Source of the DNA: a virus
Direction: 5' to 3' (one strand)
Length of the DNA: 37,827 bases
Virus record (IMG/VR): IMGVR_UViG_3300008450_000149
Location: 1 to 37,827 of that record
In this document: in pieces, positions 1-37,827 of the stretch
How the letters are laid out: each line of letters opens with the position of its first letter
How positions within the stretch are numbered: the first letter of the stretch is position 1
Notes under the pieces: model-generated
What the model was told of the DNA's origin: nothing
Databases searched by the model: none
Seen by the model: only the letters and a program-made list of their open reading frames with translations
Made by a program: the position numbers and the translations under genes

Positions 1-1
1 T

Positions 2-328
2 CCGCGTGAATCGTGGGCGCTGCTGGCTCAGTATTGTCGCCATGTCGTTTCGTCAAATAGGATTGCTCAGATGATCCGCTCGATTGAGGTAGGGCCGCAC
101 TCTGGTGATGCTGCTAGTGTCCGGGCGATGCGCGAGGAAGACGACGATTCGGGCGAGGAAGGGTTTAGCCTGAAGGACTATGACAAGCTGCTTGCTATGC
201 AGGAGCGGGAAGGGAGGGCCATGTCTTCGCTGGCTACCAGGATGAGACTGACCCAGCAATCCACCTATCACCCTGAGAAGTCTAAGGGGAAAGGCGCTGG
301 AATGAAGAAGCCGTGGGAGCTTGGCTAG
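2..328 (+). CDS. terS: Terminase small subunit, 5' truncated by window edge
   Basis: DNA-recognition subunit of the packaging motor. The frame is open from the first bases of the window, so the N-terminus is missing; an internal ATG at 71 exists, but the residues before it (including LLAQYCRH) fit the family and show that it is not the real start. The visible part carries a long helical region, an acidic linker, a leucine-rich helix with EREGRAMSSLATRMRLTQQS, and the C-terminal KKPWEL tail, the usual order in small terminases of P27-like type that precede an HK97-type TerL. TerL follows with no gap. Family call is by pattern recognition of these motifs; the missing N-terminus should hold the DNA-binding helix-turn-helix. 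Confidence 0.8.
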   Translation, partial: PRESWALLAQYCRHVVSSNRIAQMIRSIEVGPHSGDAASVRAMREEDDDSGEEGFSLKDYDKLLAMQEREGRAMSSLATRMRLTQQSTYHPEKSKGKGAGMKKPWELG

Positions 329-1906
329 GTGGCTAAGTGCGCGTACTGCGACAACAAGGCGGAGAAGCAGTGGGGAAAGTATTGTTCTCGCTCCTGTAGG
401 AATATCGCATGGATTGAAACGCACTGTATTGTTCCCGATGGCCGGGACGTAGGAAAGCCGATTGTTCTGAGAAGCTGGCAGAAGGACATGATTATCGGCA
501 TATACGATACCCCTACTCGGCGGGCCATTATCTCTGTAGGCCGCAAGAACGCGAAAACAGCTTTGGCGGCGATTCTTCTGCTTCTCCACATATGCGGGCC
601 TGAAGCTAGGCCAAACTCCCAACTGTACTCCACTGCCCTATCAAGGGATCAGGCGGCGATTGTTTACAGCCTGGCGGCAAAGATGGTGCGCTTCTCTCCC
701 CTGCTGTCTCAGTTTGTCACGGTGCGCGAGACAATCAAGGAGCTGGCGTGCATTGAATTGGGCACGCTGTACAAAGCCCTGTCTGCTGATGCGGCGACAA
801 GCTACGGCCTTTCCCCGGTGTTTATTGTCCACGACGAACTTGGGCAGGTTAAGGGACCGAGGCATTCGCTATACGAAGCACTTGAGACCGCCACGGGAGC
901 GCAAGAGGCTCCGCTGTCTATTGTAATTTCGACTCAAGCGCCGAATGATGCTGATCTGCTATCTATCCTGATTGATGACGCGAAGCAGAACCACGACAAG
1001 AAGACCAAGCTCTTTCTGTACACTGCCCCGGATGACGCCGATCCTTTCTGCGAAGAAACAATACGCATGGCCAACCCGGCTTTTGGTGATTTCCAGAACG
1101 CTGAAGAAACGATGGCAATGGCAGAGGCAGCTCGAAGGATGCCCGCACGTGAGGCTGAATTCAGAAACCTGATCTTGAATCAGAGAGTGGAGGCTTATAG
1201 TCCGTTTGTGACTAAGGGCGTATGGGCGGAGTCTGGCGACGATCCGCAGTTCAACGGATTGGTTTATGCGGGACTGGACTTGTCAGAAACGAGCGACCTC
1301 ACGGCATTGATTATGGTGACGGTGAAGAACGGCTGGTTCAACGTGAAGTCTACTTTCTGGCTTCCTGCTGATGGATTGGAAGAACGGGCAAGACAGGACC
1401 GCGTGCCCTATGATCTATGGGCAAAGCAAGGCTTTCTCAATACTACTCCGGGAAAGTCTATTGAATACGAATACGTTGCCAAGCACATTGCCAACCTGTT
1501 CAACGAATACGATATTAGAAAGGTGGCCTTTGACCGCTACAACATGCGGCACCTTAAGCCGTGGCTGCTGAAGGCTGGATTATCAGAGGCTTTGATTACG
1601 GACAGATTTCAAGACTTCGGGCAAGGGTTCGTTTCAATGTCGCCAGCACTGAGAAACCTCGAAACAATCCTGCTAAACACAAAGATGCGTCACGGCAATC
1701 ACCCTATCTTGACTATGTGCGCGGCAAACTCGGTTGTGAAGTCAGACGAAGCGGGCAACCGGAAGCTAGACAAGAAGCGAAGCCGGGGCAGAATAGACGG
1801 AATGGTAGCCCTTGGCATGGCTTGTGCTGTAGCGAATGAGCATCAAGGCAATCAACAGGTATTTACAGTGAATCTCAGTTCAATTTTGACGGATGCAAGA
1901 GCATGA
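329..1906 (+). CDS. terL: Terminase large subunit with N-terminal zinc finger
   Basis: ATPase-nuclease that cuts concatemers and pumps DNA into the prohead. Visible ATPase motifs are Walker A GRKNAKT (residues 71-77), Walker B VFIVHDE (164-170) and the coupling motif ISTQAPN (about 200-206). The nuclease half begins at YAGLDLSETSDLTAL (about 313-327) and ends with a conserved RIDGMVAL acidic motif, typical of the HK97-type Terminase_1 family. Length 525 aa is normal. The start is GTG directly after the TerS stop. The first 23 residues contain C4, C7, C19 and C23 in a CxxC-x11-CxxxC pattern, a likely zinc finger added in front of the ATPase. The 3' end overlaps the next gene by four bases (ATGA). 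Confidence 0.93.
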   Translation: MAKCAYCDNKAEKQWGKYCSRSCRNIAWIETHCIVPDGRDVGKPIVLRSWQKDMIIGIYDTPTRRAIISVGRKNAKTALAAILLLLHICGPEARPNSQLYSTALSRDQAAIVYSLAAKMVRFSPLLSQFVTVRETIKELACIELGTLYKALSADAATSYGLSPVFIVHDELGQVKGPRHSLYEALETATGAQEAPLSIVISTQAPNDADLLSILIDDAKQNHDKKTKLFLYTAPDDADPFCEETIRMANPAFGDFQNAEETMAMAEAARRMPAREAEFRNLILNQRVEAYSPFVTKGVWAESGDDPQFNGLVYAGLDLSETSDLTALIMVTVKNGWFNVKSTFWLPADGLEERARQDRVPYDLWAKQGFLNTTPGKSIEYEYVAKHIANLFNEYDIRKVAFDRYNMRHLKPWLLKAGLSEALITDRFQDFGQGFVSMSPALRNLETILLNTKMRHGNHPILTMCAANSVVKSDEAGNRKLDKKRSRGRIDGMVALGMACAVANEHQGNQQVFTVNLSSILTDARA

Positions 1907-2424
1907 GTGACCAATGGCGAAGAATTGCAGGGATTGAAGTAGAGGAAGACGGCAAGGTTGCGGCTGTCTGGATAGGCCACGATAAGCTGTCAGACGTTGT
2001 TACGCTGTATGATGCGTGCAAGTTCAATGCAGAGGTATTGGCCGTGATTTCAGAGGGCTTGAACGCCCGTGGCCGCTGGATTCCAATAGCGTGGAACGTG
2101 ACTTCAAAGGACTTCAGTGATAAAATAATGGAAAGAGGTTGTAATGTTCTTTTCGAGGGCTTGAAAGAATCGCCACAGATGGCGGAAATAGCCTCACGGG
2201 ACATTGAAGAACGGATGAGAACGGGCCGGTTTAAGGTAGACCGTCGATTGGCCGAATGGCTTTCTGAATTTGAGCTGTTCAGCAAGCAAGGCGGCAAGAT
2301 TCCAGTTTCTGGTTACCCGTTAATGGCCGCTACACGTTACGCAATCGGGCAGCTAGACCTTGCCAAGAAGCTACAAAGCCCGCGCAAGCTCAAGACCAAT
2401 ACCCGCAGAATATCCATGATATGA
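1903..2424 (+). CDS. Degenerate terminase nuclease-like protein (RNase H-fold)
   Basis: A 173-aa protein that looks like the C-terminal nuclease domain of the other large-terminase lineage (T7/Terminase_6C type), standing alone. Recognisable are the opening IAGIEVEEDGKVAAVWIG (where that lineage has GIDFG), WIPIAWN (where it has WIPVAWPHDG), RMRTGRFKV, LAEWLSEFELF, GGKIPVSG and PLMAATRYA (where it has DDLMSATRYA). The acidic catalytic positions appear replaced: first Asp by Glu, second missing, third Asp pair replaced by GYP. So it is probably not an active nuclease. It is translationally coupled to the complete TerL. A packaging role, such as a regulator or structural cofactor of TerL, is inference from position. 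Confidence 0.6.
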   Translation: MSDQWRRIAGIEVEEDGKVAAVWIGHDKLSDVVTLYDACKFNAEVLAVISEGLNARGRWIPIAWNVTSKDFSDKIMERGCNVLFEGLKESPQMAEIASRDIEERMRTGRFKVDRRLAEWLSEFELFSKQGGKIPVSGYPLMAATRYAIGQLDLAKKLQSPRKLKTNTRRISMI

Positions 2425-2564
2425 GCATTAAACAAGACCTTGAGCTAAAAAATCTGCAAGACCGCGTTTTAGAGCTTGAAGCCGCCGTTGCGCTATTATT
2501 GCAGCGCACAAAGGAACCGAACAATGCCAAAGATGGACGAAAGAGACCTACTCGCGCTAATTGA
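2421..2564 (+). CDS. Small coiled-coil protein between terminase and portal
   Basis: A 47-aa ORF whose ATG overlaps the stop of the terminase nuclease-like gene (ATGA) and whose end overlaps the portal start by 41 bases in another frame. The N-terminal half, starting MSIKQDLELKNLQDRVLELE, has leucines in heptad spacing, indicating a short coiled coil; the C-terminus is basic. Overlap on both sides suggests coupled translation within the packaging operon. Function unknown; small proteins at this position are frequent in phages but rarely characterised. The alternative is chance open frame, made less likely by the exact ATGA coupling. Confidence 0.6.
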   Translation: MSIKQDLELKNLQDRVLELEAAVALLLQRTKEPNNAKDGRKRPTRAN

Positions 2565-4560
2565 TAACGAGTTCTCCGGCGCGATGGGCAAGCAAGGCGG
2601 GGAAATATCCGTCGAGCGTGCGCGTGCGTGGGATTACTATATGTCCAAGCCCCTTGGGAACGAGGAGGACGGGCAATCCCAGGTTGTAACCTCAGACGTG
2701 GCGGATATTGTCGATGGCATTATGCCTTCGCTGCTTCGATTGTTCACGGTGGCGGATAACCTGATTGCCTTTGACCCTGTAGGATTTGAGGACATAGCGC
2801 AATCTGAGCAAGAATCCGACTTTGTGACGCATATCTTCTTCAAGAAGAACCCCGCGTTTATGATTCTTTACACGTGGTTCTTTGATGCCCTTGTGCAAAA
2901 GAACGGCATTGTGAAGGCGTGGTATGACGAAAGCGAGAGAGTAACAACCGAGACTTACTCAGGGCTGACTCAGGCGCAACTGTTCGCCCTGCTGGAAGAT
3001 GATGAACTCGAACCCGTCGAACGGTCCGAATCATTCGACAATCTTACCGGCGAAGTGCTGCACGATATTGAAGTGAAGCGCGTCACCAAAGAACCGCGAT
3101 TCATTGTTGAAAACGTCCCGCCCGAAGAATACCGAATCTCCTCAGATGCCCGCACGCTTGACCCCTCATCCGCTCGCATGGTCGGACAAGAGAGGGACAT
3201 TGCACGCTCTGATTTGCTGGCTATGGGCTTTGATGCTTCTATCGTTGATATGCTCCCGGCAGTCGGTAGGGCGGACGACACGGAAGAAAGAACCGCACGA
3301 TACGACAAGACCGACGAAGAAGAACGCGGCACGAATGACGCCTCGCAAGACTTGATTCGAGTGCGCGAGGTTTATATCCGTTGTGATTACGAAGGCAAGG
3401 GGCGTTCTGAACTTCGGCAAGTTTTCGTTTCTGGCAATTACGTTCTGTCAAACGAACCGGCAGACCGTCAGCCATTCCACGTTCTTAGTCCTAAGCCGCT
3501 CCCCCATAAACACTTCGGATCGTGCCCTGCTGAAGCCGTGATGGACGTTCAGCGAGTCAGCACTACTCTATTGCGGCAGACTCTGGATAACCTGTACCAC
3601 ACGAACAACCCCGGCCATGCAGTATGGGAGCAGGGCATAGGTGATAACACCCTAGATGACTTGCTGACCCGCAAGATTGGCGGCGTTACTCGATTTAATC
3701 GCCCGGTGGCTGAGTCTTACTCGCCAATGACAGTGCCCTTCACGGCTGGCGCGTCATTCCCCATGATCGAGTATTTCGACAAGGTGAAGCGTGACCGCAC
3801 GGGCGTGCATTCTGACGCCGAAGGGCTGTCACCTGACCAACTGAAGAACATTCAAACTTCAGTCATGGGCCAGTCTATGGACTTGGCGCGGATGAAGATC
3901 GAGGCCATTGCCAGAATCTTCGCGGAAACCGGTATCAAGTCGCTGTTTATTCACTTGCACGAATTGATCCAGAAGCACCAAACCAAAAAGCAGATTGTGC
4001 GCCTTCGCAACGATTGGGTAGAAGTGGACCCGACATCATGGCGTGACCGCTACGATGTGACGGTAAACATCGGCCTTGGTATCGGCAGTCGTGAACAGAA
4101 CAATATGCACCTTGCTGCGATCAAAGACCTACAGGCGACGATTGTTCAGAATGGCGGCATGAATCTACTGGTGACCCCGAAGAACATCTATAACACGGCG
4201 GCAGAGTTTGTCAGAAACGCAAACCTGAAAGACCCGGCGCTATTCTTCACCGATCCTGGCGAAGAAATGGCTCCTCCGCCCTCAGATGAACAAATACAAA
4301 TGCAGCAGAAAGAGCAGGCGCTTCTCGAAAGGCAGCAAATGCTGGATGCTCAGTCTCAGGCGCTCAAAGAACAGAAGATGCAGCTTGATTATCAGATTGA
4401 AGTGGCGAAACTCAGAGAGCAGTCAACTAAGAATGAGAACGACCTGACTGTTCAGATGGAAGGGCTACAGAACGAGCTTCTTGAATTGAAACTCAAGTAT
4501 AACCAGCCCGCCGAGCCTAAAAAACTGAGGTTTAACGCTGAAACCGGGGAAATTGAGTAA
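2524..4560 (+). CDS. Portal protein
   Basis: Dodecameric head-tail connector at the capsid vertex through which DNA enters and leaves. The 678-aa length and the N-terminal region DIVDGIMPSLLRLFTVADNL, followed by QESDFVTHIF and a long core ending in a glutamine- and lysine-rich coiled coil (about residues 570-650), match large podovirus portals of the P22-like type. I start at ATG 2524, which has AAGGA eight bases upstream; an in-frame TTG at 2476 would add 16 residues without a ribosome site. It follows the packaging genes directly and ends in a TAATG overlap with the next gene, consistent with terminase-portal-scaffold-capsid order. Confidence 0.88.
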   Translation: MPKMDERDLLALIDNEFSGAMGKQGGEISVERARAWDYYMSKPLGNEEDGQSQVVTSDVADIVDGIMPSLLRLFTVADNLIAFDPVGFEDIAQSEQESDFVTHIFFKKNPAFMILYTWFFDALVQKNGIVKAWYDESERVTTETYSGLTQAQLFALLEDDELEPVERSESFDNLTGEVLHDIEVKRVTKEPRFIVENVPPEEYRISSDARTLDPSSARMVGQERDIARSDLLAMGFDASIVDMLPAVGRADDTEERTARYDKTDEEERGTNDASQDLIRVREVYIRCDYEGKGRSELRQVFVSGNYVLSNEPADRQPFHVLSPKPLPHKHFGSCPAEAVMDVQRVSTTLLRQTLDNLYHTNNPGHAVWEQGIGDNTLDDLLTRKIGGVTRFNRPVAESYSPMTVPFTAGASFPMIEYFDKVKRDRTGVHSDAEGLSPDQLKNIQTSVMGQSMDLARMKIEAIARIFAETGIKSLFIHLHELIQKHQTKKQIVRLRNDWVEVDPTSWRDRYDVTVNIGLGIGSREQNNMHLAAIKDLQATIVQNGGMNLLVTPKNIYNTAAEFVRNANLKDPALFFTDPGEEMAPPPSDEQIQMQQKEQALLERQQMLDAQSQALKEQKMQLDYQIEVAKLREQSTKNENDLTVQMEGLQNELLELKLKYNQPAEPKKLRFNAETGEIE

Positions 4561-4985
4561 TGTACTCTGTCAACATTCCCGGCGTTGGAGTGGTGGAAGT
4601 GGACAGCGATGAGGCGTTGCGAAAGCTGCGTGCAAAGCTGGCCGCAAACACCAAAAAGCCGGCACCTCCCGTCGATATTGCGAAGGTTATCAGTGACAGC
4701 AATAGGCAGCTTGTCGCGGCTTTAACGTCTGCTATTAGCCGCATTGAAAAGCCAACCGTCAATATCCCGGCCCCCGTTGTGAATTACACGCCTCCGGACA
4801 TAAAGGTGAATGTTCCAGCTCCAATCGTGAACATTACACAAGAATCGCCGGAGCGCGAAGAAGAAGACGAAGAAGACGACGAGGAAGAAGAGCAGCTCCC
4901 GCCAATCAAGGCCATTCGCGCAGTCAGCATAGAAAGAGACTGGCGCGGGCTTATCACTGAAGCATCGTTTGAGGTTATTCGTTGA
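4560..4985 (+). CDS. Acidic Pro-rich hypothetical virion-region protein
   Basis: A 141-aa protein with three sections: an N-terminal domain opening MYSVNIPGVGVVEVDSDEAL (to about residue 55), a proline/valine-rich middle with repeated VNIPAPVVNYTP / VNVPAPIVNITQ units, then a run of about 20 nearly all acidic residues (about 97-115) before a C-terminal IERDWRGLITEASFEVI segment. The last segment, ending in a beta-strand-like stretch, is common in small phage proteins located near portals. It overlaps the portal stop (TAATG) and the next start (TTGA). Function is not recognised; position suggests a head or fibre accessory. Confidence 0.75.
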   Translation: MYSVNIPGVGVVEVDSDEALRKLRAKLAANTKKPAPPVDIAKVISDSNRQLVAALTSAISRIEKPTVNIPAPVVNYTPPDIKVNVPAPIVNITQESPEREEEDEEDDEEEEQLPPIKAIRAVSIERDWRGLITEASFEVIR

Positions 4986-6712
4986 GCGACAATATACGAT
5001 TAAATGAAGGCTCCGGCGGCGATGTATTTGCGGCTGATGATATTGGCGGCGTCAAGTTTGGCCGCTCCAAAATCACACTAGGGGCCGATGGCGTCAACGA
5101 TGGGGATGTTTCTAGCTCTAATCCGATGCCGACTGTTTTGTATGCGTACAATGATGCTGGCGGTTTAACTCCTATTGCAACCACGGCAGAAGGGCATATT
5201 GAGGCCGCCATTCATGCGCCACGGCTTCCCTTTGGATCGGTCCACGCCGAGTCTTTGACGCCTATCTTCCAGACTGACGCTGTATACGGCATTAATTCTG
5301 GGCAGGTGTCTACATTTGCGACACTGAGCGGCGGGGCTACTGCAACGGACAGTTCCTTTATTGTATCTACCGGCACCACGTCCACGGCGCAAGGGGTAAT
5401 CCTTGGGCGCAAGCGTCTGCGATACCGGGCGGGGCAGGGCGTAGTAGGAAGATTCTCGGCGGCGTTTACTACTCCTGTGAGCTACAGTTATCAGGTGGCG
5501 GGATTTGGGCACTCGGAAGATGGTGTTTATTTTGCGTATCGGGAAGCGACCGGAACGGGATATTCAGGCGTAGCGCCTGCTTTTGGTATACTCTACATTA
5601 ACCGCGCATTGCGAGAAGTGCGGACTCTGACCGTTACCACGGGATCAAGCACTGCTGAAAACGTCACTGTGACGCTTAACAATGTTGCGTTTTCTATTGC
5701 CGTCACTAACTCATCTAATATTCAGCGGACAGTGTGGGAAATTAGCCAAGGCACTTATTCAGGATGGGATTGCTATCCAGACGGAGCGACTGTTGTATTT
5801 GTTCGCAAGTCTGCACAGGCGGCGACCGGCACTTACTCTTTGGCGGCGACTACGGCTGTCGGGACATTTGCACAGACTCGCGCAGGAACGGCTGGAACGG
5901 AAACTTTTATTCCGCAGGCATCGTGGAACGGCGACAAGCTGGACGGCACAGGGGCTTCGGGTGTCACGATTGATCCCACAAAGTTCAATGTGTTTCAAAT
6001 AGGCATTCAGTACCTCGGCGCCGGTCCAATTACATTCCAAGTCGAAGCAAGCCCCGCAGATGGTAACAATGTCGACTTTGTGACGGTTCACACGCTGAAA
6101 TTCCCGAACACAATCACGGCGACCACTTTCGGCAATCCATCATTTCCGTTTACGCTTGCGGCGTATTCTGCCGGATCAACTACTGACTTGAGCATCAAGT
6201 GCGGCAGCTTTGCCGGATTCATAGAAGGACCGAAAGCACTCCACGGCAATAGATTCAGCTACTTTAATTCCCTGACAAGTGTCGGCGCCACTAATTTGCA
6301 GGCGCTGTTTACTGTATTGAATACTCGATACTACGCAGGGAAAGCTAATCAAGCTGTAATCAATATATTGTCAGTTGCAGGGGCTTTAAAGCATACATCT
6401 CCCTGCATTTTCTACCTGATAAAAAACGGGTCACTGGCTGGCAATCCAAACTTTGCATCTCTTTCTTCAAACTCTTGCGGCAAGTGGGATACGGCAGCGA
6501 CTACTGTTACCTACGCCACGGGCGACCAACTATTATGGACGGGGCACCTTGGCGACACGGGGGAGATTGACCACTTTTTCAGCGGGCCATCTGATCTGGC
6601 AATGGAAGAACTAACGCTTCAGCCAGGCGAATGGATCACCCTTGCGGCGCGTGCTGTGACGGGCACTCCCGCATATGTAACCGGCTCAATTAACACGCGG
6701 GAAGATCAGTGA
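4982..6712 (+). CDS. Large beta-rich virion protein
   Basis: A 576-aa protein with no transmembrane segment, rich in Gly, Thr, Ser and Ala and low in Cys, as in virion surface proteins. Its N-terminus (NEGSGGDVFAADDIGGVKFG, then KITLGADGVNDGDVS and a NPMPT segment) is a conserved anchoring motif seen at the start of many phage structural or fibre-like proteins. The rest predicts as beta-sandwich or receptor-type domains, with long Thr/Ser stretches around residues 90-330. It starts with TTG overlapping the previous stop (TTGA). Exact role (capsid decoration, head fibre or adhesin) is not determined; placement between portal and scaffold favours a head-associated protein. Confidence 0.7.
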   Translation: MSDNIRLNEGSGGDVFAADDIGGVKFGRSKITLGADGVNDGDVSSSNPMPTVLYAYNDAGGLTPIATTAEGHIEAAIHAPRLPFGSVHAESLTPIFQTDAVYGINSGQVSTFATLSGGATATDSSFIVSTGTTSTAQGVILGRKRLRYRAGQGVVGRFSAAFTTPVSYSYQVAGFGHSEDGVYFAYREATGTGYSGVAPAFGILYINRALREVRTLTVTTGSSTAENVTVTLNNVAFSIAVTNSSNIQRTVWEISQGTYSGWDCYPDGATVVFVRKSAQAATGTYSLAATTAVGTFAQTRAGTAGTETFIPQASWNGDKLDGTGASGVTIDPTKFNVFQIGIQYLGAGPITFQVEASPADGNNVDFVTVHTLKFPNTITATTFGNPSFPFTLAAYSAGSTTDLSIKCGSFAGFIEGPKALHGNRFSYFNSLTSVGATNLQALFTVLNTRYYAGKANQAVINILSVAGALKHTSPCIFYLIKNGSLAGNPNFASLSSNSCGKWDTAATTVTYATGDQLLWTGHLGDTGEIDHFFSGPSDLAMEELTLQPGEWITLAARAVTGTPAYVTGSINTREDQ

Positions 6713-6882
6713 ATATCGCCGTTTTTATCAACCTTGGGATGCTAGGGCTGACAAGAGGGCAAGGAAGCGGGCCGAGTAGCAGCGGTTCGCGCAAACAGCA
6801 GCAGGACGTATACACAACAGATAAAGACCTTCTAAACCTAGTGAATATGATAGTGATGTCTGGGATTTTAGAAGACGCATAA
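6709..6882 (+). CDS. Small hypothetical protein
   Basis: A 57-aa ORF starting with GTG that shares four bases (GTGA) with the preceding stop. It begins with a short hydrophobic patch (MNIAVFINLGMLGLTRG), passes a Ser/Gly/Gln linker and ends in a hydrophobic helix followed by EDA. The reading is supported only by coupling to the upstream gene and by filling an otherwise empty gap before the next ribosome site. No function recognised. Confidence 0.5.
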   Translation: MNIAVFINLGMLGLTRGQGSGPSSSGSRKQQQDVYTTDKDLLNLVNMIVMSGILEDA

Positions 6883-6909
6883 ACGCAACCTAAAACCAAG
6901 GACTTGCAG

Positions 6910-7197
6910 ATGAGTGAAATGGCATTGAGAAAGGCGGCAGAACGTGGGCCGCGTGCAAAGGCGCTACTTGATAACGAACTACTGAAGGAAGCGTTTGAAA
7001 AGATAGAGCAAACCCTCATGGATGAATGGCGCAACACCTCGACAGAGGACGCGCAGCGAAGGGAGGATGCGTGGCGCTCCTACAAGCTGCTAGGGGCGCT
7101 CAGAGGGTATCTAGTGAAAACCGTTACCAATGGTGACGCGGCAGCAAAAGAGCTTTTGAAAGTGAAAAATCCGTCAATAATTGAAAGGTTTAAATAA
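6910..7197 (+). CDS. Conserved small helical phage protein
   Basis: A 95-aa, mostly helical, charged protein. The pattern KEAFEKIEQTLMDEWRNTS, then EDAQRREDAWRSYKLLGALR, is a familiar one in small proteins that sit just before scaffold genes in podo- and siphophages. The start at ATG 6910 has AAGGA seven bases upstream; the in-frame TTG at 6904 is less likely. It overlaps the scaffold gene (TAATG). Role unknown; it is presumably made together with scaffold and capsid for head assembly. Confidence 0.75.
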   Translation: MSEMALRKAAERGPRAKALLDNELLKEAFEKIEQTLMDEWRNTSTEDAQRREDAWRSYKLLGALRGYLVKTVTNGDAAAKELLKVKNPSIIERFK

Positions 7198-8240
7198 TGG
7201 ACACACCAACCGTTGAAGCAGTAGAACAACCGAAGAAAAGCTGGTCATTGCTTGCGTCTGAAGCGTTTGGCGACCAGTTCCACGGGGATGTAACAGAGGC
7301 TCCGGAAGTGGTACAATTAGATTCATCTGAGGAAGTTTCCACGGAAACTCCAGATGAAGGGGAGGTGGCAGAGGTAGTAGAGACTCATGCTGAAGAATCC
7401 CCAATATCGTCAATTGATGAGCTTATCAGCCATTACGAATTCGACCCTGCATGGATGGACACGCTAGAAATAGCGGTGAAGATCAACGGGGAGGAAGGCA
7501 AAGCTAAACTTTCGGACCTCAAAGCCAGCTACCAGATTAAAGAAGCGGCAGAGGCAAGGCTCAAAGAAGCGAAAGAGAAAGCGAGGGCAGAAACACAGAT
7601 TATTGCAGAGAAGCGTGAACAGCTTCAAAGCCAGTTTGCAGTTGTAGGAAGCCTGATTGACCGCATGGAAAAATCCTTCAACAAGGATGAGTCCTCAGTA
7701 AATTGGGAACAGTTGCGTCAGCAAGACCCGGCAGAATGGTCAGCGAAGCGCGAGGAATTCAAGCAAAGACGCGAAGATATTGAAAGAACCAAGCGGGAGG
7801 CGGTTGACTCATACAAGAGCACAGTTGCCCAAGCTGAATACGAAACAAAAGAACGGCAACAGCAGTACCTTCAAGAACAAGCCCAACAGCTTATTGAACG
7901 ACTGCCGGAGTGGAAAGACCCGAACACAGCCAAAGCCGAAAAAACAGCGGTAGCGGAGTATCTGTTAAATCAGGGCTTTACACAAGAGGACATTTCCGCC
8001 GCTTCTGACCATCGGATGGTAATCATGGCTCGCAAGGCCATGCTTTACGACAAGGGCAAGGATAAAGCCGGAGTTGTAGAGAAGAAAATTACTAAGATTC
8101 CCAAGGTTCTTAAGCCTGGGAGTCCTAAACCACAGGAACAAGTTAATAGAGAGCGTCAGAATCAGGTTAAAGCCAAGCTGAGAAGCACAGGAAGCCTTGA
8201 ATCTGCACTCGAATTACTGCGCTCACGGCGCAAAGGATAA
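7197..8240 (+). CDS. Scaffold protein
   Basis: A 347-aa protein that fits an internal scaffold for prohead assembly. It has an acidic N-terminal third (Glu/Val-rich, residues about 30-75), then ISSIDELISHYEFDPAWMDT, a long charged coiled coil (about 110-240) rich in Glu, Lys, Gln and Ala, a short folded section with LLNQGFTQEDISAASDHRMV, and a basic C-terminal tail ending LLRSRRKG, the kind of tail that binds capsid subunits. It lies immediately before the capsid gene. Identification rests on composition, length and position rather than a catalytic motif. Confidence 0.82.
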   Translation: MDTPTVEAVEQPKKSWSLLASEAFGDQFHGDVTEAPEVVQLDSSEEVSTETPDEGEVAEVVETHAEESPISSIDELISHYEFDPAWMDTLEIAVKINGEEGKAKLSDLKASYQIKEAAEARLKEAKEKARAETQIIAEKREQLQSQFAVVGSLIDRMEKSFNKDESSVNWEQLRQQDPAEWSAKREEFKQRREDIERTKREAVDSYKSTVAQAEYETKERQQQYLQEQAQQLIERLPEWKDPNTAKAEKTAVAEYLLNQGFTQEDISAASDHRMVIMARKAMLYDKGKDKAGVVEKKITKIPKVLKPGSPKPQEQVNRERQNQVKAKLRSTGSLESALELLRSRRKG

Positions 8241-8246
8241 GTAATC

Positions 8247-9194
8247 ATGGCACAACCGACGAACACCTACAGCACCAACGATATGGCAGGCATCCGCGAG
8301 GACTTGTCAGACATTATCTATGACGTTTCCCCCACTGAGACTCCTTTTCTGTCTCTGGCTGGCCGCTCAGAAGCTACGAACACCTACCACGAATGGCAGG
8401 TTGATTCTCTTGCCGCTGCTGCGACTAACTACGTGATTGAAGGCGATGACGCAACTACTGATGCAGGTACTGCGACAACTCGCCGAGGCAATTACACCAA
8501 CATTTCCGATAAGGTGGCTCGCGTCACTGGTACAGCTCGCGCAGTGAATGCCGCTGGCCGCGCTGATGAAATGGACTACCAAGTGCTGAAGCGTGCAAAA
8601 GAGCTGAAGCGCGACATGGAAACCGTTCTGCTGGCAAACAATGCCCGCGTCTCTGGTGATGACACTACTGCACGCGAGTGCGCTGGCGTCCCCGCGTGGC
8701 TGTTCACCAACACTGATTTTGGTGCTGGTGGCGCAGATGGTACTGGTGACGGTACTGACGCACGCACAGACGGCACGCAGCGTGCTTTCACGGAAGATCA
8801 GGTGAAGACTGTAATGCAGCTGGTATGGGAACAAGGCGGTATGCCTGACGTTCTTATGACTGGTTCATTCAACCGTCAAATTGCATCCAGCTTCACTGGC
8901 GGCAAGTCTGGTTTCCAGAAAGCAGAAGACAAGACCCTGCACGCGACCTATGACGTTTATGAATCAGACTTCGGTCAACTGAAGATGATTCCTAACCGCT
9001 TCCAGCGTTCGCGTGATGCCTTCGTGCTTCAGTCTGATATGTGGAAAGTGGCGTTTATGCCGGGCCGCAACATGGCCACGACTGACCTTGCCAAGACTGG
9101 TGACACAGACCGCAAGCAGATTCTGGCTGAGTACACACTTGAAGCCTGCAATGAAAAAGCGAACGGCATGATTGCCGACCTGACAACCTCTTGA
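8247..9194 (+). CDS. Major capsid protein (DUF5309/SU10-like)
   Basis: Main shell protein of the head, 315 aa. The opening NDMAGIREDLSDIIYDVSPTE followed by TPFLSLAG, the KVARVTGTARAV segment, the LKRDMETVLLANNAR helix, PDVLMTGSFNRQIASSF and the ending QILAEYTLEACNEKA are the hallmarks of the DUF5309 HK97-fold capsid family, found in SU10-like podoviruses. AAGGATAAGTAATC precedes the ATG. Codon use is more regular than in neighbours, as expected for a highly expressed gene. A tight hairpin follows the stop codon. Confidence 0.92.
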   Translation: MAQPTNTYSTNDMAGIREDLSDIIYDVSPTETPFLSLAGRSEATNTYHEWQVDSLAAAATNYVIEGDDATTDAGTATTRRGNYTNISDKVARVTGTARAVNAAGRADEMDYQVLKRAKELKRDMETVLLANNARVSGDDTTARECAGVPAWLFTNTDFGAGGADGTGDGTDARTDGTQRAFTEDQVKTVMQLVWEQGGMPDVLMTGSFNRQIASSFTGGKSGFQKAEDKTLHATYDVYESDFGQLKMIPNRFQRSRDAFVLQSDMWKVAFMPGRNMATTDLAKTGDTDRKQILAEYTLEACNEKANGMIADLTTS

Positions 9195-9201
9195 TAATGG
9201 C

Positions 9202-9219
9202 GAGGCCCTTCGGGGCCTC
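9202..9219 (+). terminator. Post-capsid hairpin with UUCG tetraloop
   Basis: A perfect 7-bp stem GAGGCCC / GGGCCTC closed by a TTCG tetraloop, giving the very stable C(UUCG)G form. It lies eight bases after the capsid stop. No U-tract follows, and the next ribosome site starts six bases later, so it is more likely a partial terminator or 3' mRNA stabiliser raising capsid transcript levels than a full stop. Confidence 0.7.
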
Positions 9220-9233
9220 TGTCTGGAGAATTT

Positions 9234-9788
9234 ATGAGTACATACATCATTGAAAACGAACCAGCCATCGACGCACTAGCGGACGGTGACTCGTTTGTGG
9301 TTTATGACCTCTCGACAAAATCAACGCGGGGCGTCACTGGATCACAGGTGCGGGCACAGCTTAATGGCGGGGTGACAGATGCAACTGCTGCGACTCTGGC
9401 CGTTACTCAAGCGTCACACGGTGGCAAGACTATTACCCTTAATCGGGCGGCTGGCATTGCTGTTACTTTGCCTCTGGCTACTGGTACTGGTTCTATTTAT
9501 CGCTTTTTCGTGGGCACTACTGTCACAAGTAACTCAACGACTATCAAAGTGGGTACTGCTTCTGAAACGATGCGCGGAAACGCAATAGTTCTTCAGGATG
9601 CTGGCGACACTCTGGTGGGATTTGAGGCGGGATCAACTGCTGACACGATTACGCTTAACGGCACCACAACTGGCGGCATTTTGGGTGACTTCATTGAACT
9701 GATTGACGTTGCCGCAAACCTGTTTTACGTGCGTTGTGTGTTGTCCGGCACAGGCACTGAAGCAACCCCATTTAGCGCCACGGTATAA
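9234..9788 (+). CDS. Beta-rich head-associated protein, possible decoration protein
   Basis: A 184-aa protein without Cys clusters or membrane segments, rich in Thr, Gly and Ala. The N-terminus (IENEPAIDALADGDSFVVYD) is a short anchor; the remainder reads as a beta-sandwich with GGKTITLNRAAGIAVTLP, SIYRFFVGTTV and LVGFEAGSTADTITLNG. It follows the capsid hairpin with its own GGAG site nine bases before ATG. Proteins at this site are often capsid cement or decoration proteins; that role is inferred from position and composition. Confidence 0.65.
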   Translation: MSTYIIENEPAIDALADGDSFVVYDLSTKSTRGVTGSQVRAQLNGGVTDATAATLAVTQASHGGKTITLNRAAGIAVTLPLATGTGSIYRFFVGTTVTSNSTTIKVGTASETMRGNAIVLQDAGDTLVGFEAGSTADTITLNGTTTGGILGDFIELIDVAANLFYVRCVLSGTGTEATPFSATV

Positions 9789-9800
9789 GGACACTGACAC

Positions 9801-10172
9801 ATGGCAAACACTTACCCTAATACTCCCAAAGTCAGCCGTCGATTTATCACGGCTCAGATTGCGGACGTTTCGGCAGCCGGGCAGATTTACGTTGTTCCCG
9901 GCTTCCGTGGCAAAATCATCCGCGCATACACTGCGCTCAATAGTGCTATTACCGGCGCTGACGCTGGCCTTACGCTGAAGATTGGCGGAACGGCTGTTAC
10001 TGGTGGCACTATCACTATTACACAGTCTGGCTCTGCCTCTGGCGATGTGGATAGCTGCACTCCTACGGGGGCTAATAGCTTTACTTCCACCCAGGCTGTA
10101 GAGATTGAAACCGATGGCGCGTCCTCGACGACTGCTATCGTGACAGTCACTCTGGAACTGGAGCCTACCTAA
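9801..10172 (+). CDS. Small beta-rich structural protein
   Basis: A 123-aa protein opening MANTYPNTPKVSRRFITAQI, then alternating hydrophobic and small residues (IYVVPGFRGKIIRAY, AGLTLKIGGTAV, TITITQSG) and ending VTVTLELEPT, suggesting a single beta-barrel. Similar overall composition to the preceding gene, so the two may be paired virion surface components. AAGGA lies before ATG. TAATG overlap with the next gene. Exact role not recognised. Confidence 0.65.
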   Translation: MANTYPNTPKVSRRFITAQIADVSAAGQIYVVPGFRGKIIRAYTALNSAITGADAGLTLKIGGTAVTGGTITITQSGSASGDVDSCTPTGANSFTSTQAVEIETDGASSTTAIVTVTLELEPT

Positions 10173-10534
10173 TGGCAAAGTTGATGGGGGTCGAGACTCT
10201 AAACGGTATCGTTGAACGTCACTGGATGCACGAAGATGGGGGAAGGAAACTTCTCACTATCGAGCGCGTGCAGGACGTTGAAGGGATTCTTAAGAATAAC
10301 CGTGAAGAATACAACTCGGCCTCCAGAGGCTTTGGCAAAAGTGATATGCAGAAAGTGGCTTCGATCCCTGCCGTGGTGTTAGAGAACATCTGCGCCACGA
10401 AGGGGATCAAGTTTCAAGAATTGATGCACTGCAAGACAGATCGAGCAAAAGCTATCTGGAATGACCTACTGAACAACAGTGATTTCCGCGCCTTCCGCAC
10501 AAAGCCGGGAGTGGTTAAAGTCAATGGCAATTAG
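10172..10534 (+). CDS. Conserved phage protein between capsid and adaptor genes
   Basis: A 120-aa protein with the layout common to a family located after podo- and siphophage capsid genes: a short TLNGIVERHWMHEDG opening, a LTIERVQDVEGILKNNREEYN segment, MQKVASIPAVVLENI, and a final LLNNSDFRAFRTKPGVVKV. The last motif (few residues, WRT/FRT-x-PG) is the recognisable part. Function in this family is not established; position suggests head completion. Its last 11 bases overlap the adaptor start. Confidence 0.72.
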   Translation: MAKLMGVETLNGIVERHWMHEDGGRKLLTIERVQDVEGILKNNREEYNSASRGFGKSDMQKVASIPAVVLENICATKGIKFQELMHCKTDRAKAIWNDLLNNSDFRAFRTKPGVVKVNGN

Positions 10535-11135
10535 CACATACTCAGAATTGAAAACAGAGATTGCGGAGCATTTGGACCGCGATGATCTGACTACCAAGAT
10601 TGACACGTTTATTGACCTTGCTGAAGCCAGGCACCGTCGAGACATTCGTATACGTGAAATGATTACCCGCGAAGCTATCACTATTGATGCCCGCTATGAA
10701 GACTTTCCCACGGGCTTGCTTGAGGTAATCACCTTCAGGTTGATTACTGACCCGGTGACCAAACTTCAGTATGTGACCCCTGAGCAGATGGGCGACTACC
10801 GAACGGAAGAAAGCGGCAAGCCTGAATTGTTCACGATTCATTCACAGTTTGAATTCAACAAAGTTCCAGACGATTCGTACAGCGGCGAGATTCTTTTCCA
10901 CAAAGCACTCACTGCCTTAGCTGATGGGAACACCACAAACGCGCTATTGACTCGCGCTCCTGACGCATACCTTTACGGGGCGTTGGTGGCATCGGCCCCT
11001 TACCTGCTAAACGATGAAAGAATTGAAACGTGGGCATCATTGTATAAGTCTGCTGTAGACGGACTAGCAATCGCTCGAAGACAAGAAAGAAGCTCAGGCG
11101 TTCTAGTTTCAAGGGTTCGCGGCTCTACTCCTTAA
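10524..11135 (+). CDS. Head-tail adaptor protein (SU10 adaptor-like)
   Basis: A 203-aa protein that would bind below the portal and connect it to the nozzle. The opening TYSELKTEIAEHLDRDDLTT followed by FIDLAEARHRRDIRIREM is characteristic of podovirus adaptors, followed by a beta segment with DFPTGLLEVITFRL and a helical C-terminus. The start at ATG 10524 overlaps the previous gene by 11 bases; an upstream in-frame start would add 15 residues that do not fit the family. Portal, capsid, adaptor and nozzle are in the expected order. Confidence 0.8.
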   Translation: MAISTYSELKTEIAEHLDRDDLTTKIDTFIDLAEARHRRDIRIREMITREAITIDARYEDFPTGLLEVITFRLITDPVTKLQYVTPEQMGDYRTEESGKPELFTIHSQFEFNKVPDDSYSGEILFHKALTALADGNTTNALLTRAPDAYLYGALVASAPYLLNDERIETWASLYKSAVDGLAIARRQERSSGVLVSRVRGSTP

Positions 11136-11144
11136 GGGTATCAA

Positions 11145-12632
11145 ATGCCTGTAATCAATTTCATCGAATGGACGCCTGATGACGCAGACCTTGGAAGCTC
11201 CGGGGCTGTAGTTGTCAAGAATGCCCTCCCCGGACGCGCAGGATACAAGCCGTTCAACTCCCTTAGCGTTATCACTGATGCGCTGGCTACCCGTCCATTG
11301 GGCGCCATAGAAGCCTACGACATTAACAACGCTTCTTATCAGTATGTCGGGATTGCAGCGGCCATCTATGAGCTAAACGAAACCGACCTGACTTGGACGG
11401 ATGTAACCAACTCTGGCGGGGCATATGCTACGGCATCGGGCGAGGCGTGGGAGTTTGTTCGATGGGAGAACAAAGTTTTAGGCGTGAACTTTACCGACGA
11501 CCCGCAACAGATCACGATGGGCGGGGCCAACTTCACAGACCTTTCAACGGCCTTCCGGGCGCGTCACATAGCCGTGGTGCGTGATTTCGTTGTAGTGGCT
11601 AATACCTATGATGCTTCGGACGGAAACCGCCCAAACCGCGTGAGATGGTCAGGGATAGGCGACGAAACAAGCTGGACAGTATCCGCATCTACTCTGGCTG
11701 ATTACCGAGACCTTCCATCGGGCGGGCCTATTCAAAAGATACTAGGCGGCGAGATTGGGATTATCGTTAGCCAGCGGGGCGTTTCCCGTATGTCGTTTAT
11801 TGGCGCTCCCGTGGTGTTCCAGATAGATGAGATTCTGCCGGAGGTTGGCGCAATCTGTCCGGGCTGCGTGACTCAGTTGGGAGATAATATATACTTCATT
11901 TCCGAACAGGGGTTCGTGGAATTGACCGGCGGCGGCACGGGCGTTAATTACATCGGGGCCGGGAAAGTAGACCAGTTCTTCTTTGAGGACTTGGACCCAG
12001 AATATCTTTCGAGAATGTCCTGCATTGCAGACCCCACAGGCAACCGGATTATCTGGGCTTATCCTGGCGCGTCCAACACATCTGGGCGCCCGAACAAGCT
12101 GATTATATACGACCGCACCTTTCTAAAGTGGACGCTGATTGAAGAAGATGTCGAGCTGCTTTTGAGAGCTAAGGGCATTGGATTCACCTTGGATGAGTTA
12201 GATGCTATTGGCTATCCAAACCTTGACCTGATGAATGTTTCGCTCGATTCCCCATTGTTCAAGCAATCAGCCTCACAGCTTGCCGCGTTTGATGATGAAT
12301 ACAAGCTCGGGTTCTTCCGAGGGCTATACAAGACCGCCACTATTGAAACGCGAGAAAGCGAGATATTCGCCGGGGCTAATGCTCAGGTAAATGCTTTCCG
12401 GCCTCTGGTGGATTTGGGCACGGTGACGGCGGAAGTGGGTCGGCGTGACAGATTGACCGACCCAGTTACTTGGGGCGCCTCACTCAGCCAGTCATCTAGC
12501 GGCAAATTCAATACTCGATCAAATGCCCGTTATCATCGTTTTAGGCTGACCATTAGCGGGAATGATTGGGTGGACGCCCTGGGCGTTCAAATTGACCCGG
12601 CGGACGTAAGACAGGGAAGCGGACGTGCCTGA
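11145..12632 (+). CDS. Tail nozzle / stabilisation protein (beta-propeller-like)
   Basis: A 495-aa protein in the place of podovirus nozzle or P22 gp10-like stabilisation proteins. The sequence is beta-rich with repeated blade-like units, for example WEFVRWENKVLGVNFTDDP, ARHIAVVRDFVVVANT, GIIVSQRGVSRMSFIGAP, GDNIYFISEQGFVELTGG and NRIIWAYPGAS, followed by a C-terminal domain with FRPLVDLGTVTAEVGRRD and ARYHRFRLTISG. No membrane segment. It starts nine bases after the adaptor stop. The assignment comes from length, order and repeat structure. Confidence 0.75.
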   Translation: MPVINFIEWTPDDADLGSSGAVVVKNALPGRAGYKPFNSLSVITDALATRPLGAIEAYDINNASYQYVGIAAAIYELNETDLTWTDVTNSGGAYATASGEAWEFVRWENKVLGVNFTDDPQQITMGGANFTDLSTAFRARHIAVVRDFVVVANTYDASDGNRPNRVRWSGIGDETSWTVSASTLADYRDLPSGGPIQKILGGEIGIIVSQRGVSRMSFIGAPVVFQIDEILPEVGAICPGCVTQLGDNIYFISEQGFVELTGGGTGVNYIGAGKVDQFFFEDLDPEYLSRMSCIADPTGNRIIWAYPGASNTSGRPNKLIIYDRTFLKWTLIEEDVELLLRAKGIGFTLDELDAIGYPNLDLMNVSLDSPLFKQSASQLAAFDDEYKLGFFRGLYKTATIETRESEIFAGANAQVNAFRPLVDLGTVTAEVGRRDRLTDPVTWGASLSQSSSGKFNTRSNARYHRFRLTISGNDWVDALGVQIDPADVRQGSGRA

Positions 12633-13122
12633 TGTAAGATCGCGGCCTAATGTGCCGACCAATCATATTAACGAGAAAGAACACCGTCGAATGCTTGCCG
12701 AACAAGCAAACGCGGCCATTCCTGTTTTGCGTGACTTTACCCCCGTTCTCAAGTTTGGCGGGGCGACCACAGGAATCACGTATTCAACTCAGCTAGGGCG
12801 CACCGTGACTTACTCGGGAGTAGTCCATGAAGTGTGGGTAGACATTGGCCTATCCAGCAAAGGAAGTGCCACGGGTGACGCCACAATTACAGGATTGTTG
12901 GAAACGAACAATTCTGGCGTTCCGGCTTGCTCGGCTGATTTGGCAATGGAGAATGCCAGCGGCGGGCTTACTGCACTAAAAGCAAGGGTCGAAACCGGGG
13001 CCAGCACAATCACCCTCTACCATTCACACGGGGCATCGGCTGGCGCGGCTACTGCGATTGATGACGCTGATTTCACAAATACCACTACCGTTCACTTGCA
13101 TATTGTGTACAGGGTTGTCTGA
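12625..13122 (+). CDS. Virion protein with fibre-type beta domain
   Basis: A 165-aa protein beginning with GTG inside the previous gene (eight-base overlap). A charged N-terminal helix (HINEKEHRRMLAEQANAAI) precedes a domain with LKFGGATTGITYSTQLG and LSSKGSATGDATITGLLE, a signature of small beta-sandwich domains in phage receptor-binding and head fibre proteins. The helix would attach it to the particle. Adhesin or decoration role is inference; the motif itself is seen directly. Confidence 0.65.
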   Translation: MPDVRSRPNVPTNHINEKEHRRMLAEQANAAIPVLRDFTPVLKFGGATTGITYSTQLGRTVTYSGVVHEVWVDIGLSSKGSATGDATITGLLETNNSGVPACSADLAMENASGGLTALKARVETGASTITLYHSHGASAGAATAIDDADFTNTTTVHLHIVYRVV

Positions 13123-13532
13123 TGTCAGTCAGCTTGGTAACAGCAGAGACTTTGCCCGTGGTATGGGAGCAGTTTAGACCCAAAATACAGGAGGCTTTAT
13201 CCGGCGGCATGGGCGACCACTACAGCGAAGCGTACTATTATCAAGAAGTGCTTAGTGGTAGAATGATGATGTGGGCAATGCACGAAAGCGAGATAATGGC
13301 GGTTGGAATTGTATCTGTCAATGAATTTCCGATAGGCAAGTCATTATTTATTGAACTTCTCGCCGGATCACAGCTAGATACATGGCTGGATGAAGTAGAA
13401 CCTCTTTTGAAAGAATACGCTAGGCAGATTGGGGCAACAACCATTGAGGCATCATGCCGCCCCGGACTCGTAAAGAAACTGAAGAATTGGCGACAAGTAG
13501 CCATTCTTATGAGGCTGGATCATGGGCGGTAG
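13122..13532 (+). CDS. GNAT-like phage protein
   Basis: A 136-aa protein of the small acyltransferase-like family often placed near podovirus ejection genes. It has HYSEAYYYQEVLSGRMMMW (substrate-side helix and strand), SEIMAVGIVSVNEFP, the SLFIELLAGSQLDTWL segment and the final ATTIEASCRPGLVKKL, which together suggest a GNAT fold. The acetyl-CoA loop is not clear, so enzymatic activity is uncertain. It overlaps the next gene by 11 bases. Possible role: modification or chaperoning of an ejection protein (inference). Confidence 0.68.
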   Translation: MSVSLVTAETLPVVWEQFRPKIQEALSGGMGDHYSEAYYYQEVLSGRMMMWAMHESEIMAVGIVSVNEFPIGKSLFIELLAGSQLDTWLDEVEPLLKEYARQIGATTIEASCRPGLVKKLKNWRQVAILMRLDHGR

Positions 13533-14646
13533 CAGCAAACAAAGCGGACCAACAACAACGCAAAGCCAAAGCCAGGTTGTTATCCCTGACTTCCTGAAGC
13601 CGTATCTGCAAAATCAGATGAACGTGGGCGGCGGGGCTTTGACTAATCTTCAAGGCCAACTGCAAAACGCTGGCGCTGACCAACTGGTTGCGGGATTTAC
13701 CCCCGATCAGCTTCGGGGAATGGACATGGCGAGGAACTTCGCCACAGACCCTAACGGCGCACTGGCTCAAGCGCAGAACCGGATTGGCGACATTGCACAA
13801 GGCGCGGCGATTACCCGCTATTCTCCGCAAGTGCTAGATGCGATTGGTCAAGGAATGGGCGCTTCGTTTGACACTTCCGGCCTACAGAATTTTGCACAGA
13901 ATCCCGCACAACTTCAGTCCGAAGCTCAGAATGCCCTGACTCAATCCGCTGCCGGCGGGTTCATGTATGGCAACCCGGCTTTTGATGAAGCTGTGCAAGC
14001 CTCTATTCGTGCCGTCCGTCCTAATATCCTCTCCGGGTTTGCTTCGCAAGGCGGGGCAGGAGCGGCGAAGGGCGGGCTGGCTCAGATTGGAATGCAGCAA
14101 GCGGCGTCTGATTCGTTTGCTCGATTGTTTGGTGATGAAAGAGAGCGTCAATTGAGGGCTTCCGGCCAATTGGGCGATTTCAGTCTTGGTGCTCGCAATC
14201 TTCAGCAGGACGCTGCGAATCAGAACATTCAAGCCCAGCTACAAGGCCAGCAGCTACGCAATCAGGCGGCGGCTAACTTTGGCGGGTTACTGAGCGACGA
14301 GCGAGGCCGACAACTTAACGCGGCAGGACAGCTTCCGGGCATAGGTTTACTTGGCGCGGACGTTCTTCAGGGCATCGGCGGATTGCAGCAGCAGATGAAT
14401 CAATCCAACATCAACGCCCCATTGAACGCACAGCAAATGCTCCTTGCGGCGGCTTCTGGAATGCCTCAGTTCAATGCTCTATTGGGGCAGTCTGGAACGT
14501 CTACTGGAACAGAGCCTATCTATAGAAACAAGGGCGCGGGCGCCTTGGGCGGCGCTCTTACTGGGGCACAGCTTGGGTCTTATTTTGGGCCGATGGGAAC
14601 CGGAATAGGGGCTGTTGGCGGCGGCCTTCTTGGGCTTTTGGGGTAA
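13522..14646 (+). CDS. Ejection (internal virion) protein 1
   Basis: A 374-aa protein rich in Gln, Ala and Gly with no enzyme motif. Helical segments around residues 60-110 and 210-300 are separated by glycine-rich linkers, and the C-terminus (GAGALGGALTGAQLGSYFG, GIGAVGGGLLGLLG) is a glycine zipper able to insert in membranes. This composition and the run of three such genes between nozzle and fibre genes are typical of podovirus ejection proteins that form a channel for DNA across the envelope (P22 gp7/gp20/gp16 position). Starts in the end of the GNAT-like gene. Confidence 0.72.
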   Translation: MGGSSKQSGPTTTQSQSQVVIPDFLKPYLQNQMNVGGGALTNLQGQLQNAGADQLVAGFTPDQLRGMDMARNFATDPNGALAQAQNRIGDIAQGAAITRYSPQVLDAIGQGMGASFDTSGLQNFAQNPAQLQSEAQNALTQSAAGGFMYGNPAFDEAVQASIRAVRPNILSGFASQGGAGAAKGGLAQIGMQQAASDSFARLFGDERERQLRASGQLGDFSLGARNLQQDAANQNIQAQLQGQQLRNQAAANFGGLLSDERGRQLNAAGQLPGIGLLGADVLQGIGGLQQQMNQSNINAPLNAQQMLLAAASGMPQFNALLGQSGTSTGTEPIYRNKGAGALGGALTGAQLGSYFGPMGTGIGAVGGGLLGLLG

Positions 14647-14649
14647 TCT

Positions 14650-15855
14650 ATGGCAGATCAAAGAAACTTCGGGAATCACCTGCAAGGGCTTTTGTCTAAT
14701 CCAATGTTCAACATTGGCACCGGCCTCCTTGCCGCCTCTGGCCCGTCTGCCACTCCGGTAGGCTTCGGACAGGCTTTGGCCTCTGGCATTCAGTACGGCA
14801 CACAGCGACAAGCCGAGCAGATGAAGCTGCAAATGGCCCGCGATGAAATGGACGCTGCACAGAAGCGCAAGGCGGCTATTGCTGAGTTCTCCGGTTTACT
14901 GACCCCCGGCCAAACTCCCGGCCCTGTTGTGTCTGCGACTCCTGCGGCTATCAATACGCCTGAAGGCCAATCTCGGGCTATGGGCCTCCTTGGGCAGATT
15001 AATCCGGAAGCATTCGCACAGCAAGCGGCAGCGCGTCAATTCGCAGCACCCGCACAAGCTGAAGCGCCGAGAGTGTCAACTTCAGTTAACGATTTCATGC
15101 TGATGAATCCCGACCTTGCCCCCGGCTCGCCTGAGTTCAGATCTGGTTACAAAGAGTTTATGGGCCAGCAAGACCCGTCCGGCGCACTGACCGATCAAGT
15201 GCAATTGCAGCTCCTGAGCTTGCAGCTTGAAAACGAGCGGACAGCCAGAGCGCAAGAGGAAAGAACTCGCACGCAGGAAGCGGCAGGCACGCGCAAAGCG
15301 GTGTATTCAGACCTCGCCAAGCTGGAAGAAATGGGCCAGCTGAACGAGCGGCTTTCCGGAACATTCCTTGCGCCCGGCATGGTTAGCCCTGACATGCGCC
15401 GAGACATTGCCAGCGTGCGAACGTCCGTCAATGAATTGTTCGGAGCGGATACAGCCGAGTCTCAAAAAGTAATCTCTGACTTTGACCGCTTCAGCAAATT
15501 GACTCAGGACTTTGTTATCGGGTCCATCGACCGGCTCAATGGTTCTGGCGCTTTGACTGACACTAAGTTCAACGCCCTGATTAGCTCAAATGCGAGCCTT
15601 GGTTCTTCGCCGCAAGCAAACAACTTGATTATTGCCGACAACATCAATTCCATTCTTGATGGTGCTGCAATTGAGGGAATTGAAGTGCCGAATGCTGACC
15701 GATACCGAGAACTGGCGCAAAGGCTGAAGGGCGGCTCTGTAGCTGTAGATATTGAGGCAATGCCGGTAGAGCAGTTGAGAAACCTTGACACTTCAGGGTT
15801 GACTCCCGCACAGATTCAGCGTGCAATTCAGCGCGTTCAAGAGGCTGGTATTTAA
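14650..15855 (+). CDS. Ejection (internal virion) protein 2
   Basis: A 401-aa protein with an N-terminal hydrophobic, glycine-containing segment (NPMFNIGTGLLAASGPSATP), a coiled coil around residues 50-80, a Pro/Ala/Gln-rich linker, a second coiled coil (about 175-225) and a folded C-terminal half with helical repeats. No catalytic motif seen. It follows ejection protein 1 after three bases and overlaps ejection protein 3 by one base. Assignment to DNA ejection is from composition and position. Confidence 0.7.
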   Translation: MADQRNFGNHLQGLLSNPMFNIGTGLLAASGPSATPVGFGQALASGIQYGTQRQAEQMKLQMARDEMDAAQKRKAAIAEFSGLLTPGQTPGPVVSATPAAINTPEGQSRAMGLLGQINPEAFAQQAAARQFAAPAQAEAPRVSTSVNDFMLMNPDLAPGSPEFRSGYKEFMGQQDPSGALTDQVQLQLLSLQLENERTARAQEERTRTQEAAGTRKAVYSDLAKLEEMGQLNERLSGTFLAPGMVSPDMRRDIASVRTSVNELFGADTAESQKVISDFDRFSKLTQDFVIGSIDRLNGSGALTDTKFNALISSNASLGSSPQANNLIIADNINSILDGAAIEGIEVPNADRYRELAQRLKGGSVAVDIEAMPVEQLRNLDTSGLTPAQIQRAIQRVQEAGI

Positions 15856-17195
15856 TGCCAACAATCGCTGAAATGATTGCCCAACAGCGTCAAGCCGCCT
15901 CGTCGTCTGTCCCGCCTAGCGTTGCAGGCAATCAGGCAATGGTGGCAAACCGAGAACAGCAGCGGCAGGCAGTAGATACTTCAGGCTCTGCGATGATGCA
16001 GGGCATGGCATCTAGGCTTGCTGGTAATGTGGCGAACATTCCTGACGTTCTGGCGAACATTGCCGCAAGGTCGGTGAATAACGCGGCACAGCTTCCTGAT
16101 TTTATGAACCCTGCAAACTATCAGCGGGGCGGCGGCGATGTACGCAATTTCCAGCAGCCTGAAACATTGATTCCGGTGCCGACCTTGGGGCAAGAAACGA
16201 TTCCCGGCCCTACCGGCTCAGACTTGCTTGGCCTGGCCCAAAGAGGCGGAGAATTGGCGGGCGCGATCCGAACGGGAGACTTTAGCCAGTTTCGACCAAA
16301 TGCAGGCGCACAGCAGCAAGCCAGAACCGAGGCTATGCAGCAGCAAAGCCCGACTTCCTTTTGGCTCGGGCAGATCGGTGGCGACATGATGACAATGCTG
16401 ACCGCTCGCGCTCCTATTGCGTCTGCGCGTGGCAATGCACAGCTTGCGGCCATTAGTGCTGCAAAGGCCGCTGAGAAGGGCGGAACATCTATTGCTTTGG
16501 CTCCTAGTGTTGCTGCTGCCCTAAAAAGCGCCACAGTCAATTCAAAATCCACGGCCACGCTGATGAACAGACTCGGCAGGGTTGGTGAAACCGGGCTTGA
16601 AGGATTTACGCTCGCCGCATTGAACGGACAGGCTGACCCGCTGGAAACAGCGGCATATGCGGCAGGGACGCAGGCGGCTGGAAGTGTATTGCTTGGCGGC
16701 ATGACTGGATTGCTATCAGGTGGCCCGACTAAAGCAGGGACCAAGCTGGCCATCTCCGCTGTAGCAATCGGCGCCATGATGCAGATATTCAAGGCTGCTA
16801 CTCCGGCAGGCAACGAAAGCCCCGTGGAGGTTCTTTCTTCGCTTGACGCTGGATTTAACAAGGTTGCGCTAGGGCTGGCCGCTGGCGTTGTTTCTGGCGC
16901 TGCTGGAATGGGCCGCGTGACTAATCGCTTCCCGGTAACAGCCCTGCCGCAAGTGGCCGACATGATTACATCAATGCCACGGGCTGCGACTCTCTCAGTG
17001 TTGACGCAGATACTTGAAGACCCGGCAGCGGAGGCAGTTGTGAACAAGATTTCCACAGACCCAGGCTATTTCGATCCGGCATCACTGCGAAGAATAGAGC
17101 GGGCATTTGTTGACGAAAAGGTCAACATTTCCACCACAATCGAAGACCTGATGAACAATAGAGAATTCCGACAGAAATTTGAGGCCCTACAATGA
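15855..17195 (+). CDS. Ejection (internal virion) protein 3
   Basis: A 446-aa protein rich in Ala, Gly, Ser and Gln. After an N-terminal disordered part it has hydrophobic, alanine/glycine-rich stretches (about residues 165-215 and 260-360, for example TQAAGSVLLGGMTGLLSGG and GLAAGVVSGAAGMG) that look able to span or line a membrane channel, then a soluble C-terminal part with SLRRIERAFVDEKVN. The long antisense open frame in the same DNA is a by-product of the GC- and Ala-rich sequence. Ejection role is inferred from neighbours and composition. Confidence 0.7.
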   Translation: MPTIAEMIAQQRQAASSSVPPSVAGNQAMVANREQQRQAVDTSGSAMMQGMASRLAGNVANIPDVLANIAARSVNNAAQLPDFMNPANYQRGGGDVRNFQQPETLIPVPTLGQETIPGPTGSDLLGLAQRGGELAGAIRTGDFSQFRPNAGAQQQARTEAMQQQSPTSFWLGQIGGDMMTMLTARAPIASARGNAQLAAISAAKAAEKGGTSIALAPSVAAALKSATVNSKSTATLMNRLGRVGETGLEGFTLAALNGQADPLETAAYAAGTQAAGSVLLGGMTGLLSGGPTKAGTKLAISAVAIGAMMQIFKAATPAGNESPVEVLSSLDAGFNKVALGLAAGVVSGAAGMGRVTNRFPVTALPQVADMITSMPRAATLSVLTQILEDPAAEAVVNKISTDPGYFDPASLRRIERAFVDEKVNISTTIEDLMNNREFRQKFEALQ

Positions 17196-18259
17196 GCAAC
17201 GTCAGTTCATGGTCAACTACAGCGGCAAGCAATAACTCGGCAGCGCCTAATGGGGCGCCTGAAGGAATGGCCCCAAGCGGCGTGAATGACGTTATCCGCG
17301 AGAACATGGCGGCAGTGTCCAAGTTCTACAAAGACACTCAGGGCACTCTGGTTTCCACGGGAAGCTCAAACGCTTACGTCCTGACCACTAACAACGCGCA
17401 CGCCACGCTAGGCGCTCAGAGTCTTCTTGTATTCAGGGCAAACCACACGAACACCGGAGCGGCGACACTTGCTGTTGATGGGCTTGCGGCTAAGTCAATT
17501 CGCTCTAAAGGCGCTGCGATTTCTGCTGATGAGATTATATCCGGCTCGATTATATCTGTTGCTTACAATTCAAACTCAGACGTTTACGACATGATCGGCT
17601 CAGGAACGCTTCGTAACGTGGCCGATTATCAATCTTTCACTGCTAACGGAACATGGACTGCGGCGGCAAATATTTCCTTTGTTCTGGTTCAAGTGTTCGC
17701 GGCTGGCGGTGGCGGAGGAGCGGTTGTCACTAACGGAGACTCATGTTCTGGAGGCGGTGGCGGCGAGTGCGTCTGGCAGCTATTTGAAGCATCGGACTTG
17801 GGCGCGACTGAGACCGTTACGGTTGGAACAGGCGGCGCCGGGGGGGCTACTGGCGGGAATAACGCAGGCACTGACGGCGGCAATTCTTCCTTTGGATCAT
17901 GGCTGACTGCATACGGCGGAAAGGGCGGGATGGCCTCGGCAAACTCTCCCGCTATGCCTCGCGGCGCTTTGACTTTTGCTCAGGGCTTCTCCCGTCTTAC
18001 TATGGCGCAAGCTGGCATCGGCGGCTATACGAACGAGGCTGGCGGATCATCTATCAACGGCGGCGGCGGCGGTGGTGGTGGCGGCACTACTACATCCGGC
18101 GGAACGTCCGAATGGGCAGGTGATGGCGGCGCAGGAAATAACACTCTTTTGACTGCTGGCGGCAATGGTACTGCTCCTTCAGGTGGTGGCGGCGGATCAT
18201 CAAACCAAGGCAACGGCGGAACCGGCGCACGCGGTGAAGTTCGCGTATGGTCATGGTAA
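17192..18259 (+). CDS. Tail fibre with glycine-rich tip
   Basis: A 355-aa fibre protein. The N-terminus (VSSWSTTAASNNSAAPNGAP followed by EGMAPSGVNDVIRENMA) is the common phage fibre anchor, followed by a beta shaft with NNAHATLGAQSLLVFRANHT. From residue about 150 the FTANGTWT and VLVQVFAAGGGGG segments begin a polyglycine-rich domain with many GGG runs up to GARGEVRVWSW at the C-terminus. Such polyglycine sandwich tips bind host outer-membrane proteins in known phage adhesins. A run of seven G at 17838-17844 and GGC/GGT repeats near 18060 could slip. Overlaps the previous gene by four bases. Confidence 0.82.
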   Translation: MSNVSSWSTTAASNNSAAPNGAPEGMAPSGVNDVIRENMAAVSKFYKDTQGTLVSTGSSNAYVLTTNNAHATLGAQSLLVFRANHTNTGAATLAVDGLAAKSIRSKGAAISADEIISGSIISVAYNSNSDVYDMIGSGTLRNVADYQSFTANGTWTAAANISFVLVQVFAAGGGGGAVVTNGDSCSGGGGGECVWQLFEASDLGATETVTVGTGGAGGATGGNNAGTDGGNSSFGSWLTAYGGKGGMASANSPAMPRGALTFAQGFSRLTMAQAGIGGYTNEAGGSSINGGGGGGGGGTTTSGGTSEWAGDGGAGNNTLLTAGGNGTAPSGGGGGSSNQGNGGTGARGEVRVWSW

Positions 18260-18286
18260 AATAATCGAATACTTGAGGATAAAGAC

Positions 18287-18586
18287 ATGAGCGGAAACAC
18301 AGTAGAAACAGGCTTTGAGTTCAGATGGGATGTAGTTGACCTTTCCGACAACTCTACCACTGTCACGACTCGCCGGGCAATGCTTCGAGCGGTCTATATC
18401 AACACGGCGCCCTCTGGTGCGTGCGTTGTTGGCAATGGCTCGACCACGGTGTTCACTATTCCTTCAGGCATCGCGGCAGGGCAAACTCTGGCATTCGGTG
18501 ACGTTGTTTTTGATTCTGGAATCGTCATTGATCCTGGCGATTCCGACACCGGAAGTATCACAGTCATCTATAAGCCGGTGCTCTAA
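18287..18586 (+). CDS. Small beta-rich fibre-associated protein
   Basis: A 99-aa protein with strong ribosome site GAGG before ATG. Alternating patterns such as AMLRAVYINTAPSGACVVGN and TVFTIPSGIAAGQTLAFG indicate an all-beta fold. It lies between two fibre genes and overlaps the second (TAATG). It could be a fibre chaperone or a short trimeric tip. No family recognised with confidence. Confidence 0.62.
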   Translation: MSGNTVETGFEFRWDVVDLSDNSTTVTTRRAMLRAVYINTAPSGACVVGNGSTTVFTIPSGIAAGQTLAFGDVVFDSGIVIDPGDSDTGSITVIYKPVL

Positions 18587-19656
18587 TGTACAAGCTGCAT
18601 AATTTTTCATCCGGGCTGCTGACTCCCGCAATCCAAATGACCGCAGCCGCCTCTGGCAGCAATGGCATCACTGTTGCGGATGACGATGATATTGATTTCG
18701 GTACGGGTGATTTCTTTATCCATTGGGAGGGAAGTCTGCCGGATTGGACGCCTGCTGCCAACACTCCATTAATTCTAAAGTGGGCACCAAACACTGGGTA
18801 TTTCCTTGCAGTTAGAGAGACCGGCATTATAAATGTGCGCATCAATGGCGCCTCTTATGACGCAACATCTGCCGTTTCTAACATAGCAAACGACATTAAA
18901 AAAATAACGTGCAGCATTGTGCGCGAAACAGCATCTAGTGCGGGAGTGGTGAATTTTTATGCAAACGGCAATGCTGTTGGGTCTCCTGTTTCAATATCAT
19001 TGGGCGCCCCCGCTACAGTAAGCTCTGCAAACGCTTTTTACTGTAGCGGAAATGCAACAACCCGCACCGCCTCAAACACAATCCTTTGCATAGTCGGCAA
19101 CTTCGCCCCCACAGCAGCAGAAGTGCTCGACCTTTGCACGAATGGCATTCCCGAGAGCTGGAAGTGGGGGAGTCAGACAGGTTTGCTGCCTGCAACTCTT
19201 GATTTTACTTCAGGGTGGAGCGCAACAGGAACGGCGTCCATTACTGATGCAGATACTATTTCATTGCCAGCCAATAATGATTCGGTTCGCCGCAGTTTTT
19301 CTGTCACTGCTGGGAAAAAATACCTTGTCAGACTTGTCGGTAGCTCGACCTCAATTTTTAGGGTGTCGAACTTCGCGCAAACAGTAAACATTATTTCCAG
19401 CGTTGCATCCGGGGCGTTTGATATATCTTTGTACGTTGATTTAACTTCAAATGGCATTTCATTCCGCAATATATCTGGCGGGGCAACTACAATAGATTTC
19501 ACTACCGTGCAAGTTTACCAAGTAGGCGCCACAATGGCCCTCCTCCCCAATTCAATCCCCACTTCCGGCTCTACAGCATGGGACGACTCAAGCGGCAACA
19601 CTGGAGGCGGGACTCTGCCTGCTGCTGGAGCTACTAAAGTCACAATACGGCGATGA
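18586..19656 (+). CDS. Fibre/adhesin with LamG-like lectin domain
   Basis: A 356-aa protein. Residues about 20-190 resemble a concanavalin/LamG domain: VADDDDIDFGTGDFFIHWEG, the strand NVRINGASYDAT, and FYANGNAVGSPVSISLG with ILCIVGNFAPTAAEV. Such domains bind carbohydrates. A second beta domain (about 200-310) and a Gly/Ser-rich C-terminus follow. It is the last gene of the late block and ends just before a large hairpin. Host-surface or glycan-binding role is inferred from domain type and position. Confidence 0.72.
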   Translation: MYKLHNFSSGLLTPAIQMTAAASGSNGITVADDDDIDFGTGDFFIHWEGSLPDWTPAANTPLILKWAPNTGYFLAVRETGIINVRINGASYDATSAVSNIANDIKKITCSIVRETASSAGVVNFYANGNAVGSPVSISLGAPATVSSANAFYCSGNATTRTASNTILCIVGNFAPTAAEVLDLCTNGIPESWKWGSQTGLLPATLDFTSGWSATGTASITDADTISLPANNDSVRRSFSVTAGKKYLVRLVGSSTSIFRVSNFAQTVNIISSVASGAFDISLYVDLTSNGISFRNISGGATTIDFTTVQVYQVGATMALLPNSIPTSGSTAWDDSSGNTGGGTLPAAGATKVTIRR

Positions 19657-19661
19657 TATAA

Positions 19662-19708
19662 CCCGGCAAGCTGCTCACCCATTCACGACCGTGATGGGTC
19701 TTGCCGGG
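19662..19708. terminator. Large hairpin between convergent late and accessory genes
   Basis: Outer stem CCCGGCAAG (19662-19670) pairs perfectly with CTTGCCGGG (19700-19708); an inner stem pairs ACCCAT-CAC with GTG-ATGGGT with one bulge. It sits between the stop of the last late gene and the stop of the minus-strand metzincin gene, so it can work for both directions. No long U-tract is visible on either strand. Confidence 0.75.
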
Positions 19709-19712
19709 GCCG

Positions 19713-20603
19713 TTACCGACTCTCTACCCACACAACTTTCCATTGATTGTTCTCGTTGCGTAGCTGCCCCATCCATCGGCCTGAAGGTGAGCGTATGTCA
19801 GACAACAGCAAATCATCACCGTCTAGCTTGGCTTCTACGCATGCTTTGCTTTGCGGCACTGCCCTGAGTATCTGAAGCGATGGCGACAAGTGGACAGCCC
19901 ATCCGCCTACTGAGGGGATATACAAGGATCCATCCGAAAGCAGCTCCGCGTGGCAGTTGTGATCTTGATACGGCGCCATTTCCACATCGCGCACCGTCAG
20001 TGCCGGTACACAACGTGCCTGCGTTTCGTTCATAACATCTGTTGGCTCGGTGTCTGCGTGCCCCTGAATTCCGATGGCATGGCCTATCTCATGTAAGATT
20101 GCGTGCTCAATACATAGCAAGCGGTCAATCGGCAGGTAGATGATAGCCCCCGCAATATGCCCAGTGTCAGTGTACGTCCACCGATTCGTTGCCGCTGCTG
20201 TAGACTGACTCCCCGTAATGTATCTTATTTGTGCAAGCGTCTTCCACACTACCGTGATCTTGCCGCTCTTAGATGCCCCCTGAGAGGCCGTAGAGCCTGC
20301 AAACGTGATTACCTTGCCGGTTCTTTGCCCCCATGACCACAAAGCCCGCTCAAGCATCATAGAAGCGTCTACAGGGGCATTCGTCTGGTTAAGTTCCACC
20401 ACGATTCCATCCGGCCAATAAGTCATGCCCGGTCTCATCGCTGAGAATTCCTCCTGCCATCCGTGGCTAGTGTAGAGTTCCAATTCTGAGGCTTCCGCCC
20501 GTGGCATGAAGATATTAAGCCCGAGCATCACAAGCGCCACGACTAGCGCAAGGATTATCGGCGCATTGCCTGAGCTTCGCGGGTCACGCTTGATTCTGCT
20601 CAC
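19713..20603 (-). CDS. Secreted metzincin-type zinc metalloprotease
   Basis: A 296-aa predicted exported protease. Residues 14-36 form a hydrophobic signal or anchor segment, with a possible cleavage site after AEA. The catalytic zinc motif is HEIGHAIGIQGH at residues 171-182 (H171, E172, H175 and H182; the third ligand is one residue later than in the canonical HExxHxxGxxH), followed by a DVM Met-turn near 189-191, as in matrixin-like bacterial metzincins. A C-terminal soluble domain follows. GTG start with AGAGG seven bases upstream, overlapping the preceding small gene. It is the last gene of a minus-strand operon next to the lysis cassette. Target is unknown: envelope, virion or surface proteins are possible. 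Confidence 0.8.
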   Translation of the reverse strand: MSRIKRDPRSSGNAPIILALVVALVMLGLNIFMPRAEASELELYTSHGWQEEFSAMRPGMTYWPDGIVVELNQTNAPVDASMMLERALWSWGQRTGKVITFAGSTASQGASKSGKITVVWKTLAQIRYITGSQSTAAATNRWTYTDTGHIAGAIIYLPIDRLLCIEHAILHEIGHAIGIQGHADTEPTDVMNETQARCVPALTVRDVEMAPYQDHNCHAELLSDGSLYIPSVGGWAVHLSPSLQILRAVPQSKACVEAKLDGDDLLLSDIRSPSGRWMGQLRNENNQWKVVWVESR

Positions 20604-20748
20604 GATTGACCTCTCTCGGCCTTCCTACCCATTCATGTTTAATTTGACGCTCGCTTACTGCGTCACCTATACGCACGATTGATAGTGCTCGCTGTGCGTT
20701 GTTAATGTCAAGCTGCTGCTGTAGTTCTTCGCGCCAATTATTGCTCAT
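20584..20748 (-). CDS. Small charged hypothetical protein
   Basis: A 54-aa ORF starting MSNNWREELQQQLDINNAQR, mostly helical and charged. AGGGGG lies six bases before the ATG, and the ATG shares its A with the stop of the upstream 27-aa gene. It overlaps the metzincin start by 20 bases, so the two are likely coupled. A longer in-frame reading upstream exists but lacks a ribosome site and would overlap the Lar-like gene. No function recognised. Confidence 0.62.
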   Translation of the reverse strand: MSNNWREELQQQLDINNAQRALSIVRIGDAVSERQIKHEWVGRPREVNREQNQA

Positions 20749-20831
20749 CACAAACCCCCTGCAACAATCCATCCAAGCACAAAGGCAATGGCAAGCGTTG
20801 CGATCATTGAATACAGTTCTTGTTTGCTCAT
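20748..20831 (-). CDS. Tiny single-pass membrane protein
   Basis: A 27-aa ORF: MSKQELYS followed by an uninterrupted hydrophobic helix (MIATLAIAFVLGWIVAGG). It starts inside the end of the Lar-like gene (ATGA overlap) and its stop overlaps the next start (TGATG), so translational coupling on both sides supports it. One membrane segment and no soluble domain suggest a holin-like, membrane-regulating or toxin-like peptide, but nothing identifies which. Confidence 0.55.
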   Translation of the reverse strand: MSKQELYSMIATLAIAFVLGWIVAGGL

Positions 20832-21193
20832 GGCTGTTCTTCCTCGATGATTGCGCGAAGTTCTTTAATAGCCTCGTGTTCATTCCACGCTGACACATTG
20901 ATAACTCTTTCCAGCAACCAAATCGGCACAACCCTGTGCGTGTCGGGGATTGCGCGGGTGTTCCATTTGTCGATGGCTTCGCTTCGACTATCGCCTGAAA
21001 TTTCGGCCCCACACCGGCAATGCACGCCGTAGCACCACTGCTCCCTCGGCACTTCTCGGACGCTGTGGTAGCTTCGGCCATGCGGGCCATCTTTCCAGCC
21101 CACCCCGCGCGGGTATACAGTGTCGCCGCCGTTTGCGTCCAATACAGCACCACAAAACGGGCACGGCTTAAGTTCTTCAGGCTTAATGCTCAT
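20828..21193 (-). CDS. Lar-like restriction-alleviation zinc protein
   Basis: A 121-aa protein with the signature of the Lar family: LKPCPFCG (residues 8-15) near the N-terminus, a second Cys pair in CRCGAEISGDS, and EAIDKWNTRA. In the founding Rac protein Lar, such a protein lowers type I restriction of unmodified DNA. The C-terminal 40 residues are helical and specific to this protein. Many phage members are small zinc proteins with no proven anti-restriction activity, so the family is clear and the role tentative. ATGA overlaps on both sides. Confidence 0.8.
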   Translation of the reverse strand: MSIKPEELKPCPFCGAVLDANGGDTVYPRGVGWKDGPHGRSYHSVREVPREQWCYGVHCRCGAEISGDSRSEAIDKWNTRAIPDTHRVVPIWLLERVINVSAWNEHEAIKELRAIIEEEQP

Positions 21194-21603
21194 TTGCTTT
21201 GCTCCTTTGCGGCGGCGAGCATGGCTTTCATAAGTCCGTGCGCCGCATCTTCAGGCCAAAATATCTGTTGACCTCCATCCGGTGCCGTAACGATCACTTC
21301 TTGGTACGCCTCGCTTCCTGCTTCGATTTTGATCCCTTCCGACGGCACAATCGCCATGCCGGAGAGGTAGGCGCGGAGGTCGCGCATAGAAACAACTTCA
21401 TTAAACTCCCCGGCAGATAGGGCAGAAAATTTATTTTGCTTTATCCACTCCTCCACCCCCTGCGGCAGTGCGGGAGTAGCGCGGGCTTGCATTGCTTTCC
21501 AGATTGCCAGCACCATTTGCGTATCGTTTATGTACGGCATCGACCTGTTCGCCGCATTAATCCCGGCCATTATCATTTCTTCTGTCGGTTCACGCTCTGT
21601 CAT
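21190..21603 (-). CDS. Hypothetical phage protein
   Basis: A 138-aa protein starting MTEREPTEEMIMAGINAANR, a pattern common to small phage proteins with an N-terminal helical motif and a WKAMQAR segment. I choose the ATG at 21603 because a GGGAGGG site lies just upstream; an in-frame ATG at 21657 that overlaps the preceding stop would add 18 residues and remains possible. The C-terminal half has APDGGQQIFWPEDAAHGLM. No function recognised. Confidence 0.68.
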   Translation of the reverse strand: MTEREPTEEMIMAGINAANRSMPYINDTQMVLAIWKAMQARATPALPQGVEEWIKQNKFSALSAGEFNEVVSMRDLRAYLSGMAIVPSEGIKIEAGSEAYQEVIVTAPDGGQQIFWPEDAAHGLMKAMLAAAKEQSK

Positions 21604-21653
21604 TTCATCACCCTCCCAAGGGCTTCCAGTTTCCAGCCATCTATCCCCGCACA

Positions 21654-21869
21654 TCATGCCATCTTCTCGCGCACTTGCTCAGTAAGCCATTCTGCTGTCT
21701 CGCCTGAGAAGTGTTCCAGCCAATCGTATCCGCTGGCAATCGCTGATATTGCGTAAAATTCCTCGTTCACTGCGGGGTCTGTGTGCGTTGCTGGCTCGTA
21801 TGCCGAATACTCACAAGTGACCTCAAACTTAATGCCGCCGAGTTCAACTGTTTCTGTCCACTGTGCCAT
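21654..21869 (-). CDS. Small hypothetical protein, first gene of accessory operon
   Basis: A 71-aa acidic protein beginning MAQWTETVELGGIKFEVTCE, with aromatic residues in EFYAISAIASGYDWLEHF and a helical end. The chosen ATG at 21869 has AGGGGA upstream and lies 33 bases after a sigma70-like -10 box, which rules out the longer start at 21911. It is the promoter-proximal gene of the operon that ends with the metzincin. Function unknown. Confidence 0.72.
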   Translation of the reverse strand: MAQWTETVELGGIKFEVTCEYSAYEPATHTDPAVNEEFYAISAIASGYDWLEHFSGETAEWLTEQVREKMA

Positions 21870-21901
21870 TTCGTTTCCCCTGTTTCTGTTTGACTTGCCG
21901 C

Positions 21902-21930
21902 ATATTTGCACCCATTACGGGCAGTGTCAA
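21902..21930 (-). promoter_or_regulatory. Sigma70-like promoter of the accessory operon
   Basis: On the minus strand: -35 TTGACA (21930-21925), 17-base spacer, -10 AAATAT (21907-21902). Perfect -35 and ideal spacing; drives the gene starting at 21869 and the operon down to the metzincin. Confidence 0.75.
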
Positions 21931-21961
21931 CACTTCTGCAATTTATTTTTGAACCGTGAAA

Positions 21962-21970
21962 TGGTAATAT
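21962..21970 (+). promoter_or_regulatory. Possible extended -10 promoter of the lysis cassette
   Basis: TGG-TAATAT forms an extended -10 element; a weak TTTATT lies 17 bases upstream of TAATAT. It is the only promoter-like signal before the holin-like gene. Confidence 0.4.
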
Positions 21971-22009
21971 AGAGGCATTGTGTCCACTTACCAGCACGGA
22001 GCGCCTGAA

Positions 22010-22258
22010 ATGTCCACCGAACGCATAAAAGCCCTTGAAATATATCACGAAAATTCGGTAGAAGTAGAAAAAGACACTCGGGACAGGTTAGCAAGGATTG
22101 AACAGAAAATCGACGGGATTGAAACCACGTTGGCAAGCCAGCGGGGATACATAGCCGGGGCAATGTCGGTGATTGTGCTGATCTGGTCCGGCATCGTGGC
22201 CGTGGTTGTGGCGGTTTGGGATACGATTATAGAGCGATTTCAGGATATGTGGCTGTGA
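22010..22258 (+). CDS. Holin-like membrane protein
   Basis: An 82-aa protein: soluble charged helix with RLARIEQKIDGIETTLASQ (about residues 27-44), one strongly hydrophobic segment (AGAMSVIVLIWSGIVAVVVA, about 49-68) and a short charged tail. It directly precedes and overlaps the lysozyme gene (GTGA), the standard place for a holin or a lysis-timing membrane protein. The ATG at 22010 has GGAG nine bases upstream; an upstream GTG at 21980 would add ten residues. Holin function is inferred from topology and position; no defined holin family was recognised. Confidence 0.65.
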   Translation: MSTERIKALEIYHENSVEVEKDTRDRLARIEQKIDGIETTLASQRGYIAGAMSVIVLIWSGIVAVVVAVWDTIIERFQDMWL

Positions 22259-22671
22259 ATATCTCAATGCTTATAGAGTCAATACGGAAACACGAAGGGC
22301 TGTCCCTTGTGCCGTACAAGGACACGGAAGGGCATCTGACTATCGGCTATGGCAAAAACTTGGACGCCGGAATATCTCTGAGACAAGCCTATCTACTCCT
22401 AGATTCCGACATTGAAGTCTGCATGATTGAGCTGGACAAAGGATTCCCAGGCTGGCGCGAACATCCCGAACACGTTCAAAACACGCTGATTGAAATGCAG
22501 TTCAACCTTGGGCGGCCTCGATTGGCTAAGTTCTCCAAATTCTGGGCTGCGCTGAATAACGACGACTACGAAACGGCAGCAAAGGAAATGCTCGCAAGCA
22601 AGTGGGCGCAACAAGTAGGCCAGCGGGCCATCACTCTATCCAAGCAACTAGCAGAAGGATTCGCGCAATGA
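22255..22671 (+). CDS. Endolysin, T4-type lysozyme (GH24)
   Basis: Cell-wall muramidase for host lysis. The catalytic triad of GH24 is visible: E14 in KHEGLS, D23 in YKDTEG and T29 in HLTIGYG, with the normal E-x8-D-x5-T spacing (numbered from GTG 22255). The later NTLIEMQFNLG and AAKEMLASKWAQQVGQRA match the C-terminal lobe. 138 aa is a compact lysozyme. Start GTG 22255 overlaps the holin-like stop and has AGGAT upstream; ATG 22267 is an alternative that drops four residues. No signal peptide, so export would depend on the holin. Confidence 0.9.
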   Translation: MNISMLIESIRKHEGLSLVPYKDTEGHLTIGYGKNLDAGISLRQAYLLLDSDIEVCMIELDKGFPGWREHPEHVQNTLIEMQFNLGRPRLAKFSKFWAALNNDDYETAAKEMLASKWAQQVGQRAITLSKQLAEGFAQ

Positions 22672-23021
22672 GACCAATGTTCTTAAACGAGCTAGATGTC
22701 CGCGCCGTAGACGATGGATACATGCTCCTGCATGAATTCCGCTACATCACTATGCACGGCAATCACGAAAGGCTGATTAGCGTCCCTGAAGGCTTTGTGA
22801 CGAACTTTGCCTCAGTTCCTGCCGCTGCCCGTGCCTTTATCTCAGGTCATGGCCGCGACAGATGGGCGGCTACTGTTCACGATTACCTTTATTCTCAGAA
22901 GTACGCCCGCCACGAAGCGGACGCAATCTTTTTAGAGGCACTGGAAATATCCAAGGTCGGCTGGCTTAAACGTCATGCGATGTATCGTGCTGTTCGTCTT
23001 GCGGGATGGATGTTTCACTGA
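22668..23021 (+). CDS. DUF1353 family protein
   Basis: A 117-aa protein of the DUF1353 family, common in phages near lysis and tail genes. The typical core LISVPEGFVTNFASVPAAAR is present, followed by DRWAATVHDYLYSQK with conserved HD and by AIFLEALEISKVGWLKRHAM. The conserved acidic/His residues suggest a small hydrolase or structural fold, but function is not established. It overlaps the lysozyme stop (ATGA), so it belongs to the lysis cassette. Its last 56 bases are antisense to the end of the leftward operon. Confidence 0.82.
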   Translation: MRPMFLNELDVRAVDDGYMLLHEFRYITMHGNHERLISVPEGFVTNFASVPAAARAFISGHGRDRWAATVHDYLYSQKYARHEADAIFLEALEISKVGWLKRHAMYRAVRLAGWMFH

Positions 23022-23145
23022 CTGGCGCTCGCCTTGCATTCTTGTGTTTCCTGCCGTTCTCGCAATGCGGGCAACTGCCGTGACTTCGACAAGACTTGTC
23101 CACGGCTTTGCTTCCTGAGTATGGGTTCTTTTTGGATCGGCTCAT
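22966..23145 (-). CDS. Small Cys/basic zinc-binding-like protein
   Basis: A 59-aa protein starting MSRSKKNPYSGSKAVDKSCR, followed by SHGSCPHCENGRKHKN. The family pattern (KKNP, DKSCR, HGSCPYC, GRxHK) is a known small phage and plasmid protein that probably binds zinc and nucleic acid; its function is not known. The first M is chosen because the longer frame includes non-family sequence. It is the distal gene of the leftward early operon and runs into the DUF1353 gene from the opposite side. Confidence 0.72.
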   Translation of the reverse strand: MSRSKKNPYSGSKAVDKSCRSHGSCPHCENGRKHKNARRAPVSETSIPQDEQHDTSHDV

Positions 23146-23149
23146 AGTT

Positions 23150-23428
23150 TCACTTTCTGCCACTTTCCGTCCTGCGATAAAGCCACATACCCGACCAGCT
23201 ACCAAGCCATCCGCCTGTGCCTGCCGCAAAGCCTAGAATCAGGATTCGCTCATACCCGTTCGCTATTACATCCGCTATTCCTACGCCTAGCCCTGCATAT
23301 TCCATGTAAGCCATGAGATAGCTAAATGGCGGAATCATCAACCATCGGAAGTTTGCCACGTTCAACTGCTGAAACGACTTCCCAAGTACAAAGAGGTACG
23401 TTGTCAGCAGCACTACAACGGGAATCAT
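23150..23428 (-). CDS. Small integral membrane protein
   Basis: A 92-aa protein with about three hydrophobic segments: residues 1-20 (MIPVVVLLTTYLFVLGKSFQ), about 28-50 (RWLMIPPFSYLMAYMEYAGL) and about 62-85 (ILILGFAAGTGGWLGSWSGM), ending in a basic tail RRTESGRK. It is coupled to the DUF3310 gene by one base. Topology with short loops fits small phage membrane proteins of unknown role. A second holin or an inner-membrane modulator is possible but not shown. Confidence 0.7.
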   Translation of the reverse strand: MIPVVVLLTTYLFVLGKSFQQLNVANFRWLMIPPFSYLMAYMEYAGLGVGIADVIANGYERILILGFAAGTGGWLGSWSGMWLYRRTESGRK

Positions 23429-23703
23429 TAGACTTCGCTCGCAATCAGCTTATCAAGATACCATCTGGCCTTGCGTAGTGATTCGACTCCGCCTTTATCT
23501 CGCCATCGCCACATGTACTTGACCACGTTGCCACGGAGATAGCCCTGATACTCCTCTTTCGACATCTGAGCGCGTATAGCGTCGATGCACTCAATATCCC
23601 CACTAGCGTAGTGGGCTGGACGATTAACGCTGTCAAACGCCCCCAAAGCCTCTTTAGCGCCCATCTTCTGAACTGCGTTGTAGTGCATAATTGCGTCTAC
23701 CAT
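23428..23703 (-). CDS. DUF3310 family protein
   Basis: A 91-aa protein whose C-terminal 65 residues match DUF3310: VNRPAHYASGDIECIDAI, EEYQGYLRGNVVKYMWRW and KGGVESLRKARWYLDKLI. The family is widespread in phages (related to staphylococcal SaV-type proteins) and suspected to act in nucleotide metabolism, but its activity is unproven. The N-terminal 25 residues are extra; a start at MHYNAVQKM is an alternative. Overlaps the following minus-strand gene start by seven bases. Confidence 0.85.
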   Translation of the reverse strand: MVDAIMHYNAVQKMGAKEALGAFDSVNRPAHYASGDIECIDAIRAQMSKEEYQGYLRGNVVKYMWRWRDKGGVESLRKARWYLDKLIASEV

Positions 23704-23864
23704 TTGGCTTCTCTCCCGTTTAGCGCCGCTTCAAGATACCTGAGAGTGCGCTTTGCCCGCCGAAGGTCATCTGATTCCATGTAGACAAGATGTGACCGTA
23801 TTAGTTTCTGAGTGCGGATCATTTCTTGTCTGGCGTACTCGCTTTCTGTGATTACTTTGGTCAT
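23697..23864 (-). CDS. Small helical hypothetical protein
   Basis: A 55-aa ORF beginning MTKVITESEYARQEMIRTQK, helical and positively charged, with LRRAKRTLRYLEAAL in its second half. It overlaps the previous gene's stop (ATGA) and the DUF3310 start by seven bases, which supports real translation. No function recognised; composition suggests a small DNA- or protein-binding helix bundle. Confidence 0.62.
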   Translation of the reverse strand: MTKVITESEYARQEMIRTQKLIRSHLVYMESDDLRRAKRTLRYLEAALNGREAKW

Positions 23865-24154
23865 GGCGACACCTTGCGGAATCCCGCGTTGTATACTGCT
23901 TGCGCCTTGCCTTGGTATGAGTTATTTTTCTGCATAATCTCTGCAATCTCAGCAACCTGCTTCTGTTCTTCGGATTGCAGGGGGCGGAATAAACCGTTAG
24001 TATCTGCTATAGCCCATTCTTGACCCGCGCAAAACGCCAGTCTTTCTGAGGATAGGATGACTGCTTTATACCACTTTCCATTGCCGCCATGCCACGCCGT
24101 CTCGCACTCGGTCCCCACTGGCGGGATGCCTTCGCCGTTCCATTCTGTAGCCAT
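23861..24154 (-). CDS. Hypothetical early phage protein
   Basis: A 97-aa protein opening MATEWNGEGIPPVGTECETA, with WYKAVILSSERLAFC and ADTNGLFRPLQSEEQKQVAE. The PPVGTxCE and FRP segments recur in small accessory phage proteins. GAGGGGAA lies seven bases before ATG 24154. A 48-base gap with AT-rich sequence separates it from the zinc-ribbon gene; a weak promoter may lie there (TTGCAA with a poor -10). Function unknown. Confidence 0.7.
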   Translation of the reverse strand: MATEWNGEGIPPVGTECETAWHGGNGKWYKAVILSSERLAFCAGQEWAIADTNGLFRPLQSEEQKQVAEIAEIMQKNNSYQGKAQAVYNAGFRKVSP

Positions 24155-24202
24155 GCTATTCCCCTCAAAAGTGTTTAAACTGACCATACAGTAGCTTTAT
24201 CG

Positions 24203-24340
24203 TTAATGTATTGCAACAAGTATCCACTCTTTTTTAACTCTTTTTATATCTATTTCCTGCTTGCATTTCGCGCAGCATATCCGCCCATCTTCCAGCACAT
24301 GGAACAGCTCATGCAGGCACGATGGGCAGCAGAGGATCAC
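24203..24340 (-). CDS. Small zinc-ribbon protein
   Basis: A 45-aa protein starting with a GTG that overlaps the metallophosphoesterase stop (GTGA) and has GGAG upstream. It carries two Cys pairs, CCPSC and CCAKC, about 17 residues apart, which is a zinc ribbon, then a basic tail IKRVKKEWILVAIH. Such ribbons act in nucleic-acid or protein contacts. The longer open frame upstream is antisense-free but lies inside the previous gene and is not needed. No specific role recognised. Confidence 0.65.
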   Translation of the reverse strand: MILCCPSCLHELFHVLEDGRICCAKCKQEIDIKRVKKEWILVAIH

Positions 24341-25947
24341 GCTTTCCACTCCCCGCCAATTATCCACAGCAAGGAGCGTTTGCCGCTTTGATACACCAAA
24401 CAGTGACAGTGCATCCAACTGCTTGGACCGCTGTTGTATTCAAGCCTCAGATTAGAGGAAGTGCCCACCTGAGCCACCCCATCCATGAAGCCTGGGGTAT
24501 GACTGTGGCCTATCACTGACTTGACGCCAATCCTCCCGAAGCCCCTGATATACCCTCTCGACCCGTTTGGGCCTTTGTCCCCGTGCATCCCTACCTCTAT
24601 CCCGTGGATCATCACTGAGTCATCACGCGCAGGGAATTCGCATTGACTGACGCGCTTGAGCTTCTTTTGCATCCAGTACACAAATGGATCAACAAGCTCG
24701 TTATCTAGTGAGCGGACCATTGCCAAAGCAGTCTCAAGGTAGAATCCCGCGTTCTCAGGGTCTTCGCGCCAATCCGTTTCCTCGACCCATCTGGCTATTG
24801 CGTCCGGGTGATTCGATGGCACAAAGATTGCCGTTTGATCGTCGCGCAAGTGCTTGTCAATAAATGCCGCGCACTCGGTAATCTCATCTTCCACATTGGC
24901 CCGATCTGCATTGTGTTTGGCAATCTTCGTGAACACCTTCTTTCGGTGATGGTGATTCTGCGAATGGAAGTCTAGTACATCGTGAAAAACCACGTTCTGA
25001 GGGTTTACGGTATCGACTATCCCGCCTTTGCCAAACGTGGCCTTTACAACGCCAGGATCAACGAAACGCTCATGCAGGTCACCTAGTACCAGTGCTGCGG
25101 CTTTTATGCCCGTATCGACCCCTGAAGGGCTGTATCGAGCGTCCAGATCATAGAATGAACCATCTTCTTCCATATTGATCTGACGTAGAAAGAACTTGTC
25201 GCCGCTTATCTCGACTACCAGCGCACCAAATGCGTGGTGATGCTCGCCTTTCTTTCCTGCCTTGGAATCGGTGTAATTCTCTACCGTGATGGCTCCGGTT
25301 GTGTGGATAATCTTTGCAAGCTGATTCTGTGGCGTGGGGATTGTGACCACTTCCAGCTTAGGATGACCGATGATGGTCGATTGACCTCCGCAAAATGTCT
25401 CCATGCCTGAAGTCGGCCTAACTGCCGTTGGCTGAATTCGGATGTCAGCAAGCAAGACAAGGTTTGCGTTTAGCTCCGTTCGAGTGTCAACAATGTCTGC
25501 CTCAATTTCACTTGCCCACCAATCTGAGCTTTCATCCGCTTTCGTCCATGCGCTGGTTGGGTTGTGGTAGCGGATAGGAATCACAACTAACTCCGCTTTG
25601 TTTTTCTTGCAGTACTGCCTGAGGGCAGCAAGCCCCTGTGGAAACACAGGCGTTGCATTTTGGGCGCAGGTAATCACATAGCGGGCTTTCTGCTTATGCG
25701 ACAACTGTTTCGTTGCTTTGAATGATTCGTCTTCGTGCATGACACGGCCTTGTTCTAGCGGATCGTATATGCCCGTCTTTTCCCTGATTCTCAGCTTATC
25801 TACTAGGTCCATCAGGTTTTTGTGCGTGGCGTACCCCATAGCCCGTTTTGTGGCTCGGTAACTCCCCGTCTGCATCAGGCTTTCGTACTGCTCTCGCTGC
25901 CTTGCTGTGGTGCAGTATTTCAGTAACTCCGGCGGAAAGTCTGACAT
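24337..25947 (-). CDS. Calcineurin-like metallophosphoesterase with N-terminal helix-turn-helix
   Basis: A 536-aa enzyme. The C-terminal half shows the metal-binding motifs of the metallophosphoesterase superfamily in order: LVLGDLHERF (D290, H292), FHDVLDFHSQ (321-330), VPSNHPD (N379, H380), MIHGIEVGMHGD (446-457) and VIGHSHTPG (478-486). The N-terminal 60 residues, with ESLMQTGSYRATKRAMGYAT, look like a helix-turn-helix that binds DNA. Phage members of this type, including a possible relationship to T5 A1, may act on DNA, so a nuclease is plausible, but the substrate is not shown by the sequence. It follows a 57-aa gene after three bases. Confidence 0.78.
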   Translation of the reverse strand: MSDFPPELLKYCTTARQREQYESLMQTGSYRATKRAMGYATHKNLMDLVDKLRIREKTGIYDPLEQGRVMHEDESFKATKQLSHKQKARYVITCAQNATPVFPQGLAALRQYCKKNKAELVVIPIRYHNPTSAWTKADESSDWWASEIEADIVDTRTELNANLVLLADIRIQPTAVRPTSGMETFCGGQSTIIGHPKLEVVTIPTPQNQLAKIIHTTGAITVENYTDSKAGKKGEHHHAFGALVVEISGDKFFLRQINMEEDGSFYDLDARYSPSGVDTGIKAAALVLGDLHERFVDPGVVKATFGKGGIVDTVNPQNVVFHDVLDFHSQNHHHRKKVFTKIAKHNADRANVEDEITECAAFIDKHLRDDQTAIFVPSNHPDAIARWVEETDWREDPENAGFYLETALAMVRSLDNELVDPFVYWMQKKLKRVSQCEFPARDDSVMIHGIEVGMHGDKGPNGSRGYIRGFGRIGVKSVIGHSHTPGFMDGVAQVGTSSNLRLEYNSGPSSWMHCHCLVYQSGKRSLLWIIGGEWKA

Positions 25948-25950
25948 GCT

Positions 25951-26124
25951 TCAATCCTCATTAAGTGATTGTGTCGGCTTCAGCTCACAAAGCGTGTATT
26001 TATTAGCCGGGAAGTGTCCCTGCATTTCATCCCGTGCAAGTGCAGCTTCATACTTTAGCCCGTAGACTCGCCCATTGTTGCAAACTTCTTTTTTCCAGTT
26101 TCTTTCCAGCATCACGACCCACAT
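25951..26124 (-). CDS. Small hypothetical protein between IbrA-like and phosphoesterase genes
   Basis: A 57-aa ORF beginning MWVVMLERNWKKEVCNNGRV, basic and aromatic, with YGLKYEAALARDEM following. Its AGGGGA ribosome site overlaps the end of the IbrA-like gene, and it ends three bases before the metallophosphoesterase start, so it fills the gap between two certain genes exactly. No homologue recognised. Confidence 0.6.
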   Translation of the reverse strand: MWVVMLERNWKKEVCNNGRVYGLKYEAALARDEMQGHFPANKYTLCELKPTQSLNED

Positions 26125-26133
26125 CACATTCCC

Positions 26134-27369
26134 CTAGCCTTCTGCGGCTTGTTTTAATTCATCTGAAAATATGTTCCAGTTCTTTCGGCGCCTTTCCATC
26201 AATTCCGTGTACTTCTGGTATGCGCTAGTTTTTGTCGGACTAAATCCAAGGTACTTGCACCAGTAGTCATTCTTCAAAAGCGTTTTGCAAATCCTTCTCC
26301 AGCTTGGGGCTTTCCCGGTGTTCTCAATCTTCAAATCTACCTCGTCCGGTATTCCTTCTGGATAGCCCCTAGACTGCCACCATTTCAGGTAAACAGCAAT
26401 CTTGTTTTTGTAGTGTTGCGAAGTTTTTGGGGGCGTAGATTGCAGCAAAGACAATGCAAAGCTCTCCCACGTATGCCCGTCAGGAAGCGTTATTGTGTGA
26501 TTGCCCATGACGTTTCCGCGCTCGTTGGCGTAGACCTTGCCAGTGTTAGCGCCATTCACTCGCAGCACCAGCTTTGCCCATGTAAGCGGCTCTACAACCT
26601 GATACAGCCAAAGACCTTTTCGGGATTCGTCGCCAAACGGCTCGCATATCCGCATTTGATGAATAGTCATGCCAGCCTGGTGCATCCGGTCATATAACTT
26701 GTTGTGCTGCTTTCCACTGTTCGCGTGGTATCTCCATATGTCCTCGGTCTGCCAGTCGTAAATCGGGTACACGTTCCACACATCTTCAACCACGTTGGTT
26801 GTGTAGTGCTTGCCGCCATACATTGGTTTTTCTCTGGAAAGAGAGCGAAACCTGTTCAGGCTTTCTTGAGTCCTTATCCCAACAAATGCAGCACATTTTT
26901 GTCCTTGCGCGTACCATTGGCCGAATGTCGGCACAAATTCCTCAAACATAATGCCGTCATACCAAAACGGGAATGTTTCAGGGTCGGTTATGCTGATTGG
27001 ATCAGGCTGCCGCACCCACAAATTCTTTTTGTCCTGATCCCATGACTTCCACTCAGGCTCGTGCATTGAGCAGGCATTCCACGTTTTGATGGGGACGGCC
27101 ACCCAATACGGCTCTATGCAATCGGCGTATTCCTCAAAAATATGCTTGGCAAAGTCAATCGTAAGAGAAAATTGCGCTTCCCAATCCAGCATAAACAAGC
27201 CAATCTTTCTGCCGCGTTTTCTGGCTTCTTCGCACACAAGGTGAACCATAACGCCGCTGTCTTTTCCCGCTGAAAAGCTGCAATATATGCGCTCAAATTC
27301 ATCAAACGTCCACGATATTCTTTCTTGCGCTGCCGTTAAAACATCTTTCCCCAAGTATCTTTTAGGCAT
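26134..27369 (-). CDS. IbrA-like PAPS-reductase family protein (DUF3440)
   Basis: A 411-aa protein of the PP-loop ATP pyrophosphatase/PAPS-reductase superfamily, DUF3440 branch. The PP-loop variant SFSAGKDSGVM is at residues 31-41; further family segments are FVGIRTQESLNRFRSL, VYPIYDWQTEDIWRYH and RICEPFGDESRKGLW. In E. coli, IbrA acts with IbrB to switch on immunoglobulin-binding surface proteins; relatives include DndC of the phosphorothioation systems. Here it is in the early operon with an IbrB-like partner two genes upstream. Whether it adenylates, modifies DNA or regulates is not known. Confidence 0.85.
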   Translation of the reverse strand: MPKRYLGKDVLTAAQERISWTFDEFERIYCSFSAGKDSGVMVHLVCEEARKRGRKIGLFMLDWEAQFSLTIDFAKHIFEEYADCIEPYWVAVPIKTWNACSMHEPEWKSWDQDKKNLWVRQPDPISITDPETFPFWYDGIMFEEFVPTFGQWYAQGQKCAAFVGIRTQESLNRFRSLSREKPMYGGKHYTTNVVEDVWNVYPIYDWQTEDIWRYHANSGKQHNKLYDRMHQAGMTIHQMRICEPFGDESRKGLWLYQVVEPLTWAKLVLRVNGANTGKVYANERGNVMGNHTITLPDGHTWESFALSLLQSTPPKTSQHYKNKIAVYLKWWQSRGYPEGIPDEVDLKIENTGKAPSWRRICKTLLKNDYWCKYLGFSPTKTSAYQKYTELMERRRKNWNIFSDELKQAAEG

Positions 27370-27742
27370 TTTTGCTTCTCCAAAGCTCTATTGCTTCTTC
27401 TGCTTTCTTGTTGGCTTTCTCTTGCTGATCTGGCGTTAAATGGCCCCACGCAAGCCTGACAATATGCTCAGGACAATTTATCGCAAGCGCCACGGCAGCA
27501 TGACCTATCCACGGGCGCTTGTCACCTGATTTTGTAAGATTATGCTGGCAAGAATACTTCCATTGCTCGGTGACTCTGAGCATCCATTCGCCATACAACT
27601 CTGCATCGCCAGTAAACTCAATTGCTATCCTGAGCCATGTGCCTTTTCTGGATACATCTCCCCACATGGCGCTTTTGAATTCTTCCAGCATCCACCACGG
27701 ATGCCATATCTCGCCAGCGCCAGGTTCTTTCTCAGTTATCAA
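27362..27742 (-). CDS. Conserved protein linked to IbrA/IbrB-like genes
   Basis: A 126-aa protein starting with ITEKEPGAGEIWHPWWMLEE, rich in Trp and His, with WLRIAIEFTGDAELYGEWML and AAVALAINCPEHIVRLAWGH. It lies between the IbrB-like and IbrA-like genes and overlaps both, so it is probably the third member of a functional set. Aromatic and His residues could form a small enzyme or adaptor, but no catalytic motif is clear. The HPWW and LAWGHLT motifs are easy to search for. Confidence 0.72.
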   Translation of the reverse strand: MITEKEPGAGEIWHPWWMLEEFKSAMWGDVSRKGTWLRIAIEFTGDAELYGEWMLRVTEQWKYSCQHNLTKSGDKRPWIGHAAVALAINCPEHIVRLAWGHLTPDQQEKANKKAEEAIELWRSKNA

Positions 27743-28403
27743 GAATGTCTACTCCTTCAACTTCCTCAAATGTTTCAGCTTCCCACGCCTCGCTAAACTC
27801 TTGGTCTGCAAACAATCCAGCCAGCCCCGTTACCTGAGTCAATCTAAGCACCTCGTCAGGCTCCATGCCAAGCTCTTTGGATATTTTTTCATCTGACCAG
27901 AACCGGCGCTTAAGCTCAATTACAATCTCAGACATTGACTCTACGCGATGCTCTCCACGCGCTCGATTGTGGCGAACAGTAGCAGCCATACGGCTTCCGC
28001 GATCTTCCTGAGACTCTTTAATTCGAACGACCGGCAAGTATCCGTGGACGCGCTCCCGAACATCGGCGCATTCTTTCCCGACTCGGTTTCTGTGGAATCC
28101 GTCAACCACGGTGCGCTTATCCCCGTCCGGCATAGTAACGATTGGCTGAGTGTAGCCATCCGCCATAATAGAAACGCGCAGCAATTCCATTTCAGGAGGC
28201 GCTACGCTGTTTGGGTTGTAGTCATTGGCCTGCACATCTTCTGCTTTGACCCACTCCACAAAATCAACTGGCTCGCTTCTAAATGGGCTGTGCAAGTGTA
28301 GCGCGGCTCTAATGCGGTTTATTGCATCAACTTTTTCGTCTTGCAGCATAGCTGGCAGCAGGCTTTCCACTTCCATAATTATTTTTTGTAGTGCTTCTTG
28401 CAT
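27732..28403 (-). CDS. IbrB-like ParB-family protein
   Basis: A 223-aa protein related to IbrB and ParB/Srx-type domains. Characteristic parts are SPFRSEPVDFVEWVKAEDV, ANDYNPNSVAPPEM, DGYTQPIV, VVDGFHRNRV (residues 99-108, the ParB-type nucleotide-binding motif) and RHNRARGEH, followed by a helix-turn-helix region with SDEKISKELGM. I start at ATG 28403, which has GGGAG eight bases upstream; an upstream ATG at 28433 adds ten residues. Even so it overlaps the preceding gene by 77 bases. Acts most likely with the IbrA-like protein. Confidence 0.82.
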   Translation of the reverse strand: MQEALQKIIMEVESLLPAMLQDEKVDAINRIRAALHLHSPFRSEPVDFVEWVKAEDVQANDYNPNSVAPPEMELLRVSIMADGYTQPIVTMPDGDKRTVVDGFHRNRVGKECADVRERVHGYLPVVRIKESQEDRGSRMAATVRHNRARGEHRVESMSEIVIELKRRFWSDEKISKELGMEPDEVLRLTQVTGLAGLFADQEFSEAWEAETFEEVEGVDILDN

Positions 28404-28623
28404 TTCTTGGCTCCCATATTCTTTTGCATTCATCTTCCACCATTCCCCGCAGCCCAATCGTCACTCTATCAAGCTGCGCCCGTCTTGTGTCTTTCGGTAA
28501 CAGTAGCACCTGCTTTGCGAGGTTGTAAACAGATAAACGCAGCCATGATTGAACTGCGTCATCTGCTTCACTCGGTAGCATCTTTCCCGATAAGATTGCT
28601 GCTAGTTGCTCGGATGGCCGCAT
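28327..28623 (-). CDS. Hypothetical protein upstream of ibrB-like gene
   Basis: A 98-aa helical, basic protein with VYNLAKQVLLLPKDTRRAQL and MVEDECKRIWEPRNAR in its central part, then a low-complexity tail rich in Ser, Lys and Tyr. The LPKDTRR and EDECKRIWE motifs look conserved in small phage proteins of recombination operons. It overlaps the IbrB-like gene by 77 bases in another frame, so both cannot be free to change there. Function not recognised. Confidence 0.65.
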   Translation of the reverse strand: MRPSEQLAAILSGKMLPSEADDAVQSWLRLSVYNLAKQVLLLPKDTRRAQLDRVTIGLRGMVEDECKRIWEPRNARSTTKNNYGSGKPAASYAARRKS

Positions 28624-28625
28624 GA

Positions 28626-28910
28626 TTAGAACGGAATATCATCGTCAAAATTATCTTGTTTTGGCGCTGACTGAACAGGAGCGCGACCCTGGCCGGGCTG
28701 CTGGCCTGATTCACGCGGCTCGAACAGCTTTAGCCATACTTTCCCATCATCCGTCTTTGTGCAGCCCGCCGGATTGAACGTGGCATCCATCTTGATTGCC
28801 AGTCCGTTTTTAGTCTCAATTACTTCGCCCACGTTCTTGCTCAGGTACTTGGTAACGCCGTCTTTCACGTAGGTTCCGGTGGTTGCGACTACATCGTAAA
28901 CTTTAGCCAT
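28626..28910 (-). CDS. Single-stranded DNA-binding protein-like
   Basis: A 94-aa protein with an OB-type beta domain (VYDVVATTGTYVKDGVTKYL, VGEVIETKNGLAIKMD, GKVWLKLFEP), a Gly/Gln-rich linker and the acidic aromatic tip DNFDDDIPF. The tip is the hallmark of bacterial and phage SSB proteins that recruit repair partners. It is shorter than E. coli SSB and matches the small phage SSB-like type. It sits next to YqaJ exonuclease and ERF annealase in an overlapping cluster, so it likely coats DNA during recombination. Confidence 0.78.
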   Translation of the reverse strand: MAKVYDVVATTGTYVKDGVTKYLSKNVGEVIETKNGLAIKMDATFNPAGCTKTDDGKVWLKLFEPRESGQQPGQGRAPVQSAPKQDNFDDDIPF

Positions 28911-29503
28911 TAGATTATCTTCCTGTATTCAACTGTTGGTAATGTTGGTTTCTTGCGCTTCTTTGGTTCTACATCGTTTTTCACACATTGCCAGAATTCT
29001 TCCAGCAAGGCAAAGCATTCTTGCCAATACTGCGGGTTTCGCGGCACTTCAAATACTTCAAAGCCTTCGGGCGTCCAGCAGGCAAAATGCGCGTGGTCGG
29101 CTCCCACTATTTCGATCTGCCCTTGAACCTGGGTCATGTAGTGCGCCGGAACCTCTCCATACAGATTCATTGACGCGGGGCACTTGGCCTCAATTACAAC
29201 CTTCAGCAAATGATCTATCACAATCCCATCCGGCGTACATCCGAGCCAATCGTGCTCAGGGTGAATCACAAACTCCTGACCATGTAATGCGCTCTCGACT
29301 ATGTTGCCGGTCATCACTTCATACTGCTGGATCGCATTTACTTCGTTGTCACTGCCCCACTGAGTCGCAGCATTGCCTTGGAAGCGTTCTTCCTTGCCTG
29401 TAAGCTGCCTCCAAGTCTTTTGACGCGAGTCGTAGCCTATCCCTATGGCATTGGCGAAAACGCTGGCAGTGAGCCTTCCAGCGCGTTTAGGCGATAGTGT
29501 CAC
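28910..29503 (-). CDS. YqaJ-like viral recombinase / 5'-3' exonuclease
   Basis: A 197-aa nuclease of the lambda-exonuclease/YqaJ type, which resects double-strand ends to make 3' tails for annealing. Conserved residues: WGSDNE (E54), CTPDG (D92), IEAKCP (E105, K107) and the following QVQGQ (125-129). The opening RAGRLTASVFANAIG is the usual start of this family. It is coupled to SSB-like and ERF genes by overlaps. Length and motifs are complete, so an active enzyme is expected. Confidence 0.9.
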   Translation of the reverse strand: MTLSPKRAGRLTASVFANAIGIGYDSRQKTWRQLTGKEERFQGNAATQWGSDNEVNAIQQYEVMTGNIVESALHGQEFVIHPEHDWLGCTPDGIVIDHLLKVVIEAKCPASMNLYGEVPAHYMTQVQGQIEIVGADHAHFACWTPEGFEVFEVPRNPQYWQECFALLEEFWQCVKNDVEPKKRKKPTLPTVEYRKII

Positions 29504-30048
29504 GATAGACGCTCTTTTACTTCGTTGAGAATGTCCATGTGAGCCTCACGTTGCTCGGGTGTCAGCGTTTTCCACACCGTCCGGAGTCCGTCAATATCTA
29601 CACACTCATGCAGCGCACGCTTTACGGCTTCGTCAATCTTTGCAGGTTGTTTGGATGGTGCGTTTCTGGCCGCTGTATCTTCGTCCGTGTCAGCGTCCTT
29701 TGTGTCGTCAATCGCAAGCAAGCCATTCAAGGCGTATTTGCGGGCATAACTTGATGCCGTGCCGGTAATCTGGCTTTCGTCCATTCCCTTCTTTGTTTCG
29801 GCCTCGCGGGCAAATGCCGTGGACGTTCCCACAATGACAGCGCCTTGATATATCGACGCCGTGGCCTTGACATAGATTCGCTCGCCTACCATCACCACAT
29901 CATCGGACAGAATCAGGTGGCATTCATGCTTGGCAAGCAAAGGCTTCAGCGCCTCAACAATATCCTCACATGATCGGTACTTGTACTTGCCGAATGAATT
30001 GTAATTCCCCTTTGGAGCTTTTAGTTCTGATTGGATTGTGTGTAGCAT
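29500..30048 (-). CDS. erf: ERF-family single-strand annealing protein
   Basis: A 182-aa recombinase of the ERF superfamily that anneals complementary single strands in phage recombination and circularisation. Core features are FGKYKYRSCEDIVEALKPLL and ITGTASSYARKYALNGLLAI with the DD that follows, as in ERF proteins. The C-terminus is a helical protein-interaction segment. Start ATG 30048 has GGAGGG seven bases upstream; the longer frame has no support. It is the first gene of the leftward early operon, 29 bases after a promoter -10 box. Confidence 0.9.
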   Translation of the reverse strand: MLHTIQSELKAPKGNYNSFGKYKYRSCEDIVEALKPLLAKHECHLILSDDVVMVGERIYVKATASIYQGAVIVGTSTAFAREAETKKGMDESQITGTASSYARKYALNGLLAIDDTKDADTDEDTAARNAPSKQPAKIDEAVKRALHECVDIDGLRTVWKTLTPEQREAHMDILNEVKERLS

Positions 30049-30076
30049 TCTGGAACCCTCCTGTATTAGAAGCCCC

Positions 30077-30104
30077 ATAATACGCGGCCTCCAGACGATT
30101 GCAA
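30077..30104 (-). promoter_or_regulatory. Leftward early promoter
   Basis: On the minus strand: -35 TTGCAA (30104-30099), 16-base spacer, -10 TATTAT (30082-30077). Transcription from here would give a short leader before erf and the whole leftward operon. Confidence 0.65.
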
Positions 30105-30122
30105 GCACTATTTGCACTATTT
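30105..30122. repeat. Tandem GCACTATTT repeat abutting leftward -35 box
   Basis: GCACTATTT occurs at 30105-30113 and again from 30115, ten bases apart (one helical turn). It lies right behind the leftward -35 element, so it is a likely protein-binding site, and shares its CACTA core with other sites in the same gap. Confidence 0.55.
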
Positions 30123-30128
30123 TTCACA

Positions 30129-30165
30129 CATTAAAAGCTAATCCGCGCACGGCATTAAAGGCTAA
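30129..30165. repeat. Direct repeat CATTAAA(A/G)GCTAA in divergent control region
   Basis: A 13-base repeat with one mismatch at 30129-30141 and 30153-30165, 24 bases apart, between the two divergent promoters. Likely regulator binding sites; no bound protein is identified. Confidence 0.5.
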
Positions 30166-30180
30166 AACAAGGCCATGAAA

Positions 30181-30194
30181 CACTATCCCTAGTG
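30181..30194. promoter_or_regulatory. CACTA/TAGTG inverted repeat, operator candidate
   Basis: CACTA (30181-30185), TCCC, TAGTG (30190-30194): a five-base palindrome with a four-base centre, located 14 bases before the rightward -35 box. CACTA recurs at 30106, 30116 and 30212. Confidence 0.5.
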
Positions 30195-30207
30195 CTTTTT
30201 TACAGGC

Positions 30208-30236
30208 TTTACACTAGATATTGTGCGCGGTATCAT
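30208..30236 (+). promoter_or_regulatory. Rightward early promoter
   Basis: -35 TTTACA (30208-30213), 17-base spacer, -10 TATCAT (30231-30236). Spacing is ideal. It serves the replication and recombination operon beginning at 30345, with a leader of about 100 bases. Confidence 0.7.
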
Positions 30237-30244
30237 TGTTGGTA

Positions 30245-30326
30245 GCTGGCCCAGCTTTCGGATTGATCCCCGAAAGTGGCTTTCCTCCTGTGTGCCGAGG
30301 GGCCAGCAAATATTTCCACACAGGGG
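30245..30326 (+). ncRNA. Structured 5' leader, possible pseudoknot
   Basis: Three pairings are visible in the leader RNA. Stem A: GCTGGCCC (30245-30252) with GGGCCAGC (30300-30307). Stem B inside it: CTTTCGG (30255-30261) with CCGAAAG (30270-30276). Stem C: CCTGTGTG (30287-30294), inside the loop of stem A, with CACACAGG (30317-30324), outside it, extendable by two pairs. A and C together make an H-type pseudoknot ending about 20 bases before the start codon of the first gene. A role in translation or anti-termination control is inference. Confidence 0.5.
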
Positions 30327-30344
30327 TACACAGAGGAACATGCT

Positions 30345-30551
30345 ATGCCATTCAAGCAACGCCCCCCGTTTTTCCTCGTTTGGAATCCCGTCACCGGCAA
30401 GACATTCAAGCGCCACGGCGACCACAATCGCGCAATGGCCGAAGCTCAGAGACTTGCAAACGAACATCCTGGAGCCAAGTTCCACGTTCTCCTTTCCCTT
30501 GGTAGATGCACCCGCGACATTCCCGCGCCTGATTCGCAAGGCGGTGAATAA
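30345..30551 (+). CDS. Small basic protein, first gene of replication operon
   Basis: A 68-aa basic protein opening MPFKQRPPFFLVWNPVTGKT, then KRHGDHNRAMAEAQRLANEH and PGAKFHVLLS. The pattern FLVxNPxTG...A..EA.RLA...PG..F.VL is a familiar small early phage protein, without known activity. Start ATG 30345 has AGGA seven bases upstream, right after the pseudoknot-like leader. It overlaps the DUF1376 gene (TAATG). Confidence 0.72.
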   Translation: MPFKQRPPFFLVWNPVTGKTFKRHGDHNRAMAEAQRLANEHPGAKFHVLLSLGRCTRDIPAPDSQGGE

Positions 30552-31297
30552 TGCACTACTACCAATTCAACATTGGCGACTATGCCAGCCACACTCAGCA
30601 CCTCGATGAAATCGAAGATTTAGCCTACCGGCGCATGATTGACTATTGCTATCTCAACGAAATTGGCCTCCCTGAATCTGTCGAAGAAGTGGCGAGGGTG
30701 ATCAGAATGCGAACGCACTGCGAACGCATAGCGAACGTATTGCGCGAGTTCTTTGTGCTGCATTCCGATGGATGGTGGAGGCATAAGAGAATCGAGTCGG
30801 ACATTGAAGCGTTTAAGGCGAAATCAGGAAAGGCTTCAGAGGCTGCCCGTAAACGCTGGGAAAAGCCTATGCGAACGCATAGCGAACGCACTGCGAACGC
30901 AATGCCAACCATAAACCAAGAACCATTAACCAATAACCAAGAAACAGTAACCAAAAAGAAAGCCCCCGCACCGGCTAAAGCCGCCGCTATTTCCCTTCCT
31001 GATTACATGAAAGCCAAGAAAGAAAACGGCGAGAAGGTAATTCCAGAAGATGATCCCGTGATGGCATATGCTGAGTCTGTAGGCATCCCGCCTGAATTCC
31101 TTCGCATCTGTTGGCGGGAGTTTGTCGAAAGCTACTCAGACGGCTTGAAGAAGTACAAAGATTGGCGTACTGTTTTCCGCAAAGCTGTCCGTGGAAACTG
31201 GTTTAAGCTCTGGTGGATCGATGACCAAGGCACGTACCAACTGACCACGACCGGACGGCAGGCACTCATGGCGCACAAGGAAAACGGCAATGGATAA
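30551..31297 (+). CDS. DUF1376 replication protein with internal origin repeats
   Basis: A 248-aa DUF1376 (YdaU-like) protein: HYYQFNIGDYASHTQHLDEI, then DLAYRRMIDYCYLNE with the winged-helix pattern, WWRHKRIESDIEAFKAKSG and ASEAARKRWEKP. These proteins occupy the lambda O or helicase-loader place in phage replication operons. The middle is a low-complexity linker (NQEPLTNNQETV) and the C-terminus, with FLRICWREFVESYSDGLKK, is like that of primosome proteins. The gene contains two clusters of 11-base iterons followed by A-rich DNA. Next gene is DnaB, overlapping by eight bases. Initiator or loader role is inferred from family and context. Confidence 0.83.
   Translation: MHYYQFNIGDYASHTQHLDEIEDLAYRRMIDYCYLNEIGLPESVEEVARVIRMRTHCERIANVLREFFVLHSDGWWRHKRIESDIEAFKAKSGKASEAARKRWEKPMRTHSERTANAMPTINQEPLTNNQETVTKKKAPAPAKAAAISLPDYMKAKKENGEKVIPEDDPVMAYAESVGIPPEFLRICWREFVESYSDGLKKYKDWRTVFRKAVRGNWFKLWWIDDQGTYQLTTTGRQALMAHKENGNG
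30709..30748 (+). repeat. Origin-like iteron cluster 1
   Basis: GCGAACGCA at 30709 and 30720, GCGAACGTA at 30731 and a degenerate GCGCGAG at 30742, all with an exact 11-base period, inside the DUF1376 gene. They encode the peptide RTHCERIAN and so are under coding constraint as well. Confidence 0.65.
30871..30901 (+). repeat. Origin-like iteron cluster 2
   Basis: Three perfect GCGAACGCA copies at 30871, 30882 and 30893, again 11 bases apart and in the same orientation as cluster 1, 162 bases downstream of it. Together six clear copies. Confidence 0.68.
30902..30960 (+). other. A/T-rich candidate unwinding region of the origin
   Basis: Immediately after iteron cluster 2 comes an A-rich, G-poor stretch with repeated AACCA and AATAACCAAG elements. 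In lambda, the iterons of ori are likewise followed by an AT-rich segment within gene O. Here it codes for a flexible linker. Confidence 0.55.
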
Positions 31298-32648
31298 CCT
31301 CAGAATTCCCCCGCACTCGATTGACGCCGAAGCTGCGTTCCTGTCTGCTGTGTTTGAGCGGAATACGCTGATTGAGGATTGCGAACAGATTCTAAAGGAG
31401 TCTGATTTCTACAACGGCGCACACAAGGTTATCTACCGGCGAATGTGCGCGATGGCTTTTGCAGGCCAGCCAATTGACCCTATAACGCTTTGCACGGCCT
31501 TGGAGTCAGCAGGCGAGGCACAGGCAGCTAGTTCCCCTGATTACGTCATACAGCTCGCTACAGAAGGACGTGGCGCACATAACGCGATGCACTACGCTAA
31601 GATTATCAGCGAACGGGCAATGGATCGTGACTTGATTTCCAAAGGAGTGATGATTGCCGACCTTGGTTATTCAGACGGCGATCCACTGAGCAAGCTGGAC
31701 GAAGCGCAAAAGATTATGATGGAAAGCGGGCCTTCGTTTGATTCTGAAGTGCAAAGCGGAAATCAGGTATTGCAGGAGACGCTGAAGGAAATTCAACGGT
31801 TAGCATCGCTTCAGGGGGCATTGAGCGGCGTTGCTTCCGGTTACACTGACTTGGACAAGATCACTAACGGATTTCAAGCGGGCGACATGATTGTGGTGGC
31901 CGGGCGGCCCTCGTCCGGGAAAACCACGTTTGCCATGAACTGCGCCGAGGCGGCGATTGACGCGGGTGAATTGGTGCTAGTGTTTAGCCTGGAAATGCCA
32001 GCCCGTCAGCTAATGCTCAGAATGATTTCAAGCCGTGGCCGCATACCATTGGAGACAATCAAGCGAGGCAATGGCGAGGAACAAGACTATCAGCGAATGA
32101 CAGCAGGCGCGGCGAAGATCAAAGACCGGCCAATATACATTGACGACACATCCAGCCTGACTTCCGAAAGACTCCTGAGCAGGGCAAGGAAGCTGCAAAA
32201 GAAAGCCGGGAAGAAAATCGGCATGATAATCATCGACTACCTGCAACTGCTGGCCGACAAGGGCGAAGGCGTGGACAGGGTGACGAAGATAAGCCGGAAC
32301 ATGAAACTTCTTGCCAAGGAGATTGACTGCCCGGTACTTGCTCTTTCTCAGCTATCACGAAAGTGTGAGGAGCGCGGCGACCAGAGACCGATTAGCTCAG
32401 ACCTTCGAGACTCTGGAGCAATCGAGCAAGACGCCGACTTGATCATCATGGCTTACCGTGACGAAGTGGTGAACAAAAACAGCCAGATGCCGGGCGTGGC
32501 TGAATTCATAATCAGGAAACACCGAAACGGCGAATTGGGCACTGTTTACCTAAAAAGTAACTTGCATATTTGCCGGTTTGATAATAATCTCAACTACATG
32601 CCGCCTACCGAATTACCGACCGGGCGCAAGTATAGGAGCATGGATTAA
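31290..32648 (+). CDS. dnaB: Replicative DNA helicase (DnaB family)
   Basis: A 452-aa hexameric helicase that unwinds DNA at the phage fork. The N-terminal domain begins PPHSIDAEAAFLSAVFE (residues 7-23). RecA-type domain: Walker A GRPSSGKTT (205-213), FSLEMPARQLMLRM (about 230-243), Walker B MIIIDYLQLL (about 313-322), SQLSRKCEERGDQRP, SDLRDSGAIEQDADLI, and the final FIIRKHRNGELGTV. All features are complete. It overlaps the DUF1376 gene, its probable loader, and the NinB gene. Confidence 0.95.
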   Translation: MDNLRIPPHSIDAEAAFLSAVFERNTLIEDCEQILKESDFYNGAHKVIYRRMCAMAFAGQPIDPITLCTALESAGEAQAASSPDYVIQLATEGRGAHNAMHYAKIISERAMDRDLISKGVMIADLGYSDGDPLSKLDEAQKIMMESGPSFDSEVQSGNQVLQETLKEIQRLASLQGALSGVASGYTDLDKITNGFQAGDMIVVAGRPSSGKTTFAMNCAEAAIDAGELVLVFSLEMPARQLMLRMISSRGRIPLETIKRGNGEEQDYQRMTAGAAKIKDRPIYIDDTSSLTSERLLSRARKLQKKAGKKIGMIIIDYLQLLADKGEGVDRVTKISRNMKLLAKEIDCPVLALSQLSRKCEERGDQRPISSDLRDSGAIEQDADLIIMAYRDEVVNKNSQMPGVAEFIIRKHRNGELGTVYLKSNLHICRFDNNLNYMPPTELPTGRKYRSMD

Positions 32649-33085
32649 TGGCCGACATTAAGCGCAAAATAGACGACATGGCCGGAGCTGCTGCTGCAAT
32701 GCCGTGGATACAGCAAAACATCATAAACGGGCTGAAGTCGGGGCCGGTAATTGTATCTCTTGGGCGCGAAACAAGATCAGGGGAGCAGAATAACCTCCTT
32801 TGGGCGCTCCTGACCGACATATCCAACCAAGTGACTTGGTTCGACAAGAAACACTCACCCGAAGCGTGGAAAGACATTATCACAGGGTCATTCAAGGGCG
32901 CTGAGTTTGTGCCGAATATCAACGGTGACGGGTTTGTGCTGCTTGGAATGCGAACATCCAAGATGGACAAGCCCACGTTTTCGGCGCTGGCGGAGTACAT
33001 ATTTGCGTTTGGCGCAGATCAATCCGTGGCATGGTCAGACCCATCCCTGGCGGTATTTGAGCAGTACCGGGAGCATAAAGCGTGA
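32648..33085 (+). CDS. ninB: NinB/Orf-like recombination protein
   Basis: A 145-aa protein matching NinB (lambda Orf), a mediator that helps load RecA or Red-beta type recombinases onto SSB-coated DNA. The family pattern is seen in RSGEQNNLLWALLTDISNQV followed by KKHSPEAWKDIITGSF and ALAEYIFAFGADQSVAWS. It is one of the genes shared with the lambda nin region, and stands between DnaB and the methyltransferase with four-base overlaps on both sides. Confidence 0.88.
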   Translation: MADIKRKIDDMAGAAAAMPWIQQNIINGLKSGPVIVSLGRETRSGEQNNLLWALLTDISNQVTWFDKKHSPEAWKDIITGSFKGAEFVPNINGDGFVLLGMRTSKMDKPTFSALAEYIFAFGADQSVAWSDPSLAVFEQYREHKA

Positions 33086-33906
33086 GGATAGACAATGCCA
33101 TTAACACAATGCACCTTTTTGCAGGAGCTGGAGGAGGATTGCTCGCAGACCTTATCCTCGGACACAAACCAATTGTTGCCGTTGAATGGAATCCATACGC
33201 TTGCAAAGTCTTGCGGGAGCGATCACAAGACGGATGGTTTCCAGGCTTGCAAGTGTGGGAAGGTGACGTCAGGATGTTTGATCCATCCGAATACGCCGGA
33301 CAAGTGGATTGCATTCATGCGGGATTCCCTTGCACAGACCTTAGCAGCGCTGGAAAGCAAGCTGGTATCGGCCCGGAAACAAGATCGGGGCTTTACCGTG
33401 AAGTCTTGCGAATTGCTGGGGTATTGGGACGACCAAAGCTATTCTTGGAAAACGTCACAGATATCCTTTCTCTCGGACTCGGAACCGTCATTGCAGACCT
33501 TTCCTCGATGGGGTATGTGGGGAGATGGATGTGTATACAAGCATCCGATTTCGGGGCAAACCACGAACGTGACAGATGGTTTTTGTTTGCCACTACTAGC
33601 GACACCAACGGCAACGGCCAATCAGCTTTCCCCGTCAATGATGAAACACAAAGGGTGTCGAAATCTGGCGCGGGAAATGCTGCCGACTCCAACGGCTCAC
33701 AATTCCAAAGAGGGGGCATATCCATCGGAGCATTTGAGGAACACTCCAACTTTGGCGGCTGTGCTTGGTGGAAAGATAAACCCCCAATTCACGGAGTGGA
33801 TGATGGGGTGGCCAATAGGTCACAGCGCCTTAAAGCGATAGGAAATGGCCAGGTTCCGCTGCAGGCTGCTTTAGCTTTCCGAATCCTAAGCGAGGGGCTT
33901 CTATGA
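33082..33906 (+). CDS. C5-cytosine-type DNA methyltransferase
   Basis: A 274-aa Dcm-like enzyme that would methylate phage DNA against restriction. Motif I HLFAGAGGG (11-19), motif IV GFPCTDLS with catalytic C84, motif VI ENVTD (123-127), motif VIII HERDRWFLF (161-169), then a variable section (175-230) and the motif IX-X ending GVDDGVANRSQRLKAIGNGQ (238-257). PCTD replaces the usual PCQ. It starts with GTG 33082 (GGGAG upstream) overlapping the NinB stop; ATG 33109 is an alternative. A second reading frame, open through nearly the whole gene, has its own good ribosome site and family-like motifs. Confidence 0.87.
   Translation: MRIDNAINTMHLFAGAGGGLLADLILGHKPIVAVEWNPYACKVLRERSQDGWFPGLQVWEGDVRMFDPSEYAGQVDCIHAGFPCTDLSSAGKQAGIGPETRSGLYREVLRIAGVLGRPKLFLENVTDILSLGLGTVIADLSSMGYVGRWMCIQASDFGANHERDRWFLFATTSDTNGNGQSAFPVNDETQRVSKSGAGNAADSNGSQFQRGGISIGAFEEHSNFGGCAWWKDKPPIHGVDDGVANRSQRLKAIGNGQVPLQAALAFRILSEGLL
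33095..33841 (+). CDS. Nested gene in +1 frame of the methyltransferase, family-like motifs
   Basis: A 248-aa frame lying completely inside the methyltransferase gene. ATG 33095 has GAGGA six bases upstream, better than the methyltransferase site. The product shows segments typical of a phage protein family usually annotated as methylase-associated: WIAFMRDSLAQTLAALES, CELLGYWDDQSYSWKTSQ, LQTFPRWGMWGDG, two LPTPTA / LATPTA blocks, and the C-terminal GGKINPQFTEWMMGWPIG. Those motifs (WPTPTA..., NPxFVEWLMGxPxGWT) are recognised from knowledge of the family, so the frame is probably used. Function unknown; a methylase specificity or partner subunit is possible. Confidence 0.68.
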   Translation: MPLTQCTFLQELEEDCSQTLSSDTNQLLPLNGIHTLAKSCGSDHKTDGFQACKCGKVTSGCLIHPNTPDKWIAFMRDSLAQTLAALESKLVSARKQDRGFTVKSCELLGYWDDQSYSWKTSQISFLSDSEPSLQTFPRWGMWGDGCVYKHPISGQTTNVTDGFCLPLLATPTATANQLSPSMMKHKGCRNLAREMLPTPTAHNSKEGAYPSEHLRNTPTLAAVLGGKINPQFTEWMMGWPIGHSALKR

Positions 33907-34475
33907 GAAAATGCCGCCACTGCAAGTCCGAGCTGCCAAGTATAAAGAACTCTGATACATGGGAGCAGGCAGGATTTTGCACTAAAGATCACTACTGGCA
34001 AGCGGAGTTAGAAAAGAAGGCGCACAAGCCTGCAAAAGCAAAGCCAAAGAAGCCAAAGGTTAAGAGCATCGCCCAGGAGCTAGACGCAGCCGCTGTTCTA
34101 TGCCAGCGCATGGTGCGCCTCAAGGCTGCTGACGATAACGGATATTGCAAGTGCATCACATGCGGAGTGTCGAAGCCGTGGCATGAAATGCAAGGCGGGC
34201 ACTTCATTGAGCGCGGGAAGAAAGCAACAAAGATTGATGAAACCAACGTACACCCCCAGTGCCAACAGGATAATGCTTGGGGAATGAAAAACTCAAGCGT
34301 AGTGCTGATATATAGGCAGGCAATGGTAGATATGTACGGACAAGATTACGTTGAAGAATTGATAGCAAGGTCAAGGCAGCCTTTTAAGCCAACTAGAGAA
34401 TGGATAGCCGAGCAAGTAGAGTATTTCAAAGAGCAGATAGACTTCCATGAGAAACGACTAGGGGTAAGCAAGTGA
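33903..34475 (+). CDS. ninG: NinG/Rap recombination nuclease
   Basis: A 190-aa NinG (lambda Rap) protein, a structure-specific endonuclease for D-loops and Holliday-like joints. N-terminal CRHCKSELPS zinc site, KSIAQELDAAAVLCQRMVRL, YCKCITCGVSKPWHEMQGGH with the zinc and nuclease residues, HPQCQQDNAWG and the basic C-terminal helix. All typical sections are present. It overlaps the methyltransferase by four bases and extends the NinB-type recombination set. Confidence 0.92.
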   Translation: MRKCRHCKSELPSIKNSDTWEQAGFCTKDHYWQAELEKKAHKPAKAKPKKPKVKSIAQELDAAAVLCQRMVRLKAADDNGYCKCITCGVSKPWHEMQGGHFIERGKKATKIDETNVHPQCQQDNAWGMKNSSVVLIYRQAMVDMYGQDYVEELIARSRQPFKPTREWIAEQVEYFKEQIDFHEKRLGVSK

Positions 34476-34765
34476 GCGAACGTGCTACAATGACAGCTAT
34501 GATTCCACCAGCCAACGAAGAATTGACGCCAAACGAAAGCCTGCAAGACAAGGAGGCGCGACGATTGCTGATTGCGTCCCTGACTGCTGGCTTCCTTTCC
34601 AACGGGGGCACGATAGAAGTGCTGCCATCCTGCACGTTCTCCCCTGAGCGCGATCTCAAGACACGATCTGACCTTGATCTGCGAAAGAGCAAAGACAAGA
34701 CCGGGCCAAAGTGTCCTATCAAGAAAGCGCCTGATTTTGATCTGCACAAGACGGTGCGTATCTAG
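34472..34765 (+). CDS. Hypothetical protein at the late-regulator (Q-like) position
   Basis: A 97-aa protein with GTG start overlapping the NinG stop (GTGA). Its core, LQDKEARRLLIASLTAGFLS and NGGTIEVLPSCTFSPE, is followed by a strongly basic section (KTRSDLDLRKSKDKTGPKC). No DNA-binding motif is definite. It is the last gene of the rightward early operon, where lambda-type phages carry the late activator; that makes a regulator possible but unproven. It ends on a CTAG shared as stop with the opposite-strand gene. Confidence 0.6.
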   Translation: MSERATMTAMIPPANEELTPNESLQDKEARRLLIASLTAGFLSNGGTIEVLPSCTFSPERDLKTRSDLDLRKSKDKTGPKCPIKKAPDFDLHKTVRI

Positions 34766-34905
34766 TCCCAATGGAGCGACCAGACCGCCACAATGATTCC
34801 GCTGAGAAGGATTAAGAGAGAAGCCGCAAAACCGTATTGAACGGATGCGGCTGTGAGGTAGGTAGTAGCGATAATCGTGGCAAAGAACCTAAGCAGGATT
34901 CTCAT
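34762..34905 (-). CDS. Small membrane protein
   Basis: A 47-aa protein beginning MRILLRFFATIIATTYLTAA and ending in a second hydrophobic helix (LLILLSGIIVAVWSLHW). Two membrane segments with a short turn. Its start overlaps the end of the upstream gene by 17 bases, and its stop shares CTAG with the convergent gene. Ribosome site is weak. No function recognised. Confidence 0.5.
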   Translation of the reverse strand: MRILLRFFATIIATTYLTAASVQYGFAASLLILLSGIIVAVWSLHWD

Positions 34906-35065
34906 AGCACTCAGGCTCAGATATGTAGATTGATACGGGGAAGTCATCGCTCCCCCACCACTTGCGGCCTTGTTCTATTAGATCATCTGTCAATGCTCGC
35001 GGGCATGTTTCAAACTTCGCACACTTCTTGAATTCGCACAGCGTTTTATCTCTAAAGTGAATCAT
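34889..35065 (-). CDS. Small Cys-containing hypothetical protein
   Basis: A 58-aa ORF starting MIHFRDKTLCEFKKCAKFET with further CPRALTDDLIEQGRKWWGSD and SIYISEPECY. GGGAG lies upstream and the start overlaps the previous stop (ATGA). Four Cys (C10, C15, C21, C53) could bind zinc. The pattern K.W.....P.....Y.S.P.C. recurs in small accessory phage proteins. Function unknown. Confidence 0.62.
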   Translation of the reverse strand: MIHFRDKTLCEFKKCAKFETCPRALTDDLIEQGRKWWGSDDFPVSIYISEPECYENPA

Positions 35066-35253
35066 TCGCTTCTCTCCCGAGCTAGTACTTCCATTCTGTC
35101 AGCCACTTCCCCGTCACTAGCAGGTCTGTGGCACGTTTCCAGCGGGTGTCGCACCTTGTAGCCATCCTTAGCCACGGTAGCAGTCCTAAACCCCATAGCG
35201 CACACTCCGGAGGTTATGGGGTATCTAAGAGCAGGGCAGGCGGTGCAGTTCAT
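35062..35253 (-). CDS. Small Cys-rich hypothetical protein
   Basis: A 63-aa protein starting MNCTACPALRYPITSGVCAM, with later C41 in HPLETCHRPAS. The CxxC plus two later Cys suggest a small zinc- or metal-binding fold. ATGA overlaps on both sides couple it to neighbours in this minus-strand operon of small genes. Function unknown. Confidence 0.65.
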   Translation of the reverse strand: MNCTACPALRYPITSGVCAMGFRTATVAKDGYKVRHPLETCHRPASDGEVADRMEVLARERSE

Positions 35254-35474
35254 TTGCCATTCCCCATGTATTGCACGCAGCCCAACTTCGGCAGGTGTCT
35301 ATGCGTTCGATTAAGTTTGGTTTCTGCTGCCCGTATAGCGCGAGCCAGGTTCTTGCGTACTCTGTTATAGTTGAGCATTGACGGATAGCCATTACACACG
35401 GTGATGGCCTTGCTCCAAAACTGATATGATTCGAGCCAGAACTGCAATTCGGATTGTTTGCTGATATTTTCCAT
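35250..35474 (-). CDS. Small helical hypothetical protein
   Basis: A 74-aa protein starting MENISKQSELQFWLESYQFW, then a basic region VRKNLARAIRAAETKLNRTH. GAGGA lies eight bases before ATG 35474; the longer frame upstream and the alternative frame on the same strand lack such a site. It is the first gene of the operon running to 34762. Function unknown; the basic helix may bind nucleic acid. Confidence 0.65.
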   Translation of the reverse strand: MENISKQSELQFWLESYQFWSKAITVCNGYPSMLNYNRVRKNLARAIRAAETKLNRTHRHLPKLGCVQYMGNGK

Positions 35475-35658
35475 GCTGATTTCCTCGGTTGTTTTGCCAA
35501 CCATGCCACGGGTTTGCTGTCTTTGCAATAGCGTTATGATAAAATACACAAAAGCCGTAAACGTGCGGTAAAGCCGTCCGAGATTGAACGCCGAAACGGG
35601 TTGCTGAAGTGGCCGGGCGCACCATTCAATCAGGGCGCACTAATTCAGAGGTGATGAA
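35475..35658. other. Divergent intergenic region with AAAGCCGT repeat
   Basis: 184 bases between divergent genes. AAAGCCGT occurs at 35551 and 35570, 19 bases apart, in an AT-rich stretch (35525-35560). Neither strand has a clean -35/-10 pair; TATGAT and GATAAAAT-like boxes occur near 35535-35545. Promoters for both sides are probably here but cannot be fixed from sequence. Confidence 0.4.
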
Positions 35659-35886
35659 ATGACCCGCAAACTTCCGGCTGTAATCGCCGCAATATCCCTG
35701 TTGACCGGGTGTACATACGTCCGCTATGACCAAGGCGCACTCACTGTGATTGATCTGCATCCGGGCGGCGAGTCAATAGCCCTAGATGGCGCTTTAGAGG
35801 GCCGTGGGGAGCTTTCCGTCAATCGTGAGCAAGGCAGCAACGCTGAGATAATCGGCGCTGCTGTAGACGCTGCTGTGGGGCTGTAG
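35659..35886 (+). CDS. Small phage lipoprotein
   Basis: A 75-aa predicted lipoprotein: basic N-terminus MTRKLPAVIAAISLLTGC with a lipobox LTGC (C18 lipidated after signal peptidase II cleavage), then a short mature domain with RYDQGALTVIDLHPGG and GALEGRGELSVNREQG. GAGGTGATGAA precedes ATG. It stands alone on the plus strand among minus-strand genes, as expected for an independently expressed 'moron' gene. Superinfection exclusion (as with T5 Llp) or host envelope change is possible but unproven. Confidence 0.72.
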   Translation: MTRKLPAVIAAISLLTGCTYVRYDQGALTVIDLHPGGESIALDGALEGRGELSVNREQGSNAEIIGAAVDAAVGL

Positions 35887-35921
35887 TGATAATCGACTAA
35901 CTCCCGACTATCCATGCAATA

Positions 35922-36110
35922 TCAAAGTTCAACTTCAGAATTGCAAAGTTGACGCGCAGCCCTTGTGCAATGTATCGCCACAAAGTCGGCTAGACTCAAT
36001 CCCTGCACCTTAGCCGCCTTCCTTAGCAGCTCTTTGACTTCAGGCTCTATCCGCATTACGAAGGAAGCTGAACGCTTCTGCGGGCCTTTGTTGGGGCGTC
36101 CGGCGGGCAT
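35922..36110 (-). CDS. Ribbon-helix-helix-like DNA-binding protein
   Basis: A 62-aa protein: MPAGRPNKGPQKRSASFVMR then IEPEVKELLRKAAKVQGLSL, ADFVAIHCTRAAR. The basic N-terminal arm followed by a beta strand (ASFVMRI) and two helices match the ribbon-helix-helix fold of Arc- or DUF1778-type regulators. It overlaps the methyltransferase-like gene (TAATG), so they are likely co-translated. It may autoregulate this operon; the target is not known. Candidate binder of the palindromes near 37000. Confidence 0.72.
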   Translation of the reverse strand: MPAGRPNKGPQKRSASFVMRIEPEVKELLRKAAKVQGLSLADFVAIHCTRAARQLCNSEVEL

Positions 36111-36718
36111 TATAAGTACCCCCATTGTGACGCCATAGCATCGGCAATGCCTTGGAAAGTGGTTGACCGGATTTTCCATCGGTCGGCAGACGGGGGCAAG
36201 TAGTGAAGGCGCTCGCGCTGGTTCTTTGGCAATTGCATCATTTCTGCGTATACGTTGTGAGTCTCGACAAGCGGAGGCAAGCGGTCAAGCCAAAGCCCGG
36301 TTTTCTTCTGCTCCATGTGACCAAACATCCACGGCTGCACATATTGAGCTGGAAGCAATCCGGCAAGGCGAGGAAGAACGCCCACGGGGTTTTCCATACA
36401 GACACCAACGTCTGCAACTGAGATTGCCTTAAGCCATAACTGCTTAGTCCATCCAGCAGAGGCTATGCGCTCGGCGTACTTTGGCTGACCTTCGCCATAG
36501 GTGGAATTTCCCGCAACTGTAAGCGCGGTGCATGGCGGATGCAATATGATGATGTCCCATCGCAGATTGCTCCTGAGAATGTCGTAAATGTCGCCTTGAT
36601 AGTGGTTTTCGCTCTTGTCATCTGCCGGCAATAAGTCGCAACTGACCGCGTGATGGCCTAGCTCGGCAAAAGCGCGTCGAACAGTGCCGGAATATTCGCA
36701 ACCTATAAGTATGTTCAT
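36110..36718 (-). CDS. Second DNA methyltransferase-like protein
   Basis: A 202-aa Rossmann-type protein. MNILIGCEYSGTVRRAFAEL is the SAM-binding start, DIIILHPPCTALTVAGNSTY holds a PPC motif resembling motif IV of C5-methyltransferases, CMENPVGVL resembles motif VI (ENP instead of ENV), and STTFQGIADAMASQWG ends it. There is no target-recognition domain. Phage proteins of this type are normally annotated as DNA (cytosine) methyltransferases; activity is uncertain. It overlaps an RHH regulator downstream. Confidence 0.78.
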   Translation of the reverse strand: MNILIGCEYSGTVRRAFAELGHHAVSCDLLPADDKSENHYQGDIYDILRSNLRWDIIILHPPCTALTVAGNSTYGEGQPKYAERIASAGWTKQLWLKAISVADVGVCMENPVGVLPRLAGLLPAQYVQPWMFGHMEQKKTGLWLDRLPPLVETHNVYAEMMQLPKNQRERLHYLPPSADRWKIRSTTFQGIADAMASQWGYL

Positions 36719-36724
36719 TGTTTA

Positions 36725-36961
36725 TTAACCTCGCATGGATCGCGGCATAAAGTAAGATGCAATGATTTCTGCGGTAGCTGCTACGTCACGGGCGATTGCT
36801 TTGCGTGCTACCACTCCGATTCCGTAGTGTCCCGCGTCATGCCATGCGCCATTTTCAAAATATTGAACGCCTTCTGTTGTGGCTTTGAACCATTTTGCGG
36901 TTCCGTTTGAGTGGTAATGTGTTGCGCCTTCTGGTGCTGTGTTGAAATTGATTTCGCTCAT
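36725..36961 (-). CDS. Small hypothetical protein, first of methylase operon
   Basis: A 78-aa protein starting MSEINFNTAPEGATHYHSNG, with AKWFKATTEGVQYFENGAWH and ARDVAATAEIIASYF. The APEGATHY...G.AKWFK...E....F..G.W pattern is frequent in small phage proteins of unknown function. Strong GGGGAAAGGAA site upstream. It is controlled by a promoter holding a perfect palindrome at 37006-37022. Confidence 0.75.
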   Translation of the reverse strand: MSEINFNTAPEGATHYHSNGTAKWFKATTEGVQYFENGAWHDAGHYGIGVVARKAIARDVAATAEIIASYFMPRSMRG

Positions 36962-36998
36962 TTCCTTTCCCCTAGTGGTTATTTGCTTCAGTGAGTTC

Positions 36999-37026
36999 AG
37001 AATAGCACAATTAGGAATTGTGTAAA
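36999..37026 (-). promoter_or_regulatory. Leftward promoter of the methylase/RHH operon
   Basis: On the minus strand: -35 TTTACA (37026-37021), 16-base spacer, -10 TATTCT (37004-36999). The spacer holds a palindrome, so it should be strongly controlled. Confidence 0.68.
37006..37022. promoter_or_regulatory. Perfect palindrome CACAATT-AGG-AATTGTG, operator
   Basis: A 7-3-7 perfect inverted repeat lying between -35 and -10 boxes of the leftward promoter and overlapping the -35 by two bases, a typical repressor site. Confidence 0.7.
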
Positions 37027-37057
37027 TACATTTCTCAACTATTTGCATTGATAAAAT

Positions 37058-37103
37058 CTATTGATGCTAATAGAAATAAACTATTGACACGGATATTCAA
37101 TAG
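37058..37103. repeat. CTATTGA half-sites around the rightward promoter
   Basis: CTATTGA occurs at 37058-37064 and 37081-37087, and its inverse TCAATAG at 37097-37103. The last two form an inverted repeat overlapping the -35 box of the rightward promoter, so they may bind a late-promoter regulator. Confidence 0.5.
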
Positions 37104-37111
37104 CGTAGTAT
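37084..37111 (+). promoter_or_regulatory. Rightward (late-type) promoter
   Basis: -35 TTGACA (37084-37089), 16-base spacer, -10 TAGTAT (37106-37111). Points to the HNH and packaging genes. A terminator follows about 65-90 bases later, giving a short leader RNA. Confidence 0.68.
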
Positions 37112-37117
37112 TGGAGC

Positions 37118-37207
37118 CTGACTTACCCCACTAGACCCATCGACGCGCCTCGACTCCGGCAGCGATTAGGTCACATAGCCCGGCCACTTGGTGCGGGCTT
37201 TCTTTTT
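37118..37207 (+). ncRNA. Short leader RNA between late promoter and terminator
   Basis: About 90 bases from the predicted start of the rightward promoter to the terminator, without an open frame or ribosome site. Same architecture as the lambda 6S/pR' leader that the Q protein reads through. It has no tRNA arms. Existence is inferred from the flanking signals. Confidence 0.45.
37177..37207 (+). terminator. Rho-independent terminator in late leader
   Basis: AGCCCG (37177-37182) pairs with CGGGCT (37194-37199), loop of 11 bases, followed directly by TTTCTTTTTT. Clear intrinsic terminator for the plus strand, located before the late genes. Confidence 0.78.
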
Positions 37208-37216
37208 TGGTATACT
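37208..37216 (+). promoter_or_regulatory. Possible extended -10 promoter
   Basis: TGG-TATACT immediately after the terminator U-tract; an extended -10 element without a clear -35. It could start low-level late transcription independent of anti-termination. Confidence 0.4.
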
Positions 37217-37240
37217 GCAACCTCAACAAAGGGTTATATT

Positions 37241-37294
37241 ATGGTATGCTCATCTAAAAGCAAGAAAAAAGGCGGCAAAGGGTACGGCAAATGA
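37241..37294 (+). CDS. Tiny basic Lys/Gly protein
   Basis: A 17-aa ORF: MVCSSKSKKKGGKGYGK. AAGGG lies upstream and the stop overlaps the next ATG (ATGA). Tiny Lys-Gly-Tyr peptides of the same kind occur before the HNH/terminase genes in many phages. Function unknown; it may serve only to couple translation. Confidence 0.5.
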   Translation: MVCSSKSKKKGGKGYGK

Positions 37295-37416
37295 GCGGGA
37301 AAGGATCAAAGCAAAGACCTTCACAGATAAGTGCTGAAGAACTACAGCGCAGATGGGAAGCAGCATTCGGAAAGAAGGACAAGCAAGACAAGAAGGACGG
37401 CAAGCCTAAGCAGTAA
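37291..37416 (+). CDS. Small basic conserved phage protein
   Basis: A 41-aa protein beginning MSGKGSKQRPSQISAEELQR and continuing RWEAAFGKKD, with a Lys/Asp-rich tail. The GKGS..RP......E....RW...FG.K pattern is frequent in small phage genes near the packaging genes. It overlaps the 17-aa gene. Role unknown; its basic character suggests nucleic-acid contact. Confidence 0.65.
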   Translation: MSGKGSKQRPSQISAEELQRRWEAAFGKKDKQDKKDGKPKQ

Positions 37417-37442
37417 CACCACACGCAGAGACCAGTACACCA

Positions 37443-37760
37443 ATGGGCGGCGCACAGCAACTAAAGCACCTCTACAACTCCAAGCGATGGAAGCAACTGA
37501 GACTCCACATACTCAGTAAGCATCCATTCTGCCAATGCCCACACCACAAAGGCAAGCAATACCCCGCCAACGTGGTAGACCACAAGATACCCCATCAAGG
37601 CAATGTCTCCCTGTTCTGGGATAGGTCTAACCTACAGAGCATGGCGAAGGTATGCCATGACCGATTCAAGCAGTCACAAGAAAAGGGCGGCGCTGGCTTC
37701 CTCAAAGGATGTGACGAGCAAGGCATTCCCCTGTCTGATTACCATGAGTGGAATGTATAG
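37443..37760 (+). CDS. HNH endonuclease next to terminase
   Basis: A 105-aa HNH nuclease of the packaging-associated type. LYNSKRWKQLRLHILSKHPF, the zinc Cys CQCP, ANVVDHKIPHQG (HNH His-metal motif), LFWDRSNLQSMAKVCHDRF are all present. In HK97-like phages such HNH proteins directly precede TerS and stimulate TerL cleavage at cos. The ATG at 37443 has no strong site but is the only start that keeps the complete domain. The next gene should be TerS, which is cut by the window end. Confidence 0.88.
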   Translation: MGGAQQLKHLYNSKRWKQLRLHILSKHPFCQCPHHKGKQYPANVVDHKIPHQGNVSLFWDRSNLQSMAKVCHDRFKQSQEKGGAGFLKGCDEQGIPLSDYHEWNV

Positions 37761-37827
37761 CCATGTGTATCCCCATGTACCTACACTCACAAGCCCCTAT
37801 GAGAGCGCCTATTGATTGCCAGCCAGT

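Follow-up and report, generated by a model that had tools for sequence, protein, structure and literature searches.

Background

The closest described counterparts of the phage locus reported here are C5-cytosine methyltransferases in which two polypeptides make up one enzyme, namely M.EcoHK31I (YGGCCR) and M.AquI (CYCGRG). The two genes of M.EcoHK31I also overlap in different frames. Its large subunit carries motifs I-VIII and X, and motif IX resides on the smaller polypeptide (PMC3404938). In M.AquI, the beta polypeptide bears motifs IX and X. A protein hidden in another frame of phage methylase genes is likewise known from the ShiLan domain, an out-of-frame HNH element that represents a mobile insertion (PMC11855218). 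A non-canonical motif order occurs in the circularly permuted C5 methyltransferases of the M.BssHII type, which run IX, X, I-VIII (PMC5944983). Our literature search, of partial coverage, turned up no description of phage methylases with a beta gene nested in this way.

The locus studied here consists of two genes, designated A (alpha) and B (beta), and compares with each of these systems to a different extent. Its likeness to M.EcoHK31I rests on the motif layout described in PMC3404938: A shows the large-subunit pattern, with motifs I-VIII and X and no motif IX-like block. The recognition domain of M.EcoHK31I is predicted in the large subunit (PMC3404938), whereas in our case conserved recognition-like blocks are found in B and the corresponding region of A is linker-like; moreover, our pair is a phage gene in a nin region. 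The pair may work like M.EcoHK31I, but as the recognition domain is placed differently we do not count it as an ordinary representative of that type. In contrast to M.AquI, motif X stays in A; an M.AquI-like partition occurs in the actinophage relatives RemusLoopin, phiBT1 and Samy. Unlike the ShiLan domain, B overlaps with the coding sequence of the catalytic core and shows no match to endonucleases. The M.BssHII order also differs from that of a natural single-chain relative (L028, see below), which runs I-VIII, X, recognition blocks, IX.

The locus and its two reading frames

The window, i.e. the whole analysed stretch of 37,827 nucleotides from an IMG/VR virus record, contains A with a GTG start and 274 amino acids, and B with an ATG start, 248 amino acids and an offset of +1; B's ATG lies 13 bases downstream of A's GTG and the overlap amounts to 747 bp (Table 1). 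A's GTG overlaps the stop codon of ninB as GTGA. The first-pass annotation had described both frames with this offset, the 248 codons and the 747-base overlap, the GAGGA six bases 5' of B's ATG, and the blocks SYSWKTSQ, LQTFPRWGM, LPTPTA and EWMMGWPIG in B, all of which we recovered from the sequence. It had also pointed out that the same bases (33782-33841) code for both C-terminal motifs, and indeed they are read once as the EWMMGWPIG end of B and once as GVDDGVANRSQRLKAIG of A.

Table 1. Positions of genes, candidate ribosome sites and protein blocks in the window
Feature	Position	Strand	Evidence
A (alpha), putative C5-cytosine methyltransferase catalytic subunit, motifs I-VIII and X	33082..33906	+	PF00145, phrog_363, HhaI-like fold
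B (beta), +1-frame nested gene, recognition-like and motif IX-like blocks	33095..33841	+	stop depletion, excess conservation, phrog_1008
GGGAG, possible ribosome site of A, eight bases 5' of GTG	33069..33073	+	sequence
GAGGA, putative ribosome site of B, six bases 5' of ATG 33095	33084..33088	+	sequence
B block SYSWKTSQ	33437..33460	+	kept in B relatives; z 10-18 across region
B block LQTFPRWGM	33491..33517	+	P137, G140 near-invariant in B
B block LPTPTA, the second PTPTA block of the two, in a recognition-like region	33680..33697	+	P197, T198, P199 near-invariant
B NPQFTEWMMGWPIG, motif IX-like block	33779..33820	+	windows with z=32 and 24; directly precedes motif X in single-chain relatives
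A residues 187-244, linker predicted to be disordered, replacing recognition domain	33640..33813	+	AlphaFold pLDDT mostly <50
A residues 246-270, motif X helices (RLKAIGNGQVPLQAALAF)	33817..33891	+	ordered in model; motif X-like end in 96/100 A relatives
ninB, upstream neighbour	32648..33085	+	PF05772, 4.1e-29
ninG, downstream neighbour	33903..34475	+	PF05766, 5.7e-10

Evidence for a nested gene

Judged from the sequences, B can be regarded with near certainty as a genuine protein gene, open and conserved far past what A explains. One could object that B is a shadow of A, i.e. an untranslated frame kept open by the protein conservation and base composition of A, because alternative frames of conserved genes look conserved and shuffled versions of A still reach 109 +/- 16 bits with a B profile. 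However, the +1 frame of the window scores 259.8 bits with that profile, from which the window and its nearest relatives had been left out, and the +2 frame of the window gives no score.

The distribution of stop codons was compared with expectation by shuffling A's synonymous codons within each gene in 100 sequences of less than 70% identity. In these 100 divergent pairs, 35 stops in the +1 frame against 131 expected were observed at codons 5-75, 6 against 211 at codons 75-165, and 16 against 100 in the C-terminal part; the +2 frame showed no stop depletion in the same test. As many of the 100 loci had been found through B, 19 genes found through A only were tested separately, and here the corresponding values were 6 against 24, 0 against 40 and 2 against 18. 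Chance opening of the B frame was ranked low: when the synonymous codons of A were shuffled, the longest +1 run had a mean of 95 codons, and 249 codons were reached in 0 of 1000 shuffles.

Beyond being open, the second frame is conserved in excess of the constraint from A, which is what distinguishes a nested gene pair. Between the window and each of 24 relatives, the +1 similarity was above all 300 shuffles in every pair. Among distant pairs of these 24 the excess is located in the middle and C-terminal segments (z ~1 in the N-terminal segment); the first ~75 residues of B are depleted in stops but show little extra conservation in distant pairs. A +1 profile of 47 sequences with less than 60% identity yielded z=10-18 at SWKTSQ-RWGM and z values of 32 and 24 in the EWMMGWP region, compared to a +2 maximum of 7.9; exact z and p values throughout are inflated by shared ancestry, while effect sizes and controls are clear. 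Among the controls, 65 bacterial C5 methyltransferases had 879 stops in the +1 frame against 883 expected. A B signal was present in four of them, all from four genomes chosen for holding B, and the remaining 61 canonical enzymes gave none (z at most 2.4).

The start of B provides a further line of evidence. In half of the relatives A opens with NTG-AAT-GAG, which places B's ATG four bases past A's start, and the Asn2 codon of these relatives is AAT in 50 cases and AAC in one, compared to a ratio of 301:528 in the rest of A (p=4e-20). This codon bias indicates that B's ATG is under selection in the relatives; the window itself falls in the other half, which does not have this start. Selection on B's start codon, the null results for the +2 frame and for canonical methyltransferases, and the occurrence of B-type sequence that does not overlap (in L028 and in split genes of actinophages) leave next to no room for the shadow explanation.

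Three tests had been named together with the original claim, namely whether homologues carry stops throughout the +1 frame, whether independent proteins match B, and whether there is excess conservation at synonymous sites. The outcome of each favours B, and the claim of two functional genes that overlap almost wholly, with a real and conserved +1 product, is upheld.

Distribution among phages and prophages

A tblastn search with B alone retrieved 26 viral contigs, and in this first relative set nearly all members have both frames open over the overlap, with B identities of mostly 24-57%. An alignment-based search extended the B relatives to at least 514 viral contigs and 122 genome contigs. 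B overlaps A in the +1 frame at 270 of 271 loci, a count that weighs less than the stop and conservation tests because the sequences used to train the B profile were themselves overlapping ones. The arrangement is common to hundreds of phages and prophages. The overlap stands as first described, but the first description was incomplete in that the arrangement is common among phages and has a biochemical precedent in M.EcoHK31I.

The probable catalytic subunit

A matches PF00145 (3.1e-30, profile positions 2-191) and phrog_363 (2.9e-50). It possesses the AdoMet-binding and catalytic motifs I-VIII of the PF00145 family, including FPC and ENV, and does not unite a recognition domain with both motifs IX and X in a single chain: motif X is present and a motif IX-like block is absent. 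The statement in the first-pass annotation that A carries all motifs is thus incorrect, since it is B that contains the motif IX-like block.

The AlphaFold model of A predicts an HhaI-like core (~residues 8-180, most blocks with pLDDT >90), a gap at residues 187-244 with pLDDT mostly <50, and ordered motif X helices. The top PDB matches of A are M.HhaI and M.HaeIII, of whose 324-327 residues ~175-190 are aligned. The gap falls where the recognition domain and motif IX of C5 methyltransferases are situated (layout: PMC3404938, PMC5944983). Conservation of A is weak there (columns 169-192), and just past these columns, at 193-204, B is the better conserved frame, with 3.08 compared to 1.69 for A. 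Following the model, A would thus have no small domain, and the predicted disordered gap lies where B is conserved best.

The predicted nested product

B matches phrog_1008, labelled 'DNA methyltransferase', at 2e-20, and the same profile is matched by all 57 of the 57 B relatives scanned; the profile includes a motif X tail (positions 289-318, matched by A's motif X) that is absent from B. Comparisons of B with Pfam, NCBIfam and PDB sequences were empty or gave chance matches. Its AlphaFold model is poor (pLDDT 62.6, pTM 0.28), although local confidence is higher at residues 68-97 and in the C-terminal helices, and a Foldseek search of the model against PDB was empty.

Of 100 pairs, 92 have a W[LMVI]MG block in B, a count biased by the fact that some loci were found through this very block, and a single one, the fused L028, has it in A; a motif X-like end is located on A in 96 of 100. 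In Gordonia phage Neville gp75 and Mycobacterium phage Aggie gp53, the same block directly precedes motif X within the methyltransferase frame, and B's block aligns with this tail with 96% probability. Canonical methyltransferases of the control set have a motif IX resembling ECARLMGFP. The best profile-profile alignment places LMGWP of B on the canonical motif IX and IGNGQVP of A on motif X with a non-significant E of ~0.1, hence the motif IX identity in B is deduced from pattern and position. A search with the actinophage IX-X tail against PDB gave no methyltransferase match. B had earlier been regarded as a methylase-associated protein; that it is a conserved protein is borne out, but as something unrelated to the enzyme it is less well described than as its second subunit.

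Natural fusions, splits and exceptions

One contig (L028, 1616-2716) possesses a single frame with motifs I-VIII and X, followed by the B-type HTPTTMANYSAKSMMKHKGCRNF and AEWLMGFPIG, which is the motif order that an alpha-beta fusion would give. Its +1 frame contains 21 stops against 21.9 expected, and the excess of B signal is z=0.0. The overlap thus appears not to be maintained once the B-type module is supplied in frame, which supports a two-subunit reading. A search for further fusions of this kind returned this single contig only.

In the Streptomyces phages RemusLoopin, phiBT1 and Samy, A ends after motif VIII and the B frame runs on through IX and X, and the mycobacteriophages Twister and TiroTheta9 have a similarly split methyltransferase. 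In the actinophage loci L004, L272, L273, L276, L283 and L285, the methyltransferase is distributed over two genes that overlap or adjoin each other, with motifs IX and X on the second; the usual annotation is two 'DNA methylases'.

A number of single-chain enzymes complicate the picture. In Neville and Aggie (L286, 1341-2270; L284, 534-2693), motif IX is part of the A frame, and yet a long +1 frame that matches B's middle is retained (z 5.2 and 6.4). The C5 methyltransferases of the Gram-positive phages Javan349, D7138 and Lenus (L289, 1009-2088; L290, 1006-2232; L291, 1138-2322) combine an in-frame motif IX with an open +1 run that is 142-165 codons long (shuffle P at most 0.001) and weak B-like similarity around NWGTMxNG. 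E. coli dcm and the enzyme of a Klebsiella phage lack such a run. These +1 runs raise the possibility that the middle of B predates or exceeds a role in recognition, and they would agree with B being a real nested but separate accessory or regulatory protein, next to an A that is a complete methyltransferase alone. Nevertheless, we consider such a separate role of B beside a complete A unlikely, given that the recognition region of A is predicted to be disordered and is weakly conserved, that the motif IX-like block is missing from A in all but the fused relative, and that L028 unites both modules in one protein, whereupon the overlap is gone.

Programmed ribosomal frameshifting, by which the N-terminal part of A and the C-terminal part of B would be joined in one chain, is brought to mind by Aggie, in which a single frame spans the catalytic part through IX and X, and by the locus L025 (2096-2916), in which A is broken by a small indel beside a G run and its N-terminal part shares the frame of B's C-terminal part. 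This indel may be a sequence error, a mutation or a slippage site, but it looks like one of the first two. B has a ribosome site of its own and an ATG that is selected for in relatives, and in this family motif X is kept in frame A and is not part of B, all of which makes frameshifting very improbable.

A probable two-subunit methyltransferase and its implications

Both frames are real and constrained, the motif IX-like block is in B and motif X in A, a domain is missing from A, and one natural fusion exists. The locus is therefore most probably a two-subunit C5-cytosine methyltransferase whose beta gene lies almost wholly within the alpha gene in the +1 frame. Alpha would bind AdoMet and perform catalysis through motifs I-VIII and X, having neither a folded recognition domain nor a motif IX-like block, and beta would provide the recognition blocks and motif IX. 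As B has its own start 13 bases past that of A, one mRNA can give both subunits. They may assemble to a solitary phage methylase, which probably shields phage DNA from host restriction; the translation of B and the assembly, activity, specificity and biological role of the enzyme are what we infer from this evidence. As to its origin, a single-chain ancestor might have undergone one frameshift ahead of the recognition region, compensated by a second ahead of motif X. The two-subunit reading leaves unexplained the single-chain, motif IX-bearing enzymes with a B-like +1 run.

A bolder proposal, possible but on balance doubtful, has two parts. On the one hand, a specificity subunit would be encoded inside the gene of its catalytic subunit across a large phage and prophage family, with starts few bases apart, so that recombination could not separate catalysis from recognition and both would co-evolve base by base. 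On the other hand, the +1 protein would be older and more widespread than the arrangement of motif IX, and in methyltransferases that bear motif IX themselves it would serve an additional function.

A near-complete overlap on the same strand with hundreds of natural variants constitutes a large data set for the evolution of overlapping genes, and the products of the two constrained genes resemble the halves of a single enzyme. If the subunit model is true, alpha cloned alone (e.g. in codon-optimised form) loses beta and would yield a dead enzyme, and predictions of specificity from alpha would be made on the wrong protein. Annotations of phage methylases commonly miss or mislabel a subunit, and records usually annotate one frame only of the pair.

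At the loci L001 (2687-3187) and L002 (2302-3066), SOVA965 calls the B frame a 'DNA-cytosine methyltransferase' without a CDS for A, and S72 annotates A only.

Follow-up and report, generated by a model that had tools for sequence, protein, structure and literature searches.

The DNA analysed here, called the window (G000 in comparisons between genomes), is the complete 'linear' IMG/VR virus record IMGVR_UViG_3300008450_000149 of an uncultured phage, 37,827 bases long. On the + strand it opens with the gene of the small terminase subunit TerS (2-328; phrog_12559, E 1.3e-16 for the part from 71), whose reading frame is open at the contig start. This is followed by the gene of an HK97-type large terminase, TerL (329-1906, + strand; 62.6% to PAJU2 and 48% to HK97), and by a portal protein resembling those of Pseudomonas phage tf and other podoviruses; the + strand structural genes continue to 19656. 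A leftward block encodes ERF, YqaJ and a ParB-like protein. At 26134-28457 a PAPS-reductase/DUF3440 protein adjoins a ParB-like protein, a pairing that recalls phage DNA-modification or partition-type modules. Isolated amid leftward genes, and far from the late operon, stand a lysozyme gene (22216-22671) and a second + strand ORF (to 23021), while a holin-like gene (23150-23428; phrog_7045, a weak match) occupies the strand opposite to the lysozyme gene.

The rightward replication/nin block extends from 30551 and encodes a DUF1376 protein, a DnaB-type helicase (assigned on the basis of its sequence), NinB, a cytosine methylase, NinG and a protein of 97 residues. Its probable promoter (30208-30236, + strand) has a score of 12.0, the highest promoter score in the window. 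The nin operon is identified by the NinB/Orf recombination mediator (32648-33085, + strand; PF05772, E 4.1e-29) and by NinG/Rap (33903-34475, + strand; PF05766, E 5.7e-10). NinG lies immediately 5' of the 97-residue gene (34472-34765, + strand), which is the last of the operon and thus stands in the place of Q. Small leftward genes separate this block from a putative lipoprotein gene (35659-35886; 75 residues, lipobox-like LTGC), which has no family match and is conserved upstream of the promoter-terminator cassette in all three genomes that carry it.

Between the lipoprotein gene and the cassette, a variable insert on the - strand (35936-37072) encodes a ribbon-helix-helix protein, a DNA methyltransferase and a small gene. 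It is absent from the related contig G001, where a short stretch joins the flanks. The block CCATGCAATATCAAAGTTCAA, present at least in part in all three genomes, forms the left border of this insert (window 35912-37072), which has its own strong divergent promoter (37026-36999). The ribbon-helix-helix protein (35922-36179) was rejected as a candidate regulator, because G001 and G002 yielded no match to it.

A divergent - strand gene block lies upstream of the first promoter of the cassette, P1 (37084-37111, + strand), whose -35 is 11 bp from the end of the variable insert. P1 consists of TTGACA (37084-37089), a 16-bp spacer and TAGTAT (37106-37111), as an earlier note on this DNA had read it, and scores 11.3. 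After 65 bp from the -10, the stem of an intrinsic terminator, T (37177-37208, + strand), begins; the predicted hairpin, AGCCCGGCC-ACUU-GGU(G)CGGGCU (37177-37199), has a 9-pair stem with a bulge, a folding energy of -13.9 kcal/mol and a U-rich tail reaching 37208, in agreement with the strong terminator described about 65 bases past the promoter. Transcription would start near 37118, giving a leader RNA of about 90 nt (37118-37208, + strand). A second predicted promoter, P2 (37188-37216, + strand; score 11.0), overlaps the 3' arm and T tract of the terminator. It has a weak -35 (TTGGTG), and its extended -10, TGGTATACT at 37208-37216, is an exact match, so that the box placed directly behind the terminator by the earlier note is indeed there. 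Beyond T lie two short + strand ORFs (37241-37294 and 37291-37416, the latter kept in G001) and the first recognised late or packaging gene, an HNH endonuclease (37443-37760, + strand; phrog_2323, E 1.7e-29).

The significance of P1 and T was evaluated over the whole window. When 75,654 positions were scored with a weight matrix based on textbook sigma70 frequencies, only four reached the score of P1, which ranks third, and three of the five top-scoring sites fall within 36999-37216. A loose 9-of-12 consensus scan returned promoter matches at chance level (3 found vs 3.4 expected), and it missed T owing to the bulge in the hairpin; the argument therefore depends on how the signals rank, how they combine and how well they are conserved. 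Outside coding sequence, the + strand holds no other compact terminator as strong as T, and P1 and T form the sole promoter-terminator pair with a gap of 20-250 on either strand, against none in 20 shuffles. An inverted repeat, CTATTGA-N9-TCAATAG, with perfect 7+7 arms covers the -35 and spacer (37081-37103) and is kept in G001; it is a weak candidate for an operator. As a key regulator site it was dropped, because 9% of base-shuffled segments hold a comparable repeat and G002 lacks it.

The gene order behind T depends on how the contig ends are joined. The record opens with TerS and TerL and closes with HNH, so that the succession of HNH, TerS, TerL and structural block behind the terminator, as described in the earlier note, is seen directly for HNH and deduced for the rest. 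The break in G001, a contig of 37,030 bases, falls close to that of the window, and this contig reaches 67 and 131 bases past the window's two ends, and HNH-like sequence occurs just upstream of TerL within one contig in L039, L026 and L007. On these grounds the order HNH-TerS-TerL across the joined ends is likely. Many relatives end 400-600 bases before TerL, which would fit cohesive ends.

The arrangement of P1, leader and T before packaging genes is kept in two related virus contigs, G001 and G002 (the latter also L085). G001 is 94.8% identical to the window over 37073-37226, and its flanks differ: it lacks the 1.1-kb insert on the upstream side and has another ORF on the downstream side. 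Within this stretch the leader (37116-37209) shows 1 difference in 94 positions, and the promoter region (37084-37115) differs at 6 of 32, three of them in the -10. The G001 promoter has a 17-bp spacer and AATACT, the -10 having moved by one base, and scores 11.2. Since three of the six -10 bases differ and the shifted spacing nevertheless gives an equal score, selection for a promoter at this position is suggested.

In G002, TTGACA-16-TACTAT (score 11.3) comes after the same lipoprotein gene, but the interval between promoter and terminator is about 460 bp, the leader is unlike that of the window, and an intact tRNA-Gly (TCC) is present. The terminator is homologous to T (38 bp, 89% identical), whereas the short ORF, TerS and TerL behind it are all unlike those of the window, TerL being unrelated. 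No promoter scoring at least 3.5 was found behind T in the stretch scanned, up to 5960, and the packaging genes of G002 may consequently need read-through of T. Across three mosaic genomes, promoter and terminator thus hold their position, whereas leader, terminase and neighbouring sequence vary. In the second half of the G002 contig (about 8790 to 14584), the nin/lipoprotein region recurs as a similar copy in inverted orientation, with the join at GCAATATCAAAGTTCAAATTCGG. Two related phages were probably assembled here into one chimeric contig, and this half served solely to supply a fourth copy of the 97-residue protein and the lipoprotein.

Further searches did not extend this set. Queries with the terminator pattern, the 97-residue protein and the lipoprotein returned only G001, G002 and two unrelated records among viral contigs, and no further cassette relatives among genome contigs; in phage records the 97-residue protein had no match at E 1, and the cassette DNA gave only short weak matches. 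The idea that such cassettes generally accompany this terminase family was rejected as well, since, where a locus includes upstream sequence, a promoter-terminator pair is present only in L085, in L039 and, as one distant case, in L026. In L039 (IMGVR_UViG_3300037755_000409), related to the window only through terminase, a compact pair with a gap of 32 (3230-3320) precedes a holin-like ORF, HNH, TerS and TerL, and a 128-residue protein (phrog_11026) ends just upstream of the promoter; this pair and protein could possibly represent an independent late gate and antiterminator candidate.

The earlier note had described the locus as matching lambda-type Q control. The anatomy, which is kept in both relatives, agrees with this description: a sigma70 promoter, a short leader and an intrinsic terminator stand before late genes that would continue across the contig ends. 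The description is nevertheless too strong, because neither a -10-like pause element nor a direct-repeat binding element was found. Among the hexamers transcribed early, the best (TAGACC at 37132, lacking the final T) scores 0.8, below the background median of 1.3, and the first 24 bases behind the -10 contain no -10-like element with A2 and T6 common to the window and G001, although a very weak element would escape such a comparison. The promoter-proximal pause element proposed for a search was, accordingly, not found behind the -10. The P1 spacer carries the inverted repeat instead of a direct-repeat Q-binding element, and a single non-repeated site would go unseen. For Q proteins and AlpA, both a -10-like pause element and a binding element within the promoter are necessary (PMC9371919, PMC6606751).

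No known Q protein was recognised either, in line with the earlier note: the Q families PF06530 and PF03589 have no match in the three genomes, while their positive controls matched. The PF06323 profile gave no match, its positive control being likewise silent, and no antiterminator was found among the proteins scanned. To our knowledge, Q proteins of different families have a common job but no common sequence, and new Q proteins therefore escape homology searches. An RNA-based mechanism of the put type with a covarying leader hairpin, suspected from G002, was rejected as well: the leaders are unrelated, folding of the window leader is no better than that of shuffles (z -1.35), and it has no Rfam family match. 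A shared terminator prefix was likewise discarded as support for a leader hairpin, because the unrelated contigs L104 and L105 carry CACATAGCCCG terminators and the prefix occurs on other hairpins too.

The suggestion in the earlier note that a new antiterminator may exist is plausible, and a candidate can now be named by its position and by a SutA-like motif, namely the 97-residue protein. It is 95-98% identical across the three genomes, and the fourth copy shows 80-81% identity. All four homologues match the SutA RNA-polymerase-binding domain (SutA-RBD, PF20661), below the Pfam cut-off (15-17 bits vs 29.3), with an E of 0.015 and of 0.0058 for the best homologue. Among 50 virus records searched, this domain was found in three, which are exactly the three cassette carriers (E 6e-5 to 4e-4 per genome).

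The correspondence extends to individual residues. SutA contacts RNA polymerase through K60, R64, L67, M71, F74, L75, G78, G79, V81 and I84, located in helix 57-76 and the following strand (PMC9300723). At an ungapped offset of 33, nine of these ten positions are identical or conservative in the phage protein (K27, R31, I34, F41, L42, G45, G46, I48 and L51), the exception being SutA M71, which corresponds to T38. The AlphaFold2 model contains a single long helix (24-43) and little else (local pLDDT about 75, mean 58), and this helix coincides with the SutA helix at the same offset. A fold search with the model gave no useful match, and a sequence search of solved structures gave none. Because the contact residues match without gaps and the helix is predicted, the 97-residue protein may fairly be expected to bind RNA polymerase. 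Both proteins would thus share a helix-FL-GG-strand binding motif in an otherwise disordered chain; in contrast to SutA of Pseudomonas aeruginosa, the 97-residue protein is phage-encoded, has a basic C-terminal tail and matches the domain only below threshold. SutA exerts its effect at initiation, and no antitermination by it is known (PMC9300723); a role of the 97-residue protein as an antiterminator is a guess from the position of its gene. Although this protein is 96% identical between the genomes, G002 departs from G000/G001 in the promoter spacer and start region, and promoter-specific loading is therefore not supported. If it is the factor, it would recognise no conserved promoter site, which fits a SutA-like protein without a DNA-binding domain; otherwise it is not the factor.

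Collectively, these observations are compatible with a late-gene gate resembling pR'-tR' that is opened by a non-Q factor, for which the 97-residue protein is the most likely candidate. We put this reading forward tentatively, as quite possible but short of probable. Host RNA polymerase would start at P1 and, unaided, produce only the leader of about 90 nt before T halts it. At a later stage of infection, a factor encoded by the phage would carry it past T, so that HNH and, across the joined genome ends, TerS, TerL and the genes up to 19656 would be transcribed. The factor would be the 97-residue protein, made last from the replication/nin operon and binding the beta protrusion of RNA polymerase through its SutA-like helix-GG-strand motif. 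P1 and T, their conservation, the lack of the tested Q families and the 97-residue protein's motif and gene position are read from sequence, whereas the use of P1 and T, the read-through, the identity of the factor and the junction of the contig ends are what we infer in this model. That a small, mostly disordered protein of this kind, with no recognisable DNA-binding domain, passes a terminator with neither a sigma-dependent pause nor a Q-binding site is, taken by itself, unlikely. Besides the missing pause element, direct repeat and Q family, P2 counts against the gate, since in G000 and G001 it could bypass T.

The main competing explanation takes P2 as the late promoter and T as an insulator that keeps transcription started at P1 or in the rightward operon out of P2 and the late genes, with no antitermination. 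P2 has a score about as good as that of P1, is identical in G001 and lies about 25 bp upstream of the first ORF behind T. However, the G001 region is too similar to reveal selection on P2, matches to the extended -10 pattern with one mismatch do not clearly exceed the chance expectation for the window (40 vs 32), and both the timing of the late genes and the conservation of P1 would be left unexplained. G002, moreover, has T without P2, and for this reason the gate is somewhat favoured over P2 as the late promoter, which we consider somewhat unlikely.

A separate small-RNA or tRNA unit is suggested by the tRNA-Gly between P1 and T in G002 and by the high conservation of the leader between the window and G001, where it could be a leader-sized RNA or a remnant; the late genes would then be controlled elsewhere. 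Yet the window leader has neither an Rfam match nor distinctive folding, T adjoins the packaging genes even where these are replaced, and those of G002 would be left without a promoter in the scanned stretch, which makes this explanation decidedly unlikely. Very unlikely, in our estimate, is a constitutive P1 with partial read-through at T setting a low level of late-gene expression, perhaps raised by a SutA-like activation at the initiation step and involving no dedicated antiterminator. The bulge in the hairpin would allow some read-through, and SutA-like proteins, acting at initiation, could make P1 more productive with no antitermination involved (PMC9300723). The 9-pair stem and U-rich tail, however, predict efficient termination. 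Furthermore, phages usually control when structural genes amounting to about 17 kb are expressed.

Compared with the lambdoid pR'-tR'-Q systems (lambdaQ, 21Q, 82Q), the locus shares a strong sigma70 promoter, a short terminated leader with the late genes behind it, and a candidate factor encoded last in the nin operon. It differs in having no Q family match, no -10-like pause and no direct-repeat Q-binding element (the direct repeat being that of 21Q), and in the second strong promoter directly behind the terminator. Whereas the lambda late operon starts with lysis genes, none is seen directly behind P1, the lysozyme gene lying elsewhere. In the AlpA/tB system of Pseudomonas aeruginosa the terminator is similarly placed, 54 nt behind the promoter there and about 60 nt here (PMC7969949, PMC9371919). 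AlpA, in contrast, is predicted to contain a winged-helix DNA-binding motif and works with an ABE and an obligatory -10-like pause; for the candidate of the window, a largely disordered chain with a single long helix is predicted.

The cassette, known from three related genomes, is real and conserved, with a lambda-like layout. If P2 is the late promoter, the case is an ordinary one. It represents a Q-like architecture without the known parts, with one named small-protein candidate that seemingly borrows a host RNA-polymerase-binding motif, and it bears on whether antitermination works without a DNA-bound loader and a sigma pause.
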